The notes below the pieces were generated by a model. It saw nothing but the letters and a program-made list of their open reading frames with translations. It was not told the DNA's origin and made no database searches. Below, piece after piece: positions 1 through 64,000 of a stretch of 64,000 nt of DNA. The stretch spans positions 62,001 to 126,000 of the forward strand of contig JAQGDQ010000354.1 of assembly GCA_030141605.1 (NCBI GenBank), given 5' to 3'. The stretch is from Tubiluchus corallicola (Eukaryota > Priapulida > Priapulimorpha > Priapulimorphida > Tubiluchidae). Position 1 is the first letter of the stretch; each line of letters opens with the position of its first letter. A program made the position numbers and the translations under genes.

Positions 1-184
1 CTGTGGCCATGACCATGACAAAGACGATGATGATGATGATGATGATGGTGGTGATAGTGGTGGTGGAGGTGACTGTGGCCATGGCCGCGACCATGACCAT
101 GGCGATGAGGGTGATGATGTTTATGATGGTGATGGTGGTGATGGTGCTTCTTATGTTGTTGATGACAATGATCAGTTTTGCATA
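1..184. repeat. Simple GAT/GTG-type repeat
   Basis: Low-complexity run of gat, atg and gtg triplets. It is open in several frames only because of its composition. It lies in the intron upstream of the first visible POR exon. A similar tract is at 4425-4675. Confidence 0.8.
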
Positions 185-315
185 AAAGCTTGACTAGTAA
201 GCATTTCAGGTTCTTATGCTCCTGTGCTCCTGGATCATGCTCTCCAGCTGTTATGCAGTAGATTTTGTACGGTCAATGGCGTAAATTTTGAAACTAAAAT
301 GTTGCTATATTGCAG

Positions 316-3300
316 ATACGAAGCTGGAGATCATGTTGCCATCTATCCTGTTAATGATTCTGCACTTGTGAATCGAATTCAAGAATTGCTAGACATAGAC
401 CTTGATACTGTCATATCTATGAATAATGTAGATGGTAAGAAGTTTTGCAAAGCAAAGTATTTACGTTTTATAAACAAATTTTAGTTTCTGTAGAAATGCT
501 GGCTTGAATTATATTCAAGAATTGCTTGTCTTAGTTTAAGTCAATATTTTATTTCATACTTAATGATGATTTTGGTTTATTACGTTGCTTATGAACTTTT
601 TGTCCTCAAAATTGTGTTATTTTGCTTAGATTTATGCATTTAACTTTATTCTGTTTATTTTTTGTTTTTAATTTCTTGAGAAATCCTATAAATTTGTTTT
701 GTTTTCTTATTGATTTTGTTATCTGCAGCATCACAGTTTATTTTTATTATTAAAACTTTCTGTATGAAAGGGAAGGAGAATAGATGACCTGTATGTTCTT
801 CCCTGCCCTCCTCTGTGAATGCAGTTATCTAACATTTAACTGAAACTATTGCTGTAAAATTACGTTGGAGAAAATGAATTTTCTATGTCTATGTATGTAG
901 GTGTTCTATGTGTATGTATGTCTAAATGTAGGTGTTCTTCGTATATGTATGTCTAAATATAGGTGTTCTATGTCTATGTATGTCTAAATGTAGGTGTTCT
1001 ATGTCTATGTATGTCTAAATATAGGTGTTCTATGTCTATGTATGTCTAAATGTAGGTGTTCTATGTCTATGTATGTCTAAACGTAGGTGTTCTATGTCTA
1101 TGTATGTCTAAATGTAGGTGTTATTTGTCTATGTATGTCTAAATATAGGTTTTCTATGTCTATGTATGTCTAAGTGTAGGTGTTCTCTGTCTATGTATGT
1201 CTAAATGTAAGTGTTCTTTGTCTACGTATGTCTAAATGTAAGTGTTCTATGTCTACGTATGTCTAAATGTAGGTGTTCTGTCTATGTATGTCTAAATGTA
1301 GGTGTTCTATGTCTATGTATGTCTAAATATAGGTGTTCTATATCTATGTATGTCTAAATGTAGGTTTTCTTTGTCTATGTATGTCTAAATGTAGGTGTTC
1401 TATGTCTATGTATGTCAAAATGTAGGTTTTCTTTGTCTATGTATGCCTAAATGTAGGTGTTCTATGTCTATGTATGTCTAAATGTAGGTGTTCTATGTCT
1501 ATGTATGTCTAAATGTAGGTGTTCTGTGTCTATGTATGTCTAAATATAGGTGTTCTATGTCTATGTATGTCTAAATATAGGTGTTCTATGTCTGTGTATG
1601 TCTAAATATAGGTGTTCTATATCTATGTATGTCTAAATGTAGGTGTTCTATGTCTATGTATGTCTAAATCTAGGCCTCGATACTGTCACGTCTATGAACA
1701 ATGTAGAAGGCAGTGGTAGTTCGTGTATAGGTACTCTGGAACTGCAGCACCCCCTATTTTCACTCAGTATTATCGATAATATTTAATTATAATAATTAGT
1801 CTTTTTTCTTTAGTTCTTTCTTTATACTTATACGGAACCAGAGCATGTGAGGGTAGTACTGTTTGCTTCACAGCCCAGCACAGTGGTGTGTTTGGCTGTT
1901 GTGCTCACATGTCTAAGATAAAACACTGTATGCTGCACTGCTGACATTTGCTGCTAGGTAGAGAAAGTGCTGTCGCTCACACAGTTTGTTGTCAGTTGTC
2001 ACATGTTTAAAAACCGTGTACCGGCATATTCGTGAACTGCAGCAATTTAGGCTATTTATTAGCAAAAAATTTTTGGTTTAGGATTTTATGTAGTTTATGT
2101 ATAAATTTTCGCATGTTTGTTTGTTTAAAATTACAATTACAACATTAAAATTATATAACTTTGTTTCGTTTTACGCAGTATTAAAACAATGGCTAAAAAT
2201 TTTCTGGATCGGCGTCCCTAGTTAATTTTAGTTACGAGTCGCCGCTGTTAGACGGTGAGATTGTTCAATTGTAAATTTTAGTTTCTATAGAAACCTTGTG
2301 TGCAGATGATGGCTCTTCAGCGATAGAACTTTAGTAAACACTTGAAAAAAAACTTAAAATTAAGAGTATATGTAAATGATAATAATTAATAATTCTAAAT
2401 TTTACTTTGAACATGCTTAGAGCGTGCGTGTGTATGTTCAAGTGTTTTCAAACATGTCTGGACACTTGGGAGTCGGATAACTACCTTTTCAGCTATGTAA
2501 AATGGATGTTTATTTTTTTTTGACAGAGGATTCCAGTAAAAGGTATCCATTTCCCTGTCCAACTACATACAGAACCGCGCTTAGTTATTATCTTGATATC
2601 ACGCACCCACCACGTACGCACGTCTTGAAGGAGATGGCCGAATATGCTGAAGTTCCGGAGCACAAAGAATTTCTAAAAAAACTGTCGGCACCAACGCCAG
2701 AGGGAAAGGTACTGAGATTCTTGCAAAATATGTATAGGCTTCTGTTCATTAAGATATAAGATAAGATATAAGACTTATTTATTTCACTCATCCAGTGTGA
2801 TTAAATTATAAGGGGTGAGTGAGTAGATGACCTATGGTCTTTCCTCGCCCCATCTCCACAGACAAAGTTATTTTTTTTGTAAAACGAAAATCTGTGACAC
2901 AAATTGGAGAAAAATAAAATGTCTATGTCTATGTCCAGTGCAATACAAGTCAGCCAATAATGAAATTATTTTTTGTAGAAGAAAAAGTGTAAGGGCAGTG
3001 TACAACTAAGTCCTGAAAAACACTGTCGTTATATATTGTTCATTTACAGAGTTTAGGTTTGATGACTTCACTCTATGTAACGCAGGTCGCCATTAATTCA
3101 TCATTAAAAAAATATCATTAACATATTTTATAGGCCTATTGTAGAATTCATATGCATGTTAATCAGTATGCATAATTATTTGAATAAGATGGACAATAAT
3201 GGTTGGTTGTTGGTTGGCATCCTTCTGTCTCGGAAGACAATGGAGTGTGCGCCAAGAGAGTCAGTTATTGATCACATTGATGGAGCTGCAGCGTCGACTG

Positions 3301-6300
3301 TGGCTGAGCAGTCCGCTCCTTGAACGTCTCCAGGGCGCACGCCTGGGTAAGCTGTATGGAGATCCTGAGTTGCCCAGACAACAGGAACCCCCTCTCTTCC
3401 TCCCTGGTGTAGTCCAAAGGAAAGCGGAGAGATACGTTTGAGAGAGTCACTTGACCTCCTCCGCCCTCTAGCCGTTGGCTGCTTGTGCAGCTCCACCTAG
3501 TGTCGACATACAGTGTGGGCATCCTGCAAGCCTACAGCACCTGGTATTCTTAGGCGATCACGCATCCAAGTACTAACCTGGCTCTACGTTGCTTAACTTC
3601 GGTGATCAGACGAGAACCGGTGTTTTCAACGTGATTTGTCTATATATATATATAGGCAGACGATCGCCTTCGGACCGACATCTCCCCGCTTTTGTCCTGC
3701 AAACCAAGACATTCGTGTAATTTTTTTTGTGAAAATTTGTACCATTTAGCTGTTTTAAATTATCATTTTAGTATTTCTTTTATGTATTTTTTTCTGTACG
3801 GCGTTCACCTACATATTTATATAGATTTTATGCTATACAAAAATGGATAAACTTAAACTTGTCGATTTGTTCGTCGTCAACTTCTCGCAAATGCTGACTG
3901 TCTCAGATTAAATTGTTCTGTAAGCATATCTTCCAGTAAAAAGAGCAAATTCAGCATGTGTCATCGTCTCACTTTGACATTATATTCATTTTCAATCAGT
4001 GTAATGTTATTTTCAGCATTTATATCGGGAATGGATATTAGATTCATGCCGGAATATCGTCTCGGTTTTGGAAGACCTTCCGTCCGTCAAGCCAGCTATT
4101 GATCATCTTTGCGAACTGTTACCACGCTTACAAGCTCGGTATTACTCGATCGCTTCATCTCCAAAAGTGAGTGTACTTTGAGGAAGTTTTGTTTTTTTGT
4201 AAAAATGCTTACCTCTGCTGTTAGTGCTTATTGCATAAGATGTCAAGTGGGTCGGTATCCGCTATGATTTAGTTTAGTTTTGTTTAGTTTATTATAATAT
4301 AAACTAAACTCACGTTCAGTACAATATAATGACATTAAGCACACAGTTACATCAAAATTGTTACTTCATACTGTAATAAATTATTATGTGTCATACACTA
4401 TTGTTATCATAAAAGAATAATTGTAAATTGATGATGATGGTGATGATGATGACGACGATGATGATGATGTGATGGGAATGGTGGTAGTGGTGATGGTGGT
4501 GATGTTGAAAGTGATTGTGATGGTGATGATGATGACGACGATGATGATGACGATGATGACGATGATGATGATGATGATGATGATGTGATGGGGATGGTGG
4601 TGGTGGTGATGGTGGTGATGTTGAATGTGATGGTGATGGTGATGGTGATGACAACGATGATGGTGATGATGACAAATGCTATATTTCACAGACACAAATC
4701 CACGTAAATACAATAGACAATACACAAACATAAATAAACAATGCATGCAGGAACACGTCTTCAAAAATACTGAAGCAAATGTACACTCTCGTCTGATAAG
4801 TCTTCCAGAGATTTAGTTACTAATTAAGAATAGATTTGATTTGGTTTAACTCTTTATTTCGAACTAGTTTCATAGAATACATAACATACAATCATTACAA
4901 AACATACAATAATTATAACCCCTCCTCTCAACACATACAAATTAATACATAAATAAATAAGATTGCAGAACTGAAATCCCCGACACAACAAACGTAGCTA
5001 GACTCTGTAGTTTCAATAATAGAGATGAGAGTGCCTAGACAATGCCTAAATTCATCAAAATTATTATCAGCTTCATAGGGAAAGTAAACATTAATTAATA
5101 CAAGTGGCATTAACTTATCAGGAAATGAAAGAGAAATATCCATTACTCTGCATTCGTTATGATAGGTAAGTATTTTACTGGTAACAGGAAGAGTTTTTCG
5201 CTGATTCGTTTTTTTTGTCTTTCCAATTGCTCTCTTGTCATTCACAATAGTCTCGGCTCTCTTGGGAAGATACTCTACTGCATGGTAAATTGCGTTTTCT
5301 AGTCGTATACTCGACGCGTATTAACCAATAGGCTGACTAGGCTATCACTTAGGGTGCCAAAGTTTTGAGGAGCGCCACATTTTAGAAAAAATTTTCTCCT
5401 CGGAAAATGTGTATAAATTCATGTTCATGTAAAGAGCGCATTTTACAACACACCACAGGCAGTTACCAAAGGCAGGTTGCATATAAGTGCCACATAACAA
5501 TCAGGGGCAAGGTATTACACAACAAGCAGTTGCACAACCTATGAGGGAATATGAGCGGAGACAGAACTATCAGCCTAGGGCATCATAAAGTGTTGTACGC
5601 CCCCGCATATACTAACATTGTTCAGCACATTTTTATTATACTAGCACACTAGAGAGAAACAGTTTTTTGTAGATTAGCAATTTATGACTTTAGAAGATAG
5701 TTTTTTCTCATAAAAGCTGAGATTGTCATCATTAGAATGTATTGCTTTACTTTAGGTACATCCAAACAGTATACATATAACTGCTATACTCGTCGACTAT
5801 ATTACACCAACCGGACGCAACAATAAAGGTGTCGCCACCTCGTGGTTAAAACTAAAACAACCAGCCGGTGAGGAACTGCCTAAGATTCCGATCTATGTGC
5901 GTAAGTCGCAGTTCCGCCTTCCGTTCAAGACGGCCACGCCGGTGATTATGATCGGTCCAGGAACGGGTCTCGCACCTTTCCGAGGCTTCGTTCAGGAGCG
6001 TGATTTTTACAGACGTGAAGGTATGTACGGCTAAATTCACTGTAGATTAGCTTAAAGGTCAAATGTAACCATAGTCAGATTACCACCTAGACTAGTCAGG
6101 CTGCAGCCTAGGGCCCCCCTCAAGCTTGAGGTGCCATGCTAAAAGATTTTCAAGAATGAGTATAATATTGTTGCGGAGCCCTCCCCTGGGGGCTGCCAGG
6201 TGGTCGAGGGCCGCGAAGACGGCTGAGCAGTCAGCTTCCGTTGGCGCGCTTTGCATTCTACTAGGACAGAGTGCAGAGAAAGAAATACAAAAGATAAATA

Positions 6301-9300
6301 ATCAGGTTCAAACTACGCCGTACCTACCCCAAATCCTGTTAAGCACTGAAAAGAGCAGCACACATGGTGGACGTGAGCACGACAGAGACGTAGTAACCTA
6401 CGTGCTCACCGCTTTTATAGCAAGTGACCTTGCGCATGCGCAAAGTCAACCTTGACCAAGCGTGGCCGCAACAATATTTTAATATTGCTGAGTAATTCGT
6501 TTAACTTATAATAAAATTTCAACTTTAAAAATGGAACCTCGGGAGTCTAAAAACTCAATGCTAAAAAAGATTGTTTGTGGCCAGTTATTTGAGATTAAGG
6601 GGCGTTGGCTCAGTATGCGTGGCCACCATAATTATTGGCATCCTTCTGTCTCGGAAGACAATGGAGTGTGCGCCAAGAGAGTCAGTTATTGATCACATTG
6701 ATGGAGCTGCAGCGTCGACTGTGGCTGAGCAGTCCGATCCTTGAACCACTGGAATGGCCTCTCCGGGGCGCACGCCTGGGCAAGGTGTATGGAGATCCTG
6801 AGTTCCCCAGACAACAGGAACCCCCCCCTTCCTCCCTGGTGTATTCCAAAGGAAAGCAGAGCGATACGTTTGGCACTAGGTTGGCTGCAGGAGCTGCCGG
6901 AGTCAGTGAGCATGCTGCACTGGTCCGACTTCGGGGCTCCACTCATGATTTGGAAGGTTTACTCCTCTACACATGGCCGTTGGGTCACTTGACCTCCTCT
7001 GCCCTCTAGCCGTTGGCTGCTTGTGCAGCTCCTCCGCCTAGTGTCGAGATACAGCGTGGGCATCCCGCAAGCCTACAGCACCTGGTATTCCTAGGCGGTC
7101 ACCAATCCAAGTACTAACCAGGCCCTACGTTGCTTAACTTCGGTGATCAGATGACAACCGGTATTTTCAACGTGATATGCCCGTAGTCCACCATAATTGC
7201 CACCATAATTTCATTAGCTTTGGGGCCCCCGAAGGTCATAATGTGGCCCTGAATACAGCATGATTTATGAACTATGTTCTAACTAAGTTTTTCTGATGTG
7301 TCTTAGTTCAAATGTACTAATTTTTGTTGAAAAGTGGGCAGTGGTGGCTCGTGTATAGGTACTGTGCAACTGCAGCACCCCCAATTTTCACTCAGTATTA
7401 TTGATAATATTCAATTATTATAAGTCTTTAGTTCTTTTTTTATACTTGCACGGAACCAGAGCACGTGAGGGTAATACTGTTTGCTTCACAGCCCAGCACA
7501 GTGGTGTGTTCAGCTGTTGTGCGCATGTGTCTGAGATAAAACACTATGCTGCACTGCTATCGTCTGCTGCTGCGTAGAGAAAGTACTATCGCTCACACAG
7601 TTTGTTGTCAGTTATCACATGCTTAAAAACTGTGTACCAACATACTTTGCCAGTCTTGAAATGAGTAAAATGGCTGATGCGCTTGTTTTGCTGTTTGGCA
7701 TTCCTTACGAGTTCTGCGTTACAGAAATGATGTGGTATCAAAAGAAGTCATTGCTAGCACAGTTAGATTGCAATTTTCCGAAGTTTCATGAGCAAAACTG
7801 CAGAAAATGTTGGGGGGGAATCCTACTTCGAGACCCAGTTTCATTAGGAAGGAAGCCATGAAATTTAATAAGATTAGTGCCAAACGTTAATGGTTAGCTG
7901 CAATATTAAGTTATGTTTAATGCAATATTAACTACCATCATGAATATTTCTTATTATTAGTTAAAGATTATTATTTCTGCAAAACTATTTATCAATACTA
8001 AATTAGAAAGACTGAAAAAATTTTGCACCTCCAGTGGGCCTCGAACCCAGGCCTTCTGCTTTCCGAGCAATTATTTGTCTCGTTATTACCCTAAGACTGA
8101 TTTCTGTTGCTTTTAAAGGTAAACCGATGGGCGAAACAATATTGTACACAGGCTGCAGGAATAAAGCTATTGACTACATATACGGCGATGAATTGGACCA
8201 GTACCACAAGGATGAGTCATTGACAGAGTTAAATGTTGCATTCTCACGTGATCAGCCTCATAAAGTTTATGTTACACATCTACTGAAGAATAATGCGGAG
8301 AAAGTGTGGAAGATACTGAACGAACAGAGTGGTCACATTTATGTGTGCGGGTTAGTGTGATTGTTGATGTTAAGTTTGTTTAAAGTAAAACATATTCTAT
8401 CCCATTTTGAAGTATGGTAAAATGTATACAGTTTAACACAGAATAATGTCAAGCATTTCTGATATTCGAAGTATGATCCTTTATACCGGGTGGCATAGCT
8501 CAATGGTAGTGTGCTGGCTTCCCACCCGGGAGGTTCTGGGTTCGACTCTTGACCGAGTCATACCAAAGATTTGAAAAATGGTGCCGCTGGTTCTTCGACC
8601 AAGCACACAGATTTATCGTAGTAACGTGCGTGTTATAATAATCAGGACTACTTTGGAAATAAGTATTAAGTTACTTAAAAGAAAACCAGACGATTGTGTA
8701 AACATTACTTCAGCATAAAAGTATGCTCTAGCATATTGAAAACTACAATAGCTTTTTTAAATCAAAGCCTAGATTAAATAATAATTACCTCGGATACTCA
8801 AATTTTATTAAACTTTCAAAGCTACGCGTGGCTCAGTCAATCTACTTAAGATTGGCAATGGCGCCTTTTTGTCACATTCGCGTGGACGACAAATAGAAGG
8901 CGGTACCGTGATAACCATGATCATGAACTGCAGTGTTAGTTTCTGACGTCATACGTGGAGCCCATTTCTCCTGACATCACACATTTAAACAGTAAAAGTT
9001 ACGGAAACGTGCTTGACGTGCTAGGGAAGATGACTGTTATTGCACAAACTGTGGTTAGTTTCTGGCGTAAGCAATAGCTGTGTTCTGTTGCCATTAATTA
9101 ACTTTCTAAGGTGATTATTAAAATATAAGAGACAATTGCTAAGTTTTGCAGACAAGAAAATGTATATTTTGGACAGTGAATTCAAATGAGATTGAGTCTA
9201 AACAATCGCCTGGTCTTCCTTTAAGATGTTATCCGTGGATCCTAAACAAAATTATTATCATATATTTTATGGTTTGCACTTATTTATCAAGATTTACCTT

Positions 9301-9470
9301 CTAAAGTTTTCTTTCGTATTTTCAGTGATGCCAGAAACATGGCAAGAGATGTGAATAATTTGCTGATGAATCTTTGTGAAGAACATGGTGGAATGAATTC
9401 AGAGCAGAGTGCATCATTTATCAAAAAGTTGGAGACGAAAGGTCGTTATTCGAAGGACGTCTGGAGTTAG
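316..9470 (+). CDS. POR: NADPH-cytochrome P450 reductase, C-terminal part (6 exons)
   Basis: POR is the ER-membrane diflavin enzyme that passes electrons from NADPH through FAD and FMN to cytochrome P450s. Exons, all GT-AG: 316-434, 2527-2708, 4017-4166, 5756-6020, 8119-8350, 9326-9470 (stop TAG). Phases agree at every junction and give 363 residues. Visible landmarks are YEAGDHVAIYPVNDS (start of the FAD/connecting domain), RYYSIAS (FAD-binding arginine and serine), GVATSW, GPGTGLAPFRGF (NADPH pyrophosphate loop), HIYVCGDARNMA (catalytic cysteine) and the C-terminal DVWS, whose penultimate tryptophan stacks on FAD. The family is about 680 residues, so the membrane anchor and FMN domain (about 315 residues) lie upstream of the window. 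The introns are full of transposons. The family assignment rests on near-continuous recall of vertebrate POR and is very secure. Confidence 0.97.
769..826 (+). mobile_element. Degenerate LINE-type 3' hairpin copy
   Basis: A gggaaggag...tagatgacct...ttccctgcc segment resembles the better-preserved hairpin at 2812-2851. Both are followed by ttggagaaaa and then tctatgtctatg. This is the degenerate member of a dispersed 3'-end family in POR intron. The 31-bp minisatellite begins in its tail. Confidence 0.55.
895..1672 (+). repeat. 31-bp minisatellite, about 25 units
   Basis: The unit is close to gtctatgtatgtctaaatgt followed by aggtgttctat, with scattered substitutions (atata/atgta, gttct/ttttct). 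It lies in a POR intron and starts in the tctatg-type tail of the element at 769-826. It ends in a partial copy of the preceding POR exon. No protein is implied. Confidence 0.9.
1671..1709 (+). pseudogene. Duplicated 3' end of a POR exon (pseudo-exon)
   Basis: These 39 bases match the last 39 bases of the POR exon (396-434) at 33 positions, including gatactgtca and tctatgaa. Intron sequence after the exon (aaattttagtttct, about 472-487) also recurs at about 2274-2289. So the exon end and its donor were duplicated about 1.27 kb downstream. The copy's donor is now split by the hAT-like insertion at 1711-2247. Only a remnant is left and inclusion in mRNA is unlikely. Confidence 0.75.
1711..2247 (+). 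mobile_element. hAT-like non-autonomous element, copy A
   Basis: Begins CAGTGGTAGTTCGTG and ends with the reverse complement of CAGCGGCGACTCGTA, so the terminal inverted repeats follow CAGYGGYGRCTCGT. The flanking 8-mers gtagaagg and ttagacgg match at 6 of 8 positions, fitting a decayed hAT target duplication. No transposase frame is seen. Related copies are at 7339, about 12095 and 29808. Confidence 0.75.
2812..2851 (+). mobile_element. LINE-type 3'-end hairpin, copy 1
   Basis: GGGGTGAG pairs with CTCGCCCC (8 pairs, one wobble), enclosing an inner GACC/GGTC stem. It lies just after a POR exon and is followed by aataaaa and tctatg repeats. It belongs to the dispersed family with copies near 38477, 45791, 49682 and 52434, whose stems covary. 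Confidence 0.65.
3207..3635 (-). mobile_element. 5S rRNA-derived SINE (SINE3 type), copy 1
   Basis: Read on the minus strand, 3632 down to about 3528 follows 5S rRNA: TCTCGTCTGATCACCGAAG, then GTTAGTACTTGGATG, then AATACCAGGTGCTGTAGGC. This covers the region carrying the 5S internal promoter. A 300-bp body follows and ends in a block containing tgtcttccgagacagaagga. Copies at 6639 and 26538 share the body. Confidence 0.85.
3655..3720 (+). mobile_element. Terminal fragment of a Tc1/mariner-type MITE
   Basis: Contains cggaccgacatctccccgct, the subterminal sequence of the MITEs at 41509, 51208 and 54933, and ends with a related attcgtgta. The other end is missing. It abuts the 5S-derived SINE. 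Confidence 0.6.
4425..4675. repeat. GAT-rich simple repeat
   Basis: Imperfect gat/gac/gtg triplet tract in a POR intron. The long His-rich and Ser-rich minus-strand frames here are compositional artefacts. Confidence 0.85.
4835..5245 (-). mobile_element. LINE fragment: endonuclease piece joined to 3' tail
   Basis: The minus-strand frame from 5245 reads PLVLINVYFPYEADNN... and then VCCVGDFS. This resembles the central part of the APE-type endonuclease of non-LTR retrotransposons (the NVY.PY and GDFN-like blocks). It then runs directly into an AT-rich tail ending in gaaataaag and aaatcaaatc, so most of the element is deleted. The tail resembles that at 39905-40330. Confidence 0.6.
6169..6473 (-). 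mobile_element. Solo LTR, copy 1
   Basis: On the minus strand it starts TGTTGCGG and ends CCGCAACA, with canonical TG...CA ends, and carries a TATA-like gctataaaag about 50 bases in. It is flanked by atat on both sides, a possible 4-bp target duplication. No internal retroviral-type coding region is present. It sits in the POR intron after 6020. Confidence 0.6.
6639..7178 (-). mobile_element. 5S rRNA-derived SINE (SINE3 type), copy 2, full length
   Basis: Longest copy of the family. The minus-strand 5S-like head is at about 7176-7068 (CATCTGATCACCGAAGTTAAG, then GTTAGTACTTGGATT, then AATACCAGGTGCTGTAGGC). A body of about 430 bp follows. Both flanks carry ccaccataatt, which fits a target-site duplication. 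Confidence 0.87.
7339..7625 (+). mobile_element. hAT-like element, copy B, 3'-truncated
   Basis: Starts CAGTGGTGGCTCGTGTATAG and follows copy A through the cactcagtattat and gctcacacagtttgttgtca blocks. Similarity is lost near 7650, so the right terminus is missing. Confidence 0.7.
8024..8105 (-). mobile_element. tRNA-like SINE head next to a POR splice acceptor
   Basis: On the minus strand, cttagggtaataacgagac, gctcggaaagcagaaggcc and tgggttcgaggcccactgg form a tRNA-like unit with a clear B box (GGTTCGAGGCC). It does not fold as a good tRNA. It ends about 14 bases before the acceptor of the POR exon at 8119. Confidence 0.55.
8487..8660 (+). mobile_element. tRNA-derived SINE, plus-strand copy
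   Basis: The head has a plausible A box (tggcatagctcaatggtag) and B box (gggttcgactc). Clover-leaf pairing is poor, so it is not a functional tRNA gene. After the head it reads gtcataccaaaga, a few A-rich bases, then aatggtgccgctgg, which matches the minus-strand SINE at 28378-28645. Confidence 0.7.
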
Positions 9471-10514
9471 CCTTGCTAAATGCCTGCTAGTATATTAAGT
9501 ACATTGCTAGGTAATATTTTCACTGTGACACCTGGCACGATCATGTCATTCCAATTATCAAATTGGTGTTTATTGTTGTGAATGCTAGACCAGTACGTGG
9601 CCAGTTTTGGCTAATTTTGATGTGTGTGTACATCACTTGTGAATACAGCAGTATGTGCGAATGAAAACAACCATTTCAAAAATCATTTTTGCACATTTAA
9701 AATTGGAATTTTTTAAAATATATCTCAAAGGACTTTCCATACCATGTTATGTTAATTAGCATTATGCTTACCTTTTATAAGACTTACGTAATTGAAAAAG
9801 AAAATTCTTGATAATTTAGAGTGTTTGTGCCAGCAGGTAAAATGTCGTTCTTTTCGCTATCCCAGTGTGCATCACTGTTTCACCAAAAAACACATTATCG
9901 ATCTTATTGACAATGTAAAGTAATTTAAACCTTTGCTTAGTTAGTGACGTGCGCGCTCTGATTATTTTTCAAACTTTATCTAATGTTATCTAAAACTTAT
10001 CTAAACTAATGTTATCTAAAACTTATCTAAACTAATGTTATCTAAAAGTTTCAAACGACTTACAGTCAAAGTAAGGCTGTAGCTCACGATCATCACGGTT
10101 TTGTACAGAGTTGCTGTCAATGCAGGCTGTGTGTGCAATAAGACAGCATGTGGGTGACACAAAATTTCAAGATTAATTTTAACTTTATATAAGAATACTG
10201 TTTTCTTACGCTGTAAGTGTTTGGCCCAAGTATTTTCTAATCTAACTAGAAAATGGCAAATTTCCACACTCCTGAAGTAACTTTTGAATACCAAATGTAG
10301 TGAAATTAGTTTAGTTATTTGGTCGTTTAAACAACAGTAAACATCCGGGGTTTCTAAAATTCAGTCCAGTTACGCGTGTGTAGGATAGGATGACCATTAA
10401 GTAAATCGCCAAATTTCGGAAATCTCGCATTTCCTTCGAATTTGTTGTGCCAGACTTTTTATTTTATGAAGTCTGACAGTCTGAGTAAGAACAGATTTAT
10501 TACAGCGTTCAGTT
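9471..10514. other. Intergenic: POR 3' flank
   Basis: AT-rich sequence after the POR stop. No canonical AATAAA was found in the first 400 bases. The small minus-strand frame at 10016-10294 has no recognisable features. Nothing else is supported. Confidence 0.5.
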
Positions 10515-10790
10515 GAATCACTGTAGAAAGTGAAGCAAGGTGGTTACCCATCCATTTACTATACAGCTACAGCATTGCTTTACATCTCCCCAGACACTCT
10601 GTGTGACTGTAGACAGTGAAGCAAGGTGGTTACCCATCCACTCACTATGCAGCTACAGCATTGCTTAACATCTCCCCAGACACTCTGTGTGACTGTAGAC
10701 AGTGGAGCAAGGTTGGTTACCCATCCATTTACTATACAGCTACAGCATTGCTGTACATCTCCCCAAACACTCTGTGTGCTCAGTTAGTCA
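10515..10790 (-). repeat. Three tandem ~85-bp units related to a 5S-derived SINE head
   Basis: Each unit reads ggttacccatccatttacta, then a gctacagcattgctt block. Read on the minus strand this resembles diverged 5S rRNA sequence (compare the SINE heads near 3580 and 7110). It probably arose by tandem duplication of a decayed SINE3 head. Confidence 0.5.
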
Positions 10791-10866
10791 TCCGACTGCA
10801 CAAAAATATAAATGATGTAAACGTTTACGTGCCAATTATGATAAACTATAGCAGATTATCCGAAAT

Positions 10867-11460
10867 NNNNNNNNNNNNNNNNNNNNNNNNNNNNNNNNNN
10901 NNNNNNNNNNNNNNNNNNNNNNNNNNNNNNNNNNNNNNNNNNNNNNNNNNNNNNNNNNNNNNNNNNNNNNNNNNNNNNNNNNNNNNNNNNNNNNNNNNNN
11001 NNNNNNNNNNNNNNNNNNNNNNNNNNNNNNNNNNNNNNNNNNNNNNNNNNNNNNNNNNNNNNNNNNNNNNNNNNNNNNNNNNNNNNNNNNNNNNNNNNNN
11101 NNNNNNNNNNNNNNNNNNNNNNNNNNNNNNNNNNNNNNNNNNNNNNNNNNNNNNNNNNNNNNNNNNNNNNNNNNNNNNNNNNNNNNNNNNNNNNNNNNNN
11201 NNNNNNNNNNNNNNNNNNNNNNNNNNNNNNNNNNNNNNNNNNNNNNNNNNNNNNNNNNNNNNNNNNNNNNNNNNNNNNNNNNNNNNNNNNNNNNNNNNNN
11301 NNNNNNNNNNNNNNNNNNNNNNNNNNNNNNNNNNNNNNNNNNNNNNNNNNNNNNNNNNNNNNNNNNNNNNNNNNNNNNNNNNNNNNNNNNNNNNNNNNNN
11401 NNNNNNNNNNNNNNNNNNNNNNNNNNNNNNNNNNNNNNNNNNNNNNNNNNNNNNNNNNNN
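10867..11460. other. Assembly gap (594 N)
   Basis: Unknown sequence. The same block (acgtttacgtgccaattatg followed by ataaactatagcagattat) stands immediately before the gap (from about 10820) and immediately after it (from 11461). The contig ends therefore overlap or lie in a repeat, and the true gap may be much smaller. Confidence 0.95.
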
Positions 11461-11689
11461 ACGTTTACGTGCCAATTATGATAAACTATAGCAGATTATT
11501 ATGGTTAGTTGTGTCTGTAAATTAGATCTTTGCCTAAAATGTTTCGATCATCGTGTTATAATTGATGAAATACTTTCGTAAAATAATGTAAAATTGTACA
11601 GTGATAGAATTATAATTATAGACTGCCCAATAATTTTGTTAGTAATAGTGATTTATGATTTGGGAATAATTATCACGCGGGGTAAATAG

Positions 11690-11905
11690 CAAAACCACTA
11701 TTAGTTTGTTAAAAGTTTTGCACAGAAACTGCAGCTAAATTATGCTAATTGCATGGTATTTCAAACATTTCGATGATAAAGAATATATGTGGCTGAAGTG
11801 CTGAATTATTCGAATATATAATTTTAGGTTCGAATCGAATTCGAACTAAAAAAACTCGTTTGAATCGAATTTGTACGTTTGATGCCCATCGTTATTTGCG
11901 GACTG
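11690..11905 (+). mobile_element. Dispersed repeat with palindromic tcgaattcga motif
   Basis: Segments such as aattatgctaattgcatgg and aaagaatatatgtggctga correspond to similar segments at 50620-50690. The gttcgaatcgaattcgaac palindrome is specific to this copy. Type unknown. Confidence 0.45.
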
Positions 11906-12094
11906 GAAAATACTAGTATCCACTACTATTTTTCGTAGAACATATTTATGCCTGCTTTTAATAATTAACTTTTACAGCATATTCTCGATTACCTGGACAC
12001 CATGTTAATTTGCTGTTGCAATATGTGCGAGGCGTATGGACTAGCTTTTATCGCCACGTAACTTGCATGAGTTTTCAAAACTAGAGAGCAAAAT

Positions 12095-13945
12095 GTGGCG
12101 GTTTGTTTATAGGCACCTCGGAACTGCAGCGCCCTCTCTTTTTGATAACTTGCAATATAATGTGTTTTAACATTTTTAATTCCATCTTTATACTTGTACA
12201 TTATATAATGCTTAAGCTTAATGTCAGTAGCCATCCCCTAGTTCATGAAAAACAAAAATGGTTGATGTAACTGTGCGCTTTACAGTCCCAGTGACGAGGT
12301 GTTCGAGTGTTGTGCGCTTGCAGTTCTGCACACGTGTCCGAGATAAGAAGCTGCATGCTAGCTAGAGAAAGCACTGTCACTCACGCGGTGACAACCTTGT
12401 TGTGCGCGTGCGGTTCTGCACACGTGTCCGAGATAAGAAGCTGCATGCTAGGTAGAGAGAGCACTGTCACTCACGCGGTGACAACCTTGTTGTGCGCATG
12501 CGGTTCTGCACACGTGTCCGAGATAAGAACCTGCATGCTAGGTAGAGAGAGCATTGTCGCTCACGCGGTGACAACCTTGTTGTGCGCATGCGGTTCTGCA
12601 CACGTGTCTGAGATACGAAGCTGCATGCTAGCTAGAGAAAGCGCTGTCACTCACGCGGTGACAACCTTGTTGTGCGCATGCGGCTCTGCACACGTGTCCA
12701 AGATAAGAAGCTGCATGCTAGGTAGAGAGAGCACTGTCACTCACGCGGTGACAACCTTGTTGTGCGCATGTGGTTCTGCACACGTGTCTGAGATACGAAG
12801 CTGCATGTTAGGTAGAGAGAGCGCTGTCACTCACGCTGTGACAACCTTGTTGTGCGCATGCGGTTCTGCACACGTGTCTGAGATACGAAGCTGCATGTTA
12901 GGTAGAGAGAGCGCTGTCACTCACGCTGTGACAACCTTGTTGTGCGCATGCGGTTCTGCACACGTGTCCGAAATAAGAAGCTGCATGCTAGGCAGAGAGA
13001 GCACTGTCGCTCACGCGGTGACAACCTTGTTGTGCACATGCGGTTCTGCACACGTCTCCGAGATAAGAAGCTGCATGCTAGGTAGAGAGAGCACTGTCGC
13101 TCACGCGGTGACAACCTTGTTGTGCACTTGCGGTTCTGCACACGTGTCCGAGATAAGAAGCTGCATGCTAGGTAGAGAGAGCACTGTCGCTCACGCGGTG
13201 ACAACCTTGTTGTGCACATGCGGTTCTGCACACGTCTCCGAGATAAGAAGCTGCATGCTAGGTAGAGAGAGCACTGTCGCTCACGCGGTGACAACCTTGT
13301 TGTGCACATGCGGTTCTGCACACGTCTCCGAGATAAGAAGCTGCATGCTAGGTAGAGAGAGCACTGTCGCTCACGCGGTGACAACCTTGTTGTGCACTTG
13401 CGGTTCTGCACACGTGTCCGAGATAAGAAGCTGCATGCTAGGTAGAGAGAGCACTGTCGCTCACGCGGTGACAACCTTGTTGTGCGCATGCGGTTCTGCA
13501 CACGTCTCCGAGATAAGAAGCTGCATGCTAGGTAGAGAGAGCACTGTCGCTCACGCGGTGACAACCTTGTTGTGCACTTGCGGTTCTGCACACGTGTCCG
13601 AGATAAGAAGCTGCATGCTAGCTAGCATGCGGCCATGCACACACATGTCTGAGATCAGATGCCGCACGTTAAGTAGAATGAGTACTGTCGCTCACGCAGT
13701 GTCAGTTGTCACGTCCTTGAAAGCCAAGCCGAGTACCCCGGCATATTCTTGAACTGCGACAATTTAGGCTATTTTTTGTTTATTTAGTTTATGTATAAAT
13801 TTTCGTACATTTGTTTGTTTGTGATTACAATTACAACATTAAAATTACATTTGCTTGTTTCATTTTACAAAGTATTATAACAATGGCTAAAAATTTTCTG
13901 AAGCGGCACCCCCAGTAATTTTAACTACGAGCCACCCCTGACTCC
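12095..13945 (+). mobile_element. hAT-like element, copy C, with expanded internal repeat
   Basis: The left part matches copy A from about gtggcggtttgtttatagg. The right end is acgagccacccctg, i.e. terminus CAGGGGTGGCTCGT on the other strand. Between them, one internal block that is single-copy in copies A and D has been amplified to about 15 units of 90 bp. Confidence 0.75.
12309..13640. repeat. 90-bp minisatellite, about 15 units
   Basis: The unit contains cacgtgtccgagataagaag, ctgcatgctaggtagagaga and tcacgcggtgacaaccttgt. It is nearly identical across 1.3 kb. Because 90 is divisible by 3, a 481-codon plus frame and a 224-codon minus frame stay open. These have no homology and are not taken as genes. 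A diverged extra unit follows at 13625-13710. Confidence 0.92.
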
Positions 13946-16900
13946 TCCTATACAGCAAAATTGTTCATTAGAAGTAGTTCAGCAGTTAGTCTGGATGTTT
14001 TCACTGTATTTAGCAAGTGGAATTGTGGCCAAATTCCTATACTGCAAAATTATTTATTAGAAATAGTTCAGCAGTTTGACAGAAGAGCTTTTAATTTTTT
14101 CATTGATTTGAGATAGAAGAGAGACATTTTTGAAGCCAAAATATTTTGTCTTTTTATTTTCTTAAGCATAAATTATTGAAACATAATTAAGAAAAACACA
14201 CCTGTTAGTATAAGTTCATCTATACTATCTGTTTTTAAACTAAGAATACTTATTTGGAATAATTCGTATATTCTTGTAACTAATTGACAATGTTACTGTA
14301 TGTTGATTTAGATGTTGATTGTGATAGTTAATTAACAAAGAATTGGCGGAATGTGAATGAATAAAAGTGAATAAATGCTTATTTTCCTTGCCTAAAACTT
14401 TACCTCTGAAAATGTTACTAGTGATAGTAATTCAGTGGTATTCAGTGTGTTTTTATTTCACTGCTTATAAGTATCGTGCATTGCTTTATATTTTTACTTC
14501 CTTACAAGTTAAACTGTTTGCTAGTCCAGCTATTTTCAATGTTATTACATGTCCCCTGTTGTTATTGTTTGCAGCTAAATTTCTGTCTTGATTATCTGTT
14601 GTTATTAAAACTTAAATATGTGCTTTTGCAGCAAAATCAAGTTGTTTAGCTTCTGTGAAATAATATGCTCTTATTTCTCAATGTAAAGAATGCCATTAAA
14701 GCTATTAGAATGCCATTAATGTGAAAACGCAAACGTCTTTGTTTTATCCAAGGATAGTATTTAACAGAAAGCTTATTTTAAAAATTTAATATCGTACCTT
14801 TCCTTTTAATAACGTATAGAAGTAAAGAAAGGGCAGAAATTTGGAGAAAAATTGATACTTTAAAGGGGGAGAAGCTCTGAATATCCGAGGTTCGAAAACC
14901 GAAAAAGCTTGAATAAAAAGAGACGTATTTATATGAAGACCACTGTACTTGTCTTTAATGACTGCCAAAAAAGAGAAACGATTAATTGTAATGCTAACAT
15001 ATATATTTTGCAATATTTACTTACACAAAACAACAGTGAAAACAAACAAACTATATTAAACAATACATTAATCTTCTATAAACTAATCAAAATAATGATC
15101 TATAATTAAGCCATCTAAACCGGGATAATGTGAGTGTTCTCTACGACACGTTACCAATGAGTTAGTTCTACGGAAGGCTTATAACATTCAATATTCATTA
15201 TATCTACAATAGGGTTAGATACAAGTTTACGATCACGTATGCCATGTTACCTTTACAAGGTAAAAACTACCTATGAATGCGACAAGTGTTTGAAATCGCG
15301 ACTGTTTTACGCTTGCAACAGTCCGTGACAGCTAAGTAAAAGTTGTAATAATTTATTCTGTAATTTTGCAGTTATTCACTAGTAAAGTAACTTTATAAAG
15401 CCGATATTGTAATAGATTTTGGCTCATGTAAATGCTATTTACTCATTGTGAAGCAAACATGTATGTTCAAAATTTTTACGAAAATTTAGATTTTATAACA
15501 ACCGTAAACGTGTACTGTTCACAACTATCTTATTACCATCATTTCAAAAACAGAAAGCAAAGATTGTAAAATGTTTGCACATTATTTCCACCATTTCAGA
15601 AACAGAAGCAAAGACTGCAGCATGTTAGCACATTATTACCATATCATTTTAGGAACAGAAAGCAAAGACTATCTAGAATGTGTGTGCACTATTGATAATC
15701 AGTGGGCGGATTTATTAGCATTTGTCATTTCATACAATTTTAGCATTGTGCAAAATGTTTTTGATTTTGATTTTGCTTTGTGGCATTGTGTAGGTGGTTT
15801 TTTTTAAAATTGTGACGTCATAATATTTATAGTACTACTACAAAAAATTGATGAAATAGTTAAAAGAACCAACGGAAAGATATCATATGAAACACAGCAC
15901 ATTGCTAAAGTTTGTACATTTTACACGTATGAGCAAGGCATATGCGTGTACACATGTACGTGGCAAGCAAGTAACCCAAGGCTTCACATTCCACACTAGC
16001 TTAGAATTAACTCATTAATAAATTACACTAGTAAAAACAAACCACAGTTAGCACATGATAAAAGCACTGGATTCCAAAAATAAAGGTGGGCAACCAGATA
16101 AAAATAATTGATGGTTTGATGATCTACATGCATAGATAATAATAATTAAATGTCGCATGTGCCTATTGCACTGGAATTTACATGGACAGAGCTCCAAATA
16201 CCGTCAGCTCCATCACTCCTTTGAGGTTTTTCAAGTGGTCTTTAAGTGGAAAGTCCACTTAAATAAGAACTATAGAATAGAAAGGACTGTACATTAAATG
16301 TATTAATAGTGCTATCAAAAATGTAATAATAAGTATAATAATAAAACAACATAATATTTCTTAAATTTAATATTGCAATAATCAAGGAAACGATAAAGAC
16401 CATAAACATTAAAAAATGTTGTAAAAGTGGCGGTAGTGACCATGCATCGACCAAGAAAGGAATACAGATTAATTATAACAGACAAAAATAAACAGAAAAT
16501 AAAGTACTAAATAAAAAGCAAGTGAAACATCTTTCTTTTGAATTTTCTTAATAATTTTTTGCAGCTAGGTTGTCAATGGTTGAGTACGCAGTAAATATGA
16601 AACTATTTAATTTTTGTCACATTTCTCCACGATGATACATACATACTCGCTGTCGTTGATGCAGCGTCTATTTAATTGTCTGTTTTCACCCTAGATAGCA
16701 GCACAAGATAGAAATATTTACACAAATTGATCACTAGATTCACGCAGTAGTCTGAAAAGTTGTGTTTTTCATTAGTAATAAAATTAATCCGGTTTGTAAT
16801 AATGGTAAGGTGACAAGTTGTCATATATTGCTTAATATATTTATCATTTATAGTGAAAAGAATGTAAAGTGCTAAGTAGATGTGTTAGAAATTCTTCCAA

Positions 16901-17234
16901 GAAAAGTTGCGTCTTTTCAGCATTCAGTAGTGACGTTTGCTAATTTCGATGATGCACCCATGGATACCGTAGATACGCTCGATTCTGTACTACCAGCAGG
17001 CAAATCCTAAATGAATGGACGTGATGAACGTAACATGGGTGTAAACTGGACGTCTTTTCACTAATTCAATGGACGTGATGGACGTAATTAAAATAAAAAT
17101 CTCGTGGCAAAAACAAATCAAATTCATTTGCATGTGATATGAAGTCCATCACTTTTTTTGTAGTTTTGTACATCATAATTTTGAGTTTTGTTTTGCAGGC
17201 ATGATTTAAAACTAAAACTATTTATTTCTTGCAG
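13946..17234. other. Intergenic and UFD1 5' region
   Basis: AT-rich DNA with no convincing gene. Three ~48-bp direct repeats around aacagaaagcaaagactg occur at about 15535-15690. The short first UFD1 exon should lie near the right side. One weak candidate is an ATG directly followed by a donor (aataatg then gtaagg) at about 16797-16809, but nothing confirms it. Confidence 0.4.
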
Positions 17235-20200
17235 TTTCAGTTTAACATGTTTCCAGACGCATTGCGGCCTTTCAGTACACAGTACCGGGTTTATTCCGTG
17301 TCAATGTTGCCCGGGAATGAGCGGGAAGATGTGGAGCGTGGAGGAAAAAGTATGTTATTGCTAGAAAATAAACTACAGTAATATTCATTTGGTGAAACTG
17401 GTGTGCAAGATAGCAAGATAGAAAGTTGTGTTTTTTAATTTCAGAAGACATAAGGGGCGCTACTACACTTTCGCACCGCCTAGCTTTTCCTAGGTTATTA
17501 CTCGTTTCTAGGCCCGTAGGTCATTATTCTATTATTCTTACGTCATCAGTGAATGTTTCCGCTAATCTAATTGTAATTTAATCATTTATTTAGGTATAAT
17601 TACCAATAATTACGCTCTATTCACAGTTCTACACAGTATCGCCATCTTGTTTGTGTGTGTAGAATGTAGTGACGAATTTCGTACTAGTTTATGCATTATC
17701 AGGGCCTAGCTTAAAAGGCACGTGACACACTTTCATCTTAATTGCATTTATGAAATAAAGAAAAAACCTTTACTTTTATAATCTAATATGTGGGAACACT
17801 GTAATATGATACAAACTCCCATGGCTGCAACCATAATAATCATAAATTATGCAAAAAAACTAAAAATACAGGTTAAGGGCCACTACGTCACTGCGCGAAA
17901 GCGATTGCCCATTAGTGGTGTAAACACGGTTATTCACGTGCAGCTATTTGCGTAATGGCGGCGATAAGTAATGTATGATTTTAATCTGGAATTATAAAGC
18001 GTAAAAAGCACTAATATTATGGGAATATGGTGTATATTACCCCTGTTGGTCTGCTTTCTGGCCTGCAGGCGTGAAAAGAACCAATAGGCCACGAAAAGCT
18101 AGGCGGTGCGAAAGTGTAATAGCGCCGACATAAGGTTTTTATTATACTTTTGTATCTGTATGTAAGCATTTTATTTGTGTAATGGCTTCAATGAATTTTA
18201 GCACGACAACATTTGCCTTAAAATTTCCTCAAATTTGTTTTTATGTTTATGTTATTACTAGTTGCAGTACCGTATTTTCCCGTGTATAAGAGACCCTTGT
18301 GTATAAGAGACCCCTTCAATTTTTAGGCAAAAATTCTGGAAAAAAGTTTTTTCAGACGGACATTTTTAGAGGGTAGAGTACAACTTTTTTCAACTCAGTG
18401 CGGTACTGAAAACAAAATAAAACCAGTTAATGTGTTGTAGAAAAAGAGTACTGGTATATATCAAAGTGCGTACCTGCAAACCTGTAACAGGAAAAGAGAA
18501 AACGAGGAGATAATGCCTGTGTCACGATGCTTGTATTGCTTACAACCGCTTCATAGTCGAACGCGACACGCAAAACAGTTGTAGAGCACTTATTTCTTTA
18601 AAATCATTAGTGTCACAATTTATGCATCTTATTGAAAATACTTACTCCCACGTATAAGAGACCCCCTATTTTTAAAGTGAAAATTCTGAGCAAAAAAGGG
18701 TCTCTTATACACGGGAAAATACGGTAATTATTAGAAAAACTTTAATAATGAAGCAACTGCTAGAAACTTTTTGCTGATTCTTTCACTACGCTGCTGAAAT
18801 TTTGGTATACCTAAGCTTAGAGAACATGCTTTTCTGCAGTAAGTCTTCGCTTAACGACACTAATGCGTTCCAGCAAAATGTGATGTTAAGTGAAACGCAG
18901 TTAAGCAAAGCCCACACTTCAGTAGAAGGTAACGCAGATGAATTGAGTTACGTTCTAGGGGCAAAAAAGGTTTTATGGGTTTTACTCATATTTCTACTGA
19001 TTAATTTCTTTCTGCTTGCACGAAACCACCTATGTATGTTACTTACCTACCTAGCGGTTTCTCTTTCATTAGCATTTAAGTGTAGGCATCGGCTAAACAG
19101 TAAACACTGCAGCAGAGTGAAAGCCAAGCCCTTGCGACCTTGGCAATTTTATCAAGTCTGGTTGCTATAACAACAGGTTGCAGGCAAAATTCCTTCCCCT
19201 AAAGTTTGCTCCCATGTCTCACTTTATACGAACGACTAGTATTTGGTGGTCAGTTGGGAAGCAAAAACATATAATTGTATAATCATTGCAGAGTTCACGC
19301 TGCTAGTGCATTTTTAGAACAGAATAGCGCAATAAGTACTGTTTTAATGCATCAAATTAGTTAAAAAAATGTTACTAATAAAATTAGTTAAAAAAACGGG
19401 GACTTACTGTACTATAAACGTTTACACTGTACGTATTACCAGCTAATCAGTAAATGCATTAAAAACATAATTTGTCCTAAAAACGTATTTGTAAGGTTTG
19501 GATAGGTAGCGTTGCTTGCATGTTGCATGTAATGAATATTAAATTTTATTGAGCAACAAAAGTAACTGTTTAACATTTTTTGCTTATATTTCTTTCAGTA
19601 ATAATGCCACCATCAGCTCTTGATCAACTGAGTATGTATATTTAGTATTAATTAAGTAATTAAATGTTAAATAACTATTATTTATTCTGGTTAGTTTTGT
19701 AATAATCATATTATTAGAACTGTGCTATAAAAGTTAAAAGAATAAAAGTATTACAGATACCAATGCGTAATTGTATAAACTCGTAAGAATATGTGCTCAT
19801 TAGATATTAGTTTAATTTCTAATATTCGTCGTAAGACACTTCAGTCGGCCACACAAAAATTTGTTTCTGTCTTACATCACGAGCTCAAAAGATGACAGTA
19901 CGGAAGGTAGAAAAACGTTTTTTAAGCTTTGTGGACATTTAAAATTAAATCGTGGAATATTTAAAATCGGTTGAAATCCAAGTTTATTTCCCACTGGTTA
20001 GCAGTAATGTTTGAAATTTTTTCAATTCACATTTTTTCAAGCTTCATTTTTTAGTTTTGCATTACTAAATTATCGTATAATTATTGATTATTGTATCGTC
20101 TCTTTTTTGTATCATGAGCTTGTATGTTTTGATAATCATGGTATAAGCGGCAACACTACTCAGCCATTAAAACACCAATTTGCTAAAAGTTCAATACTTT

Positions 20201-23200
20201 TTAGCCTCCAGTACAATGGGCATCATACTAAATGGCAACCCTGGTCGAGAGTTAGCCGTGGAAAAGACATGGCCGGCATCCTGCGTTCCCCGAAAGAACG
20301 ATGCTATAATAATTATTGCGTTTTACATTTTAAACTAAAGAAATACGCTTTTATATGACTGCGTCGAATTAGTATATGAACGTACAGAAAAAATGATATA
20401 AAATTCCCGACCGGGTGTGCGATAAAAAATATTACCGGCGATTAGTCGGCAACAGAAGTATTCTTATTGTCGATCCCTGTCCCTAAAGGACATGTTATGA
20501 GACAAGTCACTGTCCTACTGTGTGTATGAGAGGCTTCAAACTAAAGCTCAAGCTTTTCTGATTTTGATAGTAATTGATGCGAAAGTCCACATATCACATA
20601 TTGCAAGCTAGCAGACAAAGCTATAGACATTACAAGTACATGATATAAACATTTAACCTAACATCACAGTTGACTAACTCCTTAGTTCATGTAAACTAGT
20701 GTTCTAGTGTTCACTTCATTAAAACATTACTAATTTCTTATTTTTGTGAGAACTTTAGTCTATTAACACTGTCAGTTCTTTGTCTTTATTTGCAAGATAG
20801 GTGAATAAAATATTTACCATAATGCTATAGTTACTTTTTTGTCCATAATTGCAAATCATAATGTAATATTGTTATTTTTTTTAGCGAGATTGAACATTGA
20901 ATACCCGATGCTGTTTAAACTCACAAATAAAAAAACAAACCGTATAACTCACTGTGGTGTGTTAGAATTCGTTGCTGATGAAGGAAAAATATACATACCT
21001 TACTGGGTACGATTTTCATATTTGTTTTCATTGCTTAGTGTCACTTTGTGTCTTTATTTGGAGAGGTTTGTTAAGGTATTACTGGAATGTTTAAAGCCAT
21101 TAACTGAAAAGCATAATTTGACAGCAACACACTCATGAAATTTCAGTTTTCTCGGTGTGTGTCACACATATTTCAAGTTTTGCACACGCACACACTTAAC
21201 AAAGTTCAGTTCCCACGGCGTGTGTCATACATATTTCAAGTTTTGCACACGCACACACTTATCAAAGTTCAATTCCCGCGGCGCATGTCACACATATTTC
21301 AAGTTTTGCACATGGCCACGCACGTCAAATTTCAGTTCTCTCAGCATGCGTCGCACTGCACTCATTTCATGTTTTGCACATGGCCACGCACGTCAAATTT
21401 CAGTTCCCAAGCATTCCGTAACATCACCCTCAAGTATGCAAATCATCTGGCTTCCTTTACCATCTGCACCAACAACAACTAAATAAGTTGTTTACTCTCA
21501 ACAATACTGTAGCTTACAATGTATTTTAATTTAATTTTTTGCCAGTTCTAGATGAAATACCCGAATGTTCACATATTCTTACTTGAATGTGTCTGGATGT
21601 TTTACCATGGTAAGCAGCATTGTAGCTGCTGCGCTGAAGTGTGTAGATAATACCAGACTGTAAGAGCGTGGGCATTTTGTCTTCAAATTTTTTTAACAAA
21701 GTCTGCATTACTAGATTTATCTACCTCGTGTTTATGTTCAGCAATCAAAACCGATCTCTTTTTTCTAATTCCAGATGATGAGGAATTTATTAGTAGAAGA
21801 AGGAGGCTTCTTACAGGTAGACAGTGTATCTTTACCTGTGGCAACTTTTTCCAAATTTCAACCTCAAGCACCTGATTTTCTTGACATAACTAATCCAAAA
21901 GCCGTGTATCCTTTACTTAATATATCCCTGTTAATTGTAAAGACGTTGTCATAGCAACACAGGTACTTTTTGTATTAATGTTTTTTTTGTATTTTTATCG
22001 TGTTGTTTTAATATCACGCTTTACGGCAAGGGTGTGCAAATTATCTGACTAGCCGGGTCACATTAAACTGTCCCACAATTCCTGCGGGTCACAGGCAGTT
22101 TGATCAAGGAGCCAAGAACAGAAAGGACTAATAACGATTTTTTTTGCATCCGACCTGCGTACGTCATTACTACTACATGCAAGAAAGTATTTTAGAAGTT
22201 ATTAAAATTTATATTACAAACGATATATTTCTACTTTCGGGACAGATAGTGGTCATTTCATTACAATGCATATTAGTAACGTGTATCACACAGTCTGTGT
22301 AGTACATTGACATTAAGCTACAACTGTCTTGTAAGGGTTAATGGCATCCGATCTAGTAGAAAAAACTACCCGCACTATCTTTGGGATCGTGGCAGGGACT
22401 TCAGCTGGATACACTCAATTAATCGCCCGGGCCGCACTTTCACTAGGTTGACTAATCTCTTCACGAGCCGCACAAATTCTCTCGGGGGGCCGCAATTTGC
22501 ACACCCCTGCTTTAGCTTAATAATGACTACATTTAGCATTGATCTATTAATAAACATTTTTATGAAATTATAGTGTTACAGTTAATTAAGTTCTTAACTC
22601 CATGCAGATTAGAAAATGAATTGCGTTCGTTTGCGTGTCTGTCGACAGGTGACGTGATAGCTATCAAATACAATCAACGGGTGAGTACCTTTGTAGCTTT
22701 TTCTTGTTAATGTGCAGGAAATTTGAATATATCAGATTCTGGACAAAGCACAAGAAAACCCTCCACTTACGTAAAGCTTAAAAAATTCGTCTTGAAATTT
22801 TATACCACTTACGTACTGCCTTTTTGCATGCAGAATTTGCATCGGTAGTAATGCTGTATGAAACTTGTAACTTTAAACTTCTGCGATGACCACTAGGTGC
22901 GGCCATTTTGATGATTAGTCATTTGAAACAAGTTTAGATAACACTGAGTAAATTTTGAAAAAATAATCACGGCATTCGTAGCACACGTTACTAAGTAAAA
23001 TTTAAAAATACTGTATCTTGTAAACAAGATTAAAAATACGGTTTGGTTAGTGAGTAGTACACCATGGAGGGTGAGTCAGCGAAATTTTACCAATTGGCAA
23101 AAACATTTTAAATTATTATTATTTCTAGTTCATAAGTCTTTCTAGTAGGTAAGTGAAATGCTAAGTAAAATAGATTTGCATGGAAAGTTTTTTGGGACAT

Positions 23201-26200
23201 AATTTAACATTGTGTTTTCATCCCCTGATTTACGTTTGCGTCAGGGATGAGAATTTTTCACGGATATGCGGAATTCCAAGTTTTTGGAAGACCAGTAGCG
23301 CCATTATTGTAAATCGCGTAAATTCGTTGAGAAAATTTTTCGGAGGGGGGTCCGGGTTGGGAGAGTTAGGACAAGTTTCAATTCTGATCACCTTCCAAAG
23401 GTACAAATGGCCTGCATTCGGAGAACTAAAATGTAATTATAGGTGTTGGGCTTGTACCGAATGTTTCCGATTGCTCCCGAGTCTTCTGAGACAATATTGG
23501 TTTGATCGCTTTAATGAATTTCGTGGTCTAAGAGCACAGATAAACAACGCCAGTTGAAAGTGCAGTTCAGTCTTCATATTATAAATATAGGGTGTTTTGC
23601 GAATGCTATTACAATGATGATTGCTGCTAATTTTGCATGGGAATATTAATCGTAAATCTTTTAGCAAAGCGGTCAGCTGAACCGTACCATTGTCCACGAA
23701 ACTTGTCAAATTGGGCAACTGAATATAATCTTAGTCTTCCGATTATGGCGCTGTGGTCTCTCGCGTGAGAACTGACAGTAAATGATGGAATGATAAACAC
23801 GTACACGTGGGAAAACAAAGCCAAAACAATTCGACGTGGCCAAGGTATCAAGTCGGGAGGAAGAAAACAGAGCAGGGCTGCTTGCATAAAGAACTGCTTC
23901 CGATGGTCGTGGTTTGAGAAGACCGTTTCCATTAAAATTGACACCGACACATTGCAACTGAAGTTGGATGACCAGTTCAAGAAAATTGATGTGGTTTTAT
24001 GTATCTTTTGCGCTGACCAGGCGAATTATGGAAGCAGGGATTTCAAAACCATTGAAGAGAACATGTATCCTTGATAGTTGGGTATTTTAAATTATGCATG
24101 AAACAAGGTAATTGATGTTTTAAGTCCACTTAGGGGCTCTCTAGGGTCGCAAATTTGCAGTTTGTTGCTGGCTCCCCTTGAACCCCCATGGGGGCTTTGC
24201 CCCTCAACCATAAGTTGAGGGGTTTGCCACCCAGAACAGTATAGCGAGAGATTTAAAATAAAAGCAAACAAAAATCCCTTTCAACACGAGTACGGTATAA
24301 GCATAAATTTGCTATAAAATAATGTAATCTTTAAGCCGATTTTTCTGAAACCTACTTCAGGTATCGCTTTTCTTGTCCTTGTTGGTGCTAAAGATAAAAT
24401 GTCGATGTTCACTTCACGTTGTGCTATCTGTAAAGTGTCATTGTCATTTCTGTTTCCTTTTAGATATACGAATTGAACGTTCTGGAGACCAAACCAGGAA
24501 ACGCTGTCAGCATCATTGAATGTGATATGAATGTAAGTATAAAATTATTTGAACTCAGTGCTTTTGCATTCGTTAAATTCCAATCTTATCAAATGCTTTG
24601 TTGTTAGCAGTTTTACCTAGGAGAAGAACAGCTCTTTAGTTTTTATCGTTTCAGAAAGCTAGTGTCAACTAGTTAGAAAAATTACCAACAGGTGGCACAA
24701 CAACTCGAAGTGCTGGAATAATGCAAGCCTTGCCCCCCAGTGTAACGGTGGAATAACTTTTTTTTTAAATTCTTTGCAGGTTCATTTCACTGATAGTAGA
24801 TAATCTTGAAATTAATATTATGAATCATTGATGTGCCCCTTCTTAATTAATTATTAATAAATCAATAATTATTATTGTAAAACTTATTTTTCGCTGGTAT
24901 ACATAAATGTTGCCTGATACAAATGGTTAACATTTAGTGGTCAGTCGGGAAGCACAAACTTTTAATTCTGCAATTACAATTTAACAAGACTGCAAATACT
25001 GCAATTACAAGTTTCATTGTTGTGCCTGATTAACTTACTGGCCATTGAGATATTTCACTTTTTACACAAAGTTTGTTAATTTTGTTACAATGAGAATTTG
25101 CAGGTAAAAACAGTCAACAGATCTGTTAAGAGCGGTTCGTAAGCTTTGTAATGATTACATTTTTGTGTTAAGATCGTTTTTGGGTTTTGTGCATTTTCGG
25201 TAAATTTATTAGGTATTTTATGCTGTTTTGTTCAGAAATGAAGCATTTTTCATGGGGCACTGGCAAATTTTTCTGAACTTGAACAACAACAGCCAGCATC
25301 TTCAAATAGCTAATGAAATATCTAACCTGATTATGCAAATGCAGAACATGAACTTTTTGTGTGTTAATGACATTTGTAAAAAATTGTACAAAATTTCACA
25401 CAGTAGCAAGGCACAGCTTAGCTGGAATAACAGGTGACCATGGTGTTTATGACACACAGCTGCTATGTTCTTTGTCCTGCTGTTGCTTCTAACATCACAC
25501 TGCCGGAATGGGCATTGCTAAAGTTGGCGTTTCTATGGTGACTGAGCAATTTTTTGTCTGCCATCTAGTGGCGAGTTAAAAAAACAATGCAAGGTGTGTA
25601 ATTGCACTGCTTGCAGTCATATGCAATTGTCGTGTTTTATGCTAATAATGCATTTTAGAACAGAATAACACAATTGCATCAAATTGGGTAAAATGTTGCT
25701 GGTAAAATAAAAAGTGGCTTCGAGAAAAGTAAAGAAATGAAGCACATTAAAATGAAGCATGCATCACTAAGTGAGAACAAAGTGTCAAATGGCCAGCGTC
25801 TTTAAAATGAAACGTCACTAAATGGGGAATCGCCTAGGAAGTACTTACTGTAGGGCACAATTTTTTATGAAAATGTATTGGTACATCTCGTGTCATTTGA
25901 GAAAATTTTGATCAGAAGTGCTTTTGAAACTTTGTACATATCAGTACATAATATGATGGCTTCGGACTGTTTGGTGTGTGAGAAGAAAATGTAATTTTGT
26001 GGTGATGTTGGTTTTTCTTTATTTCAGGTTGAATTTGCAACACCGATCGGCTACAAGGAACCAGAAAGAAATGAACAAAATAACCAAGAAGAAATGAATA
26101 GTGATGAAGTAATATAATTCATATGAATAAATAAAATTTATAGGGCTGTAACCTTACGCCTAAGCCATAATACGATACATTTCACAATACTGACCTCACA

Positions 26201-29200
26201 ATGTGATACATGTCACGATACTAACCTCGCAATGTGATACATGTCACGATACTAACCTCACAATACAGATCCGGAACCAGCAAAACTCGATCTGGTGTGG
26301 CCCCACTTTTCATTCAGATATTTTGCTTATTTGGCATCACGCCAAAAAGCCTCACACGGAAACGCGAAGAACCATTTTGACAGGGTCTGTTGTCTAACTT
26401 GTCTCTATGTTTCTGAGTGGCAGTTAGTAAAATTGTAATTGAAAATTTTTGTGGAAATGCATTACAAATGTTCAGTTTGTTAATACAGCTAGTCCTTCAG
26501 CTCAATACATGTCATATAGAAATGACATTGAATGTATGTTGGCATCATTCTGTCTCGGAAGACAATGGAGTGTGTACCAAGAGAGTCAGTTATTGATCAC
26601 ATTGATGGAGCTGCAGCGTCGACTGTGGCTGAGCAATCCGATCCTTGAACCACTGGAGTGGCCTCTCCAGGGCACACGCCTGGGCAAGGTGTATGGAGAT
26701 CCTCAGTTGCATAGACAACAGGAACCCCCCCTCTTCCTCGCTGGTATAGTCCAAAGGAAAGCGGAGTGATACATTTGGCACCAGGTTGGCTGCAGGAGCT
26801 GCCGGAGTCAGTGAGCATGCTGCACTGGTCCGCCTTCGGGGCTCCAATTTTATTGGCATTACAGCGCAAATAATTATTTCCTAATAGAGTATGAAAAAGC
26901 AAAATTCTAGCATGATTAGCATTCGGCAATATAATACAACACAAGATGACAGCTGTTTGACACTGTGGTTGCTGTCCTTCTAGTAGAAGTCAGTTCAATT
27001 CAAATCTGTTTTGTTTTAATATGCAGTCTAAATCATAGAAGTGGAGAATTTGTGATCAAGTTCAGTCGAATGCGCAGTTAATTTTGGTTACACAAGAGTT
27101 TAGACTGCAGCATTTTGCTTACTCGACCATAATGGTTTCTTGCTTATCAATTGTAGTTTTTTATAATGCTAGTTGGCCTCACACATTGTTCACTATGATT
27201 TAACTCCTTCAGGACCGTAACAATTTGCTGCATTTTGCCTGGGTTTGTGAAAAACTGCTCTCACTAAGCTGTGTTTAAGTTATATTTGATCGTTTTTGTA
27301 GGTTTCTACTCCTCACATAATGGATTTTTATGCAAAATTAAAAATCAAATGCAATTGCTTACTTTGAACTCTGTACAGCAGATGGTTTTTTCGGCTGTAG
27401 CAAGCAGGGGATTAATTAATAGTGTTTACGATCACGCAAGTGTACACCAGACTAAACTACGCAATAAGTTAAGTTGGAGTGCCTGAAAAGGGTTTGCTTT
27501 TCCTGATTTTATGCAATTTAATCACTTGTAATTGTTTAGAAAATAACATGATTGGATAGCCGACATTCTCCTGAATAGGACAGTACCTAGTTTGTAATCA
27601 TTAATTTACGTCTGTGCTCATGTGGTAGCAAAATTGTCACGGGTCTTGATTGATTTTGAATGGTGCGGTTCTGAAAGAGTTAAACAAATAAATAGAAAAA
27701 CCTTTCTACCCACCGATTTGATTTTACCTTAACAACCAAACATATTAAATGTTTGGCCTTACATTTCCTGGACGTTGCTTGTTGCTGGTATTATTAGTCT
27801 TATTTGTGTGGCTGTGTGGGTATAAGATACAAAAGATTGTACTGCGTTAATTTTGATTTTGAGCAAAATACGTAAATTTCATAAGATTGGCAGAAGTGAA
27901 CATTATCTCTTGAATAATGAGATATAAACCTTAGAGAAAAGTGATAGTTAACGACCTACATTTTTCTTACTTTCTGCTTACTGTCATTACAGGAGGATGT
28001 TGTCACAGACTGTGGCTCGGCTACATTTCTTCCGTTTGCTGGTGTTGGAGTTAGATTAGATGGAAAAGCAAAACGTATACCTGAATCTTCGTCAGACACC
28101 TCAACAGCTTCTCAGACGCAGGTGAAACGGTAGGTGTTGTCTCTTTTGAATGCAATGAATCTTATTACAAATAGCCAACCAGCAGATGCTGAGCAAAATA
28201 CAGTGAGTCCTCGCTTAATGACTCCCTGTTTAGCGACGTTTCGTTTTAAATTCATGATGTGCATTCAAGCTGCTCAAAGGATTGTTCAGCATTAGTGGGT
28301 CGCATAAAACATGCAGTAGTTACCACGAAACTGGAAACTAGGGAGAAACTTATGCTTGAAGGTTTAAACAAAATGAAATAATAATAATAATAATCTTTAT
28401 TTAAAGTCGGCTTTTGGATCAATAATTAACATTAGCTCAAAGAGCTATTATCGCCGACTGTAAATAACAAGCTACAACTACATAACAGAGACTGTATTAC
28501 CCCATTTTTACCCTAAATACCACGCGTCAGGCAGGGCAACAGCAGGTACCATTTTTAAAGTCTCTTGGTATGACCCGGCTGCTGGTTCGAACTCACGACC
28601 TCCCAGACGGAAAGCAGACGCATTACCGCTAGACTAAACCGTCTGCTCGAAATATTACATTGTAATGCCAAGTGAACTGCAACCTTATGTAAATCATTTA
28701 GTTACTGACTTACTGTATCAGCATAACAATCTATGGTTACTTTGTTATGTTTAATACAACACAAATGAAATACAATTGTGATGACAATGAAATAATGAAT
28801 GCTTGTGAAACTAATAAACTGTAAGTAGCCTTGCAGGGTACAGATGTACTCTCCACCTGTTTCTAAGAATGAAAATCATTTGAACTAAATGCGTCATGGT
28901 TTTCTATGATTTGCAAGATGCATACAAGATAATTCTCAGACCAAATTGAAAATTATTTTTTATGCCACACTTTACAGAGGCCATTAAATCCTTTTTCACT
29001 GTTTTTGTATGATTGTGTTATACACTAGTAATAGTTAGGCCCTATTTCAAGGGGGGAGTGGGGATAATTGCCCCCGGGCCCTCACCCTCCAGGGGGGCCT
29101 CGCTCCGAGGTAACTTTTTTTACTTTATGCGAACATACTGCCTCTTCTCTCCCTCTCTCTCTCTCTTGCCGTACGCGCGCCGTTTGCCTTGTGTGGCTCG

Positions 29201-30777
29201 GTGCCGATGTTCAGCTATTTTGAATTTCGGAATTTTTAACACCGGCTTGTACGGAAGTGAGAGTACGGTTTTCATATTGCAAAGATGTTGTTTTTGATTT
29301 GACTATTTGACAAGTATTAAGGACTGGTCTTGAGAATAAAGCAGTTTTTCTTTCAATTATTCTTTCCTTTAACAACTGTATAACTCCATATTTTCTCTTC
29401 GAAAATGCTTCTCCGGCATTCTAGCAGTTCAAAAATTTTCCCCAGGTCTCGCTTAGGCTGAAATAGGCCCTGCCAATGACATAAACTAGCTAAACTATCA
29501 TGCAATTAAAACTATTTCACCGTAGTATGCGATTATATAGCTATAATTATAATTATAATATATAAGTTATTTAATATTTTATAGGGGTATTCCTAACTAT
29601 AACTACAAGAGGAATAAACTAACATTCATACACGTAAACAAGCCAGTAAATTCTAATGATAAGGTAGGTTTATTTTTATAATGAGATACATTTGTTTATT
29701 TTATCACTATAATTAACTTACGTTACCCTTTGCTGTTAAATATACTTTGAAGAAAGACTTTTTAAATTGAATTAAATGTAGAGCCCAAATGAAAGTTTAG
29801 CTTTTTTCAGTGTCGGCTCGCGTGTAGGTACTGTGGAACTGCAGCATCCCCTACTTTCACTCATTATTATTGATAATGTTCAATATAAGTCTGTTTTCTT
29901 AAGTTCTTTCTTAATACTTGTACGGAACCAGAGCACGTGAGGGGGGGTAGTACTGTTTGCTTCACAGCCCAGCACATGTGCGCTCCAGCAACGCGGTTGT
30001 GGGCATACGACCATGTGCACATGTCTGAGCCCAGGTATGGAAAGTACTGTCTCACACAGTTTGTCGTCAGTTTTCATGCGCTTATCGTGAATGGATCAAG
30101 CTTAAACTGTGCCAATTTAAGCTATTGCTAAGCAAAAAATATTTTTTGTTTAGGACTTTATCAAGTTTATGTATAAACTTTCATATGTTTGTTTGTTAAA
30201 AATCACAATTACAAATCACAATATTAAAATTCCATGTTTGTTTCGTTTTACACAGTAATAAAACAAAGGCTAAAAATTTTCTGAAGCAGAATACCCAGTA
30301 ATTTCAGCGACGACCTGCCATGGTTTTCTTTTTTTTTGATTAACTATACCACATAAAACCACGAATCTTGTTACCTAGTCAAATTGACATACTTTTTCTA
30401 TTATCTTCCATGGGAGCAAACGATATGAGCGATGGCTGCAGTTCTGGAAACATTTGCAAAATTAGATTAGCAATATTTTGATTATACGTATTTTAAAAGA
30501 GACATGAAAGTGTTAGAACTGGTACTATTTCGATAACATTGGCTGCGAGGCGTTGTCAAGTGTACACAAATGCATTGTGTGGTGCACTTAACCTTTGACT
30601 TTTTCACGATCATCATCAATCGCTGGAACTGTGAAAAGCCTTATTATATTTTGAAATAGTTCGATAGCCTCTTATGACAGCTTCAACCTTCTTTGCATTT
30701 TACAGGCATCCACAGATGATTTTCAAGCTTTTTCCGGAGCAGGCCAAACTTTACGGCAGCACAAGTCACGGAAATAG
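17235..30777 (+). CDS. UFD1: UFD1, ubiquitin recognition factor in ER-associated degradation (10 exons)
   Basis: UFD1 pairs with NPL4 to bring ubiquitylated substrates to the p97/VCP unfoldase. Exons: 17235-17349, 19599-19631, 20885-21006, 21775-21905, 22608-22680, 24464-24532, 26028-26108, 27993-28129, 29585-29663, 30706-30777 (stop TAG). All phases agree and give 303 residues (family about 307). The double-psi beta-barrel domain is clear: FNMF...[69 protein letters not shown] and [11 protein letters not shown]. The C-terminal tail keeps [22 protein letters not shown] and [10 protein letters not shown], as in vertebrate p97/NPL4-binding tails. The first exon seen begins Phe-Gln-Phe-Asn-Met. 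In vertebrates only a few residues precede this, so a tiny initiating exon lies upstream. The second exon is only 33 bp. Very confident. Confidence 0.96.
17456..18126. mobile_element. MULE-like foldback MITE with 9-bp target duplication
   Basis: 671-bp element in the UFD1 intron after 17349. The 34-bp terminal inverted repeats start GGCGCTAYTACACTTTCGCA, continue CCGCCTAGCTTTTC and differ at one position. It is flanked on both sides by gacataagg (17447-17455 and 18127-18135), a perfect 9-bp duplication typical of Mutator-like transposons. No transposase frame is seen. The near-identical ends suggest a recent insertion. Confidence 0.85.
18268..18726. mobile_element. MITE with 30-bp perfect inverted repeats (pogo/Tc1-mariner type)
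   Basis: Both ends read TACCGTATTTTCCCGTGTAT followed by AAGAGACCCT, giving 30 bp of perfect inverted repeat, with a terminal TA that can be the target duplication. Inside, agagacccc motifs recur next to each end. No coding capacity. Confidence 0.82.
18837..19409. mobile_element. pogo/Tigger-like element, copy 1
   Basis: Starts CAGTAAGTCTTCGCTTAACG and ends in the reverse complement of CAGTAAGTCCCCG, followed by TA. The plus-strand frame (18802-19170) has a hydrophobic run but no family match. Related sequence is at 24930-25850, 28201-28270 and 42170-42690. Confidence 0.65.
21130..21420 (+). repeat. ~64-bp tandem repeat, about 4 units
   Basis: Units contain catatttcaagttttgcaca and acacacttaacaaagttcag-like blocks, with growing divergence to the right. 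It begins just after the UFD1 exon ending 21006. A diverged single-copy relative lies at 63170-63300. Confidence 0.7.
21526..21725 (-). mobile_element. Penelope-like element fragment (GIY-YIG endonuclease)
   Basis: The minus-strand frame contains [29 protein letters not shown] and SSRTGK. This matches the GIY-YIG endonuclease module typical of Penelope-like retroelements (SGIVYK..C..C.A.YIGKT.RH...R..EH). The paired cysteines are lost, and the piece is truncated at both ends. It lies within a UFD1 intron, about 50 bases from the next acceptor. Confidence 0.75.
22027..22509. mobile_element. hAT-like MITE with GTGTGCAAA termini
   Basis: Left end CAAGGGTGTGCAAATT and right end the reverse complement of CAGGGGTGTGCAAATTGCGG, with internal gggccgcac blocks. 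This is the classical appearance of hAT ends. The flanking 8-mers (ctttacgg and ctttagct) share ctta-like sequence but are imperfect. No transposase. Confidence 0.7.
23242..24240 (+). mobile_element. CAGGGATGAGAAT element with zinc-finger-like remnant
   Basis: Starts CAGGGATGAGAAT and shares both ends with the element at 55026-55741 (the right-hand block includes gatagttgggtattttaaat). The middle, absent from that copy, holds a frame at 23790-24074 reading [13 protein letters not shown]... and [15 protein letters not shown], with a Cys-x2-Cys like the N-terminal zinc fingers of hAT-type proteins. A decayed, once-coding element is inferred. The right terminus was not found. Confidence 0.5.
24930..25850. 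mobile_element. pogo/Tigger-like element, copy 2
   Basis: Shares blocks with 18837-19409 (gtcagtcgggaagcaca, ttagaacagaataacacaat) and ends acttactg followed by TA. The segment 25213-25640 recurs inverted at 42170-42690. The left end is not defined. Confidence 0.55.
26538..26853 (-). mobile_element. 5S-derived SINE body, 5'-truncated
   Basis: Matches the non-5S body of the copies at 3207 and 6639 (cattctgtctcggaagacaa through actggtccgccttcggggct), but the 5S head is absent. Such 5' truncation is common for target-primed insertions. Confidence 0.75.
27200..27686. mobile_element. MITE with TTTAACTCYTTCAGRACCG termini, copy 1
   Basis: Left end TTTAACTCCTTCAGGACCG and right end the reverse complement of TTTAACTCTTTCAGAACCG. 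The interior (gaaaaactgctctcactaag and later gtgtacaccagactaaacta) matches the inverted copy at 59888-60492. Confidence 0.7.
28201..28270 (+). mobile_element. Terminal fragment of pogo/Tigger-like element
   Basis: TA followed by CAGTGAGTCCTCGCTTAATG and a few tens of related bases. It ends without the other terminus. Confidence 0.5.
28378..28645 (-). mobile_element. tRNA-derived SINE, minus-strand copy with (ATT)n tail
   Basis: On the minus strand, a tRNA-like head (gtttagtctagcggtaatgc and gagttcgaaccagc) is followed by gtcataccaagagac, ttaaaaatggtacctgctg and a tail of att repeats (28378-28396). The post-head block is shared with the copy at 8487. Confidence 0.75.
29037..29475. mobile_element. 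Putative hAT-like element with GGCCCTATTTCA ends
   Basis: Left taggccctatttcaagg and right end the reverse complement of cagggcctatttcagc form imperfect inverted repeats about 430 bp apart. The interior holds a cct-rich microsatellite-like stretch. No target duplication is clear. Confidence 0.4.
29808..30322 (+). mobile_element. hAT-like element, copy D
   Basis: Starts CAGTGTCGGCTCGCGTG and matches copy A throughout, including aaaacaaaggctaaaaatt near the right end. The flanking 8-mers gctttttt and gttttctt match at 6 of 8. It lies in the last UFD1 intron. It contains the ancestral single-copy form of the block amplified at 12309-13640. Confidence 0.72.
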
Positions 30778-32169
30778 TTTAATACTTCTATAGTTTTTGT
30801 GTTCATTTTGTAATTACACCTTCCTTTGAATTTTGTCTATTTCACTGTTCAGGTGAAAAAAGCACAAGGTAGTACAGCAAACCGTGAGGTACTAACTCAC
30901 ATTCTCTGTAAGTTTCCCTTGATATTTTTTATTGTGTAACTGATAATCTGATATGAAATTTTTTACTATTGTTATGCAAGCTCTATTGAAATGATGACTG
31001 CTTATTAGTGAAATTCATCTTCGTTGCCTGAAAGGTTTTATGAAGTTTCTGACAGAGTACAATAAATTATTATTAAGTAAGCAAACGTCTTGATGTTCGT
31101 GTGATTCAGTTTTGCCAACTCGGCAAACTCTAAAAATTTGTATGCACAAAACAGACATCAAATGTGAAGTTGTCAATTTATTCAGCCAGTGTGTAGTTAC
31201 ATTCAATCCTAATTTTTTCTCAACTTCCAAACTCCTTTGCTTTTTGTTTTCACAACCTGACGATACACACAAATAATGAGCACGAAGGTAAAAAAAACAT
31301 TTTCATACAGTATTTGTATTCCAAAAACGATTAGATTTTCAAAACTTCAAAGTTATTTAGACCGACAAAAATCTACAATCTATCTGACTAATTTACAAAG
31401 TAGTACAACTACGCTTTTGCTTCATTAGTTTCACAAGGCTCTATCAGGATTTTTACACAGACAACATGAAATTTTAACAGACAGTGAAATTAAATAACAT
31501 CATCTTTTAAAAATTTAAAAACACAGAAGTGGCACATGACACAGTCCAATCTGGAGCCACGTATGTTGCTATAAAATTGGAAGAGGATCAACTATCTACC
31601 TAAATACATTAAGTTTCACACAAAATAAACAGTTACTAGTTTAAATTTAAACTACAATGCAAGATTTTTAATTAAGTTACATCATTCACAATTAAACCTA
31701 AGCGTGTTGCGACCAGAAAATTTGAACATTTCGAAACTAACAAATGCCTTGCTGCAAGCATATGCTGCTCCAGAAAATGTTGCTCGTTTTATAGTAATGA
31801 ACAATAATTCATAATTATTTAAAAATTCCATTGTGCTAGTTCCAGTTCACTAGTGTTTCTCGGTTTAATATCTTGCTTTAAATTGTAGTGTTTGGTCACA
31901 AAACAGCCAGTACATAATGCGGGTGGAAACAAAGATAACCACAGATAACATTATTATAATGAATAAGAATTACTTTACAACACAACTAAGAGACAACGGT
32001 CTACGACAGACACAAATAAATTAACAAAAAATGTAAGTAAAAGTAGAAGCTAAAGGCAAACAGATTTTTTTATAATTACAACAACATCAAAAAACTTTAT
32101 CGTTTGCCAATAAGATAAGCCAAATGGAAGAATGCACCTACACCTATCCTAGTAAAGTTCAGTGTACAA
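30778..32169. other. Convergent intergenic region between UFD1 and SMC3
   Basis: AT-rich, unique-looking DNA holding the two 3' UTRs. A consensus AATAAA for UFD1 lies at 31061-31066, 284 bases past its stop. No gene or clear repeat seen. Confidence 0.5.
31061..31066 (+). terminator. Possible UFD1 polyadenylation signal
   Basis: AATAAA in the correct orientation within the expected 3' UTR. No transcript evidence. Confidence 0.35.
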
Positions 32170-36695
<4,526 letters not shown>

Positions 36696-39600
36696 ATGGA
36701 TAATTTTACAACACAGTTAAAAAAATATAGTGACTGCTGCCATTTGTACTTACTACCAAACGAAGTGCTTACAATTATTTTTGGAAGCCCTATTTTGAAT
36801 TATGTAGATCTGTGCAACTTGTCTTGTTGCTCTCGTAAACTTCGTGTTGTTTGTGGTAGTGCTGATCTTTGGCGAAACAAATTTCAGCAGAGGTATCAAT
36901 TTTGGTAGTTTGTTAGAAAATTTTTGTAAAATTACTTTTGATATTATTACATAATAACGCCACCTGTGCTCATAAATTGTTTCCCGATACCATTGAATTG
37001 CATTTCCTGAATTGCTTCAAAATACAAGGTAAAGTTTCTAACTTAACCAGTCCAAACTATCCTATCAACTCTGGTAATCAAGCGTCTAGTGTTGGGAGAA
37101 TTGATAAGTTCGGTTCAGTTACCGGCCTCAAACAGCACTCGCCACCATTTGAAATACCCCTTACCTACCTGGAGAACAGAGAGATCTAAGAACAGGTTTA
37201 CCTCATATGGTTTATTTAATATCCAAACTTGAGTTTTGACTCATTTTAATTTCAATTTATTTCATTCATGTATCTTGTAACAGTGTAATAGTCCTTGTAA
37301 CTGTATGTTCTATCTTGCTTATTCTTTTTAAAAACTTTTATATTTTGTAATTTTATCCTGTACTGTAATTCAACCTTTTGGTTGTAATGATGATAAATAA
37401 ACTTATTACAATGACTTTAAATTTAAAACTTTTAGTCTGGTGTGGTATAGAACACGAGGCATGCTAAATTTGCCGTAGATTTTTTATAACTGTTTTGCTT
37501 TAGATGGAAATGTGCATTTTTTCTTATGGACAGCAAGCGAACCACAAACTGGAAAGAAAAATACCGAGAATTTCATGAACTATGTAGCACACTTCATGCC
37601 ATGGTGGATGCGCTGTCGCCGCAAAATTATCGAAAGGAAGAGGTGTCTCAAACTGGATTCAATGATTTACTGGGGTTATTAGAAAAAAGTGACGCTATGG
37701 CAGCAGTTGTAGAAGAGGAACTTAGAAGTATTTTTCACCTGAAGAGGGATGGTGAATTGTAAGTTTATTTTGAATATATGATACATTTGATATGATGAGA
37801 TATGTCTTTTGGCTTGGAGCAGAGATGATCTTTTCTGTGTTTCTTGTAATGTATTTACAGTTATAGTGTAATTTTAAAACGTGTAGACACATTTGTAATT
37901 TTAAAATCCTAGGCATGTGTGGATGCAGATTGTTATGAAAGGGTGTTGCAAAAAACAGCTAGAGGGTTTGTTACAGCGCTGTAAGTTCACACACTTGGGA
38001 CAGGGATTTACAGATTTTCTTGCAGAATTCGATGCATTTCCTTCATTTTAGTCAGTTGTATTTTGCAGTTTGATTCAGTTCCCTATTTGAAAGTTTATTT
38101 AAATTTCTGTTTGGCTAGCTTACTTTTCACTTCATTAATTTGTTTTTTATTATTTTTTATTTAATATTATTGTTATTATTTTGCATGTTTTTCTCATTTT
38201 GAGTTATACATGGACGATATGACAGCTTGAATTTTGATCATTTTTATATTCATTTGTACCACAGTATTTGGCTTTTACTTACCATTGCTTTTTCTTCATC
38301 ATTTTCCTGTATGTTTAGATATTTTTTATTGCATTTTCATCCTTCAGTTATTTAAAGTTGATTAGTGAATTTTAAACAGATCAAGTTGCTAAGTAAAATA
38401 GTAATTATGTAATTTCACTACTATTCATGAGTGGAATAGCTACATTGTCATCCCAATAATCACATACATCCATTGAAGGATGGCTTGACTAGTTGACCTT
38501 CTTGGTCTTTCACCATCCTATTTCCATTGTGATAATTAAATACATTTACTTGCCTCAGTTATATCATGAATATGGAAATAAATGCACGTTTTGAATTTGA
38601 ATTGAATTGAATTTGAAAAATTAATGAATCTTAAAAATGGATAAAATTTTGGATTAAAAATAAACTAGAGCTGGGCTTACATTTATTTTTTGACGTTTCA
38701 CCAGACTTAAAATAGTTAAAAAATTGATTATGATGTAGGGATAATAGCATCCCATCTTCCCCTCCCCCCCCCAAATCTGCCATTGCTAACGTAATTTAAT
38801 ATCACGTATTAACATGTTTATTTTAGGCTCTGGTTTCAAAATCTTCACAATTTGACAAAGAAATATTATGGTGATAAAGCGCTTCGCTTTGTGTGTCATC
38901 ATCGTCTCAGAAAAACTTGGACAAACTACCTCAGTCGTCATCCCGTAGAACAGAGTCTAGGAGAAGGTTTGCTTTATTTGTTGCTTGGCCATTTGCAAGT
39001 TAACCGTATTGCGGATTATCCGTACGCCATTTTAATTATCCGTGTAGTGCCATCTAGTGTGTGAATTTGCTATGATAATGTCATGCCTGCTGTCTGTGTT
39101 CCGTATTAAAGAACGGGCAATGAATTGAAATTTGCAGCAGTTTATGAAATGCGTGCTTGCAAACCAAAACCGTCCGGCATAGTCAAAACTACGTTATGAT
39201 GTTGCAAAGTAGGATGCAACAAACATTTTCGTAAATTTTTTGTTTTTTATAAAAACAAACGTTAAATATATTGGACTTTTATATCCTAGCATCAAATTAT
39301 CAAGAAAATGTTAAAAAAATACTAAAAATCTAATTCTATAACCCCGTGCCCACTTTTCTGGCTAGAAACTAGTACTGTAATTGTGAAAAAGCTCGTATTT
39401 TCAAACTCCGGTAGAAGCTCGTGGAAGAAATAATTTCGCTTTGGGTTTTTTCTGGCTTTCGGGGTTGCCAAGCCCAGATCTTCGTTAGAAAGAGCCAACT
39501 ACTGGATTTAAGCATAACTTCAATGTGTTCTTGCAAAATCCATTGCAAAATCCATAGCAACCAACATTTGTGAAGTTGCTAAGTGTTTTGTAGAAACACG

Positions 39601-42600
39601 GCAAAAAACAATGCCTAACTTTAACAGCGATTTTCTCAAGATTATGTTTTTCAGTGCGTAGCCTGCACCTCAACTTCAACGTGGATTATCTCAGCTTAGA
39701 AATAACATAGAGCAATTTGCTTTGTTTCAAAATGATCCTCAGGATATGTGAATGTCTAAAAAAACTTAATTGTCGACTTGTGGATGAATTTGCTATGCAA
39801 GTACACAAATAACCCTTGGAATTAGTCACAAAAGCATCTTATTTCTTCCTCATTATTACATCAATTATAAGCATTTTCAGCATAATTTTTCAAGTACTAT
39901 GCATTTTTACAACTTTGATTTGATTTTTCGATTTCGATTTAATATTTTATTTCAAACTTTACAAAGTCATATACACATCACAAATTAATACAAATAATAC
40001 AATGAATCATGACACACAACAATAGCCCAAATAACAATTAACGATATAACAAACTATGCCAATGATATCTAATTACAGAAGTAAAGTTTGCATCACTGTT
40101 TAAAATGTTCTTGCATATAAAATTTTCACTCTTATTCAGCCTGACGTGTAAACTGTATGCACATTTTCTGTGAATCACATTAAAATAAATAAGATTAAGT
40201 CTAGTAGAAATATATCTTGTGCTCATATCATATGAAAAGTTAAACAGCTTCCGTGTTGATTTTGCTAAGATTGTAAGAATAAAAATGTCTCCAAGTGGAC
40301 ATACAATAAAACGTAGTGCATTAAGCATTAAACAATTGTCTCTTCACGTTAATTGAACAGTGAGTAAATTTCATGAGTAATTTATTTGCTCTACCATAGT
40401 AAATTGAACATTGTCGTAATATATACTTTCACTAACTATTACTGTTGGACTGTCAATGTCAGATGGCTTTAACCATTCCTCACCTGCTATGCCAAACTCT
40501 GTTAGAAAATCTTTCAATTTCTTTTAATATTTTATTATATTGACTTAACCTGCAAATTTAATAATGATTGTTTCTATGCAGGTGCTGTACTGATTGCTGA
40601 ATGGTTTCAGCCAAAGTTTGATTTCAAGCAGATAGATGTCTCTGGTCAGCTAGATCGTTTAGCTGACAAGGTGCTGGAAGAATTAAAAAGACGATTTCCT
40701 CAACATCCCGCATGTGCCTGCAAGAAATTTTTCAGTCTTCCTAGTAAGATGACTTTGATTATCCCTGTGCACTTTGTGAAAGTCATGTATGAGGTTGTAG
40801 TTGAACACTTGGTAGAAAAAGAATGAACACTATATTACATATCTGCAAAAAAACTGAAAACGTTATTAGACTAAATACACATGAGTAAAATGAGGATCAC
40901 GACTGCTGCACTGCACTGAGAGTGTGAGTTAGACAGTGTGTAGCATGACTGCACTGCACTGAGAGCGTGACAGAGAGTGACTAGAAGTAGAATACAGTCA
41001 GTATATATAGGTAATTATGCAAACTTGGCTTCACAAATACCATTACAGTAAAATAGGGGGAGATCCAGTGAGTATGCATATTCACTCGACCGAACAATTA
41101 TACTAGGGGTGAGTTTAGCTAGAAAAATGTAAAGTGATTAGTCAATAGATGGCAGCACCTAAAAATATACAGTTTACAACTTCCACACGCTTGATTGTAA
41201 CCATAATCAGATAAAGAAGAACTTCAATGGTGGGCGTTCTTGCTCATTATTTATCCCAGATTAATGGAAGCTGTACCCAGCAGTGCTTGAGAGGCTGGAG
41301 CTTGACTCATTGCATTTCTGTATTGAGAGGCACTTGCCTTTGTCTCGCTGTGAAGCTCTTCGGATTTACTTAACTCTCACTCTGTAATGATTTGTAACTT
41401 CATTCCTATTGATAACTGGCATATCACAGCTAGGCAAACAACACCTAGTGACTTGATCAGCTCTGACGCCTGGCAGAAAAAATAACTTCACTGACTCAGA
41501 AAAAACTACACTCATATCTCATTTTGCCAAATAAAAGTGGGGAGACGTCGGTCCGAATTTGCCAATTGCCCGTCTTTACCGATACTAAGCTAATACAATA
41601 GACACCGTGTATTAGACTCACGGTAATGTAGAATTGTCTCAAAAACGTTTAGTATGGGCCACTCCTATGCAAAAGTATATAAAACTGTCGACATTTGACT
41701 CAAATAATTCCACACAATTCACTAAACCACTTACACATGCTAATTCAACCCCTTAAACACACTGACATACAAGCTACATACATGTCATTACATGCTGCTT
41801 GGATGTAAACAAAAAAGTAATGGCCCACCAACTAGCTTTCAGCTTGCGAAACAACGGACTGTGTCCGTAGTATGCGGGACTTTTTAATGGCCCGGACTTT
41901 GTCCGATTCTTCCGATATCTGTAAAAGCGAGGTCTAGCAAACCGAGACATGAGTGTAATGTAAAGTTTGTTTTCTAATCAAGCTGAAATCTAGTATTGAA
42001 AGGCAGGGTATAATACCAATGATGGATAGTTGTAGCCCGATCATCGCACTCTAGGTCATTATACCTTTGAATGCTACACATCCTCGTTCATTCACGCAAG
42101 TAGCCGGTGGCACAATGGTAGATAAAACCATTTTCCTGGTGGTTACTTGTTACCGCCATCCGTTCCCTAACCAGGCGCAGCGCTTCCCGAGATTACATAC
42201 GACTGCAAGTAGTGCAGTTACACACTTGCATTGTTTTTTTAACTTTCCCCTTGATGATGGCAGACAAAAAATTGCTCTGTTACCATAGCAACGCCAATTT
42301 TAGAATGCCCATTCCGGCAGTATGATGTTAGAACATGACAATAAACATGGCAGCTGCCTGTCACAAGCACTATGGCACTCTATTGCTCCAGCTAAGCTGT
42401 GGCTTGCTGCTGCATGACATTTTGCACAATTTTTTACAAATGTCATTAGCGCACAAAAAGTTTATGTCCAACATTTGGATAAATAACATATTCTGGTTAG
42501 ATGTTTCATTAGTTTTTTGAAGATGCTGGTTGTTTTTGTTTAAGCAGGCAAACAATGTAACTACTTGAGAAAAGTCTGCTAGTACGCCATGAAAAACAGT

Positions 42601-45600
42601 TTGTTTACTAAACAAAACAGGATAAAACGCGTAATAAATTTGCTAAAAGTACATAAAACCCAAAAATGATCTCAGCACATAAATGTGATCATTACTGTAA
42701 CTGCAATATGCGTAACGACACTTATTTATTGGAAGGTGCTGCCCTCTACGAACAATGCGGAGAGGAAAGGACAGGCGGAGAACAATGTTGCTTGCGTTTT
42801 TATTCACAACAATGTTTTTTTATCGTTTTTGCGTTATAGTTAATAACAGCATTTAGTTTTTACCAAATTTGTACCTTGAGAAATTTTAAATCTTGATGAA
42901 GAGCCAACGATGTAAGTTACACGAGTTTAAATAATTTAATTAAGTTTACAAATTCGATCTGTGAAATTTGTAAAAGTACTTTGACCAACAGATTGTCTTC
43001 TTATTTATTAACCCTCTGTTTATCATTCTATTTATTTTTCTTACTTGTTAATTTTCTCTTTATTATTCTCTTTAGAATAAACGACTTTGGAACATGAATG
43101 AAATAGTGAAGGCTTTCTGTACATAACAATTACAAAGCTGAAGAACCCCTCTTAATAGATCGATTGACTGTTTTTACCTGTAGATACTCATTGTAATAAA
43201 GTTAACGAATTTTGTGTAAAAAGTGAAATTTCTCAATGGCCAGCAAGTTGATCAGCCACAACAATGTGAACTTGTAATTGCAGTAGTTGCAGTCGCATGT
43301 ATAATTATACATACGTTTATTCAGTACATTATAAGCTACTCGTTTCATCCTTTAAATGTCCACTATAAATTCATGGAAATTGTTGCAAAAATTTTAAGGC
43401 TGCTTACGTCTATGCTTTACCTAATTTTTGTGTAACATTTTAGGTGAAAACCAATGGCTGCCAGCGCATTGTCGTGTGATTTTGGAATGTATTAACTACG
43501 TACTGTATGAACAACATCAGTTCAAAGGCAATTCTGATGAGTATTATGATGCTAAAAATTCATTCATAAATAGGGTATGTAGAAATTTGCAATCATTTTA
43601 TTGTAAAACGTAGACAATGTTCACCTCAATCACAAAATTGAACAAACAGTCATAAAGTTAGCAATATGATATTTAACAGAAGGAAATTGCATCCTTTCTC
43701 AATGCTGTCTCTGGATCAACTGAAACTTGCATGCCTGAGAGAATAGAGCTGTAATCACATGACCAGACATACAAGTTCCTATTGGAAGGTACATCACATT
43801 CATGCTCACAGACTATAAATGGAAAGGTTACCTATACTCTACAGACTACTAGTCAAACCAAAATCAAAGTCTACTTGGCTTCTTTGATAGTAGAATAAAG
43901 ATTATTGGTTTACAGAAAGATGTGTTATAATGTTATAATTTTTCTCTATTTAAATTTGAATAAGAGAGTTAGATCCAGAATTAAAGCATGAAATTAACAA
44001 CCTAATTACTCTGATTAATGAATATCTAAAAAAGCAAAATGAGACAATATTTAGAAACAAAAATCAATCTCTGACAAACATAGTACAATTAGAGTAAAAC
44101 AACGACTGTAGATGGCAGCATAGACTAATTCAGTACCTTAGTGTAGTAGACTGACAATTAAATGGGTCACATAATGCTACAATCGCGTACTCAGTACAAT
44201 AAGCGATAGGGTATTTAAACAATTTTATTTTCTCATATCATTAATTAAATAAACATACAGGTTGATCCAGAAAAAAACGTCCCCCAAACTAACTTGTAGT
44301 TGTTCTTTCTGGTAGGCATTTATAAAAGAGACGACACCACTGTGTAGCCCACTTACACCTGTTTTTAAAGAGTTACAATTTCCCTCCCAGGTCCCCAAGT
44401 ACCAATAGGATGTTTTTTTCTACGCGGAGGTCCTCTAGAAATGGCGGGTTAAAAACTTGCAAAAATGGTCATTTTTTGCTCATCGTCAGGCCGACATTAA
44501 AAATTTGTTTCCATTTAATCGCCCGTGTAACATTTTTTTATTGCACACCCGGCCGGGAATTTTGAAAGGTAAAGAGGCTGGTGAGCAGCGTCAAGCGAAT
44601 AGCAAAAAGATAATTGTTAAATTAATTCTACATTAATAGCAAAAAGTTCCACTAATGAAATACCTGCAACCACACCATAGTTATGGATGTGATGATGAAG
44701 CTAGTGAAATGGGTGTGTTCGTGAAAAAGACAAATTAGACTTTGAAAAATTCCTCATGAAAGAGCTTGGGTGAAAATGTACCCAGGAGTAGCAGAAATTG
44801 CAGAAATTTCATTGCTTCTCAAGATCCACACGTACAATGGGGTCATAAATTAAATTTAAAATTCATTCGACGCAGTTAGCTACGCTTAGTTCACCATAAT
44901 ACACTATAATAGTACACACAGGTATTATTATACTTTATTATAATATTACACAAGAAAAATTCAATTTTGAGTGTGTTGGGGGTTGTGGGGGAAGGGGTTG
45001 ACCTTCGTTGAGCGGGCACTAGGAATTCTTTTGCCTAGGGTGTCCAATTAAACATGGTGCATTGTAATACAAATAAGTGGTACATTGACAATCACATTCA
45101 TATTCGTAACTATTTAAAAAAAAAATTCACTCTTTAAGGCTCACTTAAAGTCGTGATTACATATTATGTTTTCCTTTCTCAACTTTCATGTTTATTGCTC
45201 TTATACCATTGCTATTATTACATCATTTACTTCATCCTTATTTGCATTAAGTTATCTACAGAAGCATGCATAACTATAATCATTTTTTCATTTAAGTAAG
45301 GTGAGTGTGTTAATAACCGTATGGCCGTACACTCACCTCTCACTACTCAAATTATTTTATTTAAAGTTTATTAATGTGTGTGATGTTATATTTTGATGTG
45401 TGAAAATAAATTCATAGTTCGTAGTACCTAGAGCTGACACTGTAAAGTGGAAGTTTTTTATTTTTATTATAAATCTAATGTTTAAAAAAGTTAAGTGAAA
45501 GATAAGTTTTTATTTAGCTTAGTGTAACTGCTGCATTAAAACATGTTTACATTTTGCACTTTTATTTGAAATGTTTTATCGATGCACTGATTATTTTGTT

Positions 45601-48600
45601 GTTGCATTCACGACTTGTTCAGTTGTTGTTTTAATTTTCAACTGCATTATTTGCTTGCTTTTTTTCCATTGGTATAATTATAATATAACTGCTTTGCATT
45701 TTATTTATTTGCTACACTTAAGACCTAACCACGTATTTATTCACTTAACCATGTAGTCTGCCGTACTTTATAATATTTCTAAGTTATATAGGGGTGGCTG
45801 ACTCGATGACCTCCGGTCTTTCGCCACCCCATCTCTACATACTTTATATAATTTGTTGTATTTGCGCTATAAATATTGTAGCGGGTCGCAGAATTAAACC
45901 GCCACGGGCTTCGTGAAAATGCAGTGTATTGAATGTAAAATTGCGTGGGCCAATCAGAGCTCAGTTTTCTAGACCAATTTTCTCGAGCGTGTAACCTGTT
46001 CTCGTAGATTCAAGGGCAGTGCGTTCTCGTCCATGTTCGGCTTCGGTTTCATTTTGTTTTTCTCTTCTTGGTTGCTGTTATTAAGTCAGTCGTGATTCAG
46101 TCATTTTTTGTTTAACCCTTTGGTTTGCATTTCGACTCAACGCGTAAGTGTCAGCTATAAACTGTTGCTAAGTGTTTCATTTTACTGTTTTTCTTTCTTT
46201 TCTTTTTTTTATAATTTTCCTTAATTATGTATCCTCGCTATCATAGACGGCATCACAATATTATACTAGAGATGAATAAACCTTTGAATTGAATTGAATT
46301 GATTGTAAAAATGTTGAAATTTCAGGTACTGGATGTTGACCATCATAGAGGAATACCCATCACTTTGTGTATATTGTATGCAAGCATTGCCAGCCGTATT
46401 GGCGTCGTCTGTGAACCGATTAACTTTCCAGCACACTTTCTTCTCCGTTGGAAGGAACATCCCGAGTAAGGCAGCATACGTTTCAAATCTTTTGTTGAAC
46501 TCAAATTTAGTTTTTCCAAATTAATACAGTAGGCGCCGTATAGACTCAGTTGCTTGATTAACTCAAAAACACCTGGAACGGGCCGCTGCTATTCAAATGT
46601 GTATAAAAACTGCTGGTAGTTGACTCAATATTTTTCTTTCGCTTGCTTAAAATAAGACACTTGTGTGTGACCAAAGAGCTTTTACTGCTTTTATGTCATC
46701 TTTACATCGATTTTGTGCACTGTAATATAAGTAGAAACAGTCGTGTTAAGTACAGCTTTGTTTCTAAGCAGGTAAAGCATGTTTATCATATGTGCTAATA
46801 TGTTAGCGTAACGGTTTTGCTTTGAATCTGTCACCCACTTGTCTGCTGCAATTAACCTTCATTAACCAAAGAATTTCTGGAAGCTGAACATTTAATCACT
46901 TGACCAGCGGTTTGCTTTTCAAGCTCCCGCTGCTTTTCACAGAGGAAACAAGGTCATCACCAACTGCAACTCAAGCACCAGGTGACTAAGTGTTTTGAGT
47001 GAATGTGTGCAGCATACAGCAACAGATTTTCAAATGTTTTTATGATTATGTGAATTTGTTGTGATGGGCAGGAATATACGTACATTGACGCATTTCGTAA
47101 AGTTTACTTTTCACTTGCAGACTTACTGATGGGCAGGAATATACGTACATTGACGCATTTCGTAAAGTTTACTTTTCACTTGCAGACTTACTGATGGGCA
47201 GGAATATACGTACATTGACGCATTTCGTAAAGTTTACTTTTCACTTGCAGGCTTACTGAAGGGCAGGAATATACGTACATTGACGCATTTCGTAAAGTTT
47301 ACTTTTCACTTGCAGGCTTACTGATGGGCAGGAATATACGTACATTGACGCATTTCGTAAAGTTTACTTTTCACTTGCAGGCTTACTGATGGGCAGGAAT
47401 ATACGTACATTGACGCATTTCGTAAAGTTTACTTTTCACTTGCAGACTTACTGATGGACAGGAATATACATACATTGACGCATTTCGTAAAGTTTACTTT
47501 TCACTTGCAGGCTTACTGATGGACAGGAATATACATACATTGACGCATTTCGTAAAGTTTACTTTTCACTTGCAGACTTACTGATGGACAGGAATATACA
47601 TACATTGACGCATTTCGTAAAGTTTACTTTTCACTTGCAGACTTACTGATGGACAGGAATATACATACATTGACGCATTTCGTAAAGTTTACTTTTCACT
47701 TGCAGGCTTACTGATGGACAGGAATATACATACATTGACGCATTTCGTAAAGTTTACTTTTCACTTGCAGACTTACTGATGGACAGGAATATACATACAT
47801 TGACGCATTTCGTAAAGTTTACTTTTCACTTGCAGACTTACTGATGGACAGGAATATACATACATTGACGCATTTCGTAAAGTTTACTTTTCACTTGCAG
47901 ACTTACTGATGGACAGGAATACACATACATTGACGCATTTCGTAAAGTTTACTTTTCACTTGCAGACTTACTGATGGGCAGGAATATAGATACATTGACG
48001 CATTTCGTAAAGTTTACTTTTCACTTGCAGGCTTACTGATGGACAGGAATATACATACATTGACGCATTTCGTAAAGTTTACTTTTCACTTGCAGACTTA
48101 CTGATGGACAGGAATATACATACATTGACGCATTTCGTAAAGTTTACTTTTCACTTGCAGGCTTACTGATGGACAGGAATATACATACATTGACGCATTT
48201 CGTAAAGTTTACTTTTCACTTGCAGGCTTACTGATGGGCAGGAATATACGTACATTGACGCATTTCGTAAGGGAAGGTTTATGCCACAGCAAGATTGTGT
48301 CCGTACTTTAGACATAAGGAATATTCTAGATGAAACTTTTTACTCTGCTATTCCACCAACTGAGGTAAATTCAATTCTTGGTGCTTGTAATAAAGAGAAA
48401 AATGTTTTTTGATCAAATCAGGAATTGATAGTAATATAATGTAAACCAAAGCAGTCAGTGTTGCATCTGGGGATTGTCTGTTGTGTTTATAGTAAGAGCC
48501 TAATTCAATACTTGTATTTAAATCATTCTCTGGTTAATATTGGCAAGCTTACGTTAAACCTTGGGCTTTTCTATGTTGACCATTTTGCATCCACATTGTG

Positions 48601-51600
48601 AAGATTTCTCCTGTCATATTTATTACAATTTACATCGAGTAACGATACAATTTCCTTCAATGTGCTGAGTCATTACATGTGTGCTTGCATAGCCACGAGG
48701 CGGCAATTAAGTTTTTCTAGTTATTCACACATCCTGAATCTCCATTTCACGAGGATCATGTTGATGCCAAGCTCATCATTCTGTGTTATTTCTAAGCTGA
48801 GATAATCCACTTTGAAGTTGAGGTGCAGGCTTCACACTGAAAAACATAAACTTGAGAAAATCACAGTTAAAGTTAGCCATTGTTTTTTGTTGCGTTTCCA
48901 CAAAACACTTAGCAACCGAGCAAACAGGTGGTTGCTACGGACTTTGCAAGAATACGTGGAAGTTATGTTTAAATCCAGTGGATGGCTCTTTATAACGAAG
49001 ATCAGGGTTTGGGAACAGAAAAAACTCGAAGCAAGTGATTGCTTCCATGAGCTACTACCGGAGTTTGAAAATACAAGTTTTTCACAATAATAGTACTACT
49101 AGTTTCTAGCCAGAAAAGTGGGTATGGGGTTATAAAATTAGATTTATAATATTTTTTAAACATTTTCTTGATAATTTGATGCTGGAATATAAAAGTTCAA
49201 CGTATTTAGCATTTGTTTTTATAAAAAACAAAAAACTGGCTTTTGACCATCATAATGTTATTTTAACTATGCCGACTTATGGATGGCTTTGGTTTGCAAG
49301 CACATGTGACAATTGCTGCACTGGTGTTAAACATGCCTTCATGCTATTGTTTGCATGTGACAGGTTTTAAGGCGCATGATCAGGAATTTGATCAACGTTG
49401 GACGTCAGCAGAGTCAAGTAGGCGATGGATTACTCTGCTTACGAAATGCATTGGAGTTGAATGCAATTCTTAACGAAGACGACATTGACAGTCGGCTATT
49501 GCTGGCTCGACTCTGTTGCCATTTGGGAATTAATTTTAGAGAGGTGAGTCAGAGATTATGTAAAGCAGTCGATAAAAATGATTATTTTCTAAAAACTGCT
49601 CATGGTTACAGTCAGTAATAATAATATTATGTAGTAATGGTAATAATAATGTGACAATGTTATCAGTATTTATGAAGAGCAGGCCAGGGAAGGACCATAG
49701 GATCATCTAGTCTCCTGCCCTTTCTTATAAATAGATTAGTATATTAAAAATTAACGGTGATGCTGCAGATAACAAAAAGAAAAACAAATAAGAAAAAATA
49801 ATAATAAAAACAGTATAAATGATACAAATTATCCAAAAAGAACTGAAAACACAAAAATAATAAAGTTGGGTGCCTAAATCTAAACAAAATAATACAATTA
49901 ATCAGTAATTATGATTATTATATATAATAGTTTCAAATGGGGTCTTATTAACAGGGGAATTTGACCAAGGTTAGTGAGTAAAGTTAAAAACTGAGAGTAT
50001 GGAAAGAAAAAATAAGCATCAAAAAAGTGTAATATAGAAAAATTAATGAGAAAAAGTAAGTATGAGAAAGAGCAACAATTACTTAGGAGAAAAAAGAGAA
50101 AAAGTGTAAAGAATGAATGGGAATCGTTGGCTAATTCATTTCTTGATTGATTATTTACAGGTGATAAACGACATGCGTCGTATCACTGCATTACATCCCG
50201 GTGATGGAGACATGCTTGTCCAAATGATTGAACGCAATGCACAGAAGATGATAGAAATGGAAGAAAAAGAAGTTCTTAAACCAGTATGCATGTTAATCTT
50301 GTTGATGTAGTAGTAAAATTTGTTATACTTAATTACGTAACTTGGCTTCTTTTTACAATGTACGGCTTCAAGTGGATAAGTAATGACCAATAGGGGTGGG
50401 TATGATCTACCAGGGAGTGAATTTGCATCGAATCAAATTTGTGACTTTGAAATCAAGCGAAATCAAACTTCAGCATTTTCGAATCCAAATTAAATTGGAA
50501 TTCACTTTCAAAGATTTTCGAATCACTTGCAAAAAGCAGTCTCACGAAGATCATGCATATTGCTTGATTTTGTTCTGCAGTAAAAACACTAATTATTTGT
50601 TTGAAAACTTGTGCACAGAAATCACAACTGAATTATGCAGATTGCAAGATGTTTTAAACATTTTAATAATAAAGAATGTATGTAGTTGAACTGTTGAACT
50701 GTTCAAATTTGTAATTTAGCTTACAGCTAGACCAGAGGTATGATTATGAAGATGATGAAACTAGTGAAATTGATCTATGTGAAAAAAGCTAGTTAGGATT
50801 CTAATTTTTCTTCTTGAATATGCTGAGTGAAAATCTACCCAAGTGTGCATACTCTACATGGAGAATATGTAGTAGAAATTGCAGAAATTGTAGAAATTGT
50901 AGAAAAAAGCTAGTTAAGATTCTAAAAAAATTTCTTGAAAATGCAGAGTGAAAATCTACCCTACCCAAGTGTGTGTACATTTTGATTGCTCTGTAAGACC
51001 CTGAACAAAGGGTCATAAATTCAACTTGAAATTCATCCAACAGAAGCTGCAAGCATGTAATTAATATACAGGCAGGTAGCATTGTACTTTATTATATACA
51101 TGGGTGGAAGGGGCGACTGTTTGTGGGGGGTGCTAAAGTACACTTGCCTGGAGCATCAAACTACCAGGAGCCAGGTTTGGGTATCTGCACGTCCCATCAT
51201 GGAAGTCCACTCATATCTCGGTTTACGGATATCAAAAGAATTGGACAAAATCCGGACTGTTAAAAGTCCTGCATACCATGGACAGTTTGTTGTTTCGCGA
51301 GCTGACCGCTAATTGGCGGGCCGTCACTTTGTGTACATCATTACCATAGTGTAACCTCGTGTGTCTCTATATTTAAAAGCATCAAGTCAGTTATGCGGAG
51401 TTATTTGAGTCAATTGCAGACAGTTTTCATATATTTCTGCGCAGAAGTGGCCCCTACTGGATGTTTTTGAGACAACCAGGTGATTGATTCTACATTACCG
51501 TGAGTCTTATACACACAGCCTACTGTATTTAGGTTACTATCGGTGAATACAGACAATCGGCAAATTGGACCGATGTCTCCCCGCTTTTGTCTGACAAGCC

Positions 51601-54600
51601 GATATATGAGTGTACGATTCTTTTACTTTTGAGCAGCTTTGTGACATGCTAGCGGAACGACTGAATCGATATTTTTTGTTTTTTCCTGTAGTTAACAGCA
51701 AAACTAAAGTCGAAGCATTCCGAAGTGAAATATGCCGTGGGTTTAGTAATGCAGCATAAAAGGTAGGTGAAAAAATTACATCTGAGTGTTTGCTACAGTC
51801 TTAAATTTCTCACTTTGTTTGGCTTTGAATTTGCTTGAATTTGTTACGTTGTCATTTTTTGTGCAATTCTAGCGGTGCATTTAGATACCAAGTAACTCGC
51901 AAGTGCATTAAGACTAGAGAGCAAAACCTGCCGCCAGTTACTCTCCGTCTGTAACCTCAAGCTGATGCTTATTTCTCTATTCACTTTGAGATGTGTTGAG
52001 AGTAACTCTCGAGCATGTTCAGACTAGAGAGCAAAACTTGCCGCCAGTTACTCTCCGTCTGTAACCGCAAGCTGGCGCTTACTTCTCTATTCACTGTGAG
52101 ATGTGTTGAGAGTAACTCTCAAGCATGTTCAGACTAGAGAGCAAAACCTACCACGAGTTACTCTCTGTCAATAACCGCAAGGTGATGGTTACTTCTCTAT
52201 TCACTGTGAGATGTGTTGAGAGTAACTCACAGAGGCATTCACACTAGTTAGTAACTTGCAGGAAATTAACTCGCGCCAACTGTCGGAGAGTTTGTGTGAG
52301 TGCAAAAATTGATTGTGTGTTTTCGTGTTGGTCAGTTTATGTTAGTAAGTAAGTAAAAAATTTATTTGTCTCTGAATGTTACAAAATAAACATAAACAAA
52401 AGGTAAAAACTAAAATAAAGACGGAAAAGAGACGGGGTGGCGAAAAGACTAAGGGTCACCAAGTCAACCACCCCTATCCAAACTGAAGAAAATTAAGTGA
52501 CCTGTCAAGTAAGGTATGTACTAATGAAAATAATCAGCAACTTAACAAAAAATAAAAAATAAATAAAATAAAAATAAATGAGGCAACAAGTTGAAATGAG
52601 TTTAAATTTACCGCATAATGTTACACTTTTAAATTTTTCAAACATGTCAGCAGACATTTTGTGTGATTCGTTTGATAGGAAGAAGGAATGATTTTAAAAT
52701 GAATTTTGGTGGTATGGGTTTATATATGATTATAATTTTCTTTTGTTATATTTTTAAGCAACTTTTTTATGTGCATATATTATGCGGTAAATTTAATATT
52801 TTTAATCACATGTTTAAATGCAGTGAAACATGTCCCTTTTCTTTTAAACTGGCACCTGTTTTTATTTTAATCACTGATTATATTTTTCAGGTATTTCTAC
52901 CCCTGTGTGATTTATGGGTGGGATCCGATATGTGAAGCCAGTCAGCAGTGGATTCATCAGATGGGTGTGCATAAACTACAAGATCAGGAGAAACAACCTT
53001 TCTACAATGTTTTGGCCGATGATGGCTCTAATAGATACGCTGCACAGGGTAAATTTTATTCCATGTATTTGGTTTTAAAACAATTGAATTTGGTGTGTAT
53101 AGTGAAACACATTTTTGTACTCGGAGACGCAACAAGAAATGTACGATTGCAGTTATTTCAGCTAAACTCCTATGAATTCTCTACATTATTAACATGTCAC
53201 ATGTGTGTGACATGCGCTAAATACAAGTCCAACAGTCTTTTAGATGTAATTTATGATTTTTTATTGTCCAAAATGGGCAATCATCGTCTCATCCCAAAAT
53301 CGCTATCACATCATGACATATTTGACTGACTGACTGACTGACTGACTGATATATTATGAGCGACTCGACTTCATTTTACCTGAAGCAAATAAAAAACATT
53401 TTCTGCTAATCCAATGTCAAAACGATAATTAACTGCTATAATGAAAATGTATAATAATATTATGAAATATGAAGAAATCAAACTTACATCTTTGCCGCAT
53501 CTTACTAACTTGCTAAAGAGAACTCGACTGACAAAATTTTGTTATAAAACGACACGACGTGCTGAACAAGAATGACTTCTTTCCTATCCTGTCTGCAAAA
53601 TGTCCTGTCCTAGCTCACCTGTCTATCAACAGCCTAAATTTGCAAAAAACAAACACAAGGAGGCACCACTTGCTTATATCCAAAACATCACAGTTCCGTG
53701 CCATTTGAGCTTCTGCTTACGAGATTAAATGTCAGTAAGTTAAGGCTGCTAATTCACGAATACTCTGTCTAAAGTATTTTTGCACATGCATAGTACGTAT
53801 TGTACAGTAATGTATAGATTTAATGAATTCACGTTAGCATCTTCCATTTCACGTTAGCATCCGACTGTCGCATGTGCATAGTTTTTATGAAATGTATTTA
53901 TAAAATAAGTATAGCGTCCCTACTTCGCGGAAATTCACTTGTCGCTGGTGGGCCTGGAACAGAACACCCGCGATAAGTGAGGGAACACTGTATTTCCATC
54001 TTATGCACTTTCCATTAACATTTCATCTTTTTCTTATCTATCCTTTTTTACACCTTAAAACCTGCTTTAATGTTGTGCACCATTAACTACATTAACTACA
54101 CTTGCACAAGGACTGCTTCTTGACGATTATGAAAGCAACATTTATATAGATACCATGCCATTTTCATTTTATTGAAGTATTGCTGTAATTATGAAATTCT
54201 GAGTAGTATGACTTTCATATTGTGTTTTGTTGTGGTATATATCTGTTGTGTTTTGTTGTGGTATATATTTGTTGTGTTTTGTTTCTCTCGGAAGGCTTGT
54301 AGAGAAAACCAGAAAACACTTCATCAAATTTAACTAGTTTATTAAGCGAAAATTCTACAACACAAAGTATGAAGGAACGCGAAATGTTTACACTAAATGT
54401 GAAAATCTGGAAAACGTTTAAGTATATCTGAAAATCAAAGTATACAAGAGAATGTGTAAGTGGCGTCCGTGTGAATCTGTGTGTATCTCTCAGCGGGCTG
54501 CTTCGCCTTATATAGGGTGCCAGGGAACATTCTAGAAGTTTCCTTCTAGAACATTCTACAAGGTAAGACGATTATTCTAACGGAACATACTACAATGTTC

Positions 54601-54904
54601 TATTTAATTCTAATAGATGCCAGCGATCTCCACAACAACATTATTGCTTGATGTTGTCGTAATAAAAAATAACAAGGTTTGACTGTACATGCGATTTCTT
54701 CTGTACAGAAATCATTTTTATTTGGCAGAAAACTTGATCTTTCCTAAACAGACCAGCACTCCATTCACTGGGATAAATCATTCGGAGGTTGGTCGACATT
54801 TCTGCGAATATGATCACGAGAGAGGATGTTATGTTGGCAATGCAGAGAAGCAGCGAGAGTATCCCGAAGATTTGTCAGCAGCTGAGGAGATTATGAGGAA
54901 GTAA
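36696..54904 (+). CDS. FBXO21: F-box only protein 21 (12 exons)
   Basis: FBXO21 is the substrate receptor of an SCF (SKP1-CUL1) ubiquitin ligase. Exons: 36696-36892, 37504-37758, 38827-38966, 40582-40743, 43444-43574, 46326-46465, 48226-48364, 49364-49543, 50161-50283, 51692-51762, 52891-53048, 54709-54904 (stop TAA). They total 1892 bases, one short of 631 codons; human FBXO21 is about 628 residues. Residues 15-60 are the F-box (LYLLPNEVLTIIF). About 255-390 is the SirB1/transglutaminase-like region (NYVLYEQHQFKGN, GIPITLCILYASIA, PINFPAHFLLRW). About 490-620 is the YccV/HspQ-like domain (KHSEVKYAVGLVMQHKR, CVIYGWDP, QPFYNVLADDGSNRYAAQ, YPEDL). Junction phases agree except into the last exon, where one base is missing. 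Identity is very secure; whether the last exon is translated in frame is open. Confidence 0.94.
38477..38519 (+). mobile_element. LINE-type 3'-end hairpin, copy 2
   Basis: AGGATGG pairs perfectly with CCATCCT around an inner TTGACC/GGTC stem. It is followed by aaataaatgcacg and a tail of ttgaattgaattgaat. Stem positions differ from the copy at 45791 in a paired manner. It lies in an FBXO21 intron. Confidence 0.65.
39115..39790 (-). mobile_element. Dispersed element, inverted partner of 48690-49340
   Basis: The reverse complement of this stretch matches 48690-49340 over several blocks (ctagccagaaaagtgggta, ttttcttgataatttgatgc, gataatccacgttgaagttg with small changes). The family is unknown. 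The pair lies in two introns of FBXO21 in opposite orientation. Confidence 0.65.
39905..40330 (-). mobile_element. Putative LINE 3' fragment
   Basis: A minus-strand frame of 96 residues (LRFIVCPLGDIF..., HRKCAYSLHVRLNKSENFICKN) is followed by an AT-rich tail ending in gaaataaaa and atcgaaaaatcaaatcaaa. The tail is like that at 4835-4920. The protein piece resembles no domain I can name with certainty. Confidence 0.4.
41509..41955. mobile_element. Tc1/mariner-type MITE, copy 1 (intact)
   Basis: 447 bp with ends CACTCATATCTCATTTTGCC and (other strand) CACTCATGTCTCGGTTTGCT. It is bounded on both sides by TA, the target of this superfamily. Subterminal gggagacgtcggtccgaatt is shared with the copies at 51208, 54933 and 3655. 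Non-coding. Confidence 0.8.
42170..42690 (-). mobile_element. pogo/Tigger-related fragment, inverted copy of 25213-25640
   Basis: On the minus strand it follows 25213-25640, including aacttttt-gtg(c)taatgacatttgt and gccggaatgggcatt. Termini were not found. The small minus-strand frame here is shared with that copy only as a decayed remnant. Confidence 0.5.
44270..45060. mobile_element. Composite of dispersed repeats
   Basis: Begins with ggttgatccagaaaaaaacg. The block 44505-44575 (cacacccggccgggaatttt) matches the opposite strand at 20395-20450. The block 44690-45050 is related to 50750-51150 (gaaaatgtacccaggagt, ggggtcataaattaaa). Element types are unknown. Confidence 0.4.
45791..46305 (+). 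mobile_element. LINE-type 3' end with perfect hairpin and (TTGAA)n tail
   Basis: GGGGTGGC pairs perfectly with GCCACCCC (45791-45830), with an inner GACC/GGTC stem. A tail of gaataaacctttgaattgaa repeats ends at about 46305, just before FBXO21 exon 6 (46326). The ~450 bases between hairpin and tail may be 3' UTR or a separate insertion. Confidence 0.55.
46527..46630. mobile_element. Tc1/mariner-type MITE internal fragment
   Basis: acagtaggcgccgtatagac and gtgtataaaaactgctgg correspond to internal parts of the MITEs at 41509 and 54933. No termini. Confidence 0.5.
47064..48268 (+). repeat. 65-bp minisatellite carrying the splice acceptor and start of FBXO21 exon 7, about 19 units
   Basis: Each 65-bp unit is intron end (gtttacttttcacttgcag) plus the first 44-46 bases of exon 7 (encoding LTDGQEYTYIDAFRK). 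The last unit runs into the real exon (acceptor at 48224-48225, exon from 48226). The first unit lacks the acceptor part. So about 18 near-identical 3' splice sites precede the exon. Outer units carry gggcagg...atacgtac and inner ones ggacagg...atacatac, suggesting growth from the middle. Every unit also contains cgtaaagt, a possible 5' splice site. Confidence 0.93.
48690..49340 (+). mobile_element. Dispersed element, inverted partner of 39115-39790
   Basis: See the partner. The right end of this copy reaches to within about 25 bases of the acceptor of FBXO21 exon 8 (49364), so it supplies most of the upstream splice-site context. Confidence 0.65.
49605..49730 (-). mobile_element. LINE-type 3' end, degenerate hairpin with (ATT)n tail
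   Basis: On the minus strand, gggcaggagactagatgatc then ctatggtccttccctggcc follows the hairpin family (compare tagatgacctatggtctttc at 2824). It ends in att-type repeats at 49612-49640. Stem pairing is weaker than in the other copies. Confidence 0.5.
50395..51150 (+). mobile_element. Dispersed repeat shared with 11690 and 44690
   Basis: Contains gtgcacagaaatcacaactg, cattttaataataaagaatg and gtgaaaatctacccaagtgt blocks seen in variant form at 11690-11905 and 44690-45050. A short internal duplication of gtagaaattgcagaaattg-like sequence is present. Class unknown. Confidence 0.45.
51208..51612. mobile_element. Tc1/mariner-type MITE, copy 2
   Basis: 405 bp, opposite orientation to copy 1. Ends are CACTCATATCTCGGTTTACG and (other strand) CACTCATATATCGGCTTGTC. 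TA follows the right end; the left flank is changed. It ends about 80 bases before FBXO21 exon 10. Confidence 0.75.
51905..52260 (+). repeat. ~111-bp tandem repeat, three units
   Basis: The unit begins gactagagagcaaaacctgc and continues through tctctattcactgtgagatg to gagagtaactctc. Three copies with a few substitutions. A related single piece (aactagagagcaaaatgtgg) flanks hAT-like copy C at 12079. Confidence 0.8.
52325..52474 (-). mobile_element. LINE-type 3'-end hairpin with (ACTT)n tail
   Basis: On the minus strand GGGGTGG pairs with CCACCCC (52474 to 52434). An AT-rich stretch then leads to caaataaattttttac and acttactt repeats. It belongs to the same family as 45791. Confidence 0.6.
53840..53990. 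mobile_element. pogo/Tigger-like terminus
   Basis: On the minus strand it reads CAGTGTTCCCTCACTTATCG then cgggtgttctgttccaggcc, preceded by TA. This is the usual look of Tigger/pogo ends. The other end was not found. Confidence 0.55.
54228..54637 (-). mobile_element. Solo LTR, copy 2
   Basis: On the minus strand it starts TGTTGTGGAGATCGCTGG, has a TATA-type caccctatataaggcg, then ttcgcttaataaactag (AATAAA signal) and ends ACCACAACA. The 26-bp end segment (tgttgtggtatatat...) is present twice, so the low-coordinate border is either 54228 or 54254. No coding internal part. It lies about 70 bases before FBXO21 exon 12. Confidence 0.7.
54709..54904 (+). CDS. FBXO21: FBXO21 last exon, frame offset by one base
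   Basis: After acceptor ctgtacag the exon reads aaatcattttt. The conserved frame (NHFYLAENLIF..., VGRHFCEYDHERGCYVGNA, REYPEDLSAAEEI) requires one leading base from this exon, but exon 11 ends with one base of an open codon (CAG G). The direct join would stop after ten codons. One more A in the aaa run would give Gln-Glu-Asn-His, matching the Gln-Glu-Asn of vertebrate FBXO21. Assembly error, real frameshift or a missed microexon are possible. Confidence 0.85.
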
Positions 54905-54932
54905 CATTTTTTTACTAATCTAAAATCTTTTC

Positions 54933-56122
54933 CACTCGTATCTTGGTTTGCTGGACAAAAGCAGGGAGACGTCGGTCCGAATTTGCTGATTGTCCGTATT
55001 TACCAATACTAAGCAAATACAATAGCAGGGATGAGAATTTCGTGAATTTTACGTAAAAACAATCATGTTAAGTGCCATTTTGTTTGTAAGCAGGATTGTT
55101 AAATAACGGCATAATAAGTTAGGTATATTACTTTGTTTTTAAAATTCATTAAAAGCCTTTGCATTGCATACCAAGCTGATCATTCGTACTTCTGTACTAG
55201 TAACACTAGATGTGTCAGTTAATAGCAGGGATGAGAATTTTCCGCGGATACGCGGAATTCCGAGTTTTTGGAAGACCAGTTGTGCCATTTTTGTAAATCT
55301 CGTAAATTCATTGAGAAAACTTTTACGGACCCAGTACATTATTTCACAAGCTGACCGCTAGATGGCAGGCCGTCACTTTGTTTACATCACGTACATCAGT
55401 GTAACCACGTGTATATCTCTATGTATAAAAATATAGAATCAATTGTGCAGAGTTATTTGAGTCAATTGCAGACAGTTTTTATATACTTTTGCATAGGAGC
55501 GGCCATTATTTAGGCATTTTTGAGACAATTAGATATCATGTATACTTGATAGTTGGGTATTTTAAATTATGCATGAAACAAGGTAATTGATATTTTAAGT
55601 CCACTTAGAGGCTCTCTATGGTCACAAAATTGCAATTTGTTGCTGGTTCCAAGGGGGCTCCCAACCCCATTGGTGGCCTAGGTGGCCCCAAAACCCCCGG
55701 CCTGTTTCAGTGTTTTTTGCAATTTGTCATTCTCATCCCTGCAGTAGGCGCCGTGTATTAGATTCATGGTAATGTAGAATCAATCACCTAACACTAACAG
55801 TCTCAAAAACGTCTAATACGGGTCGCTCCTATGCAAGAGTATATAAAAACTGTTGGCAGTTGACTCAAACAGCTCATAAAACATAATTGACTCTATGTTT
55901 TTCTGCATGCTGATTAAACACTTAAACACGTCTGAGCTATACACATCTCGTTACAAGCTGCTTAGTTACGCTGATGTAAACAAAGTGACTGCCCGCCAAC
56001 TAGCGGTCAACTCACGAAACAACAGACTGTATCTGTAGTATACGTGACTTTTATCGGTCCAGATTTTGACCGATTCTTCCGATATCCATAGAAGCGAAGT
56101 CCAGCAAACCGAGCTACAAATG
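54933..56122. mobile_element. Tc1/mariner-type MITE, copy 3, split by a nested element
   Basis: Outer ends CACTCGTATCTTGGTTTGCT and (other strand) CATTTGTAGCTCGGTTTGCT, with TA on the right. The MITE is interrupted after aatacaatag and resumes at cagtaggcgccgtg. In the intact copy (41509) these parts are adjacent. Confidence 0.75.
55026..55741. mobile_element. CAGGGATGAGAAT element nested in a MITE
   Basis: Ends CAGGGATGAGAAT and ATTCTCATCCCTG are perfect 13-bp inverted repeats. The flanks caatag and cagtag suggest a short imperfect target duplication. A second left-type end occurs inside at 55227. The stretch 55335-55530 is itself a mariner-type MITE fragment, giving three levels of nesting. 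Confidence 0.7.
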
Positions 56123-57129
56123 TACTAATGCTTTTGCACGTTCTACTGAGCGTTAGAACTTAGTGTTACATTATACATAATTCTACTCCTTGTATAGAAC
56201 TATGCATAAATACTGACAATATCAAAGTTTTTTATCATAATAGGTCATATTTTGCATTGTATTTTACTGTTTTATTGTTGATTAGTTCTTTACCATTAAG
56301 TATAAAGAGTGAACACAAATTATATTTTATTTTAGATTTTTGAAAATCAAACGTTTCTAATTTGTGCAGATAAATCAGTGTTACAAACTGAATTATTGTT
56401 TGCCTAGTTTGTGTTGTTGTTGTTGTAGTTTGTTCAGTAAGACCTTTCTTATTATTGTAAGAGGCTTTAAATTTTATCTTTTATAAGTTTTTAGTGATTT
56501 TATATCAGAAGAATACAGTTATGTAGTATTTAACTCTCATTCCTTCTTGTTTTTTCCATTTCATTATTTTCTCTTTCGACTTTTTATTCAGTTTGCAGCT
56601 ACCTAGATTAACTAAACAAAATTTACCCATTATCAAAATGTCAAACTTGAATGTAATATCAAACGAACAAAGTAAAAACACAAAACAAACTTTCCTCAGT
56701 ATTGTAGCTTCGTTAGTCATAATAACGCTTTCCTACTTTTTATAACATTGCCAGCATTTGTTCCATCATTGTAAGCAGTTCATCGCGTTTGTGAAATTTA
56801 GTTCTGTAGGACAACACATTAAACCAGCAGAAGTGTCTGGGACTCATCCACGTGTCTACACCCCTGCTTCAATGTGACAAACAACCAGCCAGATCAAACT
56901 ACATAGAAACAATTTTCTTGACAACCACTCATCCAATTACTAAGTGGGCTTGGTGTTACTTAACTTGTCACTAATCACACACTGTGTCAGTTCATCTATT
57001 GTCTTTGACTTGACACATGAAAATTGATATTTTATGGGTCTGTGTTGTTTTGATGCATACTACATTTAAGAATTGAATGCTCTAGTATAAGTTCTGTAGT
57101 GTGTAATAATTTTTGCAAAATGTAATATT
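56123..57129. other. Intergenic between FBXO21 and tektin
   Basis: AT-rich. The stretch 56930-57000 (catccaattactaagtgggc, ttacttaacttgtcactaat) resembles a strongly decayed 5S-derived SINE head on the minus strand. Nothing else recognised. Confidence 0.4.
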
Positions 57130-57800
57130 TTGCTCTCACATTATCTCATACATGGTCTCACATTATCTCACAAATGGTCGCACATTTTCTCACACGTGAT
57201 TTCACATTATCTCACAAATGGTCTCACTTTATTTCACACGTGGTCTCACATTATCTCACAAATGGTCTCAAATTATCTCACACGTGGTCACATTATCTCA
57301 CACGTGGTCTCACATTATCTTACACGTGGTCTCACATTATCTCACACATGGCCTCACATTATCTCACTCGCGATCTCGCACTATCTTACACGTGGTCTCA
57401 CTTTATCTTACACGTGGTCTCTCATTATCTCACGAATGGTCTCACATTATCTCACACGTGGTCTCACATTATCTCACACGTGGTCTGACATTATCTTACA
57501 CGTGGTCTCTCATTATCTCACGAATGGTCTCACATCTCACATGTGGTCTCACATTATCTCACACATGGTCTCACATTATCTCACACGTGGTCTCACATTA
57601 TCTCACACATTGTCTGACATTATCTTACACGTGGTCTCTCATTATCTCACGAATGGTCTCACATCTCATGTGGTCTCACACGTGGTCTCACATTATCTCA
57701 CACATGGTCTCACATTATCTCACACGTGGTCTCACATTATCTCACACGTGGTCTGACATTATCTTACACGTGGTCTCTCATTATCTCACGAATGGTCTTA
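57130..57800. repeat. 22-bp minisatellite, about 30 units
   Basis: The unit is close to tctcacattatctcacacgt plus gg, with variants (cttacacgtgg, cacgaatgg). Because 22 is not a multiple of 3, a frame through it cycles through all three readings of the unit; the lack of stops leaves frames up to 208 codons that are not genes. Confidence 0.9.
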
Positions 57801-58268
57801 CATTCCAAGTTTTTCAATGATCAATCAGCTTTGAAAATTGTCACTTACTAAATCAATTTGTACACTTCCTGAAGATAGATCAAATACTTTGACCAAAGAA
57901 TTTACTCAGTCAATGCTTTTGACGTTAAAAAGCACAGAAATTTTTTCAATTGTGAGACTGTGAGACAACCTTTTTTATTGCGTCCAACTCAATGTAACAA
58001 CATGTAAAAATTCATGTACACTTTGTAAGTGCAAAAATCGCACAAAGTCAGTTGTTACAGCCACACGAAAATAGCTTACTGTAATTTGCTAGTGTAACTA
58101 AAATTATGTTTTATTATTTCTAAAGACATTATTCTGTATAATACGTGTAGATTAATAAGTGTAATTAATTACTAGAATAGCAGTCACAACAAACATATTA
58201 CACAAACCCGTAATAACGATACAAATGCTCAACACTCTATAACACAAGCTAATATAAGAAGCCTCTGT

Positions 58269-58274
58269 TTTATT
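58269..58274 (-). terminator. Likely tektin polyadenylation signal
   Basis: Minus-strand AATAAA about 84 bases past the tektin stop codon. Confidence 0.5.
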
Positions 58275-58357
58275 AAGAAGCCTGTCTGTGCTTATGATTA
58301 ACATTAAAACAGTGACATTGTTACATCATAAAGTGAGTGAGCTACATGAGAAGTACT

Positions 58358-61300
58358 TTAGTAGTTTTGTATATTAATGCCAGCTCTTAGTTTCATGCAC
58401 TGCACCTCGTCAATGTAAATCGTGTTGGCTTTGACTTGAATGTCTCGTTCAAGGTTGAGTATGGTTGATTGAAGCTTTTTCAGTGTTGCTAACGCTTCTT
58501 CTCGTTTCTCAATCAATCTGTAAAAAACAACATGGTCAATCCTTCAGGACCGCACAACAACATGAGGACACACTGGTCAATCCTTCAGGACTGCACAACA
58601 ACATGTGGACACACTGGTTAATCCTTCAGGACTGCACAACAACATGTGGACACACTGGTTAATCCTTCAGGACTGCACAACAACATGAGGACACACTGGT
58701 TAATCCTTCAGGACCGCACAACAACATGAGGACACACTGGTTAATCCTTCAGGACCTCACAACAACATGAGGACATGCTGGTCAATCCTTCAGGACTGCA
58801 CAACAACATGAGGACACACTGGTTAATCCTTCAGGACTGCACGACAACATGTGGACACACTGGTTAATCCTTCAGGACCGCACAACAACATGAGGACACA
58901 CTGGTTAATCCTTCAGGACCGCACAACAACATGAGGACATGCTGGTCAATCCTTCAGGACTGCACAACAACATGAGGACACACTGGTTAATCCTTCAGGA
59001 CTGCACGACAACATGTGGACACACTGGTTAATCCTTCAGGACCGCACGACAACATGAGGACACACTGGTCAATCCTTCAGGACCGCACAACAACATGAGG
59101 ACACACTGGTCAATCCTTCAGGACTGCACAACAACATGAGGACACACTGGTTAATCCTTCAGGACCGCACAACAACATGAGGACTCACTGGTTAATCCTT
59201 CAGGACCGCACAACAACATGAGGACACACTGGTTAATCCTTCAGGACCGCACAACAACATGAGGACACACTGGTCAATCCTTCAGGACCGCACAACAACA
59301 TGAGGACACACTGGTTAATCCTTCAGGACCGCACAACAACATGAGGACACACTGGTTAATCCTTCAGGACCGCACAACAACATGAGGACACACTGGTCAA
59401 TCCTTCAGGACCGCACAACAACATGAGGACACACTGGTCAATCCTTCAGGACCACACAACAACATGAGGACACACTGGTTAATCCTTCAGGACTGCACAA
59501 CAACATGAGGACACACTGGTTAATCCTTCAGGACTGCACAACAACATGAGGACACACTGGTCAATCCTTCAGGACCGCACAACAACATGAGGACACACTG
59601 GTTAATCCTTCAGGACCGCACAACAACATGAGGACACACTGGTCAATCCTTCAGGACTGCACAACAACATGAGGACTCACTGGTCAATCCTTCAGGACCG
59701 CACAACAACATGAGGACACACTGGTCAATCCTTCAGGACTGCACAACAACATGAGGACACACTGGTCAATCCTTCAGGACTGCACAACAACATGAGGACA
59801 CACTGGTCAATCCTTCAGGACTGCACAACAACATGAGGACACGCTGGTCAATCCTTCAGGACCGCACAACAGCATGAGGACACACTGGTCAATCCTTCAG
59901 GACCGCACTATCCAAAATAGGTCTCTTACCTGAAAAACATGCCCTATTCAGGTAACTCAAATTAGTATATAGAGTAGCTTAGTCTGGTGTACACTTGCAT
60001 GATCGTACACACTATTTTGTAGATCGCCTGCTTGCTACAGCCCAAGCTGTGCACTGTTCTGCTGCTGTTCCAGGAATAATCAACCGATCAACCAAGAACA
60101 ATTTAAGGTCGACTCATTTTTTAACAAGAATGTCTCCTTTATTTAAAAATAGAGTAGACTTGAGGCCAAAGTGTGTCAGAGTGTCGTGTCTGGATAGTTG
60201 AAATTTTCTATATTAGCAGATTTCACACAAGTTATGCTGTACCTTGTTACAAAGCAAAAACTGCAGTTACTAAAAGCTTTTTTAAAATTTTCTCGTCATA
60301 AATTGATTTTTAATTTGTCTAAGGTAAGCAGATGCGTTTCATATATAATTTTGCATGAAAATCCATTTTGTGAGGAGTAGAAACCTACAAAAAATATCAA
60401 ATATAACGTAATCGCTGCTTAGTGAGAGCAGTTTTTCATGAACACATGCAAATTGCAGCAAATGCTTACGGTCCTGAAGGAGTTAAAAATAACCAAAGAT
60501 TCATAATAATACATTAAATCAATTACATACAGATACTACTGAATTCATTTATTTTCACATTTTTAAGACTTCTGTTTTTCTTTAAACAAAATCGACTAGA
60601 TTTTCTTATCTGAATGTATATCTACAAAAAACAGAAAATAAGAAATTTGTTTTGTGAGCTCTGTTGAGCAATTAAGCTGTGACTTGTAGATTGCTAAACA
60701 AACACCTTTTTTTCTGTATTGCACTGATTTAATCGTTTTTTGCAAATATCAGACATTTATCTAATAATCGGCCGACTAGAGAAATAAAAATCATTAAACG
60801 TTTTTCTAGCTTGGATTACAATGGTAAACCCATGTAATGTTTATTGGGGAGTGACATGGAATGGCAGCAGAGGAAATCTTTGCATTTACACGCACAACGC
60901 CTCATAAAAATGAGTTAATGTTCTTGACTGACATTCAATTTAATCAAGTTTCTATACTGAAATTAACAATTTATTTACATATTGCACAAACTCAAACATA
61001 AAAGACAGTGGGAAGAAAATGTAATTTTAAGATATATCCCAAAGAAAAATATCTCTATACAAGTTGTACATTTTTGTGTATGGACATTCATATGCTGAGG
61101 TTTGAGTGGTAGCCCCTCCACTCTTAGCAACCATGCTTTGAGAGACTCTGTGCCCATGGTGGGCCGCCCCCTTGTGCCAAATGGTATTACGAGATATTTG
61201 TACATCTCAGCGACTCCCAGCATCGGGACAGGAGTCTGGCTGATGTTCCACGTGGGATCTACAATCACTTTCGTAGCCTTTCGTCGGTATGCCTTGACTA

Positions 61301-63662
61301 GTCGCATGACTTTGCACTTTTTTGCGTTAAGTGCCATGCCCCTTTTTGGGAAGAGGCCTTGTCCATGCCATGCTTGGTGTTCGAGATCAAGACTAAGTCG
61401 TCGGCAAAACCAACTATGGCCACTTGTGTATGGACAACTGTGTGTCGGCACAGTTGCAGTAGTGCTAACGAAATTACAACTAATCACATTAAATAAACAT
61501 TCTTAATCCAATCATTATTTTTGGAACACAAATCGAAACTGGGAGCCTGTGATAGGAAAATTTCATTTGAACACGATATCGGTTCAAGGTGATTATATCT
61601 GCAACTCTTTCCAATTTCCCCAATTTTTTGCCCCACTTTCATCATTTTCCCTGACTTTTTGTCAAATTATTTTTTTCCCTGACTTTTTCACGACTTTCCT
61701 GCATAGCCTGTATTTTCAAGGATTTTCCCTGACCGTGGCAACTTGTTTAGACAGCGTTACTGCTAATGCAAACTCTGTATGCAATAACGTAAGTCATATA
61801 AAATTAAGACAAATTTCTTTAGTATTATTTATGAAGAGCGTTTTCTTGCGCTTCAAAGACACCTAGTTCCGGCATTTTCTGGATGCATTTTTAAGAATTT
61901 TCCTAATAAAAGTTTAAACACACATTTGTCCATTGTCCGACAGATACGACACTCGTGTAATGTGAAACATGTACTAACTGTAGGTGCTTTATAGGTATTT
62001 TAAAGATACAATGTACTAAAATATTTTTGATAAGAAAACCACAATTGCGTTGGAACAGAAGTGACCAAATTTCCCAAATACTTACGCTAGCATCGATAAC
62101 TGCAGTTGCTTTTGTTCGGCTATCAGTTTTGCCTCAACAAGATCATGACAGAGTTCAACGTTCGGCCGGAAAGTTCGTTTGGCTGACCGTGTCTCGGCTA
62201 AACGTAGCGGTCCTTCTTTGTCTTCTATAGCCTTTTCTAATTTGCCAATGCTGAACTCAATGTCACTAAGTCGAGCTTTTGCCTTCAAAATGATATGTTA
62301 CATATAAATATTAAGAGTCAAGAGGAAATTTGCTGCTTTAATTCAGTTGAGAACAATATTCCAGATTTTTCAGGAAACTGAAAATTTATGAAGTTGGCAA
62401 GTAGACAATGGCTTCTTTCCTTGAATGGTATAGTTACTAATAGCACACATCTTAGCTCTATTATTAATTTAAAGTATACAATATTTACTATAGTCAAAAC
62501 TATAAGAGATGAGATTAGTTTGCAGGAGACTAATTTTTAAACTGTAGGGTAGCTCATAATTTTTTGCTGGTGAGTAATACCAAAGCAACAGACATTGTGG
62601 TGGGTGAAACCACCCGCTAGCATTCCCCCATCCATTCACTAACCAGGCTAGCATTGCTTAAATTCTGTCATTAAACGTACACTGTAACCACTTGACCTGC
62701 CATATGTCCTGATGACTGGTAATCAAGCTTACCTGACTTAGATGATCCTCTAGTTTACTCTTTGCATCCTTGGTTTCATCAATCCGCTGCCGGAATGCTG
62801 TGTTCACTGACTCACTCTGATTAAGCATATCTGATGCTGAGCAGAACCAGAATCACGTTATTTCGCACACATGAACAGTAACAGTACTACATCAAGATAC
62901 AGCAAAATACCAAATGCAAGGCCAACATACGACCATACAGTCCTGTACATGTTGCCAATAGAGAAGAAGCAAACTTATTTACAAAATTACCGTGACACCA
63001 ATTGGTCAGAATGGACAATTTGGATTAACGTGCGCACAGCAGTAGCATCAGTTATCGGGTTTATGAGATTTTTAAATCGAATCTTAGAAAAACTTGGCTA
63101 ACTATATTTCGTACATAGAATGTAATTAGTTAACAAGTTTACGCCATTCACTTTGGGCTAGGAGGTATACACAGAACTACCACCTCTCAAACATAGGCAT
63201 GTGTCACACACACAAGTTTCGGTTCTCACACATTCTGCAACTTCACATGCACATTTCCAATTCACATGGCTTCATTTGCCATCAGTACCAACACAATTAG
63301 CAATACAACTCTCCATAGTAAAAAAACTTTCATGAGTCTCACAATGCAGTAAAAAGTATTGCAATTATTGAAAATTCAGCACTTGCACGCTGGGGCATAA
63401 TTTGCCCCCTCCCCAACCCAGATCTCTGCAAGTAACGAGATGATCCCTGAGCTTTCTACCTATCACACTCATTTTTACATCGAATGGTTTTCAGGTCTGT
63501 ATACAATTGTAACTAACTTAGCAAAGAGGTTAGAATTAGATACCCGTCTGTCTCAGGATGCTGTCGACAAGAAGCCGTAGGTTCAAAGCACTGTTGTTCT
63601 GTTTTTCAGCTTTTGCAACATTTATTTTACTCAGCTCTTCCCAAGTTAATGGATCTGTGGCC
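58358..63662 (-). CDS. Tektin, C-terminal half (4 exons)
   Basis: Tektins are coiled-coil filament proteins inside the doublet microtubules of cilia and flagella. Exons, high to low: 63662-63544, 62830-62733, 62282-62086, 58517-58358 (stop TAA). Phases agree throughout and give 190 residues. The chain reads TDPLTWEELSKINVAKAEKQ, then DSILRQTDMLNQSESVNTAF, QRIDETKDAKSKLEDHL, KLEKAIEDKEGPLRLAETR, RPNVELCHD and ERDIQVKANTIYIDEVQCM. RPNVELCHD is the tektin signature nonapeptide (usually RPNVELCRD), here with His for Arg. The family is about 400-450 residues, so the N-terminal half lies beyond 64000. Which tektin subtype (1-5) cannot be decided from this part. The third intron is 3.6 kb, with a 41-bp minisatellite directly before the last exon. 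Confidence 0.92.
58527..59908. repeat. 41-bp minisatellite, about 33 units, beside a tektin splice acceptor
   Basis: The unit is caacatgaggacacactggt followed by taatccttcaggaccgcac and aa. The array begins about 10 bases from the tektin acceptor at 58518. It merges at its other edge into the terminus of the MITE at 59888, whose end (ccttcaggaccg) is part of every unit. Single-base variants (tcaa/ttaa, accg/actg) are scattered. Confidence 0.92.
59888..60492. mobile_element. MITE with TTTAACTCCTTCAGGACCG termini, copy 2
   Basis: The right end is acggtcctgaaggagttaaa; the left end is ccttcaggaccgcac at the edge of the minisatellite. The interior is the reverse complement of 27200-27686, for example cttagtgagagcagtttttc. 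It lies inside a tektin intron. Confidence 0.7.
61049..61487 (-). mobile_element. R2-like LINE reverse transcriptase fragment
   Basis: On the minus strand, frames around 61410-61380 encode VGFADDLVLIS (the RT active-site box), then in the next frame GMALNAKKCKVMRLVK, TPVPMLGVAEMYKYLVIPFGTRG and ESLKAWLLRVEGLPLKPQ. This is the thumb-side region familiar from R2-type and related non-LTR retrotransposons. A frameshift separates the parts, so it is dead. It sits in a tektin intron. Confidence 0.72.
62575..62705 (-). mobile_element. Decayed 5S-derived SINE head
   Basis: ccccatccattcactaacca then ggctagcattgcttaaattc and tgtcattaaac follow the minus-strand 5S head of the SINEs at 3530-3632 and 7068-7176, with many substitutions. 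It lies in a tektin intron. Confidence 0.5.
63170..63300 (+). repeat. Single-copy relative of the 21.1-kb tandem repeat
   Basis: tcacacacacaagtttcggt, tggcttcatttgccatcagt and accaacacaattag parallel 21270-21480. In a tektin intron; no function suggested. Confidence 0.45.
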
Positions 63663-64000
63663 CTGAAATAGTGTAAATCTAGTGTTGATGTACCTAAGGT
63701 ATCAGCAGCGAAATGGTTTTAGTACTTGTAACAGTAATACAGTATCCAGAAATGTGAGCTTTTGCAACTAGTTTGTACAAACATTTATCACTGCATGCTG
63801 TTTAGCATTTAACGAAAATTGTTCACTACAAATCAGGCATGTGGATTTGGAGTCGGCAGTAAATTTGCTGCTAAAGGAGTCGGAGTTGTTAAAACTTGGG
63901 CTTTTGGAGATGGAGTTGGGACTCTGGAGTACACATATTGTTAGAGGAGTTAGTAAAAAATGGACAAACTCAGACTCCAGTTACTTTAAACTTATACAAA
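63663..64000. other. Upstream tektin intron
   Basis: Intronic sequence with short gga/gtt-rich repeats around ggagtcggagttg at 63845-63960. No exon recognised. Confidence 0.4.

Follow-up and report, generated by a model that had tools for sequence, protein, structure and literature searches.

A minisatellite repeating the intron 6/exon 7 boundary of an FBXO21-like gene in Tubiluchus corallicola, probably a tolerated genomic accident

A minisatellite of 65-bp units straddles the boundary between intron 6 and exon 7 of an FBXO21-like gene in the priapulid Tubiluchus corallicola, and the 18 tandem 3′ splice sites that it carries include only one, the last, that leaves the reading frame open among the products tested. 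All positions below refer to the 64,000-nt stretch of DNA analysed, called the window. We consider it likely that the array is a tandem expansion of the boundary of the type known as "mirages", the name given in amphioxus Adh3 to tandem repeats that span intron/exon boundaries (Canestro et al. 2002, as cited in PMC3087553), and that it is passively tolerated without a selected function. Given the match to a known class of repeats, and given that only the last copy yields the normal protein, the array probably represents a genomic accident that is tolerated, rather than a control switch. It offers a clean natural test of spliceosome choice, with 18 near-identical 3′ splice sites at 65-nt spacing of which the last alone is useful.

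Host gene and repeat structure

Judging by its predicted protein, the gene hosting the array is a real, FBXO21-like gene. Exons chained by hand on the plus strand encode an F-box-like domain, Transglut_core2 (1e-36) and YccV-like (9e-15), in that order, which we take to be the FBXO21 architecture. Exon 6 (46326-46465, plus strand) ends in a phase-2 donor, CCCGA|GTAAGG, and its open frame runs into the Transglut_core2 match. Exon 7 proper (LTDGQEYTYIDAFRKGRFMPQQDCVRTLDIRNILDETFYSAIPPTE; 48226-48364, plus strand) measures 139 nt and ends in the donor ..ACTGAG|GTAAAT. The residues encoded at the junction of the two exons, ..LLRWKEHPE|LTDGQEYTYIDAF.., fall inside the Transglut_core2 match.

The array occupies 47062-48270 on the plus strand, as located by TRF and exact-string positions, with 18.6 copies at period 65, 98% matches, no indels and a score of 2236; as a repeat it is far beyond chance. 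Every full unit consists of 41 nt from the start of exon 7 and 24 nt from the end of intron 6 (GTAAAGTTTACTTTTCACTTGCAG), which agrees with an earlier note on this DNA that had described 65-bp units combining the intron end with the coding start of exon 7. The same note gave about 18 tandem acceptors and about 19 repeats of the unit; the acceptors number 18, not 19, in an array of 18.6 copies. The 24 intronic nucleotides are invariant across all copies. Within the window the exact string ACTTTTCACTTGCAG occurs 18 times, its last G at 47120 + 65n as far as 48225 and all spacings being 65 bp, and three further occurrences lie outside the window in the 343.5-Mb assembly. The first 17 of these strings are the decoy 3′ splice sites (47106-48160, plus strand, last G at 47120 + 65n), and the 18th (48211-48225, plus strand) is the open-frame acceptor. 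A branch-point-like TTGAC, with its A at −33, precedes each decoy and lies within exon-derived DNA (Ile-Asp-Ala codons). A donor-like GTAAAG is also present in each unit. Over the intronic part of the unit, acceptor 18 has no feature in cis that the other acceptors lack. The array holds no long hidden ORF, the longest open run on either strand being 65 codons.

Exon 7 itself contains TTTC|GTAAGG at 48267-48272, GTAAGG being the six bases of the real donor of exon 6. The array copies have GTAAAG instead, which is weaker.

Predicted splice products

Ten units have A directly after the acceptor and eight have G, the last unit among the latter, and the split codon is neutral at all acceptors, as had been claimed, since GA|G and GA|A both encode Glu. 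When exon 6 is joined to any of acceptors 1-16, the first stop lies 139 nt beyond the junction and 9 nt inside the third unit; for acceptor 17 the distance is 151 nt, which places the stop within exon 7 proper. The frame stays open with acceptor 18 only, among the products tested, so the last acceptor is indeed required for the full-length protein. Read-through from upstream acceptors does reach a stop, as the earlier note proposed, although in the third unit (or in exon 7, for acceptor 17) and not within the second. From these stops to the end of exon 7 there remain at least 195 nt for acceptors 1-15, 130 nt for acceptor 16 and 53 nt for acceptor 17, and FBXO21 has more introns 3′ of exon 7. 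As a rule, a stop sufficiently upstream of a later exon junction leads to nonsense-mediated decay (NMD). Because the stops fall before the exon 7 end and further introns follow, transcripts from all 17 decoy acceptors would by this rule be NMD targets.

Each unit could also define a mini-exon, for which a length of 41 nt ending at GTAAAG had been given correctly. One or two such mini-exons shift the frame and three have a length divisible by three. The suggestion that three would restore the frame nonetheless fails, as none of the 680 ordered triples is open: in each of them the second junction puts (G/A)CT TAC TGA in frame. With a stop in every triple, a route through multiples of mini-exons is closed, and consecutive runs of one to six mini-exons contain stops in all cases. 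The donor-like TTTC|GTAAAG is itself weak by inspection, lacking G at −1 and G at +5.

With all upstream copies now lying in the intron, the working acceptor would be the last one. Exon definition probably picks this acceptor as the closest to exon 7's own donor, giving an exon of 139 nt as against 204-1244 nt with the upstream acceptors. Any use of the latter would lead to premature stops and some wasted transcript.

That wastage might instead be put to use, as the earlier note suggested, if the decoys competed with the last acceptor and their copy number set the amount of FBXO21 mRNA lost to NMD. Over the 24 intronic nucleotides the decoys do not differ from the working site, each has its own branch-point-like motif, 17 of 17 give a stop upstream of a later exon junction, and there is a precedent in the intronic VNTR of ABCA7, which is reported to alter splicing (PMC5954066). 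We nevertheless hold such a copy-number-tunable switch to be unlikely, given that mini-exon rescue is impossible, that published mirages are reported without disturbance of mRNA splicing and that the assembly has one copy of the locus only. Regulation of FBXO21 through NMD is possible but unsupported.

An unlikely reading, too, is that of a loss-of-function or strongly deleterious private allele, in which the 5′-most acceptors, nearest to the branch point, would dominate and leave the transcript mostly unproductive. The absence of any intronic feature in cis that sets acceptor 18 apart is in keeping with it. Against it stand the intact exon copy and FBXO21 frame, together with the shared array variants described below, which are synonymous, as they should be in a gene on which selection still acts.

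Variation among units

The units differ at six positions, none of them in the 24 intronic bases. Five of these six variable sites are third codon positions in the exon 7 frame and four of the six changes are synonymous, as are all three shared variants, at unit positions 1, 13 and 25. With sites placed at random, and irrespective of CpG weighting, P is ~0.001-0.002 for at least five third-position sites out of six and ~0.01 for all three shared variants, in a codon-position test that comprises six sites only and was devised after looking at the data. There are seven distinct unit forms in an ordered variant pattern with distinct end units: the A-type (GGA/ACA) fills units 6-17 almost wholly and G-type units are found at both ends of the array. 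G-type ends around an A-type middle are the usual pattern of homogenised inner units.

Since the variable sites are almost all third codon positions, the data suggest sequence exchange between the array and the coding exon, the units of the array either passing through the coding position or being copied from there. Such exchange would let selection at the protein level hold the units nearly synonymous, and the start of the exon may be overwritten by minisatellite turnover with the protein unchanged. The shared variants would also be compatible with one early expansion of a lineage in which two synonymous changes had arisen by chance.

Exchange with exon 7 could likewise be part of a length-variable rheostat, which it would keep coding-compatible while the share of decoys, and with it NMD, grows with copy number. 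We find such a rheostat unlikely.

Origin of the array

Upstream of the array, intron 6 contains a 3′-truncated copy of a dispersed repeat (46540-47057, plus strand), alignable with positions 61-564 of a relative that is full length. The assembly contains dozens of relatives (77-87% identity), most of those sampled being complete, at ~880 bp; the window copy ends at element position 564. Four bases, GTTG (47058-47061, plus strand), stand between the element and the first partial unit and match neither neighbour, which is consistent with a deletion join with filler. The array then starts in mid-unit, at TGATGGGCAGG.

From this arrangement we infer duplication, expansion and deletion, in that order, as the simplest course of events. 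A duplication across the intron 6/exon 7 boundary would have joined exon ..TTTCGTAA to intron AGTTTACTTTTCACTTGCAG, creating the junction CGTAA|AGTTT, after which the 65-bp unit would have expanded to 18.6 copies via slippage or unequal exchange. A deletion on the left side would then have taken the 3′ part of the element along with the start of the first unit, fusing the mobile element to the array. Loss of upstream intron sequence would be tolerable because every unit supplies its own acceptor and the branch-point-like TTGAC at −33. As this TTGAC sits in exon-derived DNA, the present intron signals may in part be recycled coding sequence.

The mobile element was also considered as a generator of the array and rejected, most sampled copies being full length with no array at the 3′ end. 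Among the sampled copies, an array at the 3′ end is found only in the window copy and in one on contig C1784.

The copy on C1784 (C1784:85900-88400, 673-1279) is truncated at 562, close to the 564 of the window copy, with a 112-bp tandem array ~10 bp further on. On C2125, C2105 and C44 the copies stop at 544 and have no array. The six on C2107, C2074, C2072, C1974, C1831 and C1752 agree exactly in length, score and query range, suggesting that the element lies there within a larger repeat or a segmental duplication.

Assembly support

Support for the array in the assembly is good; its copy number may still be wrong. A search of the assembly for a second haplotype of the locus found none, the locus being present in one copy only. 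Assemblies are prone to errors in tandem arrays of 1.2 kb, and one amphioxus mirage was misassembled in the draft genome (PMC3087553), so that a smaller array or a single boundary might have been falsely expanded here. We judge an artefact of this kind to be highly unlikely: the units are non-identical, with seven forms, ordered variants and distinct end units, the window has further arrays of a similar nature, and the flanking DNA is unique and belongs to the gene.

Comparison with known systems

Like the amphioxus mirages of Adh3, globin BflGb6/BflGb9, troponin C and PGBD5, the FBXO21 array is a minisatellite-like duplication across an intron/exon boundary. Its units span that boundary in a protein-coding gene (41 nt of exon 7 and 24 nt of intron 6), carry cryptic AG/GT signals (18 CAG acceptors, and GTAAAG per unit) and are homogenised inside the array and divergent at its edges. 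Amphioxus BflGb6 is of the same type, repeating the 3′ end of an intron with the 5′ part of exon 2; its units carry AG/GT signals, and its edge units differ from the homogenised inner ones as they do here. The two differ in gene and in dimensions, with 18.6 × 65 bp in FBXO21, while BflGb6 has 3-6 units of 150-160 bp.

From the data on amphioxus Adh3 and globins, the authors suggest that mirages leave regular splicing undisturbed, and they describe somatic instability of the Adh3 mirage (PMC3087553). The troponin C mirage is likewise said not to disturb splicing, and PGBD5 has splice sites with imperfect repeats (PMC3902484). Length instability together with normal splicing is thus published for amphioxus mirages, whereas the FBXO21 array is known from one assembly copy. 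Boundary-spanning minisatellites are already known, and the FBXO21 array is a new, unusually large mirage that may extend the class beyond the amphioxus genes in which it was named. In the library searched, a query for FBXO21 together with a minisatellite returned no paper.

In the potato RdRp gene, a two-copy duplication crossing an intron/exon boundary made an intron that is used, via a cryptic GTAAG (PMC4974935). There too a 5′ exon piece with a cryptic GTAAG-like donor is joined to the 3′ end of an intron; potato has two copies and a used new intron, whereas FBXO21 has many copies, a weak GTAAAG and no open mini-exon product. With 0 of 680 triples open, the array contains no frame-keeping new intron/exon pair of the kind produced by intron gain through tandem duplication. 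Although potato RdRp has the same layout, with its cryptic GTAAG donor in the exon part, inclusion of 41-nt mini-exons from the array units is exceedingly improbable, since 41 nt shift the frame, no combination of three is open and GTAAAG in the array is a weaker donor than the exonic GTAAGG it was cut from.

In human IFI6/G1P3, several splice donor sites are carried by a minisatellite (Nucleic Acids Res 1995, 23:1854, cited in PMC2572611). It resembles the FBXO21 array in multiplying a splice site within a gene and differs in that IFI6 multiplies donors and FBXO21 acceptors; the strong repeated site of the FBXO21 array is a 3′ acceptor, not a 5′ donor. The ABCA7 VNTR shares with the array its nature as an intronic tandem repeat. 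Its units are not known to be copies of an intron/exon boundary.

Genomic background

TRF detects 12 arrays of period at least 10 in the window, and in five of these the unit is present 14 times or more. A small sample of 75.5 kb of non-N sequence elsewhere, drawn from contigs already under study, contains 10 arrays of period at least 10, three with at least five copies (~1.8% of bases). Minisatellites are common in this genome, and the exon edges of an animal genome number, by estimate, in the order of a hundred thousand; at such densities some arrays should straddle exon edges by chance and without function.

Other minisatellites in the window are located at 58533-59908 (41-bp unit), 12308-13625 (90-bp unit) and 895-1674 (31-bp unit), and one with a 110-bp unit lies at 51911-52228, in another FBXO21 intron. 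Two 5S rRNA-like genes or pseudogenes are found on the minus strand at 3529-3647 and 7070-7188 (Rfam, 92 bits each), the former with a changed 5′ end. On contig C560, a partial 18S rRNA copy (1356-2471 of the excerpt) lies between what appear by eye to be exons of a fibronectin-type-III-like gene; it is the sole exact match to a conserved 18S string and apparently an rDNA insertion in an intron. Searches for mitochondrial COX1, mollusc haemocyanin, GH6 and GFP, a gene family present in amphioxus, gave no match, the GFP search having had no positive control; creatine kinases are present. Contigs C1761 (873,888 bp) and C2076 carry intron-free bacterial genes, and the best GTDB relatives of a C1761 protein are a Parachlamydiales MAG (54%) and a MAG labelled Aerophobetes. 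The assembly thus seems to hold a chlamydia-like symbiont or a co-assembled bacterium of at least 0.87 Mb.
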